Positions 1 to 64,000 of a DNA stretch of 64,000 nt are shown one piece after another. Position 1 is the stretch's first letter. Every line of letters starts with the position of its first letter. This DNA is from Pyruvatibacter sp. HU-CL02332 (GTDB taxonomy: Bacteria > Pseudomonadota > Alphaproteobacteria > CGMCC-115125): NCBI RefSeq assembly GCF_040362765.1, contig NZ_BAABWK010000001.1:1961501-2025500 (forward strand), written 5' to 3'. A program made the position numbers and the translations under genes. The notes beneath the pieces were generated by a model that made no database searches, had not been told where the DNA came from, and worked only from the letters and a program-made list of their open reading frames with translations.

Positions 1-708
1 CAGGCCCTGTTCGATGTCAGCTTGGACATCCGCAAGAACCAGGTCACGTCCCTCATCGGCCCGTCCGGCTGTGGCAAGTCCACCTATTTGCGCTGTCTCA
101 ATCGCATGAACGATGTGATCGATATTGCGCGTATCACAGGGTCTATCAAGCTGGACGAGGAAAACATCTACGACCCGAATGTGGACGTGGTGGAAATCCG
201 CGCTCGCATCGGCATGGTGTTTCAGAAGCCAAACCCGTTCCCCAAATCCATCTACGACAACATTTCCTATGGCCCGCGCATCCACGGCATTGCAGCCACA
301 AAGAATGAGATGGATGAAATCGTTGAAGTGTCGCTTCGGCGCGCTGGCCTTTGGGAAGAGGTCAAAGATCGTCTGGCCGAACCTGGCACGGGCCTGTCTG
401 GTGGCCAGCAGCAGCGGCTGTGCATTGCCCGTGCCATTGCTGTGTCACCGGAAGTGATCCTCATGGATGAGCCATGCTCTGCTCTTGACCCGATCGCGAC
501 AGCCCGCATCGAAGAGCTGATCGATGAGCTCAAGGACAATTACACCATCGCCATCGTGACCCATTCCATGCAGCAGGCGGCACGCGTGTCCCAGCGCACG
601 GCGTTCTTCCACCTGGGCATTCTGGTGGAAGAAGGCGATACGGAACAGATTTTCACCAACCCGCGCGATGAGCGGACACAGGACTATATTACCGGTCGTT
701 TTGGTTAG
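1..708 (+). CDS. pstB: Phosphate ABC transporter ATP-binding protein PstB (5' end cut by window)
   Basis: ATPase of the high-affinity PstSCAB phosphate importer, working on the inner face of the membrane. The frame is open from base 1, so the true start lies before the window and only a short N-terminal piece is missing. Visible motifs are Walker A (GPSGCGKST), the signature [14 protein letters not shown], Walker B ([13 protein letters not shown]) and the H-loop (IVTHSMQQA). The CLNRMND segment after Walker A is typical of PstB. phoU and phoB follow on the same strand, the usual pst-phoU-phoB order. pstS, pstC, pstA and phoR are not in view and would be expected upstream. Confidence 0.97.
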
Positions 709-805
709 TCGGCCGATGCACCTAGACTGTTCAGCAAGGTCCGCATAGTTGGGCCGTCAGGCTGAATGCCACACCGGGCTAAGGCCCAATCGGGAGAGAC
801 CCCAA

Positions 806-1540
806 GTGCAAGAGCATATCGTTACGTCCTTTGAAGAGGCTCTCGATAGTATCAACGAAAGCCTCGCACGCATGGGCGGCCTTGCTGAAAAGCAGCTGGC
901 CGACTCCATTGAAGCGATTACCCGCCGCGACCGCGCGCTGGCGGAACAGACCGTTGCATCTGACAAGCAGATTGATGCTCTTGAGGTGGACATTGAAGCG
1001 CAGGCGCTGCGCCTGATTGCTCTGCGCCAGCCAATGGCGATTGATCTGCGCGAAACAGTCTCCGCCATCAAGATCTCATCGGACCTTGAGCGCATTGGTG
1101 ATTTGGCCAAGAACATTTCAAAGCGCGCGCTGGCTGTGGATCAGGCAAGTCCGGGTCGTGCCATGCAGGGGCTTGAGCGCATGGGCCGTCAGGTCCTCAA
1201 TCAGCTCAAGGAAGTGCTTGATGCCTACGCCCAGCGCGACAATGAGCGTGCCATGGTCGTCTGGCGGCGCGACGAAGAGATTGACGAGATGTACAACTCC
1301 CTCTTCCGGGAGCTGCTCACCTACATGATGGAAGATCCGCGCACGATTTCCCTGTGCACCCATCTTCTGTTTGTCGCCAAGAACCTTGAACGTATCGGCG
1401 ACCATTCCACCAACATCGCAGAAACCATTCAGTTCCTTGTGACCGGTGAAGCGCTTGGAGAGAACCGGCCAAAGGGTGACACGACCAGTGTCACAAACAT
1501 GGAATTCCCAGCTGACGCAGAAACACCACCGCAGTCATGA
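806..1540 (+). CDS. phoU: Phosphate signalling regulator PhoU
   Basis: PhoU links PstSCAB to the PhoR/PhoB two-component system and restrains the Pho response when phosphate is plentiful. The protein is all-helical with two repeated three-helix PhoU domains; metal-binding-type motifs appear in each (DLERIGDLAKNI and NLERIGDHSTNIAE). The frame extends upstream to 749, but I choose GTG at 806 because GGGAGAG lies at 792-798, the family N-terminus (xEHIVTSF) begins here, and the resulting 244 residues fit PhoU. The last bases overlap an upstream ATG of the phoB frame (ATGA at 1537), consistent with one transcript. Confidence 0.95.
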   Translation: MQEHIVTSFEEALDSINESLARMGGLAEKQLADSIEAITRRDRALAEQTVASDKQIDALEVDIEAQALRLIALRQPMAIDLRETVSAIKISSDLERIGDLAKNISKRALAVDQASPGRAMQGLERMGRQVLNQLKEVLDAYAQRDNERAMVVWRRDEEIDEMYNSLFRELLTYMMEDPRTISLCTHLLFVAKNLERIGDHSTNIAETIQFLVTGEALGENRPKGDTTSVTNMEFPADAETPPQS

Positions 1541-1593
1541 TGCAACTCTCGACCGCGCCATCAGCTGCAAAAGCAATGTCCGGGGCAAGACCA

Positions 1594-2295
1594 ATGAAAA
1601 CGCAACCCCTCGTGCTCATCGTTGAAGACGAAGACGCACTGACGACCCTGCTGCAATACAATCTTGAAAAAGAGGGTTACAGGGTCTCAACCACAGCTGA
1701 CGGCGAAGAAGCCACGATGATTGTGGATGAGCAGCAGCCTGATTTGGTCCTGCTGGACTGGATGCTGCCGCAGGTCTCAGGCATTGAGCTCTGCCGTCGC
1801 TTTCGGGGGCGCAGCGAAACACGCAACATTCCTATCATCATGCTGACCGCACGCGGCGAAGAAGCGGATCGTGTTCGCGGGCTGGATACGGGCGCTGACG
1901 ACTACATCACCAAGCCCTTTTCCATGACCGAGCTTCTCGCCCGCGTCCGGGCAGTCCTGCGCCGTATTCGGCCAGCCCTGACAGACGACATTGTGACCTT
2001 CGGCGATGTGGCGGTTGATCGGTCATCCCACCGTGTGCGGCGAGGCGAGCGGGAAATTCATCTCGGGCCAACCGAATTCCGCCTGCTTGATCACCTGATC
2101 CAGCATCCCGGTCGTGTGTTCAGCCGCGAGCAGCTGCTGGATGCGGTTTGGGGGTCAGACGTCTATGTGGAAGCCCGCACCGTGGATGTGCATGTCGGTC
2201 GGTTGCGCAAAGCCCTGAACAATCCTGGCGAGCAGGATCCCATCCGTACTGTGCGTTCTGCCGGCTACGCTTTGGATGAACACTTCCGCGATTAG
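1594..2295 (+). CDS. phoB: Phosphate regulon response regulator PhoB
   Basis: OmpR-family response regulator that, once phosphorylated by PhoR, activates Pho-box promoters. Receiver domain: acidic pair Glu11/Asp12, phospho-acceptor Asp55 in LVLLDWMLP and the conserved Lys in DDYITKPFS. The C-terminal winged helix is typical (LGPTEFRLLDHLIQHPGRVF, then RTVDVHVGRLRKAL). Starting at ATG 1594 gives 233 residues, close to usual PhoB length; in-frame ATGs at 1537 and 1576 would add up to 19 residues not conserved in the family. It follows phoU directly and is closed by the terminator at 2321. Confidence 0.95.
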   Translation: MKTQPLVLIVEDEDALTTLLQYNLEKEGYRVSTTADGEEATMIVDEQQPDLVLLDWMLPQVSGIELCRRFRGRSETRNIPIIMLTARGEEADRVRGLDTGADDYITKPFSMTELLARVRAVLRRIRPALTDDIVTFGDVAVDRSSHRVRRGEREIHLGPTEFRLLDHLIQHPGRVFSREQLLDAVWGSDVYVEARTVDVHVGRLRKALNNPGEQDPIRTVRSAGYALDEHFRD

Positions 2296-2320
2296 CAGAA
2301 ACGTCAGGCGCGAAAACGAA

Positions 2321-2352
2321 AAAGGCGGACCGTTTGGCGGTCCGCCTTTTTG
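2321..2352 (+). terminator. Rho-independent terminator after phoB
   Basis: A perfect 11-bp stem (AAAGGCGGACC at 2321-2331 pairing with 2339-2349) with a 7-base loop runs into a T tract. It ends the pst-phoU-phoB transcript. The A-rich bases before the left arm mean it may also work for the converging gcrA transcript. Confidence 0.9.
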
Positions 2353-2397
2353 TTGAAGCCGTCTTCTTGGAAAAGACGTGAAAACTTGTGTCCGGCC

Positions 2398-2907
2398 TTA
2401 ACCGATCATGCGGTTTGGAAACTGCCGTGGACGATCCTTGCGTTCCCGACGGGAAGGAAGTGGCTGATAGGCCTTCTTGGCGTGGGCTGCGCAATAGGGC
2501 AGGCCGGGTGCAGAACGCTGCCCGCAGAAGTGGAAGCTTTCGTCGCCCGGATCACCATTTGGCCACTTGCAGGTCTGTTCGGTGAGCTCCAGAAGGTTTG
2601 CCTGGGCATCAGGGTCGCTGATGACTTCTAGCTCTTCGGGTTCTGGCGCCGGAGCAACGGCTGTCTTCTTACTGGCCGTTTCACGCCGGGGCGCTGCCGT
2701 TGACGCTGCACGCGGCGCGCGCGGCGCTGCAGGGCGGCGACGGGTGACGCGGGTGGGTGCACCACGGCCTGACAGGCCCAGACGGTGCACTTTACCAATC
2801 ACGGCATTACGAGTGACGCCGCCAAGCCGGGCTGCAATCTGACTGGCACTCAGCCCGTCGAGCCACATCTGCTTGAGCTGTTCAACGCGCTCATCGGTCC
2901 ACGTCAT
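2398..2907 (-). CDS. gcrA: Cell cycle regulator GcrA
   Basis: GcrA is an alphaproteobacterial transcription factor that binds sigma70-RNA polymerase and acts at promoters with CcrM-methylated GANTC sites, controlling S-phase genes. The N-terminal DNA-binding segment (MTWTDERVEQLKQMW, then ARLGGVTRNAVIGKVHRLGL) is nearly invariant in the family. A basic Ala/Pro/Arg-rich linker follows, then the Cys-containing C-terminal polymerase-binding part (TCKWPNGDP, HFCGQ, YCAAHAKKAY). Its 169 residues fit GcrA. It converges on phoB and its upstream region carries CtrA, DnaA and GANTC sites described separately. Confidence 0.97.
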   Translation of the reverse strand: MTWTDERVEQLKQMWLDGLSASQIAARLGGVTRNAVIGKVHRLGLSGRGAPTRVTRRRPAAPRAPRAASTAAPRRETASKKTAVAPAPEPEELEVISDPDAQANLLELTEQTCKWPNGDPGDESFHFCGQRSAPGLPYCAAHAKKAYQPLPSRRERKDRPRQFPNRMIG

Positions 2908-2971
2908 CGCATTTTCCCCCTACAAATCGCAGATGAGCGGTCACTTTGGGTGTAAACCACAACATCTCGTG

Positions 2972-2986
2972 TTAACCTTGAGTTAA
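2972..2986. promoter_or_regulatory. CtrA box (TTAA-N7-TTAA)
   Basis: Exact match to the CtrA consensus TTAA-N7-TTAA, flanked to give GTTAAC at both ends, 65-79 bases upstream of the gcrA start codon. This position would suit repression of gcrA by phosphorylated CtrA. Confidence 0.8.
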
Positions 2987-3001
2987 CCTACTATATGGCC
3001 C

Positions 3002-3006
3002 GACTC
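3002..3006. promoter_or_regulatory. GANTC methylation site (GACTC)
   Basis: CcrM-type recognition site in the gcrA upstream region, inside the spacer of the 15-bp inverted repeat. Confidence 0.6.
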
Positions 3007-3038
3007 GGCGGCAAGAGATGTTGTGGTTTTATAGGGGG

Positions 3039-3047
3039 TTATCCACA
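3039..3047 (+). promoter_or_regulatory. DnaA box (TTATCCACA)
   Basis: Exact match to the high-affinity DnaA box consensus, about 132 bases upstream of the gcrA start codon. Confidence 0.8.
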
Positions 3048-3054
3048 ATATATT

Positions 3055-3059
3055 GATTC
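3055..3059. promoter_or_regulatory. GANTC methylation site (GATTC)
   Basis: Second CcrM-type site upstream of gcrA, lying between the two DnaA boxes. Confidence 0.6.
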
Positions 3060-3082
3060 TAACGCTTCGCGAGGGCGTCGGC

Positions 3083-3091
3083 TGTGGATAA
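3083..3091 (-). promoter_or_regulatory. DnaA box, opposite orientation
   Basis: TGTGGATAA, the exact reverse complement of the DnaA box, 35 bases from the first box. The inverted pair suggests DnaA control of gcrA and possibly of the divergent permease gene. Confidence 0.8.
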
Positions 3092-3225
3092 AGGCCTTGC
3101 GCGAGGTCCCGCAGGGGCATACCTCCCGCACCAAGGGTCACATCACATAAAGACAGCTGGTTTTTGGCGCAGGGGTCTGCCATTGCGCCACCAGCAGCCG
3201 CTTTGCGGCAGTTCAGGGGGAACGA

Positions 3226-4032
3226 ATGACAGAAACACACTTTGAGCCCGGCGTCCGACGTTTTGGATCAGTCAACTGGCTTGGTCTCTGGACGCTTTAT
3301 CTCAAGGAAGTTCGTCGCTTCATGAAGGTGTTCACCCAGACCGTCGCCGGTCCGGTGGTAACAGCGCTTCTGTTCTTTGCAGTGTTTGCAGTGGCCATGG
3401 GCCGAGCGGACACGGTGGTGGCGGGCGTGCCCTACCTGGCGTTTTTGGGTCCGGGCCTCATCATGATGACGGTCATTCAGAATGCCTTCGCCAATACCTC
3501 ATCATCCATTCTGGTCTCCAAGGTGCAGGGCAGCACAGTGGATTTCCTGATGCCGCCACTCTCCCCCGGCGAGCTGAACGTGGCCTTCGCTCTGGGCGGC
3601 ATGACACGCGGCGTGGTTGTGGCCATTGCCTCTGCGCTGGTGATCTCGCTCATTGCCCCCATGGGCATTTCACATCTGTGGGCCGTCGTCTTCTTTGTCT
3701 TGGCCTCGTCCCTCGCACTGGCGCTCATGGGTGTCCTTGCGGGCGTCTGGGCGGAGAAGTTCGACCATATGCAGGCGGTGACCAACTTCATCATTACGCC
3801 GCTGGCCTTCCTGTCCGGCACGTTTTACTCCGTGGAGCGTCTGCCGGAGATCGCGCGCGTTATCAGCAGCTACAACCCGTTTTTCTACATGATTGACGGC
3901 TTCCGCTATGGGTTCACCGGTCATGCTGACGGGTCTATCGCCACCGGCGTTGTCGTGCTGGTGGCCATCAATGTGGTTCTGTGGAGCCTTTGCTACTGGG
4001 TCTTCAAAAAAGGCTTTAGGCTCAAGGCCTAA
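3226..4032 (+). CDS. ABC-2 type transporter permease
   Basis: Inner-membrane permease of the ABC-2 family (export of drugs, lipids or polysaccharides), 268 residues with about six hydrophobic segments. Features include the N-terminal TLYLKEVRRFMKV helix before the first membrane span, and ITPLAFLSGTFYSVERLP followed by YNPFFYMIDGFRYGF, which is the conserved ABC-2 ending. ATG at 3226 follows a GGGGG-containing RBS. No ATP-binding subunit is adjacent; its partner must be encoded elsewhere. The substrate cannot be told. Confidence 0.88.
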   Translation: MTETHFEPGVRRFGSVNWLGLWTLYLKEVRRFMKVFTQTVAGPVVTALLFFAVFAVAMGRADTVVAGVPYLAFLGPGLIMMTVIQNAFANTSSSILVSKVQGSTVDFLMPPLSPGELNVAFALGGMTRGVVVAIASALVISLIAPMGISHLWAVVFFVLASSLALALMGVLAGVWAEKFDHMQAVTNFIITPLAFLSGTFYSVERLPEIARVISSYNPFFYMIDGFRYGFTGHADGSIATGVVVLVAINVVLWSLCYWVFKKGFRLKA

Positions 4033-4126
4033 GCGTCTCGCAGGGCTGATATCCGTGGACGCGGGGCGTATTGACATAGGCCCGCGTCCACGAAAGAATC
4101 CCGCTCCATTTTTGGCACGGATTTCA

Positions 4127-4155
4127 GAAATGCCGCCGTCGACCGGCGGCATTTC
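4127..4155 (+). terminator. Strong hairpin after the ABC permease, probable terminator
   Basis: A perfect 12-bp stem (GAAATGCCGCCG at 4127-4138, pairing with 4144-4155) with a 5-base loop, followed by CATTTTC. It lies 95 bases after the permease stop and before argD, so it probably separates the two transcripts. The T tract is short. Confidence 0.6.
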
Positions 4156-4189
4156 CATTTTCAGGGCCAGGTGAACCCAAGCGACGTCC

Positions 4190-4210
4190 GGCCCCGTGTA
4201 TTTCGGGGCC
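4190..4210. repeat. Small hairpin in the argD leader
   Basis: A 7-bp GC-rich perfect stem (GGCCCCG at 4190-4196 with 4204-4210) and 7-base loop, 42 bases before the argD start. No T tract follows. It may shape the argD leader RNA; no known riboswitch family is recognised. Confidence 0.4.
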
Positions 4211-4252
4211 GTGTGCGTTTGAAACAGTCGATTTTTGCCGAAGGATGAAACC

Positions 4253-5485
4253 GTGGCCCCGCACGCCGCAGATACCGCTATTAGTCCCGTACTCCCGACA
4301 TACGCCCGCGCTGACATAGCGTTTGAGCGAGGGGAGGGCGCGTGGCTTGTCGCCACCAATGGCGACCGATATCTGGATTTCGGTGCAGGTGTCGCGGTGA
4401 ATGCCCTTGGCCATGCCCACCCCAAACTGGTTGAAGCGCTGACTGAGCAGGCCAACAAGGTCTGGCATGTCTCAAACCTGTATCAGGTGGAGGGCCAGAC
4501 GGCGCTTGCCGAAAAACTGATCAGCCTGACTTTTGCCGACACAGTGTTCTTTGCGAATTCCGGGGCGGAAGCGCTTGAGGCCTCCATCAAGATGGCCCGC
4601 AAGTATCATGCGGTCTCCGGACATCCTGAACGGTTCGAACTCATCACCTTCGAGGGCGCGTTCCACGGTCGGACCCTTGCCACCATCGCTGCAGGTGGTC
4701 AGGAAAAATATCTCGAGGGCTTTGGTCCTGTGACGCCCGGCTTCGTGCAGGTTCCGTTGAACGATATTGCCGCGGTCAAGGCCGCTATAACGGACAACAC
4801 CGCCGGCTTCTTGATCGAGCCCATTCAGGGTGAAGGGGGCATCTGCGAAGCATCAAAGGACTTCATGCGCCAGCTGCGGGCATTGGCTGACGAACACGGT
4901 CTGCTCCTCGTGCTGGACGAAGTGCAAAGCGGTGTCGGCCGTACCGGGCACCTGTATGCCTATCAGGACATGGGAATTGAGCCGGACATCATGGCCTCCG
5001 CAAAAGGTATCGGCGGTGGTTTTCCACTAGGCGCATGCCTTGCGACGGCGGAAGCCGCCAAAGGCATGACACCGGGTACGCATGGCTCCACCTATGGCGG
5101 TAACCCGCTGGCTGTGGCCGTTGGCGGTGCCGTGATTGATGAAGTCTCGAAGCCTGAATTTCTTGAGCACGTCCGCCGTGTCTCCGGGCGATTGTCTCAG
5201 GGGCTGGCCATGCTGGCAGATGAATACCCCGACGTTATTGGATCCGTGCGCGGGCGCGGCCTGATGCTTGGTCTCAAATGCGTCAAGCCAAACACCGAGC
5301 TGCAGAAGGCCTTCATGGACAAAGGCCTGCTCACCGTTGCAGCAGGCGATAACGTCGTGCGTCTGCTGCCGCCACTCATCATTTCAGAAGACGAAGCAAT
5401 GGATGCCGTTGCTCGCATAGAAGCCGTTTGCGCTGAGCTCTCCCCTAAGAGCACCGCAGGCCAGGAAGAGGTGTCTGCGTCATGA
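4253..5485 (+). CDS. argD: Acetylornithine aminotransferase ArgD
   Basis: PLP-dependent class III aminotransferase converting N-acetylglutamate semialdehyde to N-acetylornithine in arginine synthesis, and often succinyldiaminopimelate in lysine synthesis. Visible features are [18 protein letters not shown], the PLP-contact [15 protein letters not shown], and the Schiff-base Lys at about 251 in [15 protein letters not shown] choose GTG 4253 because AAGGA lies 7 bases before it; an in-frame TTG at 4235 lacks such support. The result is 410 residues, normal for ArgD. The stop overlaps the argF start (ATGA), so argD and argF are translationally coupled. Confidence 0.95.
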
Positions 5486-6405
5486 CACACAAGAATTTCA
5501 TCGATCTCAACACGCTGGACAAGTCAGCGCTGCGCAGCATCCTGGACCGCTCGCATGCCGCCAAGAAGGCGCGTGCCGGTTGGCCCAAGGGCCGTCAGGA
5601 TGCGGACAAACCGCTTGAAGGTTATCTGCTGGCGATGATCTTCGAAAAGCCATCCACGCGCACCCGTGTTTCGTTTGACGTGGGCATGCGGCAGCTGGGT
5701 GGTGAAACGCTTCTGCTCAATGGTGGTGAGATGCAGCTTGGGCGTGGCGAAACCGTTGCAGATACTGCACGCGTCCTGTCACGCTATGTCGACATCATCA
5801 TGCTGCGAACTGACGATCATGCGAAGATGCAGGAGTTGGCCGACCACGCTTCTGTGCCTGTCATCAATGGCCTGTCAGATGATGGTCACCCCTGTCAGTT
5901 GATGGCCGATGTCATGACCTTTGAAGAGCATCGCGGCCCCATCACTGGCAAGCGCGTGGCGTGGATTGGGGATGGCAACAACATGGCCCGGTCATGGATC
6001 GAAGCCACACACCGCTTTGATTTTGAACTCATGCTGGCCTGCCCACCGGAGCTGGCCCCGCCTGCGCAATGCATCGAAGATGCTGTTGCCGCTGGCGGCA
6101 AGGTGCGCCTGGTCAATGATGCCCATGAAGCTGCTGAAAATGTTGATGCCATTGTCACCGACACTTGGGTCTCCATGGGCGACAAGGAAGCAGAGCGCCG
6201 TCACAACCTGTTGGCTCCCTATCAGGTGAGTGCATCTGTCATGGGTGCAGCCAATGACGACGCCATCTTCCTGCATTGCTTGCCCGCTCATCGCGGCGAG
6301 GAAGTTACATCCGATGTAATCGACGGTCCGCAGTCAGTCATCTTTGATGAAGCTGAAAACCGACTGCATGCCCAAAAGGGCATTCTTGCCTGGTGTCTGG
6401 ACTGA
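5482..6405 (+). CDS. argF: Ornithine carbamoyltransferase ArgF
   Basis: Cytoplasmic enzyme joining carbamoyl phosphate to ornithine to give citrulline. The carbamoyl-phosphate site STRTR ([14 protein letters not shown]) and the ornithine-side HCLPAHRG motif are intact, and [10 protein letters not shown] is present. Its 307 residues are typical. ATG overlaps the argD stop by 4 bases and hslO begins two bases after its stop, so argD-argF-hslO looks like one operon, an order known in other alphaproteobacteria. Confidence 0.97.
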
Positions 6406-6407
6406 TC

Positions 6408-7418
6408 ATGGACCAGACAACACCTGTGTCCTCCGACGCACCCGCAACAAATGTGGTGGTAGACGCCACAGACGACGTGGTTCTGCCGTTCGCCATTGAA
6501 GGCATGAGCGTGCGTGGCCGTCTTGCGCGCACGGGGCCGGTCATCTCTGACATTCTCGGTCGTCATGATTATCCTCCTGCGGTATCGCGACTGGTCGCTG
6601 AAACGCTGCTGCTTGCGTCCATGCTGGGCACGGCGCTGAAGTTGGAAGGCCGCTTCACGGTCCAGACCTCAAGTGATGGACCGGTCGACCTGCTGGTTGC
6701 AGACATGACCAAGGACGGTGGCCTGCGCGGCTATGCCCATTTTGATGCAGACGCCGTTGCTGCTCTGGGCACGGAAACACCAACCCTTGAGCAACTAACC
6801 GGCAAGGGCAGCATGGCCCTCACGATTGATCAGGGCCCCGGTCGCAACTCCTATCAGGGCGTTGTTCCGCTTGAAGGCGACTCCATCGCGGCCTGTGGCG
6901 AAGATTACTTCCGTCGCTCAGAGCAACTGCCGACGCTGATCAAACTGGTTGTGGCTCAGTCCTTCGAGCGTGATGCAAGCGGCACCGCTGACGGTGGCTG
7001 GCGTGGAGGCGGCATCATGATCCAGCAGATGCCCGAAGATGGCGGCTTTGTCCGTGATCTGGATCCCGGCGATGCACCCGACGGCAGCGCAGCGACACAG
7101 GACACAGCCGAAGACGAGAACTGGAATCGCGCCAAAATCCTTATGGAAACTGTTGAGGATCATGAGCTTGTTGATCCGGCTCTGGCGTCTGAACAGTTGC
7201 TGTACCGGCTGTATCATGAGGATGGCGTGCGGGCTTTTCCGCCGCACCCGCTAAGCTTCTCATGCAGGTGCTCTCAGGATTACATTAAGGGCGTGCTTGA
7301 AGGATTCGGCTCTGAAGAAATGGCCGACATGCACACAGATGATGGCCGCATAGAGGTGCGATGTGAGTTTTGCAGCAGCACATACAACTTTGATCCGGAC
7401 GAGTTCAAAGGCAGCTAG
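6408..7418 (+). CDS. hslO: Redox-regulated chaperone Hsp33 (HslO)
   Basis: Cytoplasmic holdase activated by oxidation: zinc is released from four Cys and disulfides form. The C-terminal zinc site is clear: CRC in FSCRCSQDY and CEFC about 30 residues later. The first ATG, 6408, is two bases after the argF stop; an in-frame GTG at 6393 would overlap argF. At 336 residues it is longer than E. coli Hsp33 (about 290), with extra sequence at the N-terminus and an acidic insert near residues 215-235. The 3' end overlaps the next gene. Confidence 0.94.
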   Translation: MDQTTPVSSDAPATNVVVDATDDVVLPFAIEGMSVRGRLARTGPVISDILGRHDYPPAVSRLVAETLLLASMLGTALKLEGRFTVQTSSDGPVDLLVADMTKDGGLRGYAHFDADAVAALGTETPTLEQLTGKGSMALTIDQGPGRNSYQGVVPLEGDSIAACGEDYFRRSEQLPTLIKLVVAQSFERDASGTADGGWRGGGIMIQQMPEDGGFVRDLDPGDAPDGSAATQDTAEDENWNRAKILMETVEDHELVDPALASEQLLYRLYHEDGVRAFPPHPLSFSCRCSQDYIKGVLEGFGSEEMADMHTDDGRIEVRCEFCSSTYNFDPDEFKGS

Positions 7419-8022
7419 GGCGCTTGGCGTTCTGCTGGCGGTCGGGTTTATGGCTGCGTGCGCCAATTCATCACCGCCCCCACCTTCCGGCCCTGTGGCT
7501 GCAACCATCACCTTTGCGCACAAGACACCGCTCGCTTTGGATGTGGCCTCTGTCGAACTGGTTGAGCCATGGCGGCAGCCCGGTACACCGCCGCATATCG
7601 GTCATCGCAATGCCAACAGCCCGCCCGACATTGTGCGCGCGTGGACCCGTGACCGCCTCAAGGCGTCACCCGGCGGCGCCGGTGCAAAGGATGGCACGGT
7701 GCTGCGCGTCATCCTGCAGGACGGCGCTGTAACGCGAACGGCCCTGAAAGTGGAAGAGGGTGTCGGTGGCCTGTTCCGCGATGAAGCGGATACCCAGATT
7801 GATGCCGCAGCCGCCGTTGATGTTGAGGTTGTGGACCCGGTGGCCGGACGCATCGGCAGCGTCAGCGTGAAAGTTGTTGGCAGCCGAAAGATACTTGAAA
7901 GCGCCAGCATCAATGAGCGTGATCGGGTCTATTTCGCGTTGATGGAAGAGATCGCAGCATCCCTCAACAGCGCGCTTGAAAACGGTCTCAATGCTGAGTT
8001 GGGTTTCGTCATCAAGCGCTGA
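7363..8022 (+). CDS. Putative lipoprotein of unknown function
   Basis: A 219-residue envelope protein. A basic start, a hydrophobic stretch (ALGVLLAVGF) and a lipobox-like MAAC at about 32-35 suggest cleavage and lipid attachment at Cys. The mature part begins with a Ser/Pro linker, then a soluble domain without known motifs. GTG 7363 is the longest start; TTG 7390 is an alternative. With either, the gene overlaps the end of hslO in another frame (56 or 29 bases), and its 3' end overlaps converging argE by 11 bases. I do not recognise the family. Confidence 0.75.
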   Translation: MSFAAAHTTLIRTSSKAARALGVLLAVGFMAACANSSPPPPSGPVAATITFAHKTPLALDVASVELVEPWRQPGTPPHIGHRNANSPPDIVRAWTRDRLKASPGGAGAKDGTVLRVILQDGAVTRTALKVEEGVGGLFRDEADTQIDAAAAVDVEVVDPVAGRIGSVSVKVVGSRKILESASINERDRVYFALMEEIAASLNSALENGLNAELGFVIKR

Positions 8023-9181
8023 TGTAGTCCACCAGCCGCGATAGAAAATCATCACATGCTTCAAGCTGTGCCTGGGTCACCCACTCATCGGGCTTATGCG
8101 CCTGCTGAATGCTTCCTGGTCCGCACACAAGCGTTGGAATACCAACATCCTGAAACAGCCCTGCTTCGGTCGCATAGGACACAGCCTGTCGGTCATTGGT
8201 GCCCGCCAGCATCATCACGGCGGTTTCCAGCGGCGAGGCTTCTTCACTGGCTTTCAGCCCCGGCGCCTGCGCAAGCGTTTCAATTGTGATGTCTGCGTCA
8301 GGATAGACCTTCTGCATGTCGGGCAGCAGGTCGCGGCGGGCATAGTCCATCAGCCGATGACTGATCTCGTCTTCGTCCTGCCCCGGCAAGGTCCGGTGCT
8401 CGAACGCAAACCAGCAATGGCGCGGGACGATGTTTGTGGCGGTGCCACCACCTATGCGGCCCACTGACAGTGTGGTGTAGGGCGGTGAAAAACGACCCGT
8501 CGCATCTCCGCGTTGACGCATCTCTTCGGCAATCTCAGCCAGATGGGAAATCATCCGGGCAGCAGCAATGATCGAGTTCACACCCTTGTCGGTCTGGCTG
8601 GAGTGAAACTCCAGACCAGTCACTTCAACACGAAAGGACCGAATGGCCTTGTGCGCATCCACCACGGCCATATCTGTTGGCTCACCCACGATGACCAGAT
8701 CGGGCTTGGGCAGGTGCTTCGCAATGTGCGCAATCATCGGGCGCACGCCAAGACAGCCGATTTCTTCGTCATAGGAAAAGGCAAAATGGACGGGACGTTT
8801 CAGGTCGGCTGCGGCCAGTTTGGGAAGCTGTGACAGTGCGCAGGCAATAAACCCCTTCATGTCACATGCCCCGCGCCCGTAGTAACGGGCATCACGCACA
8901 TCCATGGTGAAAGGATCTGTCGTCCAGTCCTGATCAGCGACCGGCACAACGTCCGTGTGTCCCGAGAGCACGATCCCGCCCGGCCCGTCACCCCCGATTG
9001 TGCCGTACAGATTGGCCTTTGTGCCGTCCTCATTGGGCAGCAACTCGTAGGTCATGCCGTGTGCGTCCATCAGGCCTGTAATGAAGTCTGTCAGGGCCAG
9101 ATTGCTCAAATGGCTGGTCGTATCGAACGAAATCAGCTTCGCGAGCAGGTCAGGGGCCGCATAGGAAACATTATCAGGCAT
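8012..9181 (-). CDS. argE: Acetylornithine deacetylase ArgE
   Basis: M20-family metallohydrolase removing acetate from N-acetylornithine to give ornithine, the substrate of ArgF encoded just upstream on the other strand. Metal ligands are seen in SGHTDVVP (His, Asp), GRGACDMKG (bridging Asp), SYDEEIGC (catalytic Glu pair) and VGEPTD (Glu), with a late His in QQAHKPDEW. Its 389 residues match the family. A 248-base intergenic stretch separates it from the divergent efflux genes. Confidence 0.93.
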   Translation of the reverse strand: MPDNVSYAAPDLLAKLISFDTTSHLSNLALTDFITGLMDAHGMTYELLPNEDGTKANLYGTIGGDGPGGIVLSGHTDVVPVADQDWTTDPFTMDVRDARYYGRGACDMKGFIACALSQLPKLAAADLKRPVHFAFSYDEEIGCLGVRPMIAHIAKHLPKPDLVIVGEPTDMAVVDAHKAIRSFRVEVTGLEFHSSQTDKGVNSIIAAARMISHLAEIAEEMRQRGDATGRFSPPYTTLSVGRIGGGTATNIVPRHCWFAFEHRTLPGQDEDEISHRLMDYARRDLLPDMQKVYPDADITIETLAQAPGLKASEEASPLETAVMMLAGTNDRQAVSYATEAGLFQDVGIPTLVCGPGSIQQAHKPDEWVTQAQLEACDDFLSRLVDYISA

Positions 9182-9429
9182 GGGGATAGAGGCTCCGGAA
9201 ACTCAAAAACTCAGTATTCATGGTGACTTAGGAAAAAATCCGACGGATTCAGCCCGATGTGACCGTTTGACACAAAGCAATCCGGTTCACACATGTGGAC
9301 CGTATATCATCTAGGGTCTTTTGCCTCGCGAGGTTTGCGATGCTGACCAGCCATTCATGATCTGTTGTGGCACCGTTCATCGACCACGGGTCACTATGGG
9401 GCCATCACATACCGCCCGAAAGGCAATTG
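9182..9429. promoter_or_regulatory. Intergenic region between argE and the RND adaptor
   Basis: A 248-base divergent gap. It contains a short dyad AATCCG-A-CGGATT at about 9237-9249 and a palindrome CACATGTG near 9291-9298. Either might be an operator for the efflux genes or argE. No gene, terminator or known RNA is seen. Confidence 0.3.
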
Positions 9430-10755
9430 ATGCTTGATCGCTACGAGGATGAAGAGCGCGGCTCCCGCCAATATGGGCGCGATAGCGCACCTGCTTTGCC
9501 CGGCGACGAGCCTTATCGTCCCTGGTGGCGTCGCTTTTTGCCGCTGCTCATTCTTGGTGGCGCAATCGCCGCGTTTGCACTCCTGCGCATTACCCAGCCA
9601 GAAGTCGTGCCCGAAGCGCCTGAAGAGCGCATCTGGACAGTGAATGCCTCTACAGTTGAGTTTGCCGATATTCAGCCTGAGCTGCAGGTATTTGGTGAGA
9701 TCGTGCCGGGCCGCAAGGTTGAACTGCGCGCCCTCGTTGCGGGTGAAATTCTCGAAACTGGTGAGAATTTCCAGGAAGGCGGCATCATCAAGGCAGATGA
9801 TCTGCTCGTCCTGATTGATCCCTTCGACTACGAAGCCGCCCGTGACGAAGCGACAGCTCAGCTTGACGAAGGCCGTGCCCGCCTTGCGGAGATCAAGGCG
9901 CGCGCCGTGCTTGAGGGCCAGGCACTCGTAAGTGCACGCCAGCAACTCACCATTCGCCAGCGGGATTTGAGCCGGGCCATCCGCCTTGCCAAGGGGGGCA
10001 ACATTTCCCAAAAGACAGTGGACGACCGCCGCCTTGCCGTGAGCCAGCAGGAAGCCGCTGTTGACCAGCGCGTCAGCAATGTAGCTGTCGAAAACTCGCG
10101 TGTTGAGCAGCAGCAGGCAACTATCTCGCGCCTTGAGGTTGGTCTGCGCCGTGCCGAACGTGATCTCAACAACACGCGCGTCGTCTCGCCATTCACCGGC
10201 TTTGTTGGCGACGTGTCTGCAGAACGCGGCAAGCGGGTAAGCCTCAACGACAAACTGGCGGATTTAACAGACGCAGACCGGCTTGAAGTTGCCTTCACTC
10301 TGTCCGACGCGCAATATGGCCGCATCATTGCAGCAGAAGGCAACGTCACCGGGCGGCCGGCCAAAGTGCTGTGGCGTGTAGGCAATCGACAGATTGAATA
10401 TGATGCGACCATCGAGCGGGTCGGTGCCGAGATATCGGCAGCTTCCGGCGGTGTCGAAGCCTTCGCCCGCCTTGAAACCAAGGGCACAGATACACCATTG
10501 CGCCCTGGTGCGTTTGTAGAGGTCCGACTTCCAGACACCCGCTACGAACAGGTGGCGCAACTGCCCGAAACAGCGCTGTACGAAAGCAATCGTGTCTATG
10601 TGATTGCAGAAGGCCGACTTGAGGCCCGCGAGATTGAAGTCGCTGCACGTACGTCAGACGGTATTCTGGTCAGCGGCAACCTGGTACCGGGAGAAAAAGT
10701 CCTGGCGACGCGATTTGCCGAAGCAGGACCCGGCGTTCGTGTTGAGGAGCGCTAG
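9430..10755 (+). CDS. RND efflux periplasmic adaptor (membrane fusion protein)
   Basis: HlyD/AcrA-type adaptor joining an inner-membrane RND pump to an outer-membrane channel. It has a cytoplasmic N-terminus with acidic and basic residues, one membrane segment (FLPLLILGGAIAAFALL), a lipoyl/barrel-sandwich part around VFGEIVPGRKVELRALVAG, a long alpha-hairpin (roughly residues 135-240) and the second lipoyl half (NNTRVVSPFTGFVGDVSAE). ATG 9430 has GAAAGG 7 bases upstream; an in-frame GTG at 9367 adds 21 residues. The pump gene follows after 2 bases. Confidence 0.93.
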   Translation: MLDRYEDEERGSRQYGRDSAPALPGDEPYRPWWRRFLPLLILGGAIAAFALLRITQPEVVPEAPEERIWTVNASTVEFADIQPELQVFGEIVPGRKVELRALVAGEILETGENFQEGGIIKADDLLVLIDPFDYEAARDEATAQLDEGRARLAEIKARAVLEGQALVSARQQLTIRQRDLSRAIRLAKGGNISQKTVDDRRLAVSQQEAAVDQRVSNVAVENSRVEQQQATISRLEVGLRRAERDLNNTRVVSPFTGFVGDVSAERGKRVSLNDKLADLTDADRLEVAFTLSDAQYGRIIAAEGNVTGRPAKVLWRVGNRQIEYDATIERVGAEISAASGGVEAFARLETKGTDTPLRPGAFVEVRLPDTRYEQVAQLPETALYESNRVYVIAEGRLEAREIEVAARTSDGILVSGNLVPGEKVLATRFAEAGPGVRVEER

Positions 10756-10757
10756 TC

Positions 10758-13700
10758 ATGTCAGGGCGCGATGATTTTTCCGACGACGATCAAACCGATC
10801 CCTATCGCTCCATAGCGGCAGCTGATCGCCCGCGCGGCATCCTTGGTTTCTTTGTGGTGCATCGCAATGCGGCCAATCTGCTGATGGGCATGCTGGTGGT
10901 GGCTGGCCTGTACGCGCTGACCCAGCTCAACACACAGTTTTTTCCGCGGACCGAGATCCCAACAATCTCGGTCGTCATTGCATGGCCCGGTGCCAGCGCC
11001 GAAGACGTCGAAGGCAATATCATTGAGGCGATTGAGCCTGAGGTGAGGTTTCTCGATGGCGTGGACAGTGTAGATAGCTATGCGCGCGAAGGCGTAGCGC
11101 AAATTGTCGTCGAGTTTGCCAGCGGTGCTGACATGCAAAAAGCGCAGGCTGATATCGAGCAGGCTGTCTCAAGCGTCACCACGCTGCCCCAGGACAGCGA
11201 GCGTGCTGTCATCAGCCGCTTCATCTTTTATGAGTCTGTCGCTGCTCTCGCCATTTCCGGCCCTTTCACTGAAAGCGCCCTGCGCGCTTACGCAAAAGAC
11301 ATCCGTGACGAACTTCTGAACTCCGGTGTGGACCGGGTTGTCATGAAGGGCGTGCGTGACCCTGAACTGATTGTTGAGGTGTCCGCTGCCAACCTGCGTC
11401 GGCTTGATCTGTCGGTCGCAGATGTGTCTGCGCGCATCCGTCAGGTCAGTCAGGATTTGCCGTCGGGCACGCTCGAAGGCGCGCAGGAAAAGCAGCTACG
11501 CTCCATGGGGCTTGCAACAGATCCAACCTCTCTGGGTGCCATCGAAATCAAGTCGCTTGCAGGTGGTGAAAAAGTACGCCTGCAGGATATCGCCGACATT
11601 CGCGATGGGTTTGACGAAAGTCAGTCGACGGGTCTGCGCGGCGGTCAGCTGGCCATGCAGCTTGATATCCAGCGCGCGATGACCGCTGACACACTGGACG
11701 TACAGGCGAATGTGGAAAAGGCCCTCGCAGGCCTGACCTCCACCTTGCCGCCGACCCTCAAGGTCGAGATGTTCAACGTTCAGGCTGATCTGGTGTTCGA
11801 CCGGATCATGCTGCTGGTCAAGAACGGCGTTGGTGGGCTTCTCCTCGTGTTGGCCATCCTCTTTGTCTTCCTCAACGCCCGTGTCGCATTCTGGGTGTCA
11901 GCCGGCATTCCGGTCGCCATGATGGCCACGCTGGCCGTCATGCTGGCAACTGGTCAGTCGATCAACATGATCTCGTTGTTCGCGCTCATCATGACAATTG
12001 GCATCATCGTCGATGACGCCATCGTGGTCGGCGAGCATGCAACGACGTTGCGCGAGCAGGGACATCCGCCTGCGGTTGCTGCCTATCTTGGTGGCAAGCG
12101 CATGTTCGGCCCGGTGTTCGCCGCCATCCTCACGACGGTGGCCGCCTTCGCGCCAATTCTTCTGATCGGTGACATCATCGGACAGATCCTTCGCGCCATG
12201 CCGTTGGTTGTTATGGCCGTCATGGTCGCCAGTCTGGTTGAGTGCTTTTTGGTTCTGCCCGGCCATATGCATCACGCCCTTGAAGGCAGCATGAAGCAGA
12301 GCCGGTTCCACGCTTGGTTCAACGCCCATTTTGCCCGCTTCCGCGATGGACCGTTTCGGCGGATTGTCGCTGTGTCTTTTGACATGCGCTATACGACGCT
12401 GGCCATTGCAGCGGCAGCCTTCATCATCTGTATCGGGTTAATGCAGACAGGCCGCGTTGGATTCCAGTTCTTCCCCTCCCCAGAGGGCGAGACGGTGGAT
12501 GCCAATGTCATTTTTGCCCCGGGTACGCCGCGCGAAACCACGCAGGATGCCATCGAGCAGATTGACGCCGCGCTGGAGCGCGCTGTCCTGCAGCTTGCAG
12601 GCGAAGACGGTGTTCTTGTGCAGATGTCTTACGGCACCATTGGCGAGACCGGTGGATCCTTCAGTGCAACCACGGGTGATAACCAGGGCAGCCTTCAAGT
12701 TGAGTTGGTTGCATCCGAACTTCGCAGCATCCGAACCCGCGACCTTGTGGCGGCATGGCGCGCGGAGCTGCCTGTCATTCCTGGCGTGGAGCGCATTGCC
12801 CTCAAGGAGCGGCGCGGTGGCCCTCCCGGGCGCGATCTTGATGTGCGCCTTACCGGCGGTGATCCGCGAGAGTTGAAAGCAGCCGCACTTGAAGTCCGCG
12901 ATCTGCTGGCGACCTTTGATGGTGTGTCAGACATTGAAGATGATCTGCCTTACGGCAAACAGGAACTGATCCTCGAAGTTAATCCACGTGGTGCTGCGCT
13001 TGGCTTCACAACAGAAACCGTTGGCCGTCAGGTGCGTAACTCCTTTGAGGGATCCATCTCAAAACGATTTGCTCGGGATGACGAGGAAGTAACGATCCGC
13101 GTCCAGCTGCCCGACGTAGAAAAATCCCGAGCGCTTGAAGACTTGTTCCTGCGCACCGATCAGGGCCGCGAAGTACCGCTTACAGAAGTTGTCTCCATCC
13201 GCGAGCAATCCGGCTTCTCCCGACTGCGCAGGGAAGATGGCAAAAGGTTTGTGTCCATCGCTGCTGAAGTTGATGCGCTGGCAGCCGACTCAAATGCCAT
13301 CATTCGCGCCTTGCCGGAGCAGGGTCTTGCTGACATTGCGGCCAAGTACAATCTGCAGTTTGAGTTTGCAGGCCGTGCCGAAGAACAGGGAGCAGCCTTT
13401 GCTGACCTAGGTGCAGGCACGCTCATTGCCTTGATTGCGATCTACATCATCCTTGCGTGGGTCTTCGCAAGCTATGCGCGCCCCATCGTGGTGATGTCTA
13501 TTATTCCGTTCGGTCTTGTGGGTGCTGTGCTCGGCCATCTGGTCATGGGCTTTGACCTCACCATCCTGAGCTTCGTCGCTCTGCTTGGCCTTGCGGGCAT
13601 TCTGGTGAATGACTCGATCATTCTCGTGGATCAGATCGACAACAGGCTCGATGAAGGCATGAACGTGCGCGACGCTGTGATCAATGGGGTACAGGACCGC

Positions 13701-14009
13701 TTGCGCGCGGTGTTGCTCACCTCATTGACAACCGTCGGTGGGCTCACGCCCCTTCTGTTTGAAACCAGTCTGCAGGCACAATTTCTGTTGCCCATGGCAA
13801 TTACTCTGGCCTTTGGTCTGGCGACCGCAACCTTCCTGGTGCTTCTCGTCGTGCCGGCCATTCTGGGTATTCAGGAAGACGCCCGCGCACTCTTCGGGCG
13901 CAAGCGCTCGCCCCGCATCATCGATATTGATGCCGAGGCCATGGACGAAGCAGACGCCCGCATTGCTGAACGTGACAATGTTCGCCGCATCCCCCGGCCG
14001 GGCGAGTAA
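10758..14009 (+). CDS. RND efflux pump inner-membrane transporter (AcrB/MexB-like)
   Basis: Proton-driven exporter of 1083 residues with the RND layout of 12 membrane segments and two large periplasmic loops. The proton-relay Asp pair in TM4 is present (IGIIVDDAIVV). The second half repeats the pattern (LLGLAGILVNDSIILVDQID). The N-terminus has about 35 extra polar residues and the C-terminus an extra acidic/basic tail. It is coupled to the adaptor gene. No outer-membrane channel or local repressor gene is nearby, so a shared TolC-type channel is likely. Substrates are unknown. Confidence 0.94.
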   Translation: MSGRDDFSDDDQTDPYRSIAAADRPRGILGFFVVHRNAANLLMGMLVVAGLYALTQLNTQFFPRTEIPTISVVIAWPGASAEDVEGNIIEAIEPEVRFLDGVDSVDSYAREGVAQIVVEFASGADMQKAQADIEQAVSSVTTLPQDSERAVISRFIFYESVAALAISGPFTESALRAYAKDIRDELLNSGVDRVVMKGVRDPELIVEVSAANLRRLDLSVADVSARIRQVSQDLPSGTLEGAQEKQLRSMGLATDPTSLGAIEIKSLAGGEKVRLQDIADIRDGFDESQSTGLRGGQLAMQLDIQRAMTADTLDVQANVEKALAGLTSTLPPTLKVEMFNVQADLVFDRIMLLVKNGVGGLLLVLAILFVFLNARVAFWVSAGIPVAMMATLAVMLATGQSINMISLFALIMTIGIIVDDAIVVGEHATTLREQGHPPAVAAYLGGKRMFGPVFAAILTTVAAFAPILLIGDIIGQILRAMPLVVMAVMVASLVECFLVLPGHMHHALEGSMKQSRFHAWFNAHFARFRDGPFRRIVAVSFDMRYTTLAIAAAAFIICIGLMQTGRVGFQFFPSPEGETVDANVIFAPGTPRETTQDAIEQIDAALERAVLQLAGEDGVLVQMSYGTIGETGGSFSATTGDNQGSLQVELVASELRSIRTRDLVAAWRAELPVIPGVERIALKERRGGPPGRDLDVRLTGGDPRELKAAALEVRDLLATFDGVSDIEDDLPYGKQELILEVNPRGAALGFTTETVGRQVRNSFEGSISKRFARDDEEVTIRVQLPDVEKSRALEDLFLRTDQGREVPLTEVVSIREQSGFSRLRREDGKRFVSIAAEVDALAADSNAIIRALPEQGLADIAAKYNLQFEFAGRAEEQGAAFADLGAGTLIALIAIYIILAWVFASYARPIVVMSIIPFGLVGAVLGHLVMGFDLTILSFVALLGLAGILVNDSIILVDQIDNRLDEGMNVRDAVINGVQDRLRAVLLTSLTTVGGLTPLLFETSLQAQFLLPMAITLAFGLATATFLVLLVVPAILGIQEDARALFGRKRSPRIIDIDAEAMDEADARIAERDNVRRIPRPGE

Positions 14010-14033
14010 CCGCCCGACCAGGATAAGTGAGGC

Positions 14034-16043
14034 CTACCAGTGAATGCCGCGGGTAAGCGCTGCCAGCGCCACGGCTTCGTTGCTGACTTTCGGCTGCGCC
14101 TTGTCGCCCGGCTTGCCACCCTTGGCAGCATTTGAATCGGGAAACAGCCGGTACGTCGTGTTGAAGATCGTGTTCATGGCCTTGGGTGCCAACGCCCACG
14201 CCACCTGCGCGAATGTACCAAGACGCGTACTGACACTCGTGGGCTTTTCAACAATCGCCCGGCAAATGAGGTTAGCGGCATCTTCCGGAGACAATGTTGG
14301 CACGTGGTCATACATCTTCGTAGGTGCGATCATCGGTGTACGGACCAGCGGCATGTACACATTGGTGAAATTGATATTGTTGTGCTGGTACTCAGGCGCC
14401 GCACATGAGGAGAACGCCCCAAGCGCGGACTTTGATGCCACATAGGCGGAGAAGCGTGGCTGGTTTGCCTGCACACCAATCGACAGGATGTTGATGATGT
14501 GTCCGTTGTTCTGGTTCACCATATGCGGCAGGAAGCCCATGATGAGACGCAACGCACCAAAGTAGTTCAGCTGCATGGTGCGCTCAAAGTCATGGAAGCG
14601 GTCATAGGACAGCGACACAGACCGGCGGATTGAGCGACCGGCGTTGTTGACCAGAACATCAGCCCGTCCCAGATCGTCGATCACCTTCTTCACGAATTTG
14701 TCGCAGTCTTCAATCTCTGCAGCATCCAGCGTGTAGGCGTGGACTTTGCCTTTGCCCTTCTTTTGAAGGTGCACTTTCGTTTCAGCCAATGTCTCGGCTG
14801 TACGTGCAGCAATCACCGTCGTCGCGCCTGCGGCTACCAGCTTCTCAGCGACCGCAAGTCCGATGCCTGATGTGGCACCTGTAACAATCACGACCTTGTC
14901 TTTGACAGCGCCTGAGAGCGTGCGGTCCTGGAACAGTGACGGATCAAGGTTCCGTTCCCAATAGTCCCAAAGCACCGGCGCATAGGATTCAAGTTCAGGG
15001 CATTTGATGCCAGACCCCTTGAGGGCTGCTGCCGTATCCCGGTTATCGAACTTGGTGGGATAGTTGAAAAACTTCATCGTCGCACGCGGAATGCCGAAGT
15101 CTGCCAGAACACCATCAGAGATGGTGCGCACCGGCGGCAGATTCTTGATGCCGTCACGAACAGCTTTCGGGATGAAACCAAAAATCCCCGCATCAATACG
15201 CATGGCAAATTCAGGACCATGTCCCGCGCGTGCAAACGTGTTGAGCACATCACCCACACGCATCCCGTCCGGGTTGGTGAGATGGAATGTTTTCCCGTTC
15301 AGGCCGGTCTTATGTGCAATGTGGTCCATGGCATTCGCCACATAGTCCACCGGCACAATGTTCATATATCCGCCTTCAAGGCCCACCAGAGACAGCCAGC
15401 GGGGCAGGGCATTGCGCAAACGCTGCAGCATCTTGAAGAAGAAGTAGGGGCCATCAATCTTGTCGATGAAGCCGGTCTTGCTGTGCCCGACAACAATGCC
15501 GGGACGATAAATCCGATAAGGGATCGTGCAGTTTTCACGCACGACCTTCTCAGAGTCGTGCTTGGTGCGGAAATAGGGGTGTTCGTTTTCCTCCCATTCC
15601 TCATACATGTCTTCGCGCCAATAGCCATTGAACAGACCAGCCGCGGCGATGGAGCTTGTGTGGTGGAAGCACTTTGCTTTGACAGCTTCAGCAAAGGTCA
15701 CCGCATTGTTGGTGCCTTCAACATTGGCCTTGATCTGGCTGTCTGCATCTTCGTTGGCGATGTCATAGATCGCAGCAAGGTGGAAGACGTTGCCGATCTT
15801 GCCGCGAAGGGCAGCAATCTGCTTGGCAGAGACACCGAGCTTGGCTTTGCCAAGATCGCCCGTGACCGGAACAATCCGGTCTGCAGCGTTGGGTGTTTTT
15901 TCTGACAGATCGTCAATCAGGCTTTTGATCTTGGCCTTGGAGCCAGACCGCACCAGCACATAGATCTTGCCTTTACGGGCCAGAAGATTTTCCAGCAGAT
16001 GCCGACCGATAAAACCGGTCGCACCGGTCACAAAGCTGTCCAT
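14034..16043 (-). CDS. Two-domain fatty acyl-CoA reductase (alcohol-forming type)
   Basis: 669 residues holding two Rossmann reductase domains. Domain 1 (about 1-370) is an extended SDR of the fatty acyl-CoA reductase type: TGATGFIG at 6-13 and Tyr157/Lys161 (YFRTK). Domain 2 (about 380-640) is a classical SDR like Acr1: TGATSGIG at 388-395, NNAG at 466-469, Ser521, Tyr534 and Lys538 (YVASK), and MPLVRTPMIAPT. The layout and length match Marinobacter Maqu_2220-type enzymes that reduce acyl-CoA through the aldehyde to a fatty alcohol. A role in fatty alcohol or wax ester synthesis is inferred. It converges on the RND genes. Confidence 0.87.
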   Translation of the reverse strand: MDSFVTGATGFIGRHLLENLLARKGKIYVLVRSGSKAKIKSLIDDLSEKTPNAADRIVPVTGDLGKAKLGVSAKQIAALRGKIGNVFHLAAIYDIANEDADSQIKANVEGTNNAVTFAEAVKAKCFHHTSSIAAAGLFNGYWREDMYEEWEENEHPYFRTKHDSEKVVRENCTIPYRIYRPGIVVGHSKTGFIDKIDGPYFFFKMLQRLRNALPRWLSLVGLEGGYMNIVPVDYVANAMDHIAHKTGLNGKTFHLTNPDGMRVGDVLNTFARAGHGPEFAMRIDAGIFGFIPKAVRDGIKNLPPVRTISDGVLADFGIPRATMKFFNYPTKFDNRDTAAALKGSGIKCPELESYAPVLWDYWERNLDPSLFQDRTLSGAVKDKVVIVTGATSGIGLAVAEKLVAAGATTVIAARTAETLAETKVHLQKKGKGKVHAYTLDAAEIEDCDKFVKKVIDDLGRADVLVNNAGRSIRRSVSLSYDRFHDFERTMQLNYFGALRLIMGFLPHMVNQNNGHIINILSIGVQANQPRFSAYVASKSALGAFSSCAAPEYQHNNINFTNVYMPLVRTPMIAPTKMYDHVPTLSPEDAANLICRAIVEKPTSVSTRLGTFAQVAWALAPKAMNTIFNTTYRLFPDSNAAKGGKPGDKAQPKVSNEAVALAALTRGIHW

Positions 16044-16142
16044 AGGACACCCTCCCCAAATTCGTTCCCTGTGTATCGAAAGCCTGGCTCATTGAGCGGC
16101 CAGCTCCCGTTGTTCTGACAGAAAGACTAGGGGAAACACGCC

Positions 16143-16154
16143 GCCTGTACAGGC
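16143..16154. promoter_or_regulatory. 12-bp perfect palindrome upstream of the acyl-CoA reductase
   Basis: GCCTGTACAGGC lies about 100 bases upstream of the reductase start, in the 131-base gap behind trkH. It could be a dimeric operator or part of a hairpin (CAAAAG follows). Its role is not established. Confidence 0.4.
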
Positions 16155-16174
16155 AAAAGTGTGGGAAAGGGGGA

Positions 16175-17638
16175 CTATGACCGCCAAAAAATGCGCGAAA
16201 AGAGAATGAGCACCGTGAACAGCTCAAGGCGACCGATGAGCATACCCAGTGCCATCAGCCATTTGGCCGTATCCGGAATACCTGAAAAGTTGGCTGAGGG
16301 ACCGACTTCAGGTCCAAGCCCCGGGCCAACATTGGCAATGGATGTGGCGGCTGACGATAGAGCCGTCAGCGGTTCAAGCCCTGAAAAGGTCAGCAGCAAT
16401 GCGAGTCCGCCGAAGCACGCGATGTACAGAAAGAAAAAACTCATCACTGATGCAGAGACGCTTTCAGGGATCGCCCTGCGATTGTAATGGGGAATGAAAA
16501 TCCCGTGCGGATAGATCATCCGGCGCAAATGGCTCATGCAGGTGGCAGCAATCACCTGCACGCGGAAAATTTTGAGGCCACATGACGTGGAACCCGAGCA
16601 CCCACCGATAAACATCAGCGTAAAAAACAGTGCAATTGCGAAGGGGCCCCACGCACCATAATCCTGCGTGGCATATCCTGTGCCCGTCATCACGGAAACA
16701 ACGTTGAACGCGGCATAGCGAACTTGCGCTTCCAGGGTCCCCTCTATGCCGCGCGTGATCTGATAAATAATCATCGCAAGGGTCGCAATCGCGAGCAGGC
16801 TCAGGAACACCCGCACCTGCGTATCCTGCAGGAACGGCATGGCCTTGCCGCGAAACGCCTGGATATACAGAACGAACGGCAGGCTGCCTGCAATCATGCC
16901 CGCGATAATGATGTAGTGGATGAGGGCGCTGTCGAAGTGGCCAACCGATGCGTCACGGGTCGAATAGCCCCCGGTGGCAATGGTCGTCATCGCATGATTG
17001 ATACCGTCAAAAAAATTCATGCCCGCAGCCCAAAGGGCAAACGCGGTCACAACCGTAAAAATCACATACACAGTGGTGATGGTGCCTGCGAGGCCGGCTG
17101 CACTGGGCAACACTTTCTCAGGCGTATCAAACGCCTCCACCTTAAACAGCTGCATACCACCGACCTGCAGGATCGGCAGAATGCTCACGGCCATAACAAT
17201 GATCCCGATGCCGCCGAGCCATTGCAGCAAAGATCGCCAGAGCAATAGTCCCGGCGGAACCGCATCGAGCCCGACAATGATGGTGGATCCGGTGGTCGTC
17301 AGCCCGGACATGCTTTCAAAAAAAGCGTCCGTGTAGGACAGGTTGAGCTCGGAGAAGGCAAAGGGCAGAGCACCGAAGACGACCAATGACATCCACACGG
17401 CCGGCACCAGCACAAAGGCCTGCTTGAGGGTCATGTCGCCGGCGCTGCCCCAGTTCATCAGGGCAAATGTGACGCCAAAGAAAGTGGTGACAACGGCCGA
17501 CGCCAGAAACACCCGCCAATCCGGATTGGAGACAGCCGCATCGTAAAGCGCTGGCAACACCATCGCGATGCCAAGCGTCACGAGCAAAATGCCCACCACC
17601 AGAAGTATTGGCCGCGCGTCAAACAACGCCAAGGGCAT
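16175..17638 (-). CDS. trkH: Trk-type potassium uptake membrane protein TrkH
   Basis: Potassium translocating subunit, 487 residues with about ten membrane spans in four pore repeats. The four filter regions with key Gly are TTTGST, ATGGYST, MTGTGYAT and NVGPGLG. The C-terminal GRLELFTVLILFSRIFW is typical of TrkH. It would pair with the NAD-binding TrkA, which is not in the window. The upstream gene apaG is on the same strand 68 bases away. Confidence 0.95.
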   Translation of the reverse strand: MPLALFDARPILLVVGILLVTLGIAMVLPALYDAAVSNPDWRVFLASAVVTTFFGVTFALMNWGSAGDMTLKQAFVLVPAVWMSLVVFGALPFAFSELNLSYTDAFFESMSGLTTTGSTIIVGLDAVPPGLLLWRSLLQWLGGIGIIVMAVSILPILQVGGMQLFKVEAFDTPEKVLPSAAGLAGTITTVYVIFTVVTAFALWAAGMNFFDGINHAMTTIATGGYSTRDASVGHFDSALIHYIIIAGMIAGSLPFVLYIQAFRGKAMPFLQDTQVRVFLSLLAIATLAMIIYQITRGIEGTLEAQVRYAAFNVVSVMTGTGYATQDYGAWGPFAIALFFTLMFIGGCSGSTSCGLKIFRVQVIAATCMSHLRRMIYPHGIFIPHYNRRAIPESVSASVMSFFFLYIACFGGLALLLTFSGLEPLTALSSAATSIANVGPGLGPEVGPSANFSGIPDTAKWLMALGMLIGRLELFTVLILFSRIFWRS

Positions 17639-17706
17639 GCTCCCCTATTGGCATCACGGGTGAATCAATCAGTGGGGTGAGTGTAGAGCGCCAGAGGTAA
17701 ACTACG

Positions 17707-18168
17707 CTAGTTGACGCTCTTGAAGTCGTGCGGGCTATCAAGTGAGAACGCCGGAATGGTGACGTCGAAGCGTTCTCCGCCACCTGACAACATGCCGTAT
17801 GTGCCGCTCATGATGCCTGACGGCGTTGGGAGCGGTGCACCGGAGGTGTACTCGAAACACTCACCGGGTTCGATCACCGGTTGTTCGCCGACAACGCCAT
17901 CCCCGCGTACTTCCTGCACGCGACCAAGCGCATCGGTGATGCGCCAGTAGCGGTCCTGCAGCTGAACGCTTTCGCCACCCTCATTTTCAATCTCCACCTC
18001 ATAGGCCCACACATAGTGGTCCTCGGATGGTTCAGACTGATCATCAAGATAGACCGGACGCACCCGCACGCGGATGTTGCGGGTCAGCGCATCATAGAAG
18101 AAATCGTCTTCAATCATGTCACCATCCATGTCCGCCTGAGCGAATTCCATGAAAATCGGGTCCGCCAT
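17707..18168 (-). CDS. apaG: ApaG domain protein
   Basis: ApaG (DUF525) is a small immunoglobulin-like fold protein linked in enterobacteria to Co2+/Mg2+ resistance; its molecular role is unclear. The core RNIRVRVRPVYLDDQSEP, YVWAYEVEIENEG and GVVGEQPVIEPGECFEYTSG is characteristic. The N-terminus has about 25 residues before the core, and later ATGs (M7, M14) are possible starts. It lies between metZ and trkH on the same strand. Confidence 0.9.
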   Translation of the reverse strand: MADPIFMEFAQADMDGDMIEDDFFYDALTRNIRVRVRPVYLDDQSEPSEDHYVWAYEVEIENEGGESVQLQDRYWRITDALGRVQEVRGDGVVGEQPVIEPGECFEYTSGAPLPTPSGIMSGTYGMLSGGGERFDVTIPAFSLDSPHDFKSVN

Positions 18169-18210
18169 ACTTGAGCGCGTCCTTATAAAACTAATCTACT
18201 GCAATCGGCC

Positions 18211-19428
18211 TCAGGCTGCATCCAGCCCGAAACCAATATCATCTGTCAGGTCCGCAGCGTCTTCGAGGCCCACAGATAGTCTCAGCATTGCATCTGAGAT
18301 GCCAAGTTCTGCGCGGGCTTCAGGTGTCAGCCGCTGATGTGTCGTTGTCGCCGGGTGCGTGATGAGGCTTTTGGCGTCCCCAAGATTGTTACTGATCTTG
18401 ATCACGCCCAGCTGGTTTGCCAGCCGGAAGGCTGCTTCCTTACCGCCCTTAACCTCAAAAGCAATCATGTTGCCGGGCAATTTCATCTGTGCGGCCGCCA
18501 GATTGTGCTGCGGATGGTCAGAACGTCCAGGATAGATCACCCGGGCAATCTTCTCCTGCGCACCGAGAAAATCGGCAACGGCTATCGCATTTTCACAGTG
18601 GCGTTGGACCCGCAAATCCAGTGTCTCCAGGCTCTTAAGCATAACCCAGGCGTTGAAAGGGCTCAGCGCCGGCCCCGTCTGCCGCAAGAAGTTTGCCAGA
18701 TGGTCAGTGACGAATTCGTCAGATCCCAGAACCACCCCGCCAAGGCAGCGGCCCTGACCGTCAATGTGCTTCGTGGCGGAATAAACCACTACATCTGCGC
18801 CAAATTCCATGGGTTTTTGCAAAACCGGCGTGGCAAAAACATTGTCCACCACCAGCCGCGCGCCCGCATCATGGGCAATGTCAGCAACCGCTTTCAGGTC
18901 GATAATGTCCAAAGTGGGATTGGTGGGTGTTTCGAGAAAGAACACTTTTGTGTTCGGCCGGCGCGCCTCACGCCATTGGTTAAGATCGCAGCCATCCACC
19001 AAAGTGCTTTCCACGCCAAAGCGCGGCAGCAGTTCTTCAACAATGTAGCGGCATGAGCCAAACAGCGCCCGGGCAGCAACCACATGGTCGCCGGCGCTAA
19101 GCTGACACAGCATGGAGGCGGTCACAGCTGCCATGCCTGTTGCGGTTGCGCGGGCAGCCTCAGCACCTTCAAGCGCAATCATGCGCTCTTCAAACATCTG
19201 GACCGTTGGATTGGAGAAGCGGGAATAGATAAAGCCGTCATTCTCGCCCTTGAAGCGGGCTTCCGCCTGCTCGGCACTGTCATAGACATAGCCGGAGGTA
19301 AGGTACATTGCTTCGGAGGTTTCGCCGAAGGGGGACCGCTGGGTCCCGCCATGCACCATTTCGGTCTGTGGACGCAGCTTGCGGTCTGACACTGTGCTGT
19401 TCTTGCTATCGTTTGTTGGCTCGCCCAT
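18211..19428 (-). CDS. metZ: O-succinylhomoserine sulfhydrylase MetZ
   Basis: PLP-dependent Cys/Met metabolism enzyme making homocysteine from O-succinylhomoserine and sulfide. The Schiff-base Lys is at about 220 in YSATKHIDGQG, with the PLP-binding ATGMAAV and VDNVFATP. I choose the ATG at 19428 since GGAG stands about 9 bases upstream; the frame runs open to 19506 but that part is leader RNA. This gives 405 residues. A SAM-II riboswitch precedes the gene, supporting a methionine-pathway role. MetZ is preferred over cystathionine gamma-synthase by overall resemblance. Confidence 0.92.
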   Translation of the reverse strand: MGEPTNDSKNSTVSDRKLRPQTEMVHGGTQRSPFGETSEAMYLTSGYVYDSAEQAEARFKGENDGFIYSRFSNPTVQMFEERMIALEGAEAARATATGMAAVTASMLCQLSAGDHVVAARALFGSCRYIVEELLPRFGVESTLVDGCDLNQWREARRPNTKVFFLETPTNPTLDIIDLKAVADIAHDAGARLVVDNVFATPVLQKPMEFGADVVVYSATKHIDGQGRCLGGVVLGSDEFVTDHLANFLRQTGPALSPFNAWVMLKSLETLDLRVQRHCENAIAVADFLGAQEKIARVIYPGRSDHPQHNLAAAQMKLPGNMIAFEVKGGKEAAFRLANQLGVIKISNNLGDAKSLITHPATTTHQRLTPEARAELGISDAMLRLSVGLEDAADLTDDIGFGLDAA

Positions 19429-19454
19429 GGGGCCTTCTCCTTCAAACGCCCAAA

Positions 19455-19516
19455 AGAAAACCCGGCCTGTTTTCGCATCCGCCAACAGGCAGATCAAAAA
19501 ACACAAAAGGCCGGGG
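19455..19516 (-). terminator. Possible expression platform after the SAM-II aptamer
   Basis: On the minus strand GCCTGTT (19490-19484) pairs with AACAGGC (19471-19465). A competing 8-bp pairing joins CCCGGCCT near 19515-19508 with AGGCCGGG at 19468-19461. Both end next to TTTTCTTTT, so the leader could switch between two folds before metZ. This is inferred from pairing only. Confidence 0.45.
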
Positions 19517-19523
19517 GGCGCCC

Positions 19524-19586
19524 GTCCGACCTTTTAGCGCTGTTGTTTAACGTGGCCGCAAGCCGGTCGGCTCAAATCACCACGGG
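19524..19586 (-). ncRNA. SAM-II riboswitch (metA motif) in the metZ leader
   Basis: Read on the minus strand, the RNA has P1 CGUGG (19584-19580) pairing with CCACG (19555-19551). Its loop holds GAUUUG, then CCGACC (19570-19565), which pairs exactly with GGUCGG (19531-19526) right after the conserved GCUAAAA. This is the H-type pseudoknot of SAM-II. The conserved CUUGC and CGUUAAAC are also present. SAM-II is known mainly from alphaproteobacteria and senses S-adenosylmethionine to turn down methionine genes. Confidence 0.93.
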
Positions 19587-19711
19587 TGCCATGAACGGCC
19601 CCGATGGGCCCCTCAGACGAAGCGAGTCATACGCCGACGTGCAGATAGGGTCAAGCAGGCCTGAATCGGTCTATGATGCGGTCCAATCTGAATGCGAAAG
19701 ATATTCCGACA

Positions 19712-20878
19712 ATGACTGCTGCTGCCCAAAATGCGCCAAATACCGGCATCCTTGACGACCAGCGAGACGGTATTCTGCCCGCCGCAGAAATCGCCGCCCT
19801 GTGGCAGGCGGGTGTGATCCGCGCCAATCAGCCCCCCGCAGACAAGCAGATTCAGCCCGCCAGCCTTGATCTGCGGCTGGGCGAAAAGGCCTATCGCGTC
19901 CGCGCCAGCTTCCTGCCGGGCCACGGCGAACCAGTGTCCCACAAGCTTAAGAGCCTCAAGCTGCACGAAATTGATCTGCGTGAAGGCGCCGTCCTGGAGA
20001 CCGGCTGCGTTTATCTCGTGCCCCTGCTGGAGAGCCTCGCCCTGCCGGACACGCTCACCGCAGCAGCAAACCCGAAAAGCTCAACGGGCCGCCTTGATGT
20101 CTTCACCCGTGTCATCGTCGACGGCGGCGTCGAGTTTGATCAGATACCGGCAGGCTACGAGGGGCCGCTCTACGCAGAAATCAGTCCACGGACGTTCTCC
20201 ATTCTTGTACGCACCGGTTCCCGCCTGTCGCAGCTGCGGCTGCGTCGCGGTGACGCCGCCGTGGCACCGGAAGACATGCGGCAGCTACAGGCGGAAGCAG
20301 GTCTCATCACAGGGACATCCGACGCAGGTGTCGCGCCGACAAATGATGCCCGCGGCATTACCTTGAGCGTCGATCTGCGCGGCGATGATGAGACCGGCCT
20401 CATCGGCTACCGCGCCAAACGTCATTCAGGCCTTGTCGATGTGGACAGGGTCGGGGCCTATGACGTGCTCGACTACTGGGATCCCGTCCATGTACGCGGT
20501 GACGCCCGCATTATTCTGGACCCGGATGAGTTTTACATTCTCGCCAGTCGTGAAGCAGTTCAGATACCAGCAGACTACGCCGCCGAAATGGTGCCCTATG
20601 ACCCGCTGGTAGGTGAGTTCCGGGTTCACTATGCGGGTTTCTTTGATCCGGGCTTTGGCGCGGCGGAGGCCCATGGCGCCGGTGCCCGTGCCGTGCTGGA
20701 AGTGCGCAGCCACGAAGTGCCGTTCATTCTGGAACACGGCCAGACCATTGGCCGTCTTGTCTACGAGCACATGGCAAGCCGGCCGGACGCGCTTTACGGA
20801 CAGGATCTGGGCTCCAACTATCAGCGTCAGGGTCTGAAGCTTTCCAAACACTTCAAGGCTGGTGGGTCACCGGCGTGA
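19712..20878 (+). CDS. dcd: dCTP deaminase, long two-domain type
   Basis: Converts dCTP to dUTP for thymidylate synthesis. The 388-residue protein is the long alphaproteobacterial form with two tandem dUTPase-like domains, about twice the E. coli Dcd length. Recognisable parts are IQPASLDLRLGEKAYRVRASF, NPKSSTGRLDVFTRVI, and the second-domain LEVRSHEVPFILEHGQ. ATG 19712 gives the usual N-terminus; ATG 19673 is an alternative. It is divergent from metZ. The stop overlaps the lrgA-like start (TGATG). Confidence 0.88.
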   Translation: MTAAAQNAPNTGILDDQRDGILPAAEIAALWQAGVIRANQPPADKQIQPASLDLRLGEKAYRVRASFLPGHGEPVSHKLKSLKLHEIDLREGAVLETGCVYLVPLLESLALPDTLTAAANPKSSTGRLDVFTRVIVDGGVEFDQIPAGYEGPLYAEISPRTFSILVRTGSRLSQLRLRRGDAAVAPEDMRQLQAEAGLITGTSDAGVAPTNDARGITLSVDLRGDDETGLIGYRAKRHSGLVDVDRVGAYDVLDYWDPVHVRGDARIILDPDEFYILASREAVQIPADYAAEMVPYDPLVGEFRVHYAGFFDPGFGAAEAHGAGARAVLEVRSHEVPFILEHGQTIGRLVYEHMASRPDALYGQDLGSNYQRQGLKLSKHFKAGGSPA

Positions 20879-21246
20879 TGCGGCTTGCTGTGGCATTGCT
20901 CGGCGGTGCTGTCGCGCTCGTGACGGCGCAGCTTGTCGGCACGGCCTTCATGCAGGGTATGGGCATCCCGGTGCCCGGCGCGGTTGCGGGCCTCATTTTG
21001 ATGCTTGTGGCTCTGGCCCTCGGGGGCGGTGTGCCGGACGGTCTGGGCAGATTGTCTGATTTGCTTCTGCGCCATCTCAATCTCTTCTTCGTACCCGCTG
21101 GCGTGGGTCTCATGGCGCATCTGGGATTGCTCGCCCGCGATGGCGGACCTTTGATGATCGCCATTGTCGTCAGCACCCTTGCCGGCCTTGTGGTGGCTGG
21201 CGTCGTGTTCGTCTGGGCCAAAAAACGAACAGGCGGTGCATTGTGA
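20878..21246 (+). CDS. CidA/LrgA family membrane protein
   Basis: Small (122 residues) four-span membrane protein of the holin-like LrgA/CidA family, associated with murein hydrolase control or metabolite export. GIPVPGAVAGLILMLVALAL and LFFVPAGVGLMAHLGLL match the family. Translation start overlaps the dcd stop; its own stop overlaps the lrgB start, so dcd-lrgA-lrgB appear cotranscribed. Confidence 0.9.
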   Translation: MRLAVALLGGAVALVTAQLVGTAFMQGMGIPVPGAVAGLILMLVALALGGGVPDGLGRLSDLLLRHLNLFFVPAGVGLMAHLGLLARDGGPLMIAIVVSTLAGLVVAGVVFVWAKKRTGGAL

Positions 21247-21926
21247 GCGCACTCATCTGGCTTGCCATCACCATCGTCGCTTACTTGGGGGCCTTGGCAT
21301 TTGCCCGCCGCGTGAATGGCCACCCACTTGCCAATCCTGTTCTGGTCGCCTCCGTTCCCGTCATCCTGGCGATGCTGGCAACAGACACACCGCACGCGGT
21401 CTATCAGGAAGGTGGCGCTTGGCTTTTGGCGCTTCTGGGACCGGCAACGGTCGCACTGGCGATACCGCTGTTTCGAAACTGGCCCAAAGTGCGTGCCGCT
21501 GCAGGCCCTTTGTTTCTGGCAATCGGCGCCGGGTCGGTCACGGCTGTATCCACAGCTCTTGTCACCGCATGGGCGCTGGGCGCGGAAACCCAGACCCTGC
21601 TTTCTTTGGCGCCCAAGTCCGTCACGACACCCATCGCCATGGGTATCGCCCAGACCACACATGGTCTGCCCTTGCTGGCGGCTGCCATTGTTATTGTCAC
21701 AGGTGTTATTGGAGCGATCATCGGCCCGTGGCTGCTCAACCGTCTGGGCATCAAGGACGCGCAAGCCCATGGCGTGGCGCTGGGCACGGCAGCGCATGGT
21801 ATCGGCACGGCACGCGCGTTTCAGGAGAGCGAGGAGACCGGAACGTTCTCCGGCGTGGCTATGGGCGTGAATGGCATTGCCACAGCGCTGCTTTTGCCAT
21901 GGCTGCTCATCTGGCTTTTTGCCTGA
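21243..21926 (+). CDS. LrgB/CidB family membrane protein
   Basis: Partner of the LrgA-like protein, 227 residues with several hydrophobic spans. LAPKSVTTPIAMGIAQ and HGVALGTAAHGIGTARAFQ are the family hallmarks, and the C-terminal GVAMGVNGIATALLLPWL is conserved. GTG start overlaps the lrgA stop by 4 bases. LrgAB pairs have been linked to glycolate/pyruvate transport and to autolysis control; which applies here is unknown. Confidence 0.92.
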   Translation: MSALIWLAITIVAYLGALAFARRVNGHPLANPVLVASVPVILAMLATDTPHAVYQEGGAWLLALLGPATVALAIPLFRNWPKVRAAAGPLFLAIGAGSVTAVSTALVTAWALGAETQTLLSLAPKSVTTPIAMGIAQTTHGLPLLAAAIVIVTGVIGAIIGPWLLNRLGIKDAQAHGVALGTAAHGIGTARAFQESEETGTFSGVAMGVNGIATALLLPWLLIWLFA

Positions 21927-22002
21927 TCTTGCCGGGTGTTCTTTCTTGTCAGTCCGCCATGTGTTGGACTAACGTCCGCGTCCGCGCTTAGAGGGTGCGT
22001 AT

Positions 22003-22076
22003 GCGGGTGTAGCTCAATGGTAGAGCAGCAGCTTCCCAAGCTGACGACGAGAGTTCGATTCTCTTCACCCGCTCCA
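22003..22076 (+). tRNA. tRNA-Gly (anticodon CCC)
   Basis: Acceptor stem GCGGGTG (22003-22009) pairs with CACCCGC (22066-22072), the discriminator base is T and CCA is encoded. The D-arm is AGCTCAATGGTAGAGC, the anticodon loop TTCCCAA with CCC, and the T-arm GAGAGTTCGATTCTC with a one-base variant of the usual loop. It reads GGG codons. A terminator follows at 22143. No integrated element is seen at its 3' end. Confidence 0.96.
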
Positions 22077-22142
22077 GATCTTCGCACAACATCATTGCTC
22101 GAGTTTTGGGTGCCTGCCGACTTTGGCAGAACCAAGAGCCAA

Positions 22143-22194
22143 AGGGTGTGATTGCAGTGCAGAACCTGCGCAATCACACCCTGTTTGCTTTTGT
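22143..22194 (+). terminator. Terminator after tRNA-Gly, facing the nitroreductase end
   Basis: Perfect 13-bp stem (AGGGTGTGATTGC at 22143-22155 with 22170-22182), a 14-base loop, then GTTTGCTTTTG. It probably ends the tRNA transcript and may serve the converging nitroreductase gene. Confidence 0.75.
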
Positions 22195-22218
22195 GTCTGA
22201 TCTCTTTGACGAACGGCG

Positions 22219-22860
22219 TTAGTCGACGTGCGTAATCAGAGTTTCGTGCGCCTTGCGGACTTTCGGCATCTGCAAAAGCCAGTCACCTGTTGGATCACGA
22301 TACCCCAGCGGCAAAAGAACAACTGAGCGCAAGCCCCGCTCTCTCAGACCCAAAATCTTGTCGACCGTATCTGGGTCAAAACCTTCCATCGGCGTGCTGT
22401 CGACTTCCTGATCCGCGGCAGCAATCAGCGCGAAACCCAGTGCGATATAGGCCTGGCGCGCCGCATGGGCGTAGTTGACCTCCGCGTCGCGCGGCACATA
22501 GTTGGCTTTCAGGTTGCCGTAGTAGTCGTGAATCAACGGTATTTCGCCACGCGCTTCCACATTCAGTTTCGTGACGTCATCGATGCGCTCGTTCGTGTAA
22601 TTGTCCCACGCAGCAAACACCAAAAGATGTGACCCATCGGTAATAGGTGACTGGTCGCTGGCGGCCTTGCGGATGTCTGCCAGAACATCCGGATTTTTGA
22701 CGACAATCACCTCGAACGGCTGAGTGCCGCTCGACGTCGGTGCCATGCGGACCGCTTCCAGAATGGCATCAACTTTTTCCTGCGGCACGGCCTTGGCCGG
22801 GTCCATTTTCTTTGTGGCGTACCGCCAGTTCAAAAGGTCGCTGAGAGTCTTCTGGGTCAT
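22219..22860 (-). CDS. NAD(P)H-dependent nitroreductase family protein
   Basis: FMN-binding nitroreductase of the NfsB type, 213 residues, reducing quinones or nitro compounds. The N-terminal RYATKKMDPAK and VRMAPTSSGTQPFEVIVV are family markers, with late GLRERGLRSVVLLPLGYRD. ATG 22860 is well placed. The divergent HxlR-family gene across a 125-base gap is a plausible direct regulator, as in Bacillus HypR-HypO. Confidence 0.9.
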   Translation of the reverse strand: MTQKTLSDLLNWRYATKKMDPAKAVPQEKVDAILEAVRMAPTSSGTQPFEVIVVKNPDVLADIRKAASDQSPITDGSHLLVFAAWDNYTNERIDDVTKLNVEARGEIPLIHDYYGNLKANYVPRDAEVNYAHAARQAYIALGFALIAAADQEVDSTPMEGFDPDTVDKILGLRERGLRSVVLLPLGYRDPTGDWLLQMPKVRKAHETLITHVD

Positions 22861-22985
22861 GTGGTGGGTCCTGTCGTCAGAATTTGAAGTGGGTGGTATA
22901 CTTTTGTAACTGACGATATATTGAGAACCAAGGGTTCACGCAAGAAGGCACAGTGTTGAGCCTCGGTTACACGAAGGGAACCAAC
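22861..22985. promoter_or_regulatory. Divergent promoter region, nitroreductase/HxlR
   Basis: A 125-base gap with a GC-poor core at about 22892-22925 containing GTATAC (22896-22901) followed by TTTTGTAAC and GATATATTG. Promoters for both genes and an HxlR operator are expected in this core; I cannot fix exact -35/-10 elements. Confidence 0.4.
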
Positions 22986-23381
22986 ATGGCTGTCTCAGGG
23001 TCTGCAACGCAACAATGCCCCAACTGCAAACGCATCAATGAGGTCCTGACGCGCGTTGGAGATCGTTGGAGCGTTCTGGTCATCATCTCACTGGCTCAGT
23101 ACGGAACGCTGCGCTTCAATGAGCTGAAACGGAATCTGGGCATCTCCCAGCGGATGTTGAGCCGCACGTTGCGCGAGTTGGAGCGCGACGGGCTTGTCAA
23201 TCGGACCTACCACCCAACGATCCCACCCAAGGTGGAATATAATCTGACCGCAATGGGCGAGTCCTTTCGCGAGCCTGTAAACGCATTGGGCCAATGGGCG
23301 CTCGAAAACCTGGTTACGATTGATGCCGCCCGAGAGACCTATGATGCTGCAGCAGAACGCAAACAGACCGTCACGTCATAA
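22986..23381 (+). CDS. HxlR family transcriptional regulator, possible thiol sensor
   Basis: MarR-like winged-helix regulator of 131 residues. The HxlR core is clear: VLTRVGDRWSVLVIISL, FNELKRNLGISQRMLSRTLR and PPKVEYNLTAMG. Two N-terminal Cys, 11 and 14 (CPNCKR), are at the place of the redox-sensing Cys in YodB, CatR and HypR. ATG 22986 follows AAGGGA; the frame runs back to 22953 without RBS support. Regulation of the divergent nitroreductase by electrophile or oxidant stress is inferred. Confidence 0.88.
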   Translation: MAVSGSATQQCPNCKRINEVLTRVGDRWSVLVIISLAQYGTLRFNELKRNLGISQRMLSRTLRELERDGLVNRTYHPTIPPKVEYNLTAMGESFREPVNALGQWALENLVTIDAARETYDAAAERKQTVTS

Positions 23382-23523
23382 CGTCAGCTCATCCCCGTCT
23401 TGTGATCGCCGGTCCGAATAAGGCCTGCAAATCACCTTCCAATTGCCACAATCCCTCCCGCCCGTAGCCGCAAACAGGCGCGATATCTGCGTGCATTGAT
23501 CGATGTCCCAGGGGAGGGATCAC

Positions 23524-25116
23524 ATGCAGACCCTTAAATTTGATGGCCGCCTCGCGCGTGCCGGTTTTATTGCAGCGCTCGGTTTTGCGCTGATGCTTGC
23601 CGTCGGCGCCTTTTCCAGCACGGCCAAGGCTGAGGTAGACGCGCTCGACACTGCCGCACTTGATACAAAGGTCAGCTATGACCAGCCACTCATCAAGCGC
23701 GGCGAGAGCACCACCATTCATTTGATGATCGAGGTTCATTCGCCCCGCGAAGCATGGCCGGGGACGCAGGACCGTCCGCCGGTCAATCTGGCGCTGGTGC
23801 TGGACCGCTCCGGCTCCATGGAAGACAAGGGCAAGCTTGAATACGCCAAGCGCGCCGCCAAGCTGATGGTCGACCTTCTGGATCCCCGTGACCGGGTGGC
23901 GATAGTGGAGTATGACGATCGCATCAACGTGCTGTGGCCATCGGCCCCTGTTGAAAACGCCCGCGAAATCCATCGCCGAATTGACAGTCTTACGTCTCGC
24001 GGTAGCACCAACCTCACCGGCGGCATGATGCGCGGCGTGGAAGAAGTCCTGAAGCACTTCAACCGTTCCGAGTTGAACCGTGTGGTTCTCCTCTCTGACG
24101 GCCTGGCCAATCAGGGTATTACGGATCCCTATGACATTGCCCGCGAAGTGCGTGGCGCACGTCGTGATGGTGTGCGTATTTCCTCAATTGGTCTTGGTCT
24201 CGACTATGACGAAAACCTGATGCAGGCCATCGCGGAGAATGGCGCCGGCAACTACCACTATGTGGAACATCCCTCACAGATCGCCCGCATCTTTGAAGAA
24301 GAACTCTCAACGCTGGTGCGCACCACGGCGCGGGATATCAAGCTGCGCCTGAACGGATCAGGTGCCATCACCAGCATTGATGTCATTTCACTTGAAAGCG
24401 ACACGCCGGAAGATGTGTCGGTCGGTGACATGTTTGCCGGTGAAACGCAGCGCATCATGTTGAAGGTTGATGTCGCCGGCACGGATGCCGCCAGCATCGC
24501 GCTTGGCGATCTGGAAATGGCTTACACTGATGCGCGCTCGGGCGAAGAGCAGGTCACAGTCGTTCCGCTTTCAATCAAGACCAGCTCTGACGCATCTGCC
24601 GTCAACAAGGCCCGCAACGAAGACGTTGTGGTGGAAGCAGCCCTGTTTGATGCAGAACGCACCCAACTTGCAGCTGTCGCCGCCTACGAAGCAGGTGACA
24701 CGGCCCGTGCTGACGGTCTGCTTGAAGAGCTGTCCGCCCGCGTGGAAACGCAGGCAGCCGACATGGACGATGGCCGCCTGAGCGCTAAGCTTGAAGCTCT
24801 CAACGTTGAGCGTGAACAGATGAGCGTTGCAGCAGCCCCAGCTGAACGCAGCGCTTATCTCAAGAGCAGCAAGCAACGGCTCTATCAGGCAAAGTCGGGC
24901 AAGCGGTCCGGCTACCAGTTGCAGGTGGGCGATGAAGGTCTTGAGGTTGAACGCCTGCAGACCGCGTTGACCGACAAGGGCTTCTGGTCGGGACCCATCG
25001 ACGGCAAGTACACCGATGATCTTGAGGAGGCCGTGGACGAGTTCCAGGCCGCCGAAGGTATCAAGCAGGATGGTGTCGCTGGACCGTCAACCTTGCAGAA
25101 CCTTGGTCTCTACTAG
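23524..25116 (+). CDS. Secreted von Willebrand factor A protein with C-terminal peptidoglycan-binding domain
   Basis: 530 residues. A signal peptide (hydrophobic about 12-30, cleavage near AKA at 34-36) is followed by a vWA domain with a complete MIDAS: DRSGS at 94-98, a Thr in STNLTGG and Asp in LLSDGLAN. A beta-rich region and a helical linker follow, then a PG_binding_1 domain (about 465-530: GDEGLEVERLQTALTDKGFW, KQDGVAGPSTLQNLG). ATG 23524 has a strong GGGGAGGGA site; a GTG at 23503 is less likely. The protein may tether a metal-dependent adhesion module to the wall. The partner is unknown. Its stop overlaps the converging glycosyltransferase by 4 bases. Confidence 0.9.
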   Translation: MQTLKFDGRLARAGFIAALGFALMLAVGAFSSTAKAEVDALDTAALDTKVSYDQPLIKRGESTTIHLMIEVHSPREAWPGTQDRPPVNLALVLDRSGSMEDKGKLEYAKRAAKLMVDLLDPRDRVAIVEYDDRINVLWPSAPVENAREIHRRIDSLTSRGSTNLTGGMMRGVEEVLKHFNRSELNRVVLLSDGLANQGITDPYDIAREVRGARRDGVRISSIGLGLDYDENLMQAIAENGAGNYHYVEHPSQIARIFEEELSTLVRTTARDIKLRLNGSGAITSIDVISLESDTPEDVSVGDMFAGETQRIMLKVDVAGTDAASIALGDLEMAYTDARSGEEQVTVVPLSIKTSSDASAVNKARNEDVVVEAALFDAERTQLAAVAAYEAGDTARADGLLEELSARVETQAADMDDGRLSAKLEALNVEREQMSVAAAPAERSAYLKSSKQRLYQAKSGKRSGYQLQVGDEGLEVERLQTALTDKGFWSGPIDGKYTDDLEEAVDEFQAAEGIKQDGVAGPSTLQNLGLY

Positions 25117-27068
25117 GGCTCTGAATCCTTACGACGATGGGCCAGCTGCGCCAGTTGTGCGCGGCTGGCCTTGCTTATGGCGTGGTGGGTCTTTTCCCAA
25201 TAGGACGGCCGCGTAAAGAGCTGCCATAGGGCCAGATAGGCCCCCATCGAGAGAAGGGGCCAGTAGAACACCATCAAGAATGTATGCGGCACCAGATGTT
25301 GCGCGTCACGGTGCTGAACGGCAGCGATGCCCGCGCAGACGGACACGATGTAACCACCACCCAGCAAAATGCCGTTGAACAGGACCAATAGTGTCGGCAC
25401 GTCCGGTGAGGTGAAGTAGGCGAGCGCCGACCCGTTGAACGCGATGCCTGCTACGGCAAACATCCAGACAAGCGGATGCATGAGGGCAGAGATTATCGAT
25501 CCGCCAATCAGCAACTGAAATCCCAAAAACCCCATCGGCCCCAGTTTGCGAAACAGGTCGACGGGCCTGCGCATATGCACCAGCCACGTCTGGGCGTAGC
25601 CCTTCAGCCACCGTGACCGTTGTCGAAGCCAGTTGCCCATCTCGCAATTGGCTTCTTCATAGGTGACCGAATCCAGAATGGCGCAGCGATATCCCTTCTG
25701 GGCCAGTCGAATGCCAAGGTCTGCGTCTTCGGTAACGTTGTAGGGGTCCCAGGCCCCAACATCCCGCAGGGCCTTCATTCGAAAGTGGGTGGATGTGCCG
25801 CCAAGCGGAATCGGCATGCCCAGTTTTTCAACAGTCGGCAACAGCAGGTCGAACCACATGTTGAACTCTATGGTGAACTGTCGCGTCAGCCAGTTTTCAG
25901 ACGCATTGAAATAGGTGAGCGGCGCCTGCAGGCACGCGATGGTGTCGTCGCATGTTGCGAACATCGCCACGGCCTTTTTGAGTTGCAGAGGATCCGGCTG
26001 ATCTTCCGCATCAAAAATCACCAGATACTCACCACGGGCGAACTGCAGAGCGTAGTTGCAGGCTTTGGGTTTTGTGCGCGGCGAACTTTCCGGCACCCGA
26101 ATGAACTCCACATAGCTTTCAAGACCTAGCGTTTTGGCTGTGTCGATTGTCTCTGTGTCGTCGCCTTCCAGTACCAGCTTGATGTCCAGCTTGGCCCGTG
26201 GGTAGTCGAGCTTCCTCAGCGCCTGAGCCAGAAGCGGCAGCACGCTCGCTTCTTTGTAGAGCGGCACAATGATGGTGTAGATCGGCAGATCTGAGTCTTC
26301 CGGGAGCTGATCGATTGGACGTCTGGCATTTCGGGCGGCGACGCCAATGGGGATCGATGCCGCCCGCAATATCAGCACCGCGAGAAAGAACAGACCGAGC
26401 AGAAAATTGAGCACGGCAAATGTGGCGTATGGATTGAGGAAGGCGCCAAGTGCAATGCTACCGACGATGGCGCTTCCCCATAGGCGTTGGCGCCAGGTTG
26501 TCGGGCTTTTTGCTGATAGGGCCGGGTCGGTTTCGTCCAGTGCCAGCTGTGCTGTGTGCTGTATCTGATCGCCAAACTGCGCCTGTAGCGTCCACAGAAC
26601 ATCCAGCCGAGGCGTTATGGCGAAGGCAAACTCCCCCCCTGGTGCCGGCAGTCCCGACGCGCGTCGCCATGCAATGTCCCGCGCTGCATTTAGCGGGTCA
26701 GGTGTTGCAAGTACCGTCCGCTGGAAACCGGAACTATCGTCCATGCCAATCGGGATGACTTCTGCAGCTAGATAGAAATCCAGAAATGTTGCATCAAACA
26801 CAGCAGCGGGGGGCGGTGTTTCAAGCACATCAACAAATGGTAGCTGGAGATGGGCTGCAAGGGACGAGTAAAGATCAAGGGGCTTGCTGAACCCAAGGGC
26901 CAGGACAGCCTGTCCCAGAGGTACGCCCCAACGGGTCGCTGCCTCGAGGGCCTGCTCGAGTTGCCCGGCGCTGATCACACCTGCATCGACGAGGATTTTG
27001 CCAAGCGGCGGGCCGTCTTGTTTTGCTAGTGCTGCTTCGGGCCCATTGCGAGACGTTCCGTCAGGCAT
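25113..27068 (-). CDS. MshEN-domain processive glycosyltransferase (family 2)
   Basis: 651 residues. The N-terminal region (about 20-85) resembles the MshEN/GspE-N module: LGKILVDAGVISAGQLEQAL, then a second half ending in LAAHLQLPFVDV. Two membrane spans (about 200-240) lead to a GT2 domain with LEGDDTET, FDAEDQPDP, TEDADLGIRL and QRSRWLKG, the D,D,D,QxxRW set of processive polysaccharide synthases. Further spans follow. E. coli NfrB has related parts and its MshEN domain binds cyclic di-GMP, so c-di-GMP-controlled exopolysaccharide synthesis is inferred. ATG 27068 has GGGGG upstream. Confidence 0.88.
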   Translation of the reverse strand: MPDGTSRNGPEAALAKQDGPPLGKILVDAGVISAGQLEQALEAATRWGVPLGQAVLALGFSKPLDLYSSLAAHLQLPFVDVLETPPPAAVFDATFLDFYLAAEVIPIGMDDSSGFQRTVLATPDPLNAARDIAWRRASGLPAPGGEFAFAITPRLDVLWTLQAQFGDQIQHTAQLALDETDPALSAKSPTTWRQRLWGSAIVGSIALGAFLNPYATFAVLNFLLGLFFLAVLILRAASIPIGVAARNARRPIDQLPEDSDLPIYTIIVPLYKEASVLPLLAQALRKLDYPRAKLDIKLVLEGDDTETIDTAKTLGLESYVEFIRVPESSPRTKPKACNYALQFARGEYLVIFDAEDQPDPLQLKKAVAMFATCDDTIACLQAPLTYFNASENWLTRQFTIEFNMWFDLLLPTVEKLGMPIPLGGTSTHFRMKALRDVGAWDPYNVTEDADLGIRLAQKGYRCAILDSVTYEEANCEMGNWLRQRSRWLKGYAQTWLVHMRRPVDLFRKLGPMGFLGFQLLIGGSIISALMHPLVWMFAVAGIAFNGSALAYFTSPDVPTLLVLFNGILLGGGYIVSVCAGIAAVQHRDAQHLVPHTFLMVFYWPLLSMGAYLALWQLFTRPSYWEKTHHAISKASRAQLAQLAHRRKDSEP

Positions 27069-27170
27069 AAGCACCCCCTGAAGTTGCGAACGGCAACGAC
27101 GGGAGTATAAGCAAATAAACCCATAAGTAGTACAGGGTTGTAGATGCTGTACGTAGAGGAGATAAAAGAA

Positions 27171-27201
27171 AGGCCCGAACGATTTCTCGTCCGGGCCTTC
27201 A
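27171..27201 (-). terminator. Terminator after the Ala-rich lipoprotein gene
   Basis: Read on the minus strand, AAGGCCCGGACGA pairs with TCGTTCGGGCCTT with one mismatch and a 4-base loop, followed by TCTTTTATC. It closes the lipoprotein transcript. Confidence 0.8.
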
Positions 27202-27220
27202 TTTTGAGAATGCGGGTTGC

Positions 27221-27877
27221 CTAGTTGGCAGCTGCCGGCATTGCTTCCTTGGCATCTTCCATGGCGTCAGCTGCGGCGTCTTCGGCAGCTTCTTTGACTT
27301 CTTCCATGGCATCAGATGCAGCGTCAGAGGCGGCTTCAGTCGCGGCGTCTTCCGCAGCAGCAGCAGCTTCGTCAGCTGACGGAGCAGCGTCCATTGCGTC
27401 GGAAGCGTCCGAGGCAGCATCGGCGGCGCCTTCAGCAGCGTCCGTTGCGTCTGCCGCAGCTTCTGCAGCGTCTTCACCTGTACCAGCAACTGAGTCGACA
27501 GCGTCATTCACGGCGTCTGCAGTTGCATCAACGGCCTCAGTAACCGCGTCACCTGTTGCTTCAGCAGCATCTGTGGCTACTTCGGCAGCGCTTGAAGCGG
27601 CATCGCTTGCAGCATCGACGGTTGCGTCAGCTGCGTCACTTGCGGCTTCCACGGTTGCGTCAGCGGCATCGCTTGCAGCTTCCATTGTCGCGTCGGCAGC
27701 GTCAGATGCGGCGTCAGCAGCGCTTTCTGCAGCGCCCGTCACAGCATCGGTTGCGCTTTCCATGGCATCGCCAAGCGCGCTGCCTGCACCTTCTTCATCG
27801 CCAGTGCCTGAGTCACAAGCGGCAAGGCCCAGTGCAAGGGCAGCGGCTGCTGTCAAAGTAAGAGTCTGTTTGATCAT
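27221..27877 (-). CDS. Ala/Asp-rich lipoprotein with 11-residue repeats
   Basis: 218 residues. Signal peptide with lipobox LAAC, Cys21, then a mature chain made almost only of Ala, Asp, Glu, Ser, Thr and Val. Residues 56-99 form four near-identical 11-residue units (AASDAADATxE). Later parts are looser but similar. Eleven-residue periodic, Ala-rich amphipathic sequence resembles group 3 LEA proteins and suggests a long, very acidic helix on a lipid anchor. No catalytic residues are seen. Function is unknown; a periplasmic spacer or desiccation/stress protein is possible. Confidence 0.85.
   Translation of the reverse strand: MIKQTLTLTAAAALALGLAACDSGTGDEEGAGSALGDAMESATDAVTGAAESAADAASDAADATMEAASDAADATVEAASDAADATVDAASDAASSAAEVATDAAEATGDAVTEAVDATADAVNDAVDSVAGTGEDAAEAAADATDAAEGAADAASDASDAMDAAPSADEAAAAAEDAATEAASDAASDAMEEVKEAAEDAAADAMEDAKEAMPAAAN
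27581..27712 (-). repeat. 33-bp tandem coding repeats (4 copies)
   Basis: The four 11-residue units of the lipoprotein correspond to consecutive 33-base units that are similar but not identical at DNA level. They may have grown by slippage or unequal exchange. Confidence 0.75.
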
Positions 27878-27962
27878 GCATATAAACCCCGGCTCTCTTT
27901 ACGGGTTTTCCCCTTGTATGAAAGCCGCGGCCCCCTGTTTCAAAAAATACACGCCGTAACAC

Positions 27963-28937
27963 TTACGGCGTAACCACCACTTTGCCGATGACGCGCCTGT
28001 CACGCAACTGACACATCGCTTCGGCAGCCTGATTCAGTGAAAAAGTCGCGCAAACATATGGCCGAATTGTGCCCGCAGTGGCCATTTCATCAATCGCAGC
28101 AATGTTTTGGGCCCCTTTGGCCGGGTCGCGGCGACCATATTCGCCCGCTCGAACGCCAACCACGGAGAATCCTTTGATAAGCGGCATATTTACGGAAACA
28201 TCCGGAATCCGACCACTTGCAAATCCAATCACTAACAAGCGACCACCCCAGGCAATGCAGCGAACGCTTTCATCAAACACATCGCCACCTACTGGGTCAT
28301 AGATGACATCCGCTCCCTGACCGCCGGTCAGTTCTTTCACCTTGTCCTTGAAGCCGTCATTTACATTGATGACGTGGTCCGCGCCGCGCGTCTTGAGGAT
28401 GTCGAGTTTCTCCTGGGAGCTTGCCGTCGCAATGACTGTGGCACCCATCTGCTTACCCAGATCCACAGCCGCCATGCCAACACCACCGGCTGCGCCATGC
28501 ACCAGCAACGCTTCACCAGCTTCAAGGTGACCCCGGCGAACCAAAGACACATAGGCTGTGAGGTATGCCGTGGTGTACCCGGCTGCTTCTTCGTAGGACA
28601 TGGCAGCAGGCATCGGACGGCACCCGCTTGCTTGCGTGTTTGCCATCTCGGCCATGCCGCCGGTCCGAAGGCCCGCGACGACTTTATCGCCGACGCTGAA
28701 AGTCTCGACACCAGAGCCAACTGCAACCACATCTCCGGCTGCCTCCATGCCCGGCGTGAACGGCATGGGCGGCTTGAACTGATATTTTCCCTGTACCATC
28801 AGCAGGTCAGGAAAATTGACCGCGCACGCACGAATACGAATTTGCACTTCGCCGTCGCCAGGTGTCGGTAGATCAATGTCTTCGATCACAACGTCAGTGA
28901 TGTCTTCCGACAGCGCGTTTACCCGCACAGCCTTCAT
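27963..28937 (-). CDS. NADPH:quinone oxidoreductase family protein (zinc-free MDR)
   Basis: Medium-chain dehydrogenase/reductase of 324 residues, quinone oxidoreductase type. The GroES-like N-half has VNFPDLLMVQGKYQ and PFTPGMEAAGDV; the NADPH site is LVHGAAGGVGMAAVDLGK. Zinc-binding Cys clusters of alcohol dehydrogenases are absent. ATG 28937 begins the usual MKAVRV. It is the last gene of a minus-strand run with an esterase, a TetR regulator, a monooxygenase and an enoyl-CoA hydratase. It could act on enones or quinones of that pathway. Confidence 0.9.
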   Translation of the reverse strand: MKAVRVNALSEDITDVVIEDIDLPTPGDGEVQIRIRACAVNFPDLLMVQGKYQFKPPMPFTPGMEAAGDVVAVGSGVETFSVGDKVVAGLRTGGMAEMANTQASGCRPMPAAMSYEEAAGYTTAYLTAYVSLVRRGHLEAGEALLVHGAAGGVGMAAVDLGKQMGATVIATASSQEKLDILKTRGADHVINVNDGFKDKVKELTGGQGADVIYDPVGGDVFDESVRCIAWGGRLLVIGFASGRIPDVSVNMPLIKGFSVVGVRAGEYGRRDPAKGAQNIAAIDEMATAGTIRPYVCATFSLNQAAEAMCQLRDRRVIGKVVVTP

Positions 28938-28979
28938 AGCAGTACCTCGCATAAGCAGTATCGATAGGAAGCTGAACGA

Positions 28980-30002
28980 CTAGAGTGCAGCAGCAATGTC
29001 GCTGACGATTTCCAGGTTCGCATCTTTGGCCCGCTTGGAGACACCGCTCATGGCTGTGTAGCCATGGGGAAGATCTCCATACTCGCGGAACGTGACTTGC
29101 ACACCGGCTTCTTCAAGCCGCCGGGCATAGGCCTCACCCTGATCGCGAAGTGGGTCGAACCCGGCTGTGTAGACAAGCGCTTTGGGCAAACCGCTCAGAT
29201 CTTCCACCAGACCAGGGCTTGCCATCGGAGCGGTCTTGTCGGCGCCTTCGGGCATGTACAGGCTCTCAAACCAGCGCATGGTTGCGGTGTTGAGCGGTAT
29301 GCAATCTCCACAGCTCTGCATGGACCCCGCTTCGTCAGTCATGTCTACCCACGGATAGATCAGCACCTGCAGGCACGGGCCTGTCTCGCCGCGACGCTTC
29401 ATCTCCTGGGCGACGATGGTTGCCAAATGCCCGCCGGCGCTGTCGCCGCCAACAGCCACACGTTCAGCGGTCCCCGAGAACTGGGCTGCGTTGTCTCGCA
29501 CCCACTTGAAGGCCGCAATCGCATCTTCGGCTGCGGCAGGGAACACATCCTCAGGCGCCATTCTGTAGTCGACAGAGATCACACCAGCACCGGTTTCAGC
29601 GGCGATCAACGAGCAAAAGTGATCGCAGGTGTCCATGTCGCCAATGACACAACCGCCCATGTGAAAATACACCATGAGGGCGTCATTGGTTTTACCGTTG
29701 ATTGGCCAATAGTGCCGCGCACGCAGGCTGCCACCGGGTCCAGGAATCGAAAGGTCGGTTACGCCCACATCCTTGGAGCGCGGCGCATTCATCATGCTAA
29801 AGCCAGCGCGGGTCGCAGCCCGCCCATCAGCAACCGGCAAAGTATGGACGCCGGGGCCTTTGCCCGCCTGCGCTGTCAAGAAGCCGACACCGGGGTCAAT
29901 CTCACGTCCATCAACGCTGAGCACCGCACCTTTTGACATGGATCGCAAAATGCCAGCGGGCAGGCGCATCATCGTACGCGCAATGAATTGTTGAGCGCTC
30001 AT
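28980..30002 (-). CDS. Alpha/beta hydrolase, hormone-sensitive-lipase family
   Basis: Esterase/lipase of 340 residues. Catalytic triad Ser188 (GGDSAGGHL), Asp283 (GFDPLRD) and His313 (LPHGY). The oxyanion-hole motif, usually HGGG, reads HMGG (114-117), an unusual change. YRMAPEDVFPAA is typical of the HSL family. ATG 30002 follows GGAGGAAG at good spacing. It is 42 bases before the quinone oxidoreductase gene and 40 after the TetR gene. Together with the flavin monooxygenase it may hydrolyse an ester formed by oxygenation; this is inference. Confidence 0.88.
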   Translation of the reverse strand: MSAQQFIARTMMRLPAGILRSMSKGAVLSVDGREIDPGVGFLTAQAGKGPGVHTLPVADGRAATRAGFSMMNAPRSKDVGVTDLSIPGPGGSLRARHYWPINGKTNDALMVYFHMGGCVIGDMDTCDHFCSLIAAETGAGVISVDYRMAPEDVFPAAAEDAIAAFKWVRDNAAQFSGTAERVAVGGDSAGGHLATIVAQEMKRRGETGPCLQVLIYPWVDMTDEAGSMQSCGDCIPLNTATMRWFESLYMPEGADKTAPMASPGLVEDLSGLPKALVYTAGFDPLRDQGEAYARRLEEAGVQVTFREYGDLPHGYTAMSGVSKRAKDANLEIVSDIAAAL

Positions 30003-30042
30003 GAGCACTTCCTCCCAAAGTCAGATTTCAATTGCTGAGATA

Positions 30043-30717
30043 CTAGTCGGAATCTTCAAGCCGTGGCAGGGCATTTACGCCGCCAAGAAAAAGCTTGGTC
30101 GCAAATTCAGCTGCGGCGGCTGAGTCAAATGGCTCGCGCGCCTGCATCCGGTCACCAACTTCAAAAGCGATGCCCACAAATGCAGCGGTGAGATATTCCG
30201 GATCTACCTTCGGCAGAACGTCCTGCGAGATCGCCCGATCGATATCGAGGCGCAGTTCATCAAAGACAGCGACAACTTCCGGTGTATCCATGCGCACCCG
30301 CATGGAACCTGACTTGCGCCGGATGATGCGGTGCATCTGCTCATCCTGCTCCAGATAATCGAAATAGGCGCGGAAACTGGCTGAGATGAATTCTTCAAAG
30401 CTGGCGGCGCGGATACGTTCAGCACGGATGCGAGGACGCATGCGCAGGGCGCTTGCATCCATCATCGCCTGAAACACTTCATCCTTGGATTTGAAGTAGT
30501 TGTAGAACGTGCCGGACGCGAGGCCAGTCCGACGAATAATGTCCCGGACGGTGGTTTCCCCATAGCCCAGCTCAGCAAAAACCAGACGGGCGGCATCCAG
30601 AATAGCCTGCCGATTCTCAACTTTCGTCCGCTCGCGCTTCCCCATGGCTGAGGAAGACGACGTGGAAGATGTCTGGGTGCCGAGAGGTTTTTCGGCTGCT
30701 TTGATGGTCGTACTCAC
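30043..30717 (-). CDS. TetR family transcriptional regulator
   Basis: Repressor-type protein with an N-terminal HTH (AARLVFAELGYGETTVRDII, then TGLASGTFYNYFKSKDEVF) and a ligand-binding C-terminal half. Starting at GTG 30717 gives 224 residues with a Ser/Thr-rich, basic leader (TQTSSTSSSSAMGKRERTK); ATG 30645 would start right at the MGKRERTK core and is a sound alternative. It sits between the monooxygenase and the esterase, and is probably the local regulator of this catabolic set, sensing an acyl-CoA or ketone. Confidence 0.88.
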   Translation of the reverse strand: MSTTIKAAEKPLGTQTSSTSSSSAMGKRERTKVENRQAILDAARLVFAELGYGETTVRDIIRRTGLASGTFYNYFKSKDEVFQAMMDASALRMRPRIRAERIRAASFEEFISASFRAYFDYLEQDEQMHRIIRRKSGSMRVRMDTPEVVAVFDELRLDIDRAISQDVLPKVDPEYLTAAFVGIAFEVGDRMQAREPFDSAAAAEFATKLFLGGVNALPRLEDSD

Positions 30718-30892
30718 GAATTTTGCGGCTTTCCAGGGCGTATCGGCAAAGGCTGCGAAATGCGCACGACCAGACAAACAATTTTGTCAGTAGGCGCAGC
30801 ATTTCGGCTGCGCGCCCTTATGCAGTCTAGCCTGCCCTAAGGCCAGCTTCAATTTGCGGAATCTGGCTAAAGGCCCGGAATCCCCAAATTGG

Positions 30893-32302
30893 TTACTCCG
30901 CTGCAACGCTGCCAATGTGTTTTGCCCGGGCCGGCACGGGAAGGCCGGGCTTGGATTTGGCGCGCTTGGCACCGCGTTTGATCTCGCGCTCCATGTCCCA
31001 GATGTACTTGTTGAAATCCAGCTGCATCGTGTGGCGGGCGGATTCATAGAAATGGCCCGTATACATGTCCTCGTCAGCCTTGATGACCTCTTTCATCTGA
31101 GTGTCGTCAGGCAGCGCGTATTTGCCCGTCAGATAGTCACCAACAAGCTTCATCTGCTGCTCGGCAAAGTTCACCAGCGTGGGCAATGGTTGCGCCAGCG
31201 CCATGAAAAAGAGATTGGGAATGCCAGGTGAGAACACCCGCTTGTAAAGCGGGACGTGGTTGTTCTCGACCTTGATGACCGTCTCATCCATGAACGGGAA
31301 CGAAACATTGTACCCGGTGGCATAGATCACAACGTCGATCTCTTCGCGGCTGCCATCTTCAAACTCAATGACATTGCCATCAAAGCGCTTGATGTTGGGT
31401 TTGGATTCAATGTCGCCGCACCCGACGCGTGTCAAAAATTCTCCGGATACGGATGGATGCGCTTCCAGCGGCTCATGATCAGGCTTGGGCAGTCCATAGT
31501 CTTCCATGTTGCCGACAAGTCGCTTGATCATCCGTTTGCCGATAGCCCTTTGAACAGACAGTGGGATCCATGCAGGCATCGCGCCTTTGTCCGCAACTTT
31601 GCCGTTGATGTATTTCGGCATGACCCAAACGCCACGACGCGCGGCCACATAGAGCTTCTTGGCAATCGGCTTTTGCGACAGTTCAGACGAGATATCCATC
31701 GCGCTATTGCCCATTCCCACAATCACGATGCGCTTGCCCCGCATATCGTGAGGTTCAAACGGTGTGAGATAGGAGTGTGCGTGCATCTGAACGCCGGTGA
31801 AGGTGTTCATGCCTTCATATTCCGGCCAGCGCGGGTCCCAATGGTGACCGTTGCATACAAATAAAGCGTCGTAAGTCAGCGTCTCGGACGACGGCCCGCC
31901 GGTCGCTGAGCGATCAACCGTGACATGCCACAGTCCTGCATCATCCCGCGTGACATGGGTCACAGCGGTGTTGAAGCTGATCTTCTCTCGCAGGCCGAAG
32001 TGGTCAACATAGTCATTGAAGTAGTCAAAGATCTGGCTGTGATGGGGAAAGTCGGGAAATGTCGGCGGGATCGGAAAGTCCTCAAACGACATCCGGTTCT
32101 TGGAAGTATCGATGTGCAGCGACTCGTAACACGCCGACATGCCGTTCTTGTTCTTATAGGCCCAATTTCCGCCAACCACGTCCGACATTTCAAAACAGTC
32201 AAACGGAATGCCGCGATCCTGAAGGGCCTTGGCGGTTGTAAAGCCGGAACACCCGGCCCCGATGATGCAGCATTTTGGAAGCGCTGAATTTGTGTCGGAC
32301 AT
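30893..32302 (-). CDS. Flavin-containing monooxygenase
   Basis: FAD/NADPH-dependent class B monooxygenase, 469 residues. FAD site GAGCSG near the N-terminus, NADPH site GMGNSAMD in the middle, and the FMO signature FTGVQMHAHSY (FxGxxxHxxxY) between. The late ATG motif (VVIYATGYNVSFPF) is also present. These enzymes oxygenate amines or sulfides, or perform Baeyer-Villiger oxidation of ketones. An esterase, enoyl-CoA hydratase and thioesterases nearby favour a ketone or lipid substrate, but this is not proven. Confidence 0.92.
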   Translation of the reverse strand: MSDTNSALPKCCIIGAGCSGFTTAKALQDRGIPFDCFEMSDVVGGNWAYKNKNGMSACYESLHIDTSKNRMSFEDFPIPPTFPDFPHHSQIFDYFNDYVDHFGLREKISFNTAVTHVTRDDAGLWHVTVDRSATGGPSSETLTYDALFVCNGHHWDPRWPEYEGMNTFTGVQMHAHSYLTPFEPHDMRGKRIVIVGMGNSAMDISSELSQKPIAKKLYVAARRGVWVMPKYINGKVADKGAMPAWIPLSVQRAIGKRMIKRLVGNMEDYGLPKPDHEPLEAHPSVSGEFLTRVGCGDIESKPNIKRFDGNVIEFEDGSREEIDVVIYATGYNVSFPFMDETVIKVENNHVPLYKRVFSPGIPNLFFMALAQPLPTLVNFAEQQMKLVGDYLTGKYALPDDTQMKEVIKADEDMYTGHFYESARHTMQLDFNKYIWDMEREIKRGAKRAKSKPGLPVPARAKHIGSVAAE

Positions 32303-32346
32303 TTTCGTTTCCTGTTTCGACGGTCTCGAATGCGTGTGTGGCGTGC

Positions 32347-33183
32347 CTATCGGCCTTTGAAGTTGCCGCTGCGCCGCTCAATGAAAGACTGCACGCCCTC
32401 GGCGGCGTCTTGCGTATTGGCCAGCTTGGCCTGCACTGCATCAAGCTGTGCAAAGGCAGCTGCTTCCCCGTCTTCAATGAATGTCATCGATGAGCGTTTG
32501 GTTTCCTGGATGGCCAGTGGTGCAAGTTTGGAGATGCGATTGGCTAGCTCGATTGCACGGCCCACCTGCGTGCCCGGCTCAACCACTTCCTGCACAATGC
32601 CGATGCGCAGCGCTTCGGCCGCTCCAAACTCTTCATCACACAACAGCAGGTGATACATGCCATTGCCCCATCCACAGCGCTCTATGAAGCGGATGGTACC
32701 GCCACCAGCAGCCATGAGCCCACGGCGCGGTTCGAGCTGGGCAAAGCGGGTGTCTTTGGAGGCAATCACGATGTCGGATGCCAGCATCATCTCTATGCCG
32801 GCCGTGTAGCAGATCCCTTGAACGGCAGTGATGACAGGCTTCGAGCATTTTTTCTTCAGCGCAAACGGGTCCACACGGCGCGAGCCTGCTTCGCTGGCGC
32901 CACTAGCACCGTCCTTCATGCCTTCAGCAAATTTGGTCAGCTCAAGGCCGGCGGTGAAGTGTTTCCCGAAGGAATGCAGCACGCCCACGCGCAGCTCGGG
33001 ATCCGTATCCAGCTGGGTGTAGGCGTCCGCGAGTTCCGAAAACATCTTTGGTGTCAGGCCGTTGTACTTTTCCGGCCGGTCAATCCCCATGAGCAGAATA
33101 TGGCCCTGCCGCGTCAGCGTGATACGGCCATCAGGCTCCGCGTCTGAATCTCGGTCTGAAACCGGTAGATCGACCTGTGCCAT
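32347..33183 (-). CDS. Enoyl-CoA hydratase/isomerase family protein
   Basis: Crotonase-fold enzyme of 278 residues. The acyl-CoA binding stretch is RPEKYNGLTPKMFSEL, and the oxyanion stretch KPVITAVQGICYTAGIEMML is present; the usual Glu pair of hydratases is replaced around LEPRRGLMAAGGG by a different set, so isomerase or other crotonase activity is possible. ATG 33183 follows AAGGGAG. It lies 44 bases upstream of the monooxygenase gene on the same strand. Confidence 0.88.
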   Translation of the reverse strand: MAQVDLPVSDRDSDAEPDGRITLTRQGHILLMGIDRPEKYNGLTPKMFSELADAYTQLDTDPELRVGVLHSFGKHFTAGLELTKFAEGMKDGASGASEAGSRRVDPFALKKKCSKPVITAVQGICYTAGIEMMLASDIVIASKDTRFAQLEPRRGLMAAGGGTIRFIERCGWGNGMYHLLLCDEEFGAAEALRIGIVQEVVEPGTQVGRAIELANRISKLAPLAIQETKRSSMTFIEDGEAAAFAQLDAVQAKLANTQDAAEGVQSFIERRSGNFKGR

Positions 33184-33314
33184 GGTCTGCACTCCCTTGA
33201 GAAATATCGTTTTTCTTTGTTAGGAGGAGTCATACCGCTGAAAATAGACTCAAGTCTAGTTTCTATGCGCCTGTCGTTCAGAGCTTGCCCGTTCAGCGCT
33301 GGGAGGCCATACCG

Positions 33315-33851
33315 GTGTTCATGAGCAAAGACCCTGAAAACGAAGCAGCGCGACGCAATGAAGCGCTCAAAGGCATGTTGATTGATCACGTGCCCCACGC
33401 CCGCGCCATCGGCCTTGAAATCGTGTCGGCGGAAAAAGCCCGCGCACGCCTGAAAGTCCCCTATGCCCCATTTCTGGTCGGCAATCCGGACACAGGTGTA
33501 ATCCACGGCGGCGTTATTACCACCATGCTGGATAATGCCTGCGGTGTCGCCACTCAGATGGCGCTCGGTGAACCAACGGCCATTGCCACGCTTGATTTAC
33601 GCATCGATTACATGCGCCCGGCAGCTCCAAAACAGGACATTCAGTGCGAAGCACATTGTTTCAAGCTCACCAAGTCTGTCGCCTTTGTGCGCGGCACTGC
33701 CTTTCATGACGACATCGACGATCCCATCGCCACATGCATGAGTGCGTTTATGCTCGCAGCCAATCGCGCCGTACCGCCCTCGTCAGGCATGCGCGAAAAA
33801 GTACTTGGCGAAATGGACCGTCTGTCCGCCAGCGATCGGGGGGATGGATAG
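33315..33851 (+). CDS. PaaI-type hotdog thioesterase (first of a pair)
   Basis: Hotdog-fold acyl-CoA thioesterase, 178 residues. The family motif is GVIHGGVITTMLDNACGVA, followed by TLDLRIDYMRPA. GTG 33315 is 8 bases after GGAGG; ATG 33321 is the alternative. The 3' end overlaps a second hotdog gene by 8 bases. It is divergent from the enoyl-CoA hydratase gene, and may remove CoA from dead-end or product thioesters of that pathway. Confidence 0.88.
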   Translation: MFMSKDPENEAARRNEALKGMLIDHVPHARAIGLEIVSAEKARARLKVPYAPFLVGNPDTGVIHGGVITTMLDNACGVATQMALGEPTAIATLDLRIDYMRPAAPKQDIQCEAHCFKLTKSVAFVRGTAFHDDIDDPIATCMSAFMLAANRAVPPSSGMREKVLGEMDRLSASDRGDG

Positions 33852-34317
33852 AGACATGCGTGATCTCGAACACATCTCCCAGGGCCGTGACATCAATGAG
33901 GTAATGGCAAGCATTCCCTATGTGGCCTTTCTCGGCATCACCTTTGAGAAAGTCGGCGACGAACTGCTCGGCAAGCTCACCTTCAAGCAGGACCTGATTG
34001 GCAACCCGTCCTTGCCTGCATTGCATGGGGGCGTCATTGGCGGTTTCCTTGAAACCGCGGCCATCGTGCAGGTCGCCCGCGAAAGCAAAATTCGCGTCCT
34101 GCCCAAGACGATTGACATCACGATTGATTATCTGCGCTCCGGCCGCCCCCTCGACACCTATGCACGTGCAACAATTACCAAGCATGGTCGCCGTGTGGCC
34201 AATGTGCAGGTCATCGCCTGGCAGGACGATCCTGAAAAGCCCATAGCGGCAGCCCATGGGCATTTCCTGCTGGAGCCTATCGGCGATGGAAACGGCGACA
34301 GCAACCAAGGCAGCTAG
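33844..34317 (+). CDS. PaaI-type hotdog thioesterase (second of a pair)
   Basis: 157 residues, hotdog fold, with LPALHGGVIGGFLETAAIVQ and TIDITIDYLRSG. It is similar in layout to the preceding gene but clearly diverged. Start at ATG 33844 overlaps the first gene; ATG 33856 is possible. Translational coupling suggests the two proteins form a hetero-oligomer or act in sequence. Confidence 0.88.
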   Translation: MDRDMRDLEHISQGRDINEVMASIPYVAFLGITFEKVGDELLGKLTFKQDLIGNPSLPALHGGVIGGFLETAAIVQVARESKIRVLPKTIDITIDYLRSGRPLDTYARATITKHGRRVANVQVIAWQDDPEKPIAAAHGHFLLEPIGDGNGDSNQGS

Positions 34318-34385
34318 AGCAAACGCTTTTCAGAAACCATCGCGACATCCACACAAGCGCGAAACTCACATAGGGAAAAACCCTC

Positions 34386-34988
34386 ATGGCGCACATCACG
34401 TTCTGGTTCGATTTTGCCTCGACCTATTCCTACCTCGCCGCCATGCGCATCGCAGACGTCGCCGAGGGTCGTGGTGTTAGCGTAACGTGGCAGCCGTTTC
34501 TGCTCGGGCCTATCTTCGGCGCGCAAGGTTGGACCGATAGTCCGTTCAATATCTACGAGGCCAAGGGCAAGTACATGTGGCGAGATATGGCCCGACTGGC
34601 GGACGCGTTAGACGTGCCTTTCAAAAGGCCCACCACGTTTCCACAAAACTCGCTACTGGCCGGTCGTGTCGCCTGTGTCGGTCAGGATGAAGGGTGGGTG
34701 GCGGATTTTACACAAGCTACATACACCGCACAGTTCGGCAGGGGACAAGACATCTCAACCGCTGAAGACCTGACCCCGATCCTCACGAGCCTTGGTCTTG
34801 ATGCAGCTGACGTGTTCGCGCGCGCAACGTCTTCAGATGGCAAGCTTGCTCTGAGAGCAGGCACTGATGCAGCTATCGCGGCAGGTGTCTTTGGTGCGCC
34901 TTCCTTCACAACCAACGATGGTGAGCTGTTCTGGGGAAGCGATCGGCTGGAGGAAGCGGTGGATTGGGCCGCGACCCATGCCGCCTGA
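34386..34988 (+). CDS. 2-hydroxychromene-2-carboxylate isomerase (DsbA-like)
   Basis: Glutathione-dependent isomerase family with a thioredoxin fold, 200 residues. The N-terminus ITFWFDFASTYSYLAAMRI carries the Ser/Thr-containing active-site region (no CxxC), and FGAPSFTTNDGELFWGSDRL is the family C-terminus. The classic reaction is in naphthalene degradation, but many homologues have unknown substrates. It follows the thioesterases after 68 bases and overlaps the MATE gene by 11. Confidence 0.88.
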   Translation: MAHITFWFDFASTYSYLAAMRIADVAEGRGVSVTWQPFLLGPIFGAQGWTDSPFNIYEAKGKYMWRDMARLADALDVPFKRPTTFPQNSLLAGRVACVGQDEGWVADFTQATYTAQFGRGQDISTAEDLTPILTSLGLDAADVFARATSSDGKLALRAGTDAAIAAGVFGAPSFTTNDGELFWGSDRLEEAVDWAATHAA

Positions 34989-36327
34989 GCAATCGCCCGC
35001 TGTCGCCGAGCCAAAGCCGGTCACCCACGGGCGCGTGTGGGCCGTGGCAGGTCCGATCATCATATCGAACTCCACTGTGCCGCTTATCGGGATCGCGGAC
35101 ACTGCAGTGATCGGTCATCTCGGCGAAGCGGCGTTTATTGCTGCCATTGCCCTTGGTGCCATCATCTTCAGTTCCCTCTACTGGATTTTCGGCTTCCTGC
35201 GCATGGGCACCACGGGCCTCGTGGCGCAGGCGCTGGGCGCGAGAGACAATGCTGAAATCAGAAGTGCCATTCACCGTGCGATGCTGGTGGGCATCACCGC
35301 AGGAACATTGCTCGCGGTGTGTCAGGTGCCCCTGTCTGCGGCGATTTTCTTAGGCTTTGAAGCGGGTCCGCAGGTCGAAGCGCTGGCTGCAGAGTATTTT
35401 TCCATCCGTATCTGGGGCGCCCCGGCAATGCTGGTGAACTTTGCCATTCTTGGCTGGTTCATCGGCCTGCAGCGGGCCGATATTGCGCTCTATCTGCAGC
35501 TCTATCTCAACCTGGCCAATGTCGCGCTTGACGTTCTGTTCGTTGTGGGCGTCGGCATGAATGTCGACGGAGTTGCGTTGGGCACTGTCATTGCGGAATG
35601 GACCACAGTGATTGCCGGGGTAGGGCTTGTGGTCTGGCATGCACGGCGCAGCACCGGGGCAGCCTTTGCACCGGGCGATCGGGCGCGCCTGTGGAGCATG
35701 GATGCCCTGCGCCGGATGCTCAGCGTCAATGGGGACATCTTCATCCGGTCAGCGTTTCTCATGGCTGCCTTCATCTGGCTGACCATGCAGGGCGCGGCCC
35801 AAAGTGATGTTGTTCTTGCCGCCAATGGCGTGCTCTTGCACTTCCTCTACCTCGCCGCCCACGCACTGGATGGGTTTGCCTTCGCTAGCGAAGCACTCGT
35901 CGGCGAGAGCAAAGGCGCACGCAATCGTGCGCGGTTCCGGCAAGCAGCCATCCTGAGTTCCCTTTGGGCGGTCGCCTCCGCTGTCGCTTTCGCCCTGGTG
36001 TTCTGGTTGCTCGGAGCATGGTTTATCGGTCTGCTTACAAGCGTGGCGGACGTCCGGGAGACCGCCACCACTTATCTTGTATGGGCGGTGGTCTCGCCGC
36101 TCGCGGCCGTGGCCAGCTATCAACTGGACGGGATTTTCGTGGGGGCGACCCGCACCGCTGACATGCGCAACATGATGGCGCTGTCATTCGCGATCTACAT
36201 TGCTGCCTGGTGGGCGTTTCAACCCTGGGGCAATCACGGCCTGTGGGCAGCCTTTACACTCTTCAGCGTTGTGCGCGGCATCACGCTGGGCCTGCGATAT
36301 CCATCTCTCGAGCGCAGCATCGCCTGA
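34978..36327 (+). CDS. MATE family efflux transporter (DinF-like)
   Basis: Inner-membrane cation-coupled multidrug exporter, 449 residues with about twelve spans. WAVAGPIIISNSTVPLIGIADTAVIGHLG is typical of the first span of DinF-type MATE proteins (quoted parts: IIISNSTVPLIGIADTAVIG). ATG 34978 overlaps the preceding gene; an earlier in-frame ATG at 34867 lies inside it and is not needed. The exported compound is unknown. Confidence 0.9.
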   Translation: MPPEQSPAVAEPKPVTHGRVWAVAGPIIISNSTVPLIGIADTAVIGHLGEAAFIAAIALGAIIFSSLYWIFGFLRMGTTGLVAQALGARDNAEIRSAIHRAMLVGITAGTLLAVCQVPLSAAIFLGFEAGPQVEALAAEYFSIRIWGAPAMLVNFAILGWFIGLQRADIALYLQLYLNLANVALDVLFVVGVGMNVDGVALGTVIAEWTTVIAGVGLVVWHARRSTGAAFAPGDRARLWSMDALRRMLSVNGDIFIRSAFLMAAFIWLTMQGAAQSDVVLAANGVLLHFLYLAAHALDGFAFASEALVGESKGARNRARFRQAAILSSLWAVASAVAFALVFWLLGAWFIGLLTSVADVRETATTYLVWAVVSPLAAVASYQLDGIFVGATRTADMRNMMALSFAIYIAAWWAFQPWGNHGLWAAFTLFSVVRGITLGLRYPSLERSIA

Positions 36328-36336
36328 GTGTTCGGC

Positions 36337-36684
36337 CTAGAGAATATCGAGAACACTTTCAGGCGGGCGGCCAATAGCCGCTTTGATTGTGGTGATGACA
36401 ATGGGGCGTTCAATCAAAATCGGATTGGCAACCATGGCATCAATCAGCTGCGCATCTGTGAGACTGTCATCGCCAAGGCTCAACTCCTTGAACACAGCTT
36501 CGCCTTTGCGCATCACCTCACGCGGCCCTTTGCCCAGCTTCTTGAGAACAGCTTCCAGTTCCTGTGCTGTTGGAGGCGTTTTCAGATACTCCACAATTTC
36601 CGGCGTATGGCCGTTTTCCTGAAGCAGCTCAAGCGTCTGGCGCGACTTGGAGCAACGCGGATTGTGATAGATATGCAGCGACAT
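36337..36684 (-). CDS. arsC: ArsC family protein (arsenate reductase-like)
   Basis: Small thioredoxin-fold protein of 115 residues with the catalytic Cys in YHNPRCSKSRQTLELL and the RPIV...IGRPPE ending typical of ArsC. Glutaredoxin-coupled reduction of arsenate to arsenite is the family role. No arsR or arsB is nearby, so it may be a housekeeping ArsC/YffB-like protein. pyrD lies 15 bases upstream on the same strand. Confidence 0.9.
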   Translation of the reverse strand: MSLHIYHNPRCSKSRQTLELLQENGHTPEIVEYLKTPPTAQELEAVLKKLGKGPREVMRKGEAVFKELSLGDDSLTDAQLIDAMVANPILIERPIVITTIKAAIGRPPESVLDIL

Positions 36685-36698
36685 GGGAGTGTGTCCTC

Positions 36699-37769
36699 TT
36701 AGGATTTGAGATCAGCGCCGACGGCTTCATTGACCGACGCAAAGCCGTCACGCCGCAGCAACTCCGCCAGCTCATTCTTGATGCGTGGAATGAGTGATGG
36801 TCCGTCATAGCCAAAGGCTGTGTAAAGCTGCACCAGTGTCGCCCCGGCACGAATTTTTGCATATGCGCTTTCGCCAGACGAAACCCCTCCAGCGCCAATC
36901 AGCGTCAGGCGGTCTTTGTTGACATAGGCGGCCACGCGCAGGGCGGCAGTGGAAGGTTCGAGCAAGGGTGCACCTGACAACCCACCCGTTTGATCCTTGT
37001 TCGGACTCTTCAAGGTCTCAGGGCGTGCAATGGTCGTGTTGGAGACGATCAGGCCCTGAAAGCCCGTCTCGATGGCCACCTCAACCGCATCACGAATATC
37101 TTCAGCAGCAAGGTCCGGGGCGATCTTCAAAACGAGGGGCAGAGGTGCATCGGCAAATCCGGCGAGGGCATCACGCGCAGTGCTGACGCGCCCCGCAAGG
37201 TCGCGCAGGGCGTCGCGGGCCTGAAGGTCGCGAAGACCCGGCGTGTTGGGTGAGGACACATTGACCGTCACGTAGGACGCAAGCCCGGCCACATGATTGA
37301 GACCTGTCACATAGTCGGCAATACGGTCTTCGCTGTCTTTGTTGGCGCCGATATTGGCACCCACAATGCCGGGCTTGTCGTGGCGGGCTGCAAGCCGAGC
37401 GGTATAGGCATCAAGCCCCTGATTGTTGAAGCCAAGGCGGTTAATGACCGCGCGATCTTCTTCAAGCCGAAACATGCGTGGCTTGGGATTGCCCGGTTGC
37501 GGCTCGGGCGTCACGGTGCCCGCTTCGGCAAATCCAAATCCAAGTGCCAGAAGGGCGTCCGGCACGCGGGCGTCCTTGTCAAAGCCCGCTGCAACACCGA
37601 CCGGATTCGGGAATGTCAGGCCCATGGCGTCGGCCCGCAAAACCGGATCTGCAGAGGTCGTGTCAGTTGGCCCAAAGCCCGCTGCCAAAGCTCGCACAGC
37701 CAGCACATGGGCCAGTTCTGGCGGCAACTTGCGCAGCAGGCGCGCGCCGATCATTGCAAGTGCGCTCAT
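36699..37769 (-). CDS. pyrD: Quinone-dependent dihydroorotate dehydrogenase PyrD
   Basis: Class 2, membrane-associated, FMN enzyme oxidising dihydroorotate to orotate with electrons passed to ubiquinone. The N-terminal helix region (LLRKLPPELAHVLAVRAL) is the class 2 membrane-binding part. FMN/substrate motifs are NRLGFNNQGLDAY, NVSSPNTPGLRDLQ and SNTTIARPE, with LIGAGGVSSGESAYAKIRAG. 356 residues. The start overlaps the DUF952 stop by 4 bases. Confidence 0.95.
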   Translation of the reverse strand: MSALAMIGARLLRKLPPELAHVLAVRALAAGFGPTDTTSADPVLRADAMGLTFPNPVGVAAGFDKDARVPDALLALGFGFAEAGTVTPEPQPGNPKPRMFRLEEDRAVINRLGFNNQGLDAYTARLAARHDKPGIVGANIGANKDSEDRIADYVTGLNHVAGLASYVTVNVSSPNTPGLRDLQARDALRDLAGRVSTARDALAGFADAPLPLVLKIAPDLAAEDIRDAVEVAIETGFQGLIVSNTTIARPETLKSPNKDQTGGLSGAPLLEPSTAALRVAAYVNKDRLTLIGAGGVSSGESAYAKIRAGATLVQLYTAFGYDGPSLIPRIKNELAELLRRDGFASVNEAVGADLKS

Positions 37770-38125
37770 GAGTCCGTGTCCGCATCAAGGGCTGGTACCT
37801 GTGGCGCACCATCATCATCCATGGGCAAAGGTTTCACCCAGAACACGGCAGACGTAGGCAACGCGCCATAAAGATGCGGGAAGAGTTGCCCGCCTCGAGA
37901 TTCCTCCCACTTGAGGCCCTCTCCCAGAGGCGTCGCATCAACAGCCACGACCACAAGGTCGGGCGTGTTGCTGAAATACAGGCGCGCAGTCTCTGGCGTC
38001 TGCTCTGCCGTCGAAAAGTGGATGTATCCATCGGCCAGATCAATGCCGGCGCCGGTGAATTCGCCTGCGGTTTCAGCCTCGTCCCAAAGCGACTTGGGGC
38101 AGATTTTGTAAATCACTGATGTCAT
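37766..38125 (-). CDS. DUF952 family protein
   Basis: 119-residue cytoplasmic protein. YKICPKSLWDEAETAGEFTG, DGYIHFSTAEQTPETAR and LFPHLYGALP are hallmarks of DUF952, a small family often next to pyrD in alphaproteobacteria. It is related to glutathione S-transferase-fused proteins in some genomes; function is unknown. ATG 38125 gives the conserved start; the frame runs back to 38161. Confidence 0.88.
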   Translation of the reverse strand: MTSVIYKICPKSLWDEAETAGEFTGAGIDLADGYIHFSTAEQTPETARLYFSNTPDLVVVAVDATPLGEGLKWEESRGGQLFPHLYGALPTSAVFWVKPLPMDDDGAPQVPALDADTDS

Positions 38126-38225
38126 GAGAGGTGAGGTGCCACAGGGGGAAAGCGGCGGCAAGGGTGGCTTGCGGACAAAGGAATTTGTTCCTATGTTGGG
38201 GTCACTGATTCACAGAAAGCATCTC

Positions 38226-38900
38226 ATGCTTACCCATCGCGAAATCTGGCAAGCCATTGATACGCTCGCGCAGCGCTCAGGACTGAGCGCGTCGGGCCTT
38301 GCGCGTGCAGCTGGTCTCGACCCCACCACTTTCAACCGCTCCAAACGCATGGCGTCCAACGGCAAGCAGCGCTGGCCGAGCACGGAAAGCCTGTCCAAGG
38401 CGCTTGAAGCGGCGGGCACCAGCATGGAGGAGTTTGTCGGCTTTATCCGTGATGGCGGCACGCTTGAGGATGTGGATGGTTTTGCAAACCCGGGCGCTTT
38501 TGGCGGTGGCATTCCCGTGATCGGTCTTGCGCAGGCAGGCACGGGTGGCTTTTTTGGCGATGCCGGGTTTCCCGTAGGCGGTGCATGGGAGCGGGTTGAT
38601 TTGCCCGGAGCCTCTGCTGGGGCAGGTGATGAAAACATGTATGCGCTGGAAATTTCTGGCGACAGCATGGCCCCGGTCTATCGCAAGGGCGATATCATCG
38701 TTGTCTCTCCCGCTGCTGCCGTCCGGGTCGGGGACCGCGTGGTGGCCAAGACACTGGATGGCGAGGTTATGGCCAAAGAACTGCGGGCTCAGAACTCCAA
38801 ACGCATCGTGCTCGCGTCGCTCAACCCGTCTTTTGAAGATCTTGAGTTCAAGCCGTCGCAAATTCAGTGGCTTGCCCGCATCGTCTGGGCCCGCCAGTAA
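38226..38900 (+). CDS. HTH regulator with S24 (LexA-like) peptidase domain
   Basis: 224 residues. N-terminal DNA-binding part (LAQRSGLSASGLARAAGLDP) followed by an S24 domain with Ser147 (GDSMAP) and Lys184 (EVMAKEL). An Ala-Gly pair at 104-105 (LAQAGTGG) stands where LexA is self-cleaved. The conserved N-terminus fixes ATG 38226; frames running back to 38124 are not supported. It could be a cleavable repressor responding to DNA damage or another stress. No phage genes are nearby. Confidence 0.88.
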   Translation: MLTHREIWQAIDTLAQRSGLSASGLARAAGLDPTTFNRSKRMASNGKQRWPSTESLSKALEAAGTSMEEFVGFIRDGGTLEDVDGFANPGAFGGGIPVIGLAQAGTGGFFGDAGFPVGGAWERVDLPGASAGAGDENMYALEISGDSMAPVYRKGDIIVVSPAAAVRVGDRVVAKTLDGEVMAKELRAQNSKRIVLASLNPSFEDLEFKPSQIQWLARIVWARQ

Positions 38901-38912
38901 TCTGCGTGTCCG

Positions 38913-39731
38913 TTAATAGCTCGCCTGCGCGCGATCAATCTCTCGCTTGAGCATGGCTTCGTTGCCCGAACGGTAGGCCCGTAACAACCGGTCAATCTGC
39001 CGTGCCGTAAATCGTTCAAAGGCATTTTGCGCCGGCATGTTGCGCGCCGCGATCAAGATGCGTTCAGCTTCCTGCCCGAAAGTATCCGCATTATGCGCCA
39101 GCAGCTGAAGCGCGCATTGGTGCAACACAATAATGCTGACGTCCTGCGCCTCGACTGCAGCGCGGATGTCCGCAAGCCCGCCTGCACGGTTGGCGTCATA
39201 GAGCGCAGAGGCAAGCAAAGGACCCGCGCCCTTCACGATTTCAAGATGCCACGTGCCCGACAAAGCGCGTGCCCAGGCATTGTCCGGCTCAAGAGACAGG
39301 GCTGTATCAATCGCGTCGCGCGCCTTGGTGGCAAGCCCTTGCTGGTGGGCGATGTAATCTCCCAGCGCGCGCCCCTGATATCCAAGCGCCACGGCAAGTT
39401 GCATGTGCCCCTCTATGTACGCAGGATCACGCGTTATGGCTGAAGAAGCTGCGTCCTTTGCCTCAGCAACCAGCTGGCCTCTGATGCCGCGAGAGCCGGT
39501 CCGGGCCGCAGCTAAAAATGCACGGGCTGCGAGTGCGTCTCCCGCTGCTGTTTGCTCCAGAAGTCCCGCCTTCGCGGCCTTGGTGTAGCTACCTGCGTCA
39601 TACAGGTCGAACGCCTGTGCGGACAGTGGACCGGATTCGGGTGTCTGCGCATGCGCTGACGGGCTGACAAAAGGCAGCGCAATCAACGCGACGCCAAGCA
39701 GGGTACTGATAAATCCATGTGTGCATTTCAT
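38913..39731 (-). CDS. Exported TPR-like repeat protein
   Basis: 272 residues with a signal peptide (GFISTLLGVALIALPFVSPS, cleaved near AHA) and helical repeats of TPR kind, for example SLEPDNAWARALSGTWHLEI. It is probably periplasmic. ATG 39731 begins a normal signal peptide. Similar proteins in alphaproteobacteria are annotated only as hypothetical. It converges with the S24 gene at a 12-base gap and follows lysK by 62 bases. Confidence 0.75.
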   Translation of the reverse strand: MKCTHGFISTLLGVALIALPFVSPSAHAQTPESGPLSAQAFDLYDAGSYTKAAKAGLLEQTAAGDALAARAFLAAARTGSRGIRGQLVAEAKDAASSAITRDPAYIEGHMQLAVALGYQGRALGDYIAHQQGLATKARDAIDTALSLEPDNAWARALSGTWHLEIVKGAGPLLASALYDANRAGGLADIRAAVEAQDVSIIVLHQCALQLLAHNADTFGQEAERILIAARNMPAQNAFERFTARQIDRLLRAYRSGNEAMLKREIDRAQASY

Positions 39732-39793
39732 GCTTACATGATTTGCGTTGTTCGTTCTGCAAAGCAAGGTGTGCAGATGACCAAAGCAGGAGC

Positions 39794-41404
39794 CTAGGCG
39801 TTTTTCTCCAGCGCCTTTGCAATCATCTCGCGCGTCTCTTCAATCCCGTACAAGGCGACGAAGGATCCAAAACGTGGACCCTGAGATTGTCCAAGCAACA
39901 CTTCGTAGAGTGCGCTGAACCATGCCCGCAGCGGCTCAAATCCATGCTCTTTGCCAACGGCAAAGACTTCGTTCTGGATGGTTTCTGCGTCCGCGTTGCT
40001 GTCAAGCGCGCCGATGCGGTCAGACAGTACCTGCATGGCGTCAGCTTCCTGAGATGTCGGCGCGCGGAAGACCTTTGCCGGTTTCACAAAGTCGTGGAAG
40101 TAGGTGATCGCGTAGCCGACCATTTCATCCAGTAGCGGGTACGTCTCAGGCGTAGCTCCGGGAACATAGCGCGAAATGAAACCCCATAGAACGTCTTTGT
40201 CTTCGGAGTTCGATGCACTCACGAGATTGAGCAGGATGTTGAACGAGATCGGCACTTCATCCGTTGGCGGATTACCATCATGGATGTGCCATACGGGATT
40301 CATCAGTTGCTTGGCTGGCTCAAGCTTTGAGTAGCTCGCGCGATGCGACAGATATTCGTCCACATTCTTCGGGATCACATCGAAATAAAGACGCTTGGCT
40401 TTGCGCGGTGATGCAAACATGAAGTTGTTCAGGCTTTCAGGCGACGCATAACGTAGCCACTCGTCAATGGTCAGCCCATTGCCGCGTGACTTTGAAATCT
40501 TCTCGCCGTTCTCGTCCAGAAACAGTTCGTAGTTGAAGCCTTCAGGTGGTTGACCGCCCATGGCCTTGCAGATGCGGCTGGATAGCTTCACCGACTCGAT
40601 CAGGTCCTTGCCGGCCATCTCATAGTCAACACCCAGCGCGAACCAGCGCAACGCCCAGTCGGCCTTCCATTGGCACTTAACGGCTCCGCCGGTAACGGGC
40701 ACATCTACCGGGTCACCGGTTTCAGGGTCCTCATAGGTCACAATGCCCTTCGCCGTGTCGCGTGCCACCAGGGGCACCTGAAGCACCACGCCGGTGCGCG
40801 GACAGATCGGCAGGAAGGGCGAATAGGTCGCCTGACGTTCTGGTCCAAGCGTTGGCAGAATGATGCCCATGACCTTGTCATAGACCTCAAGCATGCGCAT
40901 CAGCGCCTCATCAAAACGACCGCTGGTGTAGTTGTCTGTGGCACTTTCAAACTCGTAGTCAAAGCCAAAGCGGTCCAGAAACACGCGCAAGCGGGCGTTG
41001 TTGGCTGCCCCAAAGCTGGTGTGCTCGTTGGAGAACGGGTCTGGGACCCGCGTCAGGGGCTTGCCCAGATGCTGCTGCATCATCTCCTGATTGGGCACAT
41101 TGTCCGGCACTTTGCGCAGGCCGTCCATGTCATCGGAGAAACACACAAGCTTGGTCGGGACATCGCTCAGGACACTGAAAGCATGCCGCACCATTGAGGT
41201 GCGTGCGACCTCACCAAACGTGCCGATATGCGGCAGACCGGAAGGTCCATAGCCTGTTTCGAACAGCACAAAGCTTTTATCGCCGAGGCCTTGTTTTTCC
41301 ACCCGTGCCACCAGTTTCCGGGCCTCTTCAAAGGGCCAGGCCTTGCTGTCACTCGCAAGGGCGGAAAGGTCGTCTGCCAGGGTCTGGGTGGAGGTCTCGT
41401 TCAT
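39794..41404 (-). CDS. lysK: Lysyl-tRNA synthetase, class I
   Basis: Charges tRNA-Lys with lysine. This is the class I, archaeal-like form kept in alphaproteobacteria, with a HIGH-type motif in [14 protein letters not shown] (about residues 53-66) and KMSKS-type KISKSRGNG in the middle. 536 residues. It is unrelated to the class II LysS of most bacteria. The divergent histidine kinase gene starts about 155 bases away. Confidence 0.95.
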
Positions 41405-41558
41405 TGGGAAAAGTCCCGGTTCAAAGCTAAAGCGTTAATAGAATTTAAGGTCGCGGACCCTAGTGTTGCGAGGGTGCGCCGTCAATTCGACCTCTTACGG
41501 GGTAAGGGAGTTCAGGCGCGACTTGGTGGACAGGCTTCCGGTTATATCGTCGGATGCC
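41405..41558. promoter_or_regulatory. Divergent region between lysK and the histidine kinase
   Basis: 154 bases holding promoters for both genes. A TTAA-N6-TTAA pair lies near 41435-41448, one base short of a CtrA box. Nothing else is recognised. Confidence 0.3.
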
Positions 41559-43460
41559 ATGTTGAGTAGGGCAGAGATGCATCCGCGTGGGTCAGATCAA
41601 GTGCATCAGGAAGCCGATGTTCCTGAGCCTGAAAATACTGCAGACGGGCGCGATGGCCGTATTGATCCGGCACTGGAAGCGCGCGCCCGCAGGGATCTGA
41701 TCGATTTTCTCTATGCCCAGTCAGCGTCTGGCCGATTGACGCCGGTTTTTGTCTTTTCCATCTGTTTCGCCCTGTTCTTTCCCTATGTGTCGTGGTGGAC
41801 GCTGCCGCTGGTCTTGGCGTTTCAACTCGGCGGTACCGGGCTCGGCGAGGTGCTTCGCCGCCGCCATGCCCGGCTGTCTCCTGATGCAGATCGGGGGCCT
41901 TGGGCTCGCGGTTACATGCTCGTCAGCGCCATTTGCGGTGTAAGCTGGGGGCTTGTCGGTTCGCTATGGCTCATTCCGGAAAAACCCGAGCTTCAGGTCG
42001 TTCTGGTCATGGTGTTGATTGCTGGCGTCACGGGTTCCCTTGTGTCCCGGTCGCCGCATCTCCCATCTTTGTTCATCTTTACGGCCGCCCTGGGTGCCCC
42101 CTTCATAGCTGTGCAACTCACGATGGGTGTCTATGGCGTTGCGATCGCATTGCTGGCGTTGCTCTTCGCCTACAGCATGCAGGGGTGGGGACGGGGCTTG
42201 AACCGGATGTATATCCGAGAGGCGGCAGCCCGGTTGCGGGCGAATGATCTCGTGCGGGACCTGGAAACTGCGCGTGACGTAGCCGAAGCCCGTGCTGAAG
42301 AAGCCATTGAAGCCCGCCACGCCGCAGAAGCAGGTGCCCGCGCGAAAACGGAGTTCCTGGCGACCATCAGTCACGAAGTGCGCACGCCCCTGAATGGCAT
42401 TCAGGGCATGGCTGAGCTGATGCAGGACACACCCTTGTCCGACAATCAGCAGGACTGGCTGACAACCATCCGGGAGAGTGCTGACAATCTGGGCATCATT
42501 CTCGACGACATCATCGACATGTCTCTGCATGAATCGGGCGCAGCCGACTGTGAACGCGCGTCATATGACCCAAGGGTGATCGCGACGCAGATCATCGGCA
42601 TTCATGAGCCGGAGGCCCGCCGCAAGGACCTTGAGATAAACATGGTCGTCCTGCCTGAGGTGCCCATGACAGCGACCGGGGATGAGAAACGGTGTCGTCA
42701 GGCACTGCTGAACCTCGTTGGAAACGCGGTGAAGTTTACTGATAGTGGCAGGGTCTCCATCAAGCTATCCGTTGAAATGTCCCCGGAAATTGGCGCCGAC
42801 GTGCTGCGATATGCCGTGCGCGATACGGGTATCGGCGTTGCACCGGCAAGCCTCTCGAACCTGTTTGCCGAGTTTGTTCAGGTCGACCAGTCGATCACTC
42901 GCCGCCATGGCGGGCGAGGTCTTGGGTTGGCACTGGTAAAACGCATTGTTGAGCAGATGGATGGCCACGTGGGTGTGCGCAGCACACTAGGGGAGGGGTC
43001 TGAGTTCTGGTTCGACGTACCGCTGTCCAAGCGGGCCGTTCCTGGTAGCGGTGATGCAAAGGTCAACGAAAGAGCGCTGGGGATTGTCAGCTCCAAGATC
43101 ACAGATCTTGAAAACGCCTTGGGTGAAGCAAAAGCTCATGAAATCGTTGAGGCCTGTCTCGATGCGGCCTGGACGCTGGCTGAAACTATTGAAACTGCGC
43201 GGCGCAACGGCGACATTGAAGCGGTGGGGCGTGCGGCTCATGACCTCAAATCGACCTCCGGCAACATTGGCCTGAGTGCACTGGAAGCCAGAGCAGGCAC
43301 AATCGAGGCTGCCGTGCGTTCCGGTGATCGAGCAACAGCGTTGGAGCAGGCCTCTTTGGTGCCCGGTGAAACAGCCATGGCCCAAACGGACCTTGTGGCC
43401 AGCCATCCTCAGTTTGCGCGGGTCGGCAGGAGCGGCAGAGCCAGCGCAAAAGCCTCGTAA
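41559..43460 (+). CDS. Membrane histidine kinase with C-terminal HPt domain
   Basis: 633 residues with ATG 41559 (ATG 41577, preceded by AGGGCAGAG, is an alternative). About six membrane spans lie at 60-210, then a coiled coil, a dimerisation/phospho-acceptor domain (His272, FLATISHEVRTPLNG) and an ATPase domain: N-box LLNLVGNAVKFT, G1 RDTGIGV, G2 GGRGLGLAL. A C-terminal HPt domain carries His561 in AAHDLKSTSGNIG. There is no receiver domain between the kinase and the HPt. No cognate response regulator is adjacent. Confidence 0.9.
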   Translation: MLSRAEMHPRGSDQVHQEADVPEPENTADGRDGRIDPALEARARRDLIDFLYAQSASGRLTPVFVFSICFALFFPYVSWWTLPLVLAFQLGGTGLGEVLRRRHARLSPDADRGPWARGYMLVSAICGVSWGLVGSLWLIPEKPELQVVLVMVLIAGVTGSLVSRSPHLPSLFIFTAALGAPFIAVQLTMGVYGVAIALLALLFAYSMQGWGRGLNRMYIREAAARLRANDLVRDLETARDVAEARAEEAIEARHAAEAGARAKTEFLATISHEVRTPLNGIQGMAELMQDTPLSDNQQDWLTTIRESADNLGIILDDIIDMSLHESGAADCERASYDPRVIATQIIGIHEPEARRKDLEINMVVLPEVPMTATGDEKRCRQALLNLVGNAVKFTDSGRVSIKLSVEMSPEIGADVLRYAVRDTGIGVAPASLSNLFAEFVQVDQSITRRHGGRGLGLALVKRIVEQMDGHVGVRSTLGEGSEFWFDVPLSKRAVPGSGDAKVNERALGIVSSKITDLENALGEAKAHEIVEACLDAAWTLAETIETARRNGDIEAVGRAAHDLKSTSGNIGLSALEARAGTIEAAVRSGDRATALEQASLVPGETAMAQTDLVASHPQFARVGRSGRASAKAS

Positions 43461-43477
43461 GAGCCGTCTGCATCGCT

Positions 43478-46435
43478 ATGATGCAGGCACCCATGGCCAA
43501 TTCGTCTGATTCATCACTGCCGCCCACAGGGGCCAGCGCCACTCAGCGCCGGGTCATGGTGCCTGATGCCTCCGCTTTGGTGGCAACGCCCCGCGGGTCG
43601 ATTGTGCTGACCACTGAAGGCGAAATTGTCGAGCTGACGAAGGGGCAAACGGCAGAACGGCTGAAGCGTGAGCCACATCTCATTGTCCATACCCGGTTCA
43701 CAGCAAGACGCTTTGGTGTGCGTTTGGCCGACATGGCGCAGTCCTTTGACGTGCTCGAGCTGTTTGGCTTTGTCTACCCCGCCCAGTTTTGCACTCCAAC
43801 GCCGCTGGGTTTGGCACGCACGCTGTCTTTGGTGGATCCAGCGGAAACACCTGAACCTGAAGAGCTTGCGGTTGAACTGCTCACGGCCGCCCGCACATTG
43901 GCCCAGACGCTTGCCAATGAGGATTATCCCGGCCGGGATCAGGCCGCCGCGCTGGCCCGAACCATGGACAAGGCTGGGTGGGCGTGGGGGCCTGTCGTGA
44001 CAACCGCACTAGGCGCACCCAAATCCTATGCAGATACCGGGTGGCTGACAGGCCTGGAAGCATGGAAGAAGCTACCCGAGTGGGAAGAGACCGCCGCGCG
44101 CGGCAAGCCGGGCAACCGTCCCGTAGCACCCGAGGAGGCGGGCGGTCGTCTGCGTCAGCTTGTGGGCGCAGGTGCGGAGGACCGTCAGGGTCAAAAGGAT
44201 TACGCCAGCGCTGCATCGCGCGCGTTTTTGCCCCGGGAGCCCGGCGAGCCGCATCTTGTGCTGGCGGAAGCTGGCACGGGAACCGGCAAGACGCTGGGCT
44301 ACATCGCGCCCGCAAGCCTGTGGGCGGAGCGCAATGACGCGCCGGTCTGGCTCTCGACCTACACCAAGAATTTGCAGCGTCAGCTTGATCAGGAGCTCAC
44401 TAAACTTTATCCGGACCCGGAGCAAAAATCGTCCAAGGTTGTGCTGCGAAAGGGTCGTGAGAACTATCTGTGTCTGCTCAACTTTGAAGAAGGGGCAGGG
44501 CGGGCGGCAGCAGGCGTGGCAGCGCCGGGTGCGCCGGGCAATCCGTCGCTCATTCCTTTGGGTCTCATTGCGCGCTGGATACGAGCTACCCGTGACGGCG
44601 ACATGCTCGGCGGTGATTTTCCGTCCTGGCTGGTGCCGGGTGCCGCGCGTGCGGGCAATGAGGGCGGCATTGGCCTGACGGATCGGCGTGGGGAGTGCGT
44701 GTACTCCGCCTGTCCGCACTACAAAACCTGTTTCATTGAACGCGCCACACGCAAGTCGCGCAACGCGGACATCGTAGTGGCAAACCATGCGCTTGTGCTC
44801 ACGCAGGCAGCAAATGCGCATATTCCGGACGCAAGCGGTGAGCTGGTGCTCTCCGAAAACACCCAACGTGTCGTGTTTGACGAAGGGCATCATGTCTTCG
44901 ATGCAGCGGATGGTGCGTTTTCTGTTGTCCTCTCCGGTTTTGAAACCGCTGAACTTCGCCGCTGGATACGCGGCTCTGAGGCTCGCCGCTCCCGCAGGAC
45001 CCGCGGCCTGCGCGAGCGTGTCGGCGACCTGATCGAAGATATGGATGAAGGCCCAAAACTGCTGGACGAGGCTGAAAGCGCGGCACGCGTGCTTGCAGGC
45101 CCCGGCTGGCAGACGCGCATTCAGACCGAAGCCGCAAATACCCCCGCTGAGCAATTCCTGGCGCAGGTTCGGCTGCAGGTGCTGACACGCAACGCAAATG
45201 ATTCAACGCCGTTCTCGCTGGAGACGCAAGTATCGCCGCCCATTGAAGACCTGCCTGCGACAGCATCTCGGCTCGCTAATGGACTTGGAGAGCTCGCCCG
45301 GCCATTGCGGGCCATTGCGGGCCTCCTGTCCAAGCGTCTTCAGGAGGAAGGTGAAAGCCTTGAGCCCGCGACACGCATGCGCATCGAGGCGGCCTACGGC
45401 GCCATCATCCGTCGCACGGGTGGCCTCATCCCATCCTGGATGGCAATGCTGCAGGGCATTGGACGCGAGCCGGACGAAGGCTTTGTCGAGTGGTTTGAGC
45501 TCGAGCGGTCAGATGGCCGTGAGCGCGACATCGCCATGCGGCGCCACTGGCTGGACCCAACCATCCCGCTGGCAGAGGTGGTGCTGGACCGTGCGCAGGG
45601 CGTTTTGGTGACATCCGCTACCCTGCGCGATGAGCCCGTGTTGCAACCCGCACCGGTGGATGACGTTCTGGACCCATTCAACGGCATATCGCGGGACATC
45701 CACGACATGCCGACCGACACCACCATGGATGATCTGCCGGAAGATGAAATGCACTGGGCCAGCGCGGAAGTGCGCACAGGCGCCATGCATCTGGCAGCAC
45801 CGGCGATCCGGGCAAGTTTCCCATCGCCCTTTGACTACGCCAATCAGGTCCGCGTGTTTGCCGTCCATGAACTGGGCCGCGCCCGCTTGGATGTATTGGC
45901 AGGGGCCTACCGTACGTTGTTTGAAGCGTCGGGCGGTGGCGCCCTTGGGATATTCACAGCTATTGCCCGTCTGCGCGCCGTCCATGAACGGCTGCAGCCT
46001 GCCCTCGCCGCCAAGGGGCTCAACCTTTACGCCCAGCATGTGGACGCCATGGACGTGGGCACGTTGGTGGATATTTTCAAAAGCGAGCGCGACAGCTGCC
46101 TGCTTGGAACCGATGCCGTGCGCGACGGCGTGGATGTTCCAGGCGATGCGCTGCGGATGCTCGTGTTTGACCGCGTGCCCTGGCCGCGACCGGACATTCT
46201 CCACAAGGCCCGCCGCTCGGCGTTCGGGGGTGGCCGGTACGACGACATGATTGCGCGGCTGCGCTTGCGTCAGGCCTTTGGCCGTTTGATCCGGTCCGCC
46301 GATGATCGCGGTGTTTTCACGATTCTGGCGCCGCTTCCCTCCAAACTGCTGGGCGCACTGCCCAAAGGCGTTGTCGTGGAGCGGGTGGGGCTTGCGGAAG
46401 CAGCCCAGGCAAGTGCCGACTTCTTGAAGCGGTAA
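43478..46435 (+). CDS. DinG-like ATP-dependent DNA helicase
   Basis: XPD/Rad3-related superfamily 2 helicase, 985 residues. Walker A is AEAGTGTGKTLGYI, Walker B is VVFDEGHHVFDAADGAF, and four Cys fit the iron-sulfur site: one in NYLCLLNF and three in GECVYSACPHYKTCF. Motif VI-type LRQAFGRLIRSADDRG is present. An extra N-terminal region of about 250 residues precedes the helicase core. ATG 43478 and ATG 43493 are both possible starts. It probably unwinds forked or R-loop DNA in repair. Confidence 0.9.
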   Translation: MMQAPMANSSDSSLPPTGASATQRRVMVPDASALVATPRGSIVLTTEGEIVELTKGQTAERLKREPHLIVHTRFTARRFGVRLADMAQSFDVLELFGFVYPAQFCTPTPLGLARTLSLVDPAETPEPEELAVELLTAARTLAQTLANEDYPGRDQAAALARTMDKAGWAWGPVVTTALGAPKSYADTGWLTGLEAWKKLPEWEETAARGKPGNRPVAPEEAGGRLRQLVGAGAEDRQGQKDYASAASRAFLPREPGEPHLVLAEAGTGTGKTLGYIAPASLWAERNDAPVWLSTYTKNLQRQLDQELTKLYPDPEQKSSKVVLRKGRENYLCLLNFEEGAGRAAAGVAAPGAPGNPSLIPLGLIARWIRATRDGDMLGGDFPSWLVPGAARAGNEGGIGLTDRRGECVYSACPHYKTCFIERATRKSRNADIVVANHALVLTQAANAHIPDASGELVLSENTQRVVFDEGHHVFDAADGAFSVVLSGFETAELRRWIRGSEARRSRRTRGLRERVGDLIEDMDEGPKLLDEAESAARVLAGPGWQTRIQTEAANTPAEQFLAQVRLQVLTRNANDSTPFSLETQVSPPIEDLPATASRLANGLGELARPLRAIAGLLSKRLQEEGESLEPATRMRIEAAYGAIIRRTGGLIPSWMAMLQGIGREPDEGFVEWFELERSDGRERDIAMRRHWLDPTIPLAEVVLDRAQGVLVTSATLRDEPVLQPAPVDDVLDPFNGISRDIHDMPTDTTMDDLPEDEMHWASAEVRTGAMHLAAPAIRASFPSPFDYANQVRVFAVHELGRARLDVLAGAYRTLFEASGGGALGIFTAIARLRAVHERLQPALAAKGLNLYAQHVDAMDVGTLVDIFKSERDSCLLGTDAVRDGVDVPGDALRMLVFDRVPWPRPDILHKARRSAFGGGRYDDMIARLRLRQAFGRLIRSADDRGVFTILAPLPSKLLGALPKGVVVERVGLAEAAQASADFLKR

Positions 46436-46547
46436 GACGAGGGTGACGCTTGCCCGGCAACCGGCGATTGCCTAGTGTCCGCTGCCGGACCACACGTCTG
46501 TTTTGCGCGGTCCGCGTTTTCCAATTTCTATCAAGGTGGCGTTCTGC

Positions 46548-46961
46548 ATGGCCTCGACGATCAATCCGCAATCTGCACTCATCTACGTGATGGTCACCAT
46601 GGCCGCCGTTGACGGCAACATTTCCGACAATGAACTCAAGAAAATCGGCAACATCACTGCCGTGCTGCCAGCATTCAAAGATTATTCCCAGGAAAAGCTG
46701 GTGCCGACCGCGCAGGAATGCGCTGCCATTTTGCAGGAAGACGATGGGCTGGAAACCGTGCTCGGCCTCGTGAAGGAAGCGTTGCCCGTGCACATGCGCG
46801 AGACAGCCTACGCCATGGCAACAGAGGTGGCGGCTGCAGACCTGCAGATCGGCCAGGAAGAGCTACGCCTTCTGGAAATCATCCGCCACAAGCTGGACGT
46901 GGAACGTCTGGTTGCTGCCGCCATTGAACGCGGCACGCGGGCCCGCCATCTGCGTCCTTAG
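46548..46961 (+). CDS. TerB-like (tellurite resistance B) domain protein
   Basis: 137 residues, all-helical TerB fold: ALIYVMVTMAAVDGNISDNE at the N-terminus with the acidic Asp/Asn/Glu metal site, and a second half ATEVAAADLQIGQEE repeating that pattern. ATG 46548 follows AAGGTGG. It lies 112 bases after the helicase gene. TerB proteins bind metal ions and sit at membranes; the present role is unknown and no other ter genes are nearby. Confidence 0.88.
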   Translation: MASTINPQSALIYVMVTMAAVDGNISDNELKKIGNITAVLPAFKDYSQEKLVPTAQECAAILQEDDGLETVLGLVKEALPVHMRETAYAMATEVAAADLQIGQEELRLLEIIRHKLDVERLVAAAIERGTRARHLRP

Positions 46962-46969
46962 CATGTGAG

Positions 46970-47701
46970 CTAGCTGCAGGGCTCTTCGTAGACCTCTGTC
47001 AGCAACCCGTCTGTCTCGCCTGACCCAAGTGCTTCAGCCGTTACCCGGCCCACCGGCTCAAACGATGTCGCCATGCAGTGTTCGGCGTCATCATACATAG
47101 AGACCACGCGCTTTTTCAGGATCAGGTCGGTGCCGTCCCAGGCGTAGGTATCCTTGCCATAGGTCGCAGCATTGCTGCGCCATTCGCTAGTCACCAGATT
47201 CTTGGCTGCATCAAACTGCGGGGCACTCAGCATGTTGAGCTGTGTCGCGACCACATGGCGGTGTGTCTTGGGATTATAGATTGCATTGAAGTAGGCAACA
47301 TTGGGCCCGGCAGGCAGAAACTCGATCAGCCGGAAATCCGTGTAACCGTCAAAGTTGAAATCCCCGAACTCAAAGCCATTTGCTTCCATGGACATGGGCG
47401 CGCGGCTGTCCACATCGTCAAGCACCGTCCGGGCCTTGCCGTTGGGTGTCTTGGCAGTTTCGATGCGCGTCACATGCCATTCGTCAGTGTCTGCCAGAAT
47501 GTCCCAATACAGGCGAACGGCCAGCGTGTGCCCGCCCTTCTTCATGATACCTGTGCAAATCACAGGGTCGCCGAATTCAGCCGCCGCAACAGGCGTACAC
47601 GGCGACGATTTTGCGTCGGACGCCAGCGCAGAAGAGAAGATGCTCGTGCCTGCCAAAACGGCAGCAACGGCAAGGGCGGCAAGGGGTGCTTTGTATGTCA
47701 T
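46970..47701 (-). CDS. Exported protein, XAC2610-like
   Basis: 243 residues with a signal peptide (LAALAVAAVLAGTSIFSSA, cleaved near ALA). The stretch FGDFNFDGYTDFRL followed by NPKTHRHV resembles the XAC2610 family, calcium-binding periplasmic proteins related to lysozyme inhibitors. Four Cys (CTP, ICTG, HCMA and the C-terminal PCS) may form disulfides. It converges with the TerB gene. The match is from motif memory, so function stays open. Confidence 0.65.
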   Translation of the reverse strand: MTYKAPLAALAVAAVLAGTSIFSSALASDAKSSPCTPVAAAEFGDPVICTGIMKKGGHTLAVRLYWDILADTDEWHVTRIETAKTPNGKARTVLDDVDSRAPMSMEANGFEFGDFNFDGYTDFRLIEFLPAGPNVAYFNAIYNPKTHRHVVATQLNMLSAPQFDAAKNLVTSEWRSNAATYGKDTYAWDGTDLILKKRVVSMYDDAEHCMATSFEPVGRVTAEALGSGETDGLLTEVYEEPCS

Positions 47702-47771
47702 GCAGCGATAATTTCAGCCGCTCGCAAAAGCGTCAATTGACTTGCCGGCCAGTCCGGACATTTTAGGGGCT

Positions 47772-48578
47772 ATGGAGCAGTTTTTTATCAGCAATGAAGG
47801 CGCCATCCGGCTTGCAGCCTTTGCGGGCCTGTTAACCCTGTTCATCCTGGCAGAAGCCCTTTGGCCTCGCCGGGACAGAGCCCTTGGGCGATTTCAGCGC
47901 TGGACCACAAACGGCCTCATGACGATCCTCAACACAGTCGCCTTGCGCGTGGCAGTTCCGGTGCTGGCAGTGGGCGCCGCCGGATTTGCCCAGCGTATGG
48001 ATGTGGGCCTGCTCAACATGCTGGACGTTGCCCAGTGGGTGACCGTACTCGCGGCGATCATCCTTCTGGATGCAGCGATCTACGCACAGCATCTGGTTTT
48101 TCATCATGTGCCGGTCTTATGGCGCATTCATCGGGTCCATCATGTGGATCGCGACATTGATGTCACGACCGCTTTGCGGTTCCACCCGGTTGAAATTCTG
48201 CTGAGCATGGTCATCAAGATCGCGCTGGTCGTCGCCTTGGGCGCGCCGCCGGCAGCAGTCATCATTTTTGAAGTCCTGCTCAACGGAACGGCCATGTTCA
48301 ACCATGCCAATCTGCGCTTGCCGCTGGGATTTGACAGGGCTTTGCGCTGGCTGATCGTGACGCCAGACATGCACCGGGTGCATCATTCCGTGCGGGTGCC
48401 GGAAACAAACAGCAATTTTGGATTCAACCTGTCGCTTTGGGACAGGCTGTTTGGTACCTATAAGGACCAACCCGACGATGGTCATACGTCGATGACCATC
48501 GGTCTTTCCGAATTTCAGGATGATCGCCCCGCACGCCTTGGCTTCTCGCTTTGGCTGCCATTTTCAAAGGGGCCCTAG
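47772..48578 (+). CDS. Sterol desaturase/fatty acid hydroxylase family protein
   Basis: Membrane di-iron oxygenase of 268 residues. His clusters HLVFHH, HRVHHVD and HRVHHSV match the eight-His di-iron site of the family, set among about four membrane spans. ATG 47772 is the first ATG; the frame runs back to a TTG at 47742. Substrates in bacteria include hopanoids, carotenoids and fatty acids; which applies here is not shown. Confidence 0.92.
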   Translation: MEQFFISNEGAIRLAAFAGLLTLFILAEALWPRRDRALGRFQRWTTNGLMTILNTVALRVAVPVLAVGAAGFAQRMDVGLLNMLDVAQWVTVLAAIILLDAAIYAQHLVFHHVPVLWRIHRVHHVDRDIDVTTALRFHPVEILLSMVIKIALVVALGAPPAAVIIFEVLLNGTAMFNHANLRLPLGFDRALRWLIVTPDMHRVHHSVRVPETNSNFGFNLSLWDRLFGTYKDQPDDGHTSMTIGLSEFQDDRPARLGFSLWLPFSKGP

Positions 48579-48590
48579 CGGAGACTTCCC

Positions 48591-49124
48591 GTGAAAAGAC
48601 TGCTGCTTCTCCGCCATGCCAAATCCGACTGGTCCGACGAAGATCTGGATGATCACGCCCGTACGCTGAATGCTCGTGGTCGCGCCGCAGCAACCCGCAT
48701 GGGCCAATACATCAACGAAAATGGCCTGGCGCCGCAGCTGATCGTTTGCTCCACGGCCACCCGCACGCGCGAGACGCTGGAGCTGCTGCAACAGGAAATG
48801 GGCACGGACGCCAAAGTATGCTTTGACCGGGGCATGTATCTGGCAATGCCCGAGCAGATGCTTGATGTGGCGCTGGAGCACTTGCAGCAAGCTGAGACAG
48901 AGCCGGACTGTGTTTTGATCCTGGCCCATAACCCCGGCACACACAGCCTTGCCCTCGGTCTGGCACATTCAGGGGATGCACAAGTGCTAAGCACGCTTCA
49001 GCGCAAATACCCCACAGCCGCGCTGACGGTGATCGACTGCGACGCCAGCGACTGGTCGGACCTGCCGGCAGGCGGGCACCTCAAGGCGTTCGTCATGCCG
49101 CGTACGCTGCCTGACGTCAGTTAA
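48591..49124 (+). CDS. SixA-like histidine phosphatase
   Basis: Histidine-phosphatase superfamily, 177 residues. The catalytic RHAKSDW is at the N-terminus, with STATRTRET and AHNPGTHSL as further active-site parts. SixA proteins can remove phosphate from HPt domains. GTG 48591 follows GGAGA. The nearby kinase with an HPt domain makes such a link conceivable but unproven. The 3' end overlaps the converging gene by 8 bases. Confidence 0.88.
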   Translation: MKRLLLLRHAKSDWSDEDLDDHARTLNARGRAAATRMGQYINENGLAPQLIVCSTATRTRETLELLQQEMGTDAKVCFDRGMYLAMPEQMLDVALEHLQQAETEPDCVLILAHNPGTHSLALGLAHSGDAQVLSTLQRKYPTAALTVIDCDASDWSDLPAGGHLKAFVMPRTLPDVS

Positions 49125-50163
49125 GGGCAAACGGCAGGTACCGGTCTGACAGTTCAGCGATGCGGCCTTCCTTGGCGAGCTGATCCAATGCCTGATTGAC
49201 CTCGCCCAGCAGCTCGCCATCGTTTTCGCGCAGGGCAAAGCCGACACCGGGCCCAAAAAACTCCGTACTGAATACGGGTTGACCCGACATGACGCAGCAT
49301 GCCGCCGATGGGTCGTTCAGCCATCGGTTGAGACGCACAGCGTCGTCAAAAACAGCCGCCACCTGATCGTCAACTAGCGCCTGATAGGTTGAAATTGCAT
49401 CCGGGTAGGTCTGGATGGTCACGTTGTCATTCCGGCTGGCGAGATAGGCCGCCATACGGGTGTCAGCCTCGACGCCTATCGGCCCTCGCAGGCGCGCAGC
49501 AACATCTCCCTCCCGTGCGGCGTAGGCCGCGGCGCTTCCAAAATAGGGACGCGAGAAGACAACGCCGTCAGGTGGCTGTCTTGGAATACGCATTGAGGCC
49601 GCAACAAGCTGATAGTCGTTGTTGGACAAGCCGGGCAGCAACTCGTCCCAGCGCCGAGAGACAAATTCGCAGGCGATTTTGAGTTCAGCACACACCGCAT
49701 AGACCAGATCAATCTCCAACCCGCGCAATGCACCTGTGGCATCTACAAAATTGAACGGCGGGTAGTCGCCCTCCGTGGCGATGACGAGTGTGGGTGTGAC
49801 CGGGCCGGTTTCTTCAACGGCCTGTTCAATAGGTGCTGCCGAGGGCTCGTCTGTGTCCTGAGCGGGCCTTGGGAGAGGCAGTGGCGGCGGCGGCCCCTGT
49901 GCAATGACTGGCGGCGGCGTTGCCGGGGCAAGGACAGCTGGCGGCACTGATGCAACGACCTCTCCGGCCGGCATAGTCAGCACACCATCAGCCAGCACTG
50001 GCCCATAGGGAAGGTCCATGACGGCCAGTCCGTCAATGCGGGTGGCAACCAGACCGGCAGCCCAGAAAAACAAGGCAAGGATGACGGCAGAGCGACGACC
50101 ATGGGGCCAGGTGGCAAGCCACCGGACCGCGTATCTCAGCCATGTTCGCAGCTTTCCCTGCAT
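49117..50163 (-). CDS. Membrane-anchored solute-binding protein (SBP_bac_3)
   Basis: 348 residues. One N-terminal membrane span (AVILALFFWAAGLVATRI, not cleaved by appearance), a Pro-rich linker (about 70-115) and a periplasmic amino-acid-binding-type domain (IATEGDYPPFNFVD, GLEIDLVYAVC, GVVFSRPYFG). There is no ABC permease or ATPase beside it and no lytic domain as in MltF. ATG 50163 follows GGGG; the frame runs back to 50280. It may be a sensor or ligand sink rather than a transporter part. Confidence 0.82.
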   Translation of the reverse strand: MQGKLRTWLRYAVRWLATWPHGRRSAVILALFFWAAGLVATRIDGLAVMDLPYGPVLADGVLTMPAGEVVASVPPAVLAPATPPPVIAQGPPPPLPLPRPAQDTDEPSAAPIEQAVEETGPVTPTLVIATEGDYPPFNFVDATGALRGLEIDLVYAVCAELKIACEFVSRRWDELLPGLSNNDYQLVAASMRIPRQPPDGVVFSRPYFGSAAAYAAREGDVAARLRGPIGVEADTRMAAYLASRNDNVTIQTYPDAISTYQALVDDQVAAVFDDAVRLNRWLNDPSAACCVMSGQPVFSTEFFGPGVGFALRENDGELLGEVNQALDQLAKEGRIAELSDRYLPFALN

Positions 50164-50215
50164 CACACCCCGGCTCCACATGCTGGACCTGTTACGGACC
50201 ATCCATAGCGCTGGA

Positions 50216-50488
50216 CTATGACGATTTGCTGCCGCCGAACAGAACGTCGAACAAACGCACCACGATCCAGATGGGCACAACGATGATGGCGCCCATGATC
50301 AGGTACTTGCCGGCCCAGGCAAACCAGTCGATTGCCCAGCCCCAGACATTGCCAATGGTGGCAAAAGCATCTTCCCAGACCATCATCGGGTCCATGCCCG
50401 TGATCGCCAGAAGCAGCCCAACGCAAACGCTGGCGATGGCGATTTTGAGAATTACGGCAGGTGGAGAACCACCAAAAATGTTGTTCAT
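50216..50488 (-). CDS. DUF6460 family small membrane protein
   Basis: 90 residues with two hydrophobic segments (PAVILKIAIASVCVGLLLAI and GKYLIMGAIIVVPIWIVV). It resembles the alphaproteobacterial DUF6460 family, sometimes mislabelled integrase. It lies 52 bases upstream of the solute-binding gene on the same strand. Function is unknown. Confidence 0.75.
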   Translation of the reverse strand: MNNIFGGSPPAVILKIAIASVCVGLLLAITGMDPMMVWEDAFATIGNVWGWAIDWFAWAGKYLIMGAIIVVPIWIVVRLFDVLFGGSKSS

Positions 50489-50639
50489 GTCTCAAAAATC
50501 CTTCCGGCACCCGGTCTGGGCCCTGTTTACGTCACAAGGCCGCACTGTCTGATGACACCATAAGCCACAAAAACAAGGCGCGAAATGTGGCAGGGCGGGG
50601 CCAGCCCGGGACGTGGCACTTGCGCCACAATCAGCGTTT

Positions 50640-52223
50640 TCACGCTTCCGGCAGCAGTTTTTCCAGTGTTTCCAGCGTATCCGCCTCAGCAGGTGGCTTG
50701 TCCCATCGCAATCGCGAAATCCTTGGAAAGCGCATGGCAACACCCGATTTGTGCCGCGTGGACCGATTGAGGCCTTCAAAGGCCACCTCGAGCACCAGGC
50801 CTTCGTCTCGCGTATGCGTCACCTCGCGGACCGGGCCAAAGCGGTTGGTCGTGTTGCCTCGAACAAATTTGTCGATCTGCTTCAACTCATCATCGGTAAA
50901 ACCGAAATAGGCCTTGCCCACCGGCACCAGGTCGTCGCCGCGCCAGACGCCAAATGTGTAGTCGGAATAAAACGACGACCGTTTGCCGTGTCCGCGCTGG
51001 GCGTAAAGCAACACCGCATCAATGATGAAAGGATCACGCTTCCACTTCCACCACGGACCCTTGGGGCGTCCGGGCTCATATACACTGTCACGGCGCTTCA
51101 GCATCAAACCTTCGACGCCGGTCGACAGGTTTTCAGCGCGGGCCGCCGCCAGATCATCCCATGTCTTGAAAACAAGTTGGTCAGAGATGTCGATCCGCTC
51201 AGGCGTGGTGCGGTCGTGCCATGCCAGCAGTCTTTGGCGGCGCTCCGCAAAGGGAAGCGCCCGCAGGTCATCACCCTCGATCACCAACACGTCGTAAGCG
51301 CGAATAAACGCGGGACTTTCTAACAGCGTTTTCTTGGAAACGGTTTTGCGGTTCAGCCGTTTCTGCAGGTCCGCGAAGGGTCGTACGGCGTCGCCCTGAC
51401 CAATCAGCAATTCGCCATCCAAAGACGCTTCGAAATCCAGTGCCTCGATCACGTCCGGGAATGCCTTGGAAATATCATCGCCGGTTCGGCTGTAAAGACG
51501 TCGAACACCGCCCTCCGACACAGCCTGCACCCGAATGCCGTCCCACTTCCATTCAGCGGAAAAGTCCTCTGGCGTAAGTTTCTGAAAGTCGGAGTCGGTG
51601 ATGGGGTGAGCCAGCATCACCGGTCGGAACGGCGCCAGCGCCGCGTGAGCTGGTTTGTCCGCCGTGCCTTCAGCCCATGCAAATAACTCCGTATACGGCA
51701 CATCAAGCCCGTGCCAGAGTTCTTCGACTTCGTTCACGGGAAGGTCGCCAAACTGCGCAACAGCTGTTTTTGCAAGGCGTGCGGATACACCTACGCGAAG
51801 CCCGCCGGTCACTAGTTTGATGAGAGCCCAGCGGCCATTGGCGTCCAGTGCGTCCAGCCAGCCTTCGATGAGCCTGGGTGTTTCAGTCTTGGCGGCGCCC
51901 CTCAACGTCTCCACCACCTCAGACAGGCCGGGCACCCGGTTGGCACCGGGCCGTTCTGGCCAGATCAGTGCAGTCGTTTCCGCCAGATCGCCCACATAGT
52001 CGTAAGACAGTTCAAACAAAACCGGATCAACACGTGCAGACACAAGCTCACGAATAAGACCGGCCTTGGCGTGCTTGAATTCAAGGCCGCCGGTCAGGGC
52101 CGCCAGCGCATAGCCGCGTTCGGGGTCCGGTACGTCGCGAAAGTAATCCACCATCAGCGTCAGTTTGCCGTTGCGGCGCGGCTCATAGGACAGGGCATCC
52201 AGAAACTGGGCGAACAGGTTCAT
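50640..52223 (-). CDS. ATP-dependent DNA ligase of the Lhr/exonuclease cluster
   Basis: 527-residue ligase with an N-terminal helical domain (about 1-195), the adenylation domain with the AMP-accepting Lys226 in AEWKWDGIR (KxDG), and an OB-fold ending in KSGVAMRFPRISRLRWDK. This is the TIGR04120-type ligase (cisplatin-response ligase in some annotations). ATG 52223 overlaps the exonuclease stop by 4 bases. The four clustered genes are thought to work in one nick or end-repair pathway. Confidence 0.93.
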   Translation of the reverse strand: MNLFAQFLDALSYEPRRNGKLTLMVDYFRDVPDPERGYALAALTGGLEFKHAKAGLIRELVSARVDPVLFELSYDYVGDLAETTALIWPERPGANRVPGLSEVVETLRGAAKTETPRLIEGWLDALDANGRWALIKLVTGGLRVGVSARLAKTAVAQFGDLPVNEVEELWHGLDVPYTELFAWAEGTADKPAHAALAPFRPVMLAHPITDSDFQKLTPEDFSAEWKWDGIRVQAVSEGGVRRLYSRTGDDISKAFPDVIEALDFEASLDGELLIGQGDAVRPFADLQKRLNRKTVSKKTLLESPAFIRAYDVLVIEGDDLRALPFAERRQRLLAWHDRTTPERIDISDQLVFKTWDDLAAARAENLSTGVEGLMLKRRDSVYEPGRPKGPWWKWKRDPFIIDAVLLYAQRGHGKRSSFYSDYTFGVWRGDDLVPVGKAYFGFTDDELKQIDKFVRGNTTNRFGPVREVTHTRDEGLVLEVAFEGLNRSTRHKSGVAMRFPRISRLRWDKPPAEADTLETLEKLLPEA

Positions 52224-53266
52224 GACACCGTATCCGCGGCATCTACCTCTACACTTTCGCCGTCTTCATCGTCATAGCCCACAAGGCTCAACGGCTGGGC
52301 GGCGATGCCCATCTGGGTAGCGGCATGTACCAGCGCGTCTTCACGCCCGTGGGTCACCCACAATTCCTGCGGCGACAGTTCTTCGATGGTTGAAATCAGT
52401 TCATCCCAGTCCGCGTGGTCTGAGATGATCAATGGCAGCTCAACAGCGGCCTGCCGCGCACGGGCCCGCACCCGCATCCATCCGCTGGCAAAGGCCGTAA
52501 CCGGATCAGCAAACCGGCGTGACCACCTGTCCCGCGTGGCAGAGGGCGGGGCGACAACAATCTGACCGGCAAGGTCCTCTTTTGAGTGACCCGCCGCGGG
52601 CTGCAGATCACCCAGATCAACGCCGAATTCCTTGTAGAGTGCGCAGAGTTTTTCCATCGCCCCATGCAGATAGATGGGTCGATCGTAGCCTTGCTCGCGC
52701 AGGTGCATGATCACGCGCTGCGCTTTGCCGAGGGCATAGGCTCCTACCAGATGTGTCCGCTCCGGAAACCGCTCAAGCGACGCAATCAGCTTGGCGGTTT
52801 CATCTTCGGTTGGTGGATGGCGAAAGACCGGCAGAGCAAAGGTGGCCTCTGTCACAAAGACATCGCAGGGCACAGGCTCGAAGCGGGCGCAGGTCGGGTC
52901 GCGGCGGCGTTTGTAGTCACCGGACACCACAATACGGGTGCCCTTGTGCTCAATGACAGCCTGCGCCGATCCAAGCACGTGCCCGGCGGGCATAAGCTTT
53001 ACGTCCACGCCGTTGACGGCCGTGGATTCACCGTAGGCCACAGGTTGCCGGGTTCCGGTAAAATCCACCCCATAGCGCACGGCCATGATGGCCAGTGTTT
53101 CGGGTGTCGCCAGCACGGCTCCGTGGCCCGCACGGGCATGGTCTGCATGGCCGTGGGTTATGACGGCCCTGTCCACCGGACGCACCGGGTCCACATAGAA
53201 ATCGCCTACCGGGCAGTAGAGCCCCTCCGGCATGGGATGCAGTAATTTGTCAGCGGGCATGGCCAT
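52220..53266 (-). CDS. Ligase-associated metallo-beta-lactamase exonuclease
   Basis: TIGR04122-type exonuclease, 348 residues. The HxHxDH motif (VITHGHADHARAG) and LMPAGHVLGSAQ, VVSGDYKRR and ISDHADWDEL complete the metal site and beta-CASP-like part. Two close starts are possible, ATG 53266 and ATG 53260. It is divergent from the helicase gene with a gap of about 63 bases that must hold both promoters. Confidence 0.92.
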   Translation of the reverse strand: MAMPADKLLHPMPEGLYCPVGDFYVDPVRPVDRAVITHGHADHARAGHGAVLATPETLAIMAVRYGVDFTGTRQPVAYGESTAVNGVDVKLMPAGHVLGSAQAVIEHKGTRIVVSGDYKRRRDPTCARFEPVPCDVFVTEATFALPVFRHPPTEDETAKLIASLERFPERTHLVGAYALGKAQRVIMHLREQGYDRPIYLHGAMEKLCALYKEFGVDLGDLQPAAGHSKEDLAGQIVVAPPSATRDRWSRRFADPVTAFASGWMRVRARARQAAVELPLIISDHADWDELISTIEELSPQELWVTHGREDALVHAATQMGIAAQPLSLVGYDDEDGESVEVDAADTVS

Positions 53267-53329
53267 GAGCCTCAATCTAGGCGAACATTACGAGAACCCA
53301 AGCCCAAAGTTGCAAGTTTTCCGCGATTC

Positions 53330-55867
53330 ATGACATCCGCCCCCAAAACCAAGCCGGCAACCAAAAAGCGCGCAAAGCTGCCGCAAACGGCCTTGCCGGA
53401 TGCATTTGCAGCGTGGTTTGCCTCGCGCGGCTGGGAAGCACGGGCGCATCAGATCGAGCTGGCAAAAGCCGGTCTTGCGGGAAAGTCGGCCCTGCTTATC
53501 GCACCGACCGGCGGCGGCAAGACGCTTGCTGGCTTCCTGCCTAGCCTGATCGAGATTGCCGACAAAGGCCCGCGAAAGCCCGGTGAGGTCAGAAAGCTCC
53601 ACACGCTCTACATTTCACCGCTCAAGGCGCTGGCCGTCGATGTCGCGCGCAACCTTGAAATGCCCATTGATGAAATGGGCCTCGACATCCGTGTGGAGAC
53701 CCGGACCGGGGACACACCGCAAAACAGGAGACAACGCCAGCGCCGCGATCCACCGGATATTCTGATGACGACACCGGAACAGTTGGCGCTGCTGTTGTCC
53801 TATGCGGACAGTGGTCGATTTTTCTCAGGCCTCAAGGCTGTGGTGCTTGATGAACTTCACGCACTGGCCCCGTCCAAGCGCGGCGATCTCCTGTCCCTCG
53901 GGCTGGCGCAGTTACGGCGCCTCTCGCCTGAAGTGCGGTTCACCGGACTGTCGGCCACGGTTGAAAACCCGGATCGCCTGAGACGATATCTCGTGCCGCA
54001 GGATGGCACCGATGATGCCCTTTCCGAACTGGTGATGGGCGCAGGTGGTACTGCGCCTGATGTGTCCATTCTGTCGAGCAAGGAACGGATTCCCTGGTCC
54101 GGGCACTCGGCGCGCCACGCCATGGAGGAAGTGTACGAGGCCATTTGTGCCAACAAGCTGGTGCTGGTGTTTGTGAACACCCGCAGTCAGGCCGAATTTG
54201 TTTTCCAATCACTTTGGCATCTCAACGAAGACACGCTGCCCATCGCCCTGCACCATGGTTCTCTGGCCACGGACAAGCGCCGCAAGGTGGAAGCGGCCAT
54301 GGCCAAAGGCGAACTGCGTGCAGTGGTGTGTACCTCCACCCTCGATCTGGGGATTGACTGGGGTGATGTGGACCTGGTGATCAATATCGGTGCCCCCAAG
54401 GGTGCCAGCCGGCTGCTCCAGCGGATCGGCCGGGCCAACCACCGTTTGGATGAACCCAGCCGTGCGTTGCTCGTCCCGTCCAATCGGTTTGAAGTTCTGG
54501 AGTGCGAAGCCGCCCGCGAAGCCGCCATGACGGCGACGCAGGATGGCGACCTTGACCGGCCTGGTGCGCTGGATGTTTTGGCCCAGCACATTCTGGGCAT
54601 CGCGTGCGCAGCCCCCTTTGATGCGGATGATCTGTACCGCGATGTCATTTCCGCAGCACCCTATCGCGAGCTGCCGCGCGAGACTTTTGATCAGGCCGTC
54701 AACTTCGTGGCGACCGGTGGGTATGCCCTCAAGAGCTATGACCGTTTCGCGCGTCTTCGCCAGACGCCGGAAGGCCAATGGCGGTTGGCGCATCCATCCA
54801 TTGCGCAACGCTTCCGCATGAATGTCGGCACCATCGTTGAAGCGCCTATGCTCAAAGTGAAGATGGTGCGTCCCGGCGGCCGTGCAAAACGCGGTGGCCG
54901 CGTCATCGGTGAAATCGAAGAATACTTCATTGAGCAACTGGCCCCCGGCGACACTTTCCTGTTTGCAGGCTACGTCCTGAAGTTTGAGGGCATTCACGAG
55001 CAGGAGGCCCTTGCCTCCAAAACCAAGGACGATACGCCGGCCATCCCCGCCTATTATGGTGGCAAGTTTCCACTCTCCACCTATCTGGCCGGGCGTGTCC
55101 GCGAAATGTTGTCGGACCCTACCTATTGGCCGAACCTGCCCGATCAGGTGTCTGAATGGTTGCAGATACAGCAATGGCGATCAGTCCTGCCCAAGCCTGG
55201 AGAACTACTGCTGGAAATCTTTCCGCGTGCGGACAAGTTCTACATGGTCATGTATCCGTTTGAAGGACGGCTGGCACACCAGACGTTGGGCATGTTGCTG
55301 ACCCGGCGGCTGGACCGGTTCGGCGCACGCCCCATGGGCTTTGTCGCCAGCGAATACGCATTGGCAGTCTGGTGCCTGCGTGACCCGGGGCTGATGGCCC
55401 AGCAGGGTGACTTCACCTTTGGTGATCTGTTTGACGAAGACATGCTGGGCGACGACCTCGAAGCGTGGCTTGCGGAAAGCTATCTGCTCAAACGCACCTT
55501 CAGAAACTGCGCCGTGATTGCGGGTCTCATTGAGCGGCGGTTTCCCGGTCACGAAAAATCAGGCCGACAGGTCACGTTCTCATCTGATCTCATTTACGAC
55601 GTGTTGCGCGAGCACGAGCCGGATCATCTGCTCATGCAGGCCACATGGGCGGATGCCTCCTCCGGACTACTTGATCTAAAACGGCTCTCGAGCCTACTGG
55701 CCCGCGTCAAAAACAGAATCGTGGTAAAGCGGCTTGATCGGGTATCGCCCTTTGCGGTGCCGGTGATGCTGGAGATCGGCAAGGAATCGGTACCTGGTGA
55801 AGCAAACGAAAGCCTTCTGGCTGAAGCGTCTGAAAGCCTGATCGAAGAGGCAATGCGGCTGATATGA
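53330..55867 (+). CDS. Ligase-associated DEXH helicase (Lhr-Core)
   Basis: 845-residue superfamily 2 helicase. Walker A APTGGGKTLAG, DEXH motif VVLDELHAL, motif III GLSATVEN, and motif VI LLQRIGRANHRLDE. After the RecA domains come the winged-helix and Lhr-Core C-terminal module. It is the TIGR04121-type partner of the ligase, exonuclease and phosphoesterase. ATG 53330 is the first start. The stop overlaps pdeM (ATGA). Confidence 0.95.
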   Translation: MTSAPKTKPATKKRAKLPQTALPDAFAAWFASRGWEARAHQIELAKAGLAGKSALLIAPTGGGKTLAGFLPSLIEIADKGPRKPGEVRKLHTLYISPLKALAVDVARNLEMPIDEMGLDIRVETRTGDTPQNRRQRQRRDPPDILMTTPEQLALLLSYADSGRFFSGLKAVVLDELHALAPSKRGDLLSLGLAQLRRLSPEVRFTGLSATVENPDRLRRYLVPQDGTDDALSELVMGAGGTAPDVSILSSKERIPWSGHSARHAMEEVYEAICANKLVLVFVNTRSQAEFVFQSLWHLNEDTLPIALHHGSLATDKRRKVEAAMAKGELRAVVCTSTLDLGIDWGDVDLVINIGAPKGASRLLQRIGRANHRLDEPSRALLVPSNRFEVLECEAAREAAMTATQDGDLDRPGALDVLAQHILGIACAAPFDADDLYRDVISAAPYRELPRETFDQAVNFVATGGYALKSYDRFARLRQTPEGQWRLAHPSIAQRFRMNVGTIVEAPMLKVKMVRPGGRAKRGGRVIGEIEEYFIEQLAPGDTFLFAGYVLKFEGIHEQEALASKTKDDTPAIPAYYGGKFPLSTYLAGRVREMLSDPTYWPNLPDQVSEWLQIQQWRSVLPKPGELLLEIFPRADKFYMVMYPFEGRLAHQTLGMLLTRRLDRFGARPMGFVASEYALAVWCLRDPGLMAQQGDFTFGDLFDEDMLGDDLEAWLAESYLLKRTFRNCAVIAGLIERRFPGHEKSGRQVTFSSDLIYDVLREHEPDHLLMQATWADASSGLLDLKRLSSLLARVKNRIVVKRLDRVSPFAVPVMLEIGKESVPGEANESLLAEASESLIEEAMRLI

Positions 55868-56616
55868 TTTCTATCTGTGGTGAGCGACTGGTGCCTGATG
55901 CGTCCGGTGCATTGCATGTGCCTGCCCACAACACCCTCATCGTGTCGGACCTGCACCTTGAAAAAGGGTCGTCCTATGCCCGCCGCGGTGTGGCACTGCC
56001 GCCCTATGACACGCGCGCGACGCTCAAAATGCTGGCGCGCGTCCTTCGCAAATACCAGCCTGCGCACGTCGTCAGTCTGGGGGACAGTTTCCATGATCCG
56101 GAAGGACCAGAGCGCCTCACCGGCGCCGACCGCGACGCGCTGATTGCCATGACATCTGCCCATGACTGGCTGTGGATTGCCGGCAACCACGAAGGGTTGG
56201 TGGATGGTCATGTACTGGGTGGTCGGGCTGAAGAAGAAGCCGACCTTGGCAATCTCATCTTGAGGCATGAGCCACAGGTGGCCCCTGCGACAGGCGAAAT
56301 TGCCGGGCACTTGCACCCCTGTGGTGTTGTGCGACAGCGCGGCCGACGCTTGCGCCGCAGGTGTTTTGCCACCGATGGAGCACGGATGGTGATGCCAGCC
56401 TTCGGCGCCTATACGGGCGGTCTCAACGTCCTGGACGAGGCATTCGCGCCGCTGTTTCACAGCCCGTTCAACGCGCTGCTTATGGGCGACACGCAGGTTT
56501 ACCCAATGCCGGGAAAACGTCTTTTGCCCGATGACATACAGCCCGCGTCTGCGAGGGGGAGCAAGTCTAACTCCGCAACACAATTCCCACGACGGTCAGT
56601 CCCAGCGCGCCGATAA
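55864..56616 (+). CDS. pdeM: Ligase-associated metallophosphoesterase PdeM
   Basis: TIGR04123-type phosphoesterase, 250 residues. Metal ligands: SDLHLEKGSS, LGDSFHD, GNHEG and GHLHP. The last about 25 residues (after PMPGKRLLP) are low in conservation and lie over the converging DUF3429 gene, so the stop may have moved. It completes the repair cluster. Confidence 0.92.
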   Translation: MISICGERLVPDASGALHVPAHNTLIVSDLHLEKGSSYARRGVALPPYDTRATLKMLARVLRKYQPAHVVSLGDSFHDPEGPERLTGADRDALIAMTSAHDWLWIAGNHEGLVDGHVLGGRAEEEADLGNLILRHEPQVAPATGEIAGHLHPCGVVRQRGRRLRRRCFATDGARMVMPAFGAYTGGLNVLDEAFAPLFHSPFNALLMGDTQVYPMPGKRLLPDDIQPASARGSKSNSATQFPRRSVPARR

Positions 56617-57061
56617 CCAGAATGCTGAGCCGTACGCGATAGCCGCCATACCACATGGGCGCTTCGCGCAACCGAGATGCCTGCGCATCGGAAGCGGCCT
56701 GGCCCCAGAACGATACGATGAGCAGGGCAAGTCCCCATGCCGGCGGTACAAACAACGCGCCCCACGCAAGCAACGATGGCATCACCGAAAACGACAAGCG
56801 TTTGAGGAGTTGCTCGTCTTCGGGAAAGAGCATCGCCAGCGACCAGCGAATGCCGCCGAGAAAGGACAGGATCACCGCGCCATAGGCAATCTGATAGGTG
56901 AGGACCGTCTGCGCTTCAGGGCGCGGATAGAGGAAAAAGATGATGACGGCCGTCGTGACAAACGGAATGACACCCGCATAGCCAAGAAGAGCTGCGGCGC
57001 GCGGCGGGTCAGCAGGATCCCGCGGGTCTGCTGCAGGCTCGGTCTCTGCCTCGTCTGTCAT
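56567..57061 (-). CDS. DUF3429 membrane protein
   Basis: 164 residues. After a charged N-terminus (Glu/Asp/Pro-rich) come four to five hydrophobic spans, including AALLGYAGVIPFVTTAVIIF and YGAVILSFLGGIRWSLAM, the latter with the GxxxW pattern of DUF3429. ATG 57061 follows GGGGGG. It overlaps the 3' end of pdeM by 50 bases. Function is unknown. Confidence 0.85.
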   Translation of the reverse strand: MTDEAETEPAADPRDPADPPRAAALLGYAGVIPFVTTAVIIFFLYPRPEAQTVLTYQIAYGAVILSFLGGIRWSLAMLFPEDEQLLKRLSFSVMPSLLAWGALFVPPAWGLALLIVSFWGQAASDAQASRLREAPMWYGGYRVRLSILVIGALGLTVVGIVLRS

Positions 57062-57156
57062 TTTGAAATCCCCCTTCACCGCGTGTTTGCAGGCATCACC
57101 CCCCGGAGATGCTCTACAGCGATGTCCTGTAGCATACGATGTTACCGCGGCAGCCT

Positions 57157-57930
57157 CTAACCAAGTGTTGCCAGCGCAGGAAACAGGTCAATCAGCCAAT
57201 AGGCAATGGTTTCCAGTGACCCGAAGAAAATCAGCAGGCCGGTCCCCACCAGCAGCAGGCCTGCCGCAATCTCGACCTTGTGCATATGTTTGCGGAAGCG
57301 CGCAGAAAAGGCGAGGAAACTGCGTACGCCCAGAGCAGCAAGCAGGAACGGCATGCCAAGACCAAGGGAATAGACGCTGAGCAGCGACACCCCATAACCA
57401 AGATCATCCCGGCTGGCGGCAATCGAGAGGATGGTAGCGAGAATTGGCCCAATGCACGGCGTCCAGCCAAACCCGAACGCTAGTCCGATGGAATAAGGCC
57501 CAAGCGCCTGCATCACCGGGGACCGCTCCGCCCGCTCACTATCCCCTGAGGGACCAAGCGTGGCCGGCATCATCCGCATTTCGCGATCCAGAAGGGCAAT
57601 GCGGAAAAGCCCCATATAGTGCAGACCCAAAATGACGATCGTCGCCCCGGCCACATATCCAATGACCACCTTGTTGGCGAGGATAAGCGGACTGATCACT
57701 GAGGCAGTGGCACCTAGTGCGACGAACACGGTCGAGAAGCCCAGAACAAATCCGGAAGCTCCAATGAGCGTGCGGCGGGTAACGGCTTCATCGTCTTCCT
57801 GAAGCGCTTCAAACGTCGTGCCTGCCATGAAGCTCAGATAGGCCGGCACCAGCGGCAGCACACAGGGGCTCAGGAAGCTGATCAGCCCCCCGATAAACGC
57901 TGCGAGATATGAAATGCTGCCCGTGTCCAT
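57157..57930 (-). CDS. ccdA: CcdA/DsbD-type thiol-disulfide transporter
   Basis: Six-span membrane protein of 257 residues moving reducing power from cytoplasmic thioredoxin to the periplasm, for cytochrome c assembly. Two redox Cys: FLSPCVLPLVPAYLSF in TM1 and FGWTPCIGPILATI in TM4. ATG 57930 is the first start. No cytochrome c genes are adjacent. Confidence 0.92.
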   Translation of the reverse strand: MDTGSISYLAAFIGGLISFLSPCVLPLVPAYLSFMAGTTFEALQEDDEAVTRRTLIGASGFVLGFSTVFVALGATASVISPLILANKVVIGYVAGATIVILGLHYMGLFRIALLDREMRMMPATLGPSGDSERAERSPVMQALGPYSIGLAFGFGWTPCIGPILATILSIAASRDDLGYGVSLLSVYSLGLGMPFLLAALGVRSFLAFSARFRKHMHKVEIAAGLLLVGTGLLIFFGSLETIAYWLIDLFPALATLG

Positions 57931-58058
57931 GGTGTGGTTTGCCGTGCGCCGATTTCAGGTGTTGGAACAAGAGACCGCATCATATGGCGCAGATGCGCTA
58001 TTGGCCCGTCAAACCCACGTGATCACATGCGCGGAATCCGCGCAGGCGCCGTAGAGGG

Positions 58059-58847
58059 TTAACGCTCGCGGAACACGGTTCCAGCGACCCAGCCTGCAAA
58101 CAGCGCCACAAGTACCGCTGCAATCCCATAGAAGAACGGCGTTTTCTGAGCAAAATTGTACATGAACCGCTCAACGCCTGACTTGTTGATGATCAGGTTG
58201 ATCGAACGCTGGCCACTGATCGCGCCATTGCGCACCAGATAAACCGTCGCGACATACGAGCCGACGGGTACGTTTGCCGGCAGCGCTATCTCAGCGCGAA
58301 ACAGCGACGGGCCAACAAAGGTGATGGAGCCGGGGGCTTCCGCGTACAGCCCTTCATTCAGTTTCGCACGCACAACCGCATCCCGATACGTCTCGGGAAG
58401 GACGATGGCGTCGTCACCTGTTGCGATGTTCAGCGCCGGCAGACCAATCTCCGCATTCTGGAAGACTTTGGGCGACGCGATCTTATCCAGCGGTCGTGTG
58501 CTGGCCACGTGATAGAAGCCCGGCGCTGCGGGAACGTCATAAGCATCAGTGTTGACCCAGATGCCCGCAATTCGCTCCTTGCGCCGAATGACCAGCGGCT
58601 CATACGGACCGCGCACGACGGCAACAATGTCCCGCTGCAGGGCAGGGGTCACATTGTCCGGGGCATCCACATTGCCGAACAGGAGAATTTCTGCGCCGGT
58701 GAAGTTGGAGGTGATGGCAATCAGGTTCTCGCTGAGGTCAGCGACAATTGCTTCGCCATCCATGGGTGTCCCGTCGATGATCTGAGCCGAGGCCGTCACA
58801 GGAACAACAAGCAGCAAAATCAGGGCATGAATGAGAGGTCGGATCAT
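58059..58847 (-). CDS. TIGR02186 family membrane-anchored protein
   Basis: 262 residues with a signal peptide (LIHALILLLVVPVTASA), a periplasmic beta-rich domain (EILLFGNVDAP, VVRGPYEPLVIRRKER) and one C-terminal membrane span (YGIAAVLVALFAGWVAGTVF). This is the alphaproteobacterial TIGR02186 family, always found next to a TauE/SafE gene in the genomes I know. It probably supports that exporter. The start overlaps the upstream gene by 4 bases. Confidence 0.85.
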   Translation of the reverse strand: MIRPLIHALILLLVVPVTASAQIIDGTPMDGEAIVADLSENLIAITSNFTGAEILLFGNVDAPDNVTPALQRDIVAVVRGPYEPLVIRRKERIAGIWVNTDAYDVPAAPGFYHVASTRPLDKIASPKVFQNAEIGLPALNIATGDDAIVLPETYRDAVVRAKLNEGLYAEAPGSITFVGPSLFRAEIALPANVPVGSYVATVYLVRNGAISGQRSINLIINKSGVERFMYNFAQKTPFFYGIAAVLVALFAGWVAGTVFRER

Positions 58848-59767
58848 AGGCCGCTCCCGATCATCACGGTGAACAGGTCATCCGGTGTGGCCACAAGATC
58901 CCAGGCAAGGCGCAGGCAGACTGCAATCACCATCAAGGCCAGAAGCGCCCGTAATTGTTCACCGCGCAGTTTGTGCCCGACGCGAACCCCCACCTGTGCT
59001 CCAAGAACACCGCCAACGAGCAGCAGCATGGCCAGCACGATGTCGACGGTCTGGTTGAGGGTCGCGTGCATGATGGCGGCCAGGCCGGTCACGAACATGA
59101 TCTGAAACAGCGACGTGCCGACAACCACGTTAGTCGGCATCCGCAAGAGATAGATCATGGCGGGCACCATGATGAAGCCGCCGCCAACGCCCATGATGGC
59201 TGCCAGAATGCCAACCGAGAGACCGATCAGCAAAGGGGGGATCGCTGAGATGTAAAGACGCGAGCGCCGGAAGCGCACCTTAAAAGGCAGGCCATGTATC
59301 CAGCCATGAGTCCCCGGCTTGCGGGCAGACACGGATTTGCCTGAGCGCGATGCCTGAATGGCGCGTACACTTTCAACCATCATCAAGGCACCGATGACGC
59401 CCAGAAACACCACATAGGCCAGAGAGATAAACAGGTCGATCTGGCCCTCGGAGCGCAGGGCACTGAAGATCAGAACACCGATGATGGAGCCGACAGCACC
59501 GCCCGCCAGCAACACTCCTGCCATTTTGAAATCGACGGCCTTGCGCCGCCAATGGGCCAGCACTCCGGACATGGACGTGGCAACGATCTGGACCGCTTCC
59601 GTGCCCACTGCGACAGCTGGGGGAATGCCTGTAAAAATCAGCAGTGGCGTCATCAGGAAGCCGCCGCCGACGCCAAACATGCCTGAAAGAAAGCCAACCG
59701 CGCCGCCAAGCCCCAGCAACACAAATGCGTTGACTGAAATCTCGGCGATGGGGAGGTAAATCTGCAC
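58844..59767 (-). CDS. TauE/SafE family (TSUP) sulfur anion exporter
   Basis: 307 residues, about eight spans, with the repeat GLGGAVGFLSGMFGVGGGFLMTPL (first half; shorter piece GFLSGMFGVGGGF) and GILAAIMGVGGGFIMVPAMI in the second half. TSUP proteins export sulfite or sulfoacetate or handle sulfur compounds. An N-terminal segment and a longer loop (around residue 150-170) precede the second half. It is cotranscribed with the TIGR02186 gene. Confidence 0.9.
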   Translation of the reverse strand: MQIYLPIAEISVNAFVLLGLGGAVGFLSGMFGVGGGFLMTPLLIFTGIPPAVAVGTEAVQIVATSMSGVLAHWRRKAVDFKMAGVLLAGGAVGSIIGVLIFSALRSEGQIDLFISLAYVVFLGVIGALMMVESVRAIQASRSGKSVSARKPGTHGWIHGLPFKVRFRRSRLYISAIPPLLIGLSVGILAAIMGVGGGFIMVPAMIYLLRMPTNVVVGTSLFQIMFVTGLAAIMHATLNQTVDIVLAMLLLVGGVLGAQVGVRVGHKLRGEQLRALLALMVIAVCLRLAWDLVATPDDLFTVMIGSGL

Positions 59768-59891
59768 CCTGCGTCAGATCCCTGTGCGGCTATGGTTTGG
59801 TGTCTGGTGCCCCGGCCGGAACGGCGCAGCGCATGTCCATCTTGCTAGCACACAAGAAACCATTCAGCCATGGCCGCAGGCATATTCAGCG

Positions 59892-62800
59892 TTAGATTGC
59901 AGCCTTTTGGAGCGCGTCCATCAGCCGGCCGTCAATGCGGCCTGTCACAGCCAGGCCCTTGTCGCGCTCAAACTTGCGTACCGCGTCCAGTGTCTTGTTG
60001 CCGGGGCGGCCATCTGCGGGGCCTGCATCGTATCCAAGCGAACCCAGAATGCGCTGGGCTTCGCGAACCATGGCCGCAGGTGTCATCTCAGCCTGCCATG
60101 ACACCTGATTTGCAGCAGCATCTGCTGGGCGTGGTGCAAAAGTGCGTGCTGCAAGTTCTGCATCCACCAGCTTGGCGGCATCCACAGAGTTCTTGAGGGC
60201 TTCAGCCCGAGCACCAGCGTCCGCATCACCGTTGGCAGACGCGATGGTAAACCACTTGTAGGCCTCGGCCAGGTCGCGCTCGACGCCCAGCCCACGCTCG
60301 TGAAGGATCGCCAGGTTGTATTGCGAGTCCGCCAGGCCGTGCTGCGCAGCGGCGTCAAAGCTGCGCGACGCGCCGGCAAAGTCCTGTGGTCCGCCAGCAC
60401 CCTCTGCCTGCATCACAGCAAGATTGTGCATGGCTTTGACATTGCCCTGCGCTGCCGCGCGCTCATACCAGGTGCGGGCCTTCGTCGGATTTTCCGGAAG
60501 GCCAAGCCCCTTTTCAAACATGGTGCCCAGGCGATATTGCGCCGGGGCCAGTCCCTGCTCGGCAGCGCGGTTCAACCAGTACGCGGCCTGTTCATTGTCC
60601 TGCGGAACGCCACTTGATCCGTTGGCGTAACGCTGACCGATTTCATACTGCGCTGACGCGTCCCCATTGGTTGCCGCTTCACGCAGTGTCTGGCGCTGCG
60701 GTTGTGCCGGGGAAGTGGGCAGTGACGCCACATCAACTTCCTGACGTGGCGTGATGGATGTTGGGCCGTTGATGGATTGCCCTGCCACAGCCTGTTCGCT
60801 TGATGAAGGCATATTGGATGGAGCAGAGGCTTCTGCCGGGCTGACAACATCGGGCAGCTCGCGTGCGGGTGGCCGCGTCGTTTCTCCAGCATCAGCTGTC
60901 GTGTCTGCAGTAGTTGCGTCTGACGGTGCATCAACTTCTGTAGTCTCGGCTTCCGCTGTCACATCAACCGGCGTTACATCAACGGTCGGCGCATCAAGTT
61001 CAGCCATGACGTCAGTGGGGGCTGTAACATCGTCCGGTGGGCCAGCGACTTCCTTCGGACCGCCGCCCATCATCACCACGATGAGGCCGGCGACGGCTAC
61101 AACTGCCAGGCCAGCAGCGATCAAGGCAAGTGGTTTGCGGCTGCCGGACATAATCCCGGCACGCTGTGTCTGTTCATCGTCTGCAAAAGGTGAACGCGCG
61201 TTTTCAGGTCCCGCAGAGCCAGCTGCCGCGCGGGCGGCCTGACGTGCAGATTCCAGAAAATCATTGCGGCCTGCAGGTTCCATTGGCCCGGCGGCGTCCT
61301 GTGCCTGGCCGGGGAATGGAGGCTCGCCAAACGGGCTTCCCTGACCATCCGCCATATCCGGACTTGGCATAAAGGGAGGAGCTCCCATCTGCCCTGCTTC
61401 AGGCGGTGGACCAAACGGACCTTCGTCAGCTGTGGCCGTCCAGTCCGAAGGTGGGGGCGGTGGAGGCATCGCAGCGGATGAATTTTGATCTGCAGCAGGG
61501 GCGCCGGCCATAAAGCCGAGCTCCGGTGATGCATCAAAAGCAGCGCCCCTGTTGGCGGCCTCTATAAGATTGAGCCGCGCGTCCACGTTCTCAACGCTGG
61601 ACTTGATCTGCTGAATGTCATCAGTGGGATTTGCGCCATCAAGCTTGCGCAGAAGTTCGTCAGAGACTTCTTCGACCTTTGCCAGTGCCTTGGCAGAGCG
61701 CTGGTCTGTTGTCTGCAGCCGGTCAGCCATTTCTTCAATGGCAGTCTCAAGCGCTGCCAGCGGCTCGGCGAATACTTCCTTGCCACCTGCACCAATGTTG
61801 GCGATCTCGCGCATCTGACCGGCAATATCAGTGACGCTGGTCTCAATAGTGTGGATCGCCTGCGCGCTTTGCTGTTCGGACTGTTCAATACGCTGCTGTG
61901 TTGCCGCTTGCTGCTGGCTTGCCTCGTCAACACGCTGTTCGAGTTGTGACACGAGCTGAGCGGTGACGGACCCTTCCTGACGGGCCGCGTCGGTTGCGGC
62001 GGAAACAGCGGCCTCGCGGACGGTGTCCAGGCGGTTGCCCATATTATCAATGGCGCCTGCAATCTGGTCCACATCACGCTGGGTGTTGTTTTCAACCTGA
62101 CCAATCCGGCCAACCATTTCAGTCACGTTCTGCTGCAGGGCAGAGATCGTGCCTTCCAGAGTCTGGATGGCTTCCACACCAACGCCGGGTTTGGTTTCAG
62201 CAGCCGCCTTGTCCAGTTTCTCCAGGTCTTCGCGCAACCCACCAAGAGCCTTGGCCGTCCGTGCGTCTGATGCCTCAATGTGGTCCACGACATTCCCGAT
62301 GGCCCGCTCAAGGGCGGCAACAGCATCGTCGCTGGCGCCGTTGCGCGTGTTGAGGGCCGCGACAGCCTGTGCCGCCTGTTCGCGTGCCGTCGTGGCAGCA
62401 TTTTCCGTTGTATCAAGCCGCCGCGAAAGATCTGTCAGCGCAGACTGCAAATGGCGCACCGTCTCTGGCGTTTCCATACCAACGGTCTGCACCTGCTTTG
62501 AAGCTTCATCCGCCCGCCGCTCGGTTTCCTCAAGGCGGTTGGAAATTGCGCGCAGCCCGCGTTCCACGGTCCGCATGGCGTCGGTATTGAGGTGTTCTGC
62601 GCGCTCAAGGCCACGCTCTGATTTTTCAAGACGGTCCCGCAGGTCAGCCAGTGTCGTATCAAGCCCGGAGCCGCCAGAGCTTGCCATGAGACCCGGTTCG
62701 CGGCTCATCCGCTCCGTGCGCTCAAGGCGCGTGGACATGTCGGCCAGCGTCTCATCCAGACCCGTAAGGGCGTTTTCGCTGCGCCGCTCGGAGCGTTCAA

Positions 62801-63068
62801 GCCTGTGAACGAGGTCTCTGAGCGCGTCAGTCACTGGACTGAAGTCGATCTGTAGCGCCTGCTGAGGCATGGGATTTCCCGAAGAGGACGCTGGCGGTCG
62901 GAGCGCTGTGTCGGCGGAGATTTCCGCGTCTTCCTCGTCCGATGCGTCGATGATTTTCTCGTTGAGCCATTGCCCAAGGGTCTTCCCCTCGCGGCGAGCG
63001 GCGACTTTCGCCGCTTCGCGAGCTTCGGGCTCTATGCCCTTCACACTCCAGGGAACCCCAGGTCTCAT
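59892..63068 (-). CDS. podJ: Polar organelle development protein PodJ-like
   Basis: 1058 residues with the PodJ layout. The N-terminus (RPGVPWSVKGIEPEAREAAK) is the family signature. About 75-480 is a heptad-rich coiled coil. A Pro/Gly-rich part precedes one membrane span (about 643-666). The periplasmic side has an acidic Thr/Asp-rich linker, Sel1-like repeats (about 793-959) and a peptidoglycan-binding domain (about 993-1058). Caulobacter PodJ organises the new pole. ATG 63068 fits relatives; GTG 63083 is the alternative. The promoter region is rich in GANTC sites. Confidence 0.9.
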   Translation of the reverse strand: MRPGVPWSVKGIEPEAREAAKVAARREGKTLGQWLNEKIIDASDEEDAEISADTALRPPASSSGNPMPQQALQIDFSPVTDALRDLVHRLERSERRSENALTGLDETLADMSTRLERTERMSREPGLMASSGGSGLDTTLADLRDRLEKSERGLERAEHLNTDAMRTVERGLRAISNRLEETERRADEASKQVQTVGMETPETVRHLQSALTDLSRRLDTTENAATTAREQAAQAVAALNTRNGASDDAVAALERAIGNVVDHIEASDARTAKALGGLREDLEKLDKAAAETKPGVGVEAIQTLEGTISALQQNVTEMVGRIGQVENNTQRDVDQIAGAIDNMGNRLDTVREAAVSAATDAARQEGSVTAQLVSQLEQRVDEASQQQAATQQRIEQSEQQSAQAIHTIETSVTDIAGQMREIANIGAGGKEVFAEPLAALETAIEEMADRLQTTDQRSAKALAKVEEVSDELLRKLDGANPTDDIQQIKSSVENVDARLNLIEAANRGAAFDASPELGFMAGAPAADQNSSAAMPPPPPPSDWTATADEGPFGPPPEAGQMGAPPFMPSPDMADGQGSPFGEPPFPGQAQDAAGPMEPAGRNDFLESARQAARAAAGSAGPENARSPFADDEQTQRAGIMSGSRKPLALIAAGLAVVAVAGLIVVMMGGGPKEVAGPPDDVTAPTDVMAELDAPTVDVTPVDVTAEAETTEVDAPSDATTADTTADAGETTRPPARELPDVVSPAEASAPSNMPSSSEQAVAGQSINGPTSITPRQEVDVASLPTSPAQPQRQTLREAATNGDASAQYEIGQRYANGSSGVPQDNEQAAYWLNRAAEQGLAPAQYRLGTMFEKGLGLPENPTKARTWYERAAAQGNVKAMHNLAVMQAEGAGGPQDFAGASRSFDAAAQHGLADSQYNLAILHERGLGVERDLAEAYKWFTIASANGDADAGARAEALKNSVDAAKLVDAELAARTFAPRPADAAANQVSWQAEMTPAAMVREAQRILGSLGYDAGPADGRPGNKTLDAVRKFERDKGLAVTGRIDGRLMDALQKAAI

Positions 63069-63070
63069 CC

Positions 63071-63250
63071 GAATCGCATCCACCCTCTTTGATTCGGAAG
63101 GTATTCATAGGTGAGTCTTGTGTAAAGCGCGGGCCCTACCCCAAGATATGGTCAGGACGCGCGGAAAATTGCGAAAAACGGCCCGTCACGTGAATGACTC
63201 AACCGCGATTTCGTTAAGGCTAGTTAGGGCGGGGTAAAGAAGGTGTTAAC
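63071..63250. promoter_or_regulatory. podJ control region with four GANTC sites
   Basis: GANTC sites at 63071, 63091, 63113 and 63196, that is four in 130 bases against about one in 280 expected by chance at this base composition. A near-match to the CtrA box (TAAA-N7-TTAAC, one mismatch) is at 63235-63250. GcrA and CcrM control of podJ is known in Caulobacter; the same is inferred here. Confidence 0.65.
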
Positions 63251-63253
63251 GCG

Positions 63254-64000
63254 TCAGCTGCCGGGCGCTGTTTCTGCACCGTTTTCTGCGGGTTTTACAC
63301 CGTTGGATGTGCCGCTGGTGCCCGATGATGGCTCATCAGTGGTCACCATGTCGGGGTCAGGGCTTGGCTCAGGGCGCGGTTCCGGCGGTGGTGGAGGCCG
63401 ATAGGACGGCTCACTTGCTAGCAACATCACGATATATGTCGCCCTGCCATTGTCCGCGACACCAATGCCCACATGTCCATGCCGTTGATCCAGCAGGTTT
63501 TTGCGGTGGGGCGGGCTGTCTACCCACGCTTCAACAGCCCCAAGCGCTGTATCGGCAGCACTTTCGTCCGGCCGGATGCTCCGCATGGCGATGTTTTCGC
63601 CCGCAACTCCTACAAAATCCGGGAAAATCGCGAAGACGCGCTCGCGCGGCCCGTCTCCGTCTGGTGAGCGGTGGGCCATATATCCACGCTCAACCATGTC
63701 GCGGGCGTGACGCCGGGCAATGGTCTCAAACCCTTCATCCTGCTCGACTTGGCGTGCGCCCATGCTCTTGCGGGCGCGGGAAACCGCCTTGTATAGAGCT
63801 TTGCGAAGTTCGCTGATGTCCTCGGTTTCCGGCTCATCCTGGGGTTCTTCTTCCGCCTCCGGATCATCCGTGTCCGTACTTTCTGCCGCGCCTGCCGCTT
63901 CGCGTTCAAGTTGGTTGCCTGGTTTGATGGATTGCGCAGCTGCCGGCGACGTAGCGCCCAGCGCGATTAACGTCGCGACCATCAGCGCAACCAAGGCCGC
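63254..64000 (-). CDS. Secreted CAP-domain (SCP-like) protein, 5' end outside window
   Basis: The frame is open to the right edge, and its first visible residues are a signal-peptide core ending in PAAAQ, so the start codon is probably beyond base 64000. After an acidic linker comes a CAP domain (ARRHARDMVERGYMAHRSPD, VGVAGENIAM, AWVDSPPHRKNLLDQR, GIGVADNG), then a Pro/Ser-rich tail. Bacterial CAP proteins are secreted and of unclear role. No other reading was considered better. Confidence 0.85.
   Translation of the reverse strand, partial: AALVALMVATLIALGATSPAAAQSIKPGNQLEREAAGAAESTDTDDPEAEEEPQDEPETEDISELRKALYKAVSRARKSMGARQVEQDEGFETIARRHARDMVERGYMAHRSPDGDGPRERVFAIFPDFVGVAGENIAMRSIRPDESAADTALGAVEAWVDSPPHRKNLLDQRHGHVGIGVADNGRATYIVMLLASEPSYRPPPPPEPRPEPSPDPDMVTTDEPSSGTSGTSNGVKPAENGAETAPGS

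Follow-up and report, generated by a model that had tools for sequence, protein, structure and literature searches.

Predicted NrdR-type operators interleaved with DnaA and CtrA sites at an alphaproteobacterial gcrA promoter suggest that the cell cycle is coupled to nucleotide supply

Introduction

GcrA is a driver of the S-phase programme in Alphaproteobacteria. NrdR is the repressor of the RNR genes, where it weighs dATP against ATP, and RNR promoters are its accepted targets.

Upstream of gcrA orthologues, a survey of the alphaproteobacterial cell cycle predicted CtrA, DnaA, GcrA and CcrM sites, a picture to which the present promoter bears a likeness; the same survey did not consider NrdR and found the DnaA-GcrA link to be little conserved (PMC2877005).

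The gcrA locus

The window, that is, the whole 64-kb stretch of DNA analysed, contains the intergenic stretch studied here at 2908-3225, between gcrA on the minus strand and a divergent ABC-2 permease gene on the plus strand.

2398-2907, minus strand: gcrA, cell-cycle sigma-70 cofactor, 169 aa, ATG at 2907 (PF07750, 186 bits, E 9e-55)
2990-2995, minus strand: candidate gcrA -10, TATAGT, called from the sequence, with TATWGT at the equivalent position in sister genomes and in other families
3226-4032, plus strand: divergent ABC-2 type transporter permease (NF011648, 209 bits, under the cut-off of 225)

The identification of gcrA is firm, despite a score under the stricter NCBIfam equivalog cut-off (NF050816, 186.5 bits against 280). 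A PF07750 profile search finds GcrA in single copy in the 3.45-Mb genome, and the closest named relative by GcrA is a Candidatus Phaeomarinobacter MAG, with 93% identity. The Pfam GcrA model also scores above its cut-off in the archaeon Sulfolobus acidocaldarius, used as a control genome. The divergent gcrA/permease arrangement recurs in 76 of 160 gcrA loci, Caulobacteraceae and Parvibaculum included, and given this wide linkage the two genes may be under shared control. Between phoB and gcrA, a hairpin GGCGGACCGTTTGGCGGTCCGCC flanked by A and T runs (window 2318-2351) is apparently a two-way terminator, with pstB, phoU and phoB just past it.

A canonical -35 element was sought 17 bp upstream of the candidate gcrA -10 and none was found, TTGCCG lying 13 bp upstream. 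The lack of a canonical -35 would fit a DnaA-dependent promoter, where it might be expected.

DnaA, CtrA and GANTC sites at the gcrA promoter

The initial annotation had placed DnaA, CtrA and CcrM-type sites together at this promoter and had proposed that the Caulobacter circuit acting on gcrA is kept here. The sites are the following, the lettered boxes being those listed further below.

2972-2986: CtrA-type site TTAACCTTGAGTTAA (TTAA-N7-TTAA), between boxes C and D, the sole exact copy in 64 kb
3002-3006: GANTC site (GACTC), present here, absent in G001
3039-3047, plus strand: inner DnaA box, TTATCCACA, with a 5-nt overlap with box A, in 4/4 genus genomes
3055-3059: GANTC site (GATTC), present here, absent in G001
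3083-3091, minus strand: outer DnaA box, TTATCCACA (forward-strand reading TGTGGATAA), in 4/4 genus genomes

As sites, all of these had been described correctly. The TTAA-N7-TTAA is perfect and unique in the window, the two perfect DnaA boxes stand in opposite orientation with 35 bases between them, the GANTC sites at 3002 and 3055 are both there, and every element lies at most 184 nt from the gcrA ATG. The only two exact copies of TTATCCACA in the window are those at the gcrA promoter, and none of 2000 dinucleotide shuffles of the gcrA intergenic region contained at least two DnaA boxes; at least one CtrA-type site arose with a probability of 0.003 in 2000 such shuffles. GANTC occurs 77 times in the window, and its two copies in the gcrA intergenic region have a shuffle P of 0.13.

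Comparison of the upstream regions within the genus bears out the DnaA boxes in all four genomes and the perfect CtrA box in three, with G003 reading TTCA, while both GANTC sites are missing in G001. Across the class, the strict DnaA box is present in 23 of 100 gcrA upstream regions versus 0 of 30 recA regions and 0.6% of shuffles, and the full CtrA-type site in 7 of 100 versus about 0.8% in shuffles, with 0 of 78 in the named set. The proposal of a retained circuit is supported for DnaA, whose boxes are invariant in the genus and enriched in the class; the CtrA site is rarer class-wide, and a CcrM-type input finds no support, because the GANTC sites are at chance level in number and are lost in G001. 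Overall, the proposal is partly supported, with evidence that is strong for the DnaA part, good for the CtrA part and does not support the CcrM part.

A gcrA promoter of the ordinary Caulobacter type, under the control of DnaA, CtrA and CcrM methylation and otherwise unremarkable, would account for perfect DnaA and CtrA sites that occur nowhere else in the window and for the class-wide enrichment of the DnaA box at gcrA. It also agrees with experiments in Caulobacter, where DnaA activates gcrA via one box (PMC3193534). However, GANTC is neither above chance nor conserved, the DnaA-GcrA-CtrA circuit was not conserved across Alphaproteobacteria in a 2010 survey (PMC2877005), and such a promoter leaves unexplained the invariant inverted repeat and the RNR-like pairs of boxes 31 bp apart that are described below; we regard it as an unlikely description of this locus. 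The promoter resembles that of Caulobacter crescentus gcrA (PMC3193534) in having a DnaA box upstream of the promoter of the same gene, but differs from it in carrying two perfect inverted DnaA boxes and a perfect CtrA site.

An invariant inverted repeat holding NrdR-type boxes

The initial reading of the promoter was incomplete in that it overlooked its best-conserved and most specific elements, which are boxes of the NrdR type. Two of them lie in an 18-nt inverted repeat whose arms are 94% complementary and 40 nt apart, with the candidate -10 and the CtrA site between them.

2954-2971: inverted-repeat arm 1, AAACCACAACATCTCGTG, holding box D
3012-3029: inverted-repeat arm 2, CAAGAGATGTTGTGGTTT, holding box B

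The repeat is found in all four genus genomes with invariant arm cores, and nothing else in the promoter is as strongly conserved as this repeat and the inner DnaA box. More than 50 bp in one block, running from the DnaA box to past the upstream arm, show no variation in the genus. The exact 12-nt arm cores, paired in this manner, are confined to this genus and absent from the remaining 381 of the 385 genomes sampled from the class. One candidate reading of the repeat, a motif restricted to the genus and bound by an unknown factor, was rejected when the relaxed motif CACNANATNTNGTG reached nrdA and nrdJ in the same genome. Since the arm core fits CACNANATNTNGTG, which has the shape of an NrdR box, the arms were read as NrdR boxes.

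With 18-nt arms and a 40-nt loop, the repeat could also be imagined as an RNA or cruciform structure, such as an attenuator or a terminator, with no operator involved. Yet only arm 1 would be present in a transcript started from the candidate -10, since arm 2 (3012-3029) is upstream of it, and the feature conserved class-wide is the spaced boxes and not a long hairpin. A search of Rfam gave no family above gathering score in the gcrA intergenic stretch. We consider a structural role of this kind highly improbable.

For NrdR proteins of three phyla, binding to paired boxes was measured with spacers of 14-17 or 24-27 bp, other spacers being bound about 100-fold worse (PMC12051234). With 16-bp boxes, these spacers correspond to 30-33 or 40-43 bp from centre to centre. 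To score the gcrA promoter, we used a matrix derived from 74 RNR-promoter sites alone, with the gcrA sequence excluded, from which the ranks and bits of the following boxes are taken.

2957-2972, minus strand: box D, ACACGAGATGTTGTGG, 18.2 bits, rank 1 of 63,985 window positions, in the downstream arm, abutting the CtrA site
2988-3003, minus strand: box C, degenerate half-site TCGGGCCATATAGTAG, -1.2 bits here, covering the candidate -10
3011-3026, minus strand: box B, CCACAACATCTCTTGC, 12.9 bits, rank 4 in the window, in the upstream arm
3043-3058, minus strand: box A, AATCAATATATTGTGG, 16.2 bits, rank 2 in the window, overlapping the inner DnaA box by 5 nt

The centre-to-centre spacings are 32 bp for A-B, 23 bp for B-C and 31 bp for C-D. 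With this RNR-only matrix, A-B is the top pair of the window at a permitted spacing (29.1 bits, 16-bp spacer). The C-D pair has a 15-bp spacer and reaches 21-25 bits in the three sister genomes; it counts as a permitted pair mainly in these, because box C is only a weak half-site here. Boxes A, B and D do not vary among the four genus genomes, while their flanks diverge. The gcrA promoter thus combines 16-bp palindromic boxes of the RNR type with a permitted A-B spacing, the features by which an NrdR operator is predicted.

Conservation of box pairs across the class

We extended the analysis to gcrA upstream regions from 100 sampled genomes (about one per genus) and 79 named genomes, with start codons assigned by a simple rule. 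For comparison, RNR promoters were collected from the same genomes; the first RNR set was dominated by PF02867 proteins of about 770 aa, and promoters of NrdJ (about 1230 aa and more) and NrdA were then added. The seed consensus used to collect the RNR sites was fixed after the gcrA arms had been seen, and the controls shared the same seed and matrix. As a side observation, the alphaproteobacterial PF02867 (RNR catalytic domain) proteins of about 770 aa mostly come without NrdR boxes, unlike nrdJ and nrdA in the same genomes.

Scored with the plain consensus, good boxes pair at exactly 31 bp in 25 of the 100 sampled and in 26 named gcrA regions, most other spacings counting 0-3, and the same peak at 31 bp is seen at the RNR promoters of the same genomes (27/48). 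The RNR-only matrix, at 31 bp and at least 14 bits, finds gcrA pairs in 43/100 sampled and 36/79 named genomes, compared to mean counts at other spacings of 5.8 and 2.7, respectively. The controls gave matrix pairs at 31 bp in 1 of 30 recA regions and in 0.2 per 100 shuffled gcrA regions, and none upstream of dnaA at any spacing tested (0/28). The count for RNR promoters with the RNR-trained matrix (37/48) is circular and was excluded as evidence; the matrix was untrained on gcrA, recA and dnaA.

Because genomes of one class are not independent, the spacing was also assessed with one sequence per family. The best pair stands at exactly 31 bp in 14 of the 43 families having a pair (p ~1e-13), and 21 of the 43 pairs fall at 30-33 or 40-43 bp (p ~8e-7). 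A counterpart of box D, 31 bp downstream of the box at the -10, exists in many families. The position of box C and its half-site (ATATTGTAG) recur in Bradyrhizobium, Nitrobacter, Bosea and others, and Bradyrhizobium, Nitrobacter, Bosea and Tardiphaga likewise combine the -10 half-site with a box placed 31 bp downstream.

It counts against the NrdR reading that fewer than half of the gcrA upstream regions reach the pair threshold. In the named set, boxes at gcrA are absent in Rhizobium, Ensifer, Sinorhizobium, Hoeflea and Martelella, and no box pairs were found upstream of gcrA in Rhizobiaceae, Hyphomicrobium and Microvirga. Paired NrdR-type boxes are retained at gcrA in Bradyrhizobium, Nitrobacter, Bosea, Tardiphaga and Pseudolabrys, where no adjacent permease is detectable. 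Since these lineages keep them, the boxes track gcrA.

In Caulobacteraceae, the boxes at gcrA promoters are mostly 41-42 bp apart (19/29, the family of G356 being taken as Caulobacteraceae because its GcrA is 76% identical to that of a named Caulobacter), and two of the three named Caulobacter genomes have them 41 bp apart. NrdR-type boxes at gcrA are shared with other Caulobacter genomes. This switch from 31 to 41-42 bp agrees with the helix-phase rule measured for NrdR (PMC12051234) and tells against some other, unknown regulator acting on the gcrA palindromes, which would share the NrdR motif and spacing by coincidence. Such a regulator would fit the observation that boxes B and D of the genus share AAACCACAACATCTC, longer than the NrdR core requires. 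But RNR promoters obey the same 31-bp rule and fit the same matrix, and we find a coincidence of this sort quite improbable.

NrdR and RNR genes in the same genome

The genome encodes NrdR (TIGR00244, 175.5 bits, cut-off 124.65), and the protein has D15 and R17, the base-contacting residues of NrdR in a solved complex (PMC9110341). Boxes of the same type as at gcrA lie upstream of nrdA, nrdB and nrdJ, the nrdJ promoter having two boxes 31 bp apart. Exact matches to CACNANATNTNGTG occur at six places in the genome, namely upstream of gcrA, nrdA, nrdJ and trpG and at two others; the genome-wide ranking comes from a scan with this pattern and about 40 loci out of that scan, and represents a sample.

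Two further observations concern these genes. A terminator-like hairpin separates nrdB from nrdA, and nrdB carries a separate pair of NrdR boxes with a spacing of 31 bp. Between trpG and a divergent gene for a predicted secreted protein (362 aa), an exact NrdR-type box, CACTATATGTTGTG, is located at G000:C2:472222-472235.

Discussion

We propose that gcrA is quite probably a member of the NrdR regulon, its promoter being a predicted NrdR operator array interleaved with DnaA and CtrA sites. The array is like the NrdR operators of RNR genes (Streptomyces coelicolor nrdRJ and nrdAB, E. coli nrdHIEF; PMC9110341, PMC12051234) in its 16-bp palindromes with conserved C/G pairs and in its box pairs, which are separated by three or four helix turns and sit close to the core promoter or over it. 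It differs from them in that the target is a cell-cycle transcription regulator and no RNR, and in that DnaA and CtrA sites are interleaved with the boxes, of which the genus has up to four.

We infer binding of NrdR at gcrA, with repression and its timing. When dATP is high relative to ATP, with little DNA synthesis, the DNA-binding tetramer of NrdR would occupy pairs A-B and C-D; with the -10 and the inner DnaA box thus masked, gcrA would be switched off along with nrdA, nrdB and nrdJ. Once replication begins to consume dNTPs, NrdR would pass to its ATP form, which is non-DNA-binding, and its release would allow DnaA to activate gcrA, so that gcrA and the RNR genes would come on together; CtrA would repress gcrA later. 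Transcription of gcrA in Caulobacter is highest shortly after the initiation of replication (PMC3193534), a timing that would fit a signal of dNTP consumption. For much of the Alphaproteobacteria, we lean towards direct repression of gcrA by NrdR, by which the dNTP pool would gate the GcrA-CcrM programme.

If true, cell-cycle transcription would answer to the supply of DNA precursors, and a direct, CtrA-independent path would lead from dNTP level to cell-cycle progression. This bears on the finding that Caulobacter cells with raised dNTPs are delayed in S-phase entry, an effect which is independent of CtrA and whose mechanism the authors call "undefined" (PMC12186491). The same study has a Caulobacter nrdR deletion strain, makes no mention of gcrA and reports no gcrA levels. 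Deletion of nrdR slightly increased spreading in soft agar and was additive to deletion of fssC (PMC12186491), so that NrdR cannot be the sole mediator of the dNTP delay there.

Paired NrdR-type sites at gcrA across Alphaproteobacteria suggest that the cell cycle is linked to nucleotide supply in a way that appears to be unreported. In the open-access literature we found no description of NrdR boxes at gcrA, and the open-access text examined that names both NrdR and gcrA mentions each independently; RegPrecise and supplementary regulon tables may list gcrA. A comparative study provides NrdR regulons for 186 proteobacterial genomes (PMC5343134). Among the matches listed in the open literature, none concerned NrdR in rhizobia and their relatives.

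The predicted link is specific to the single base and can be tested in Caulobacter. Some gcrA promoters of Caulobacteraceae (L377, L379, L389 and L404) show a further peak, with boxes 62 bp apart. This distance is twice 31 and suggests that a weak middle box of the array covers the -10 (CCTATTGTG).
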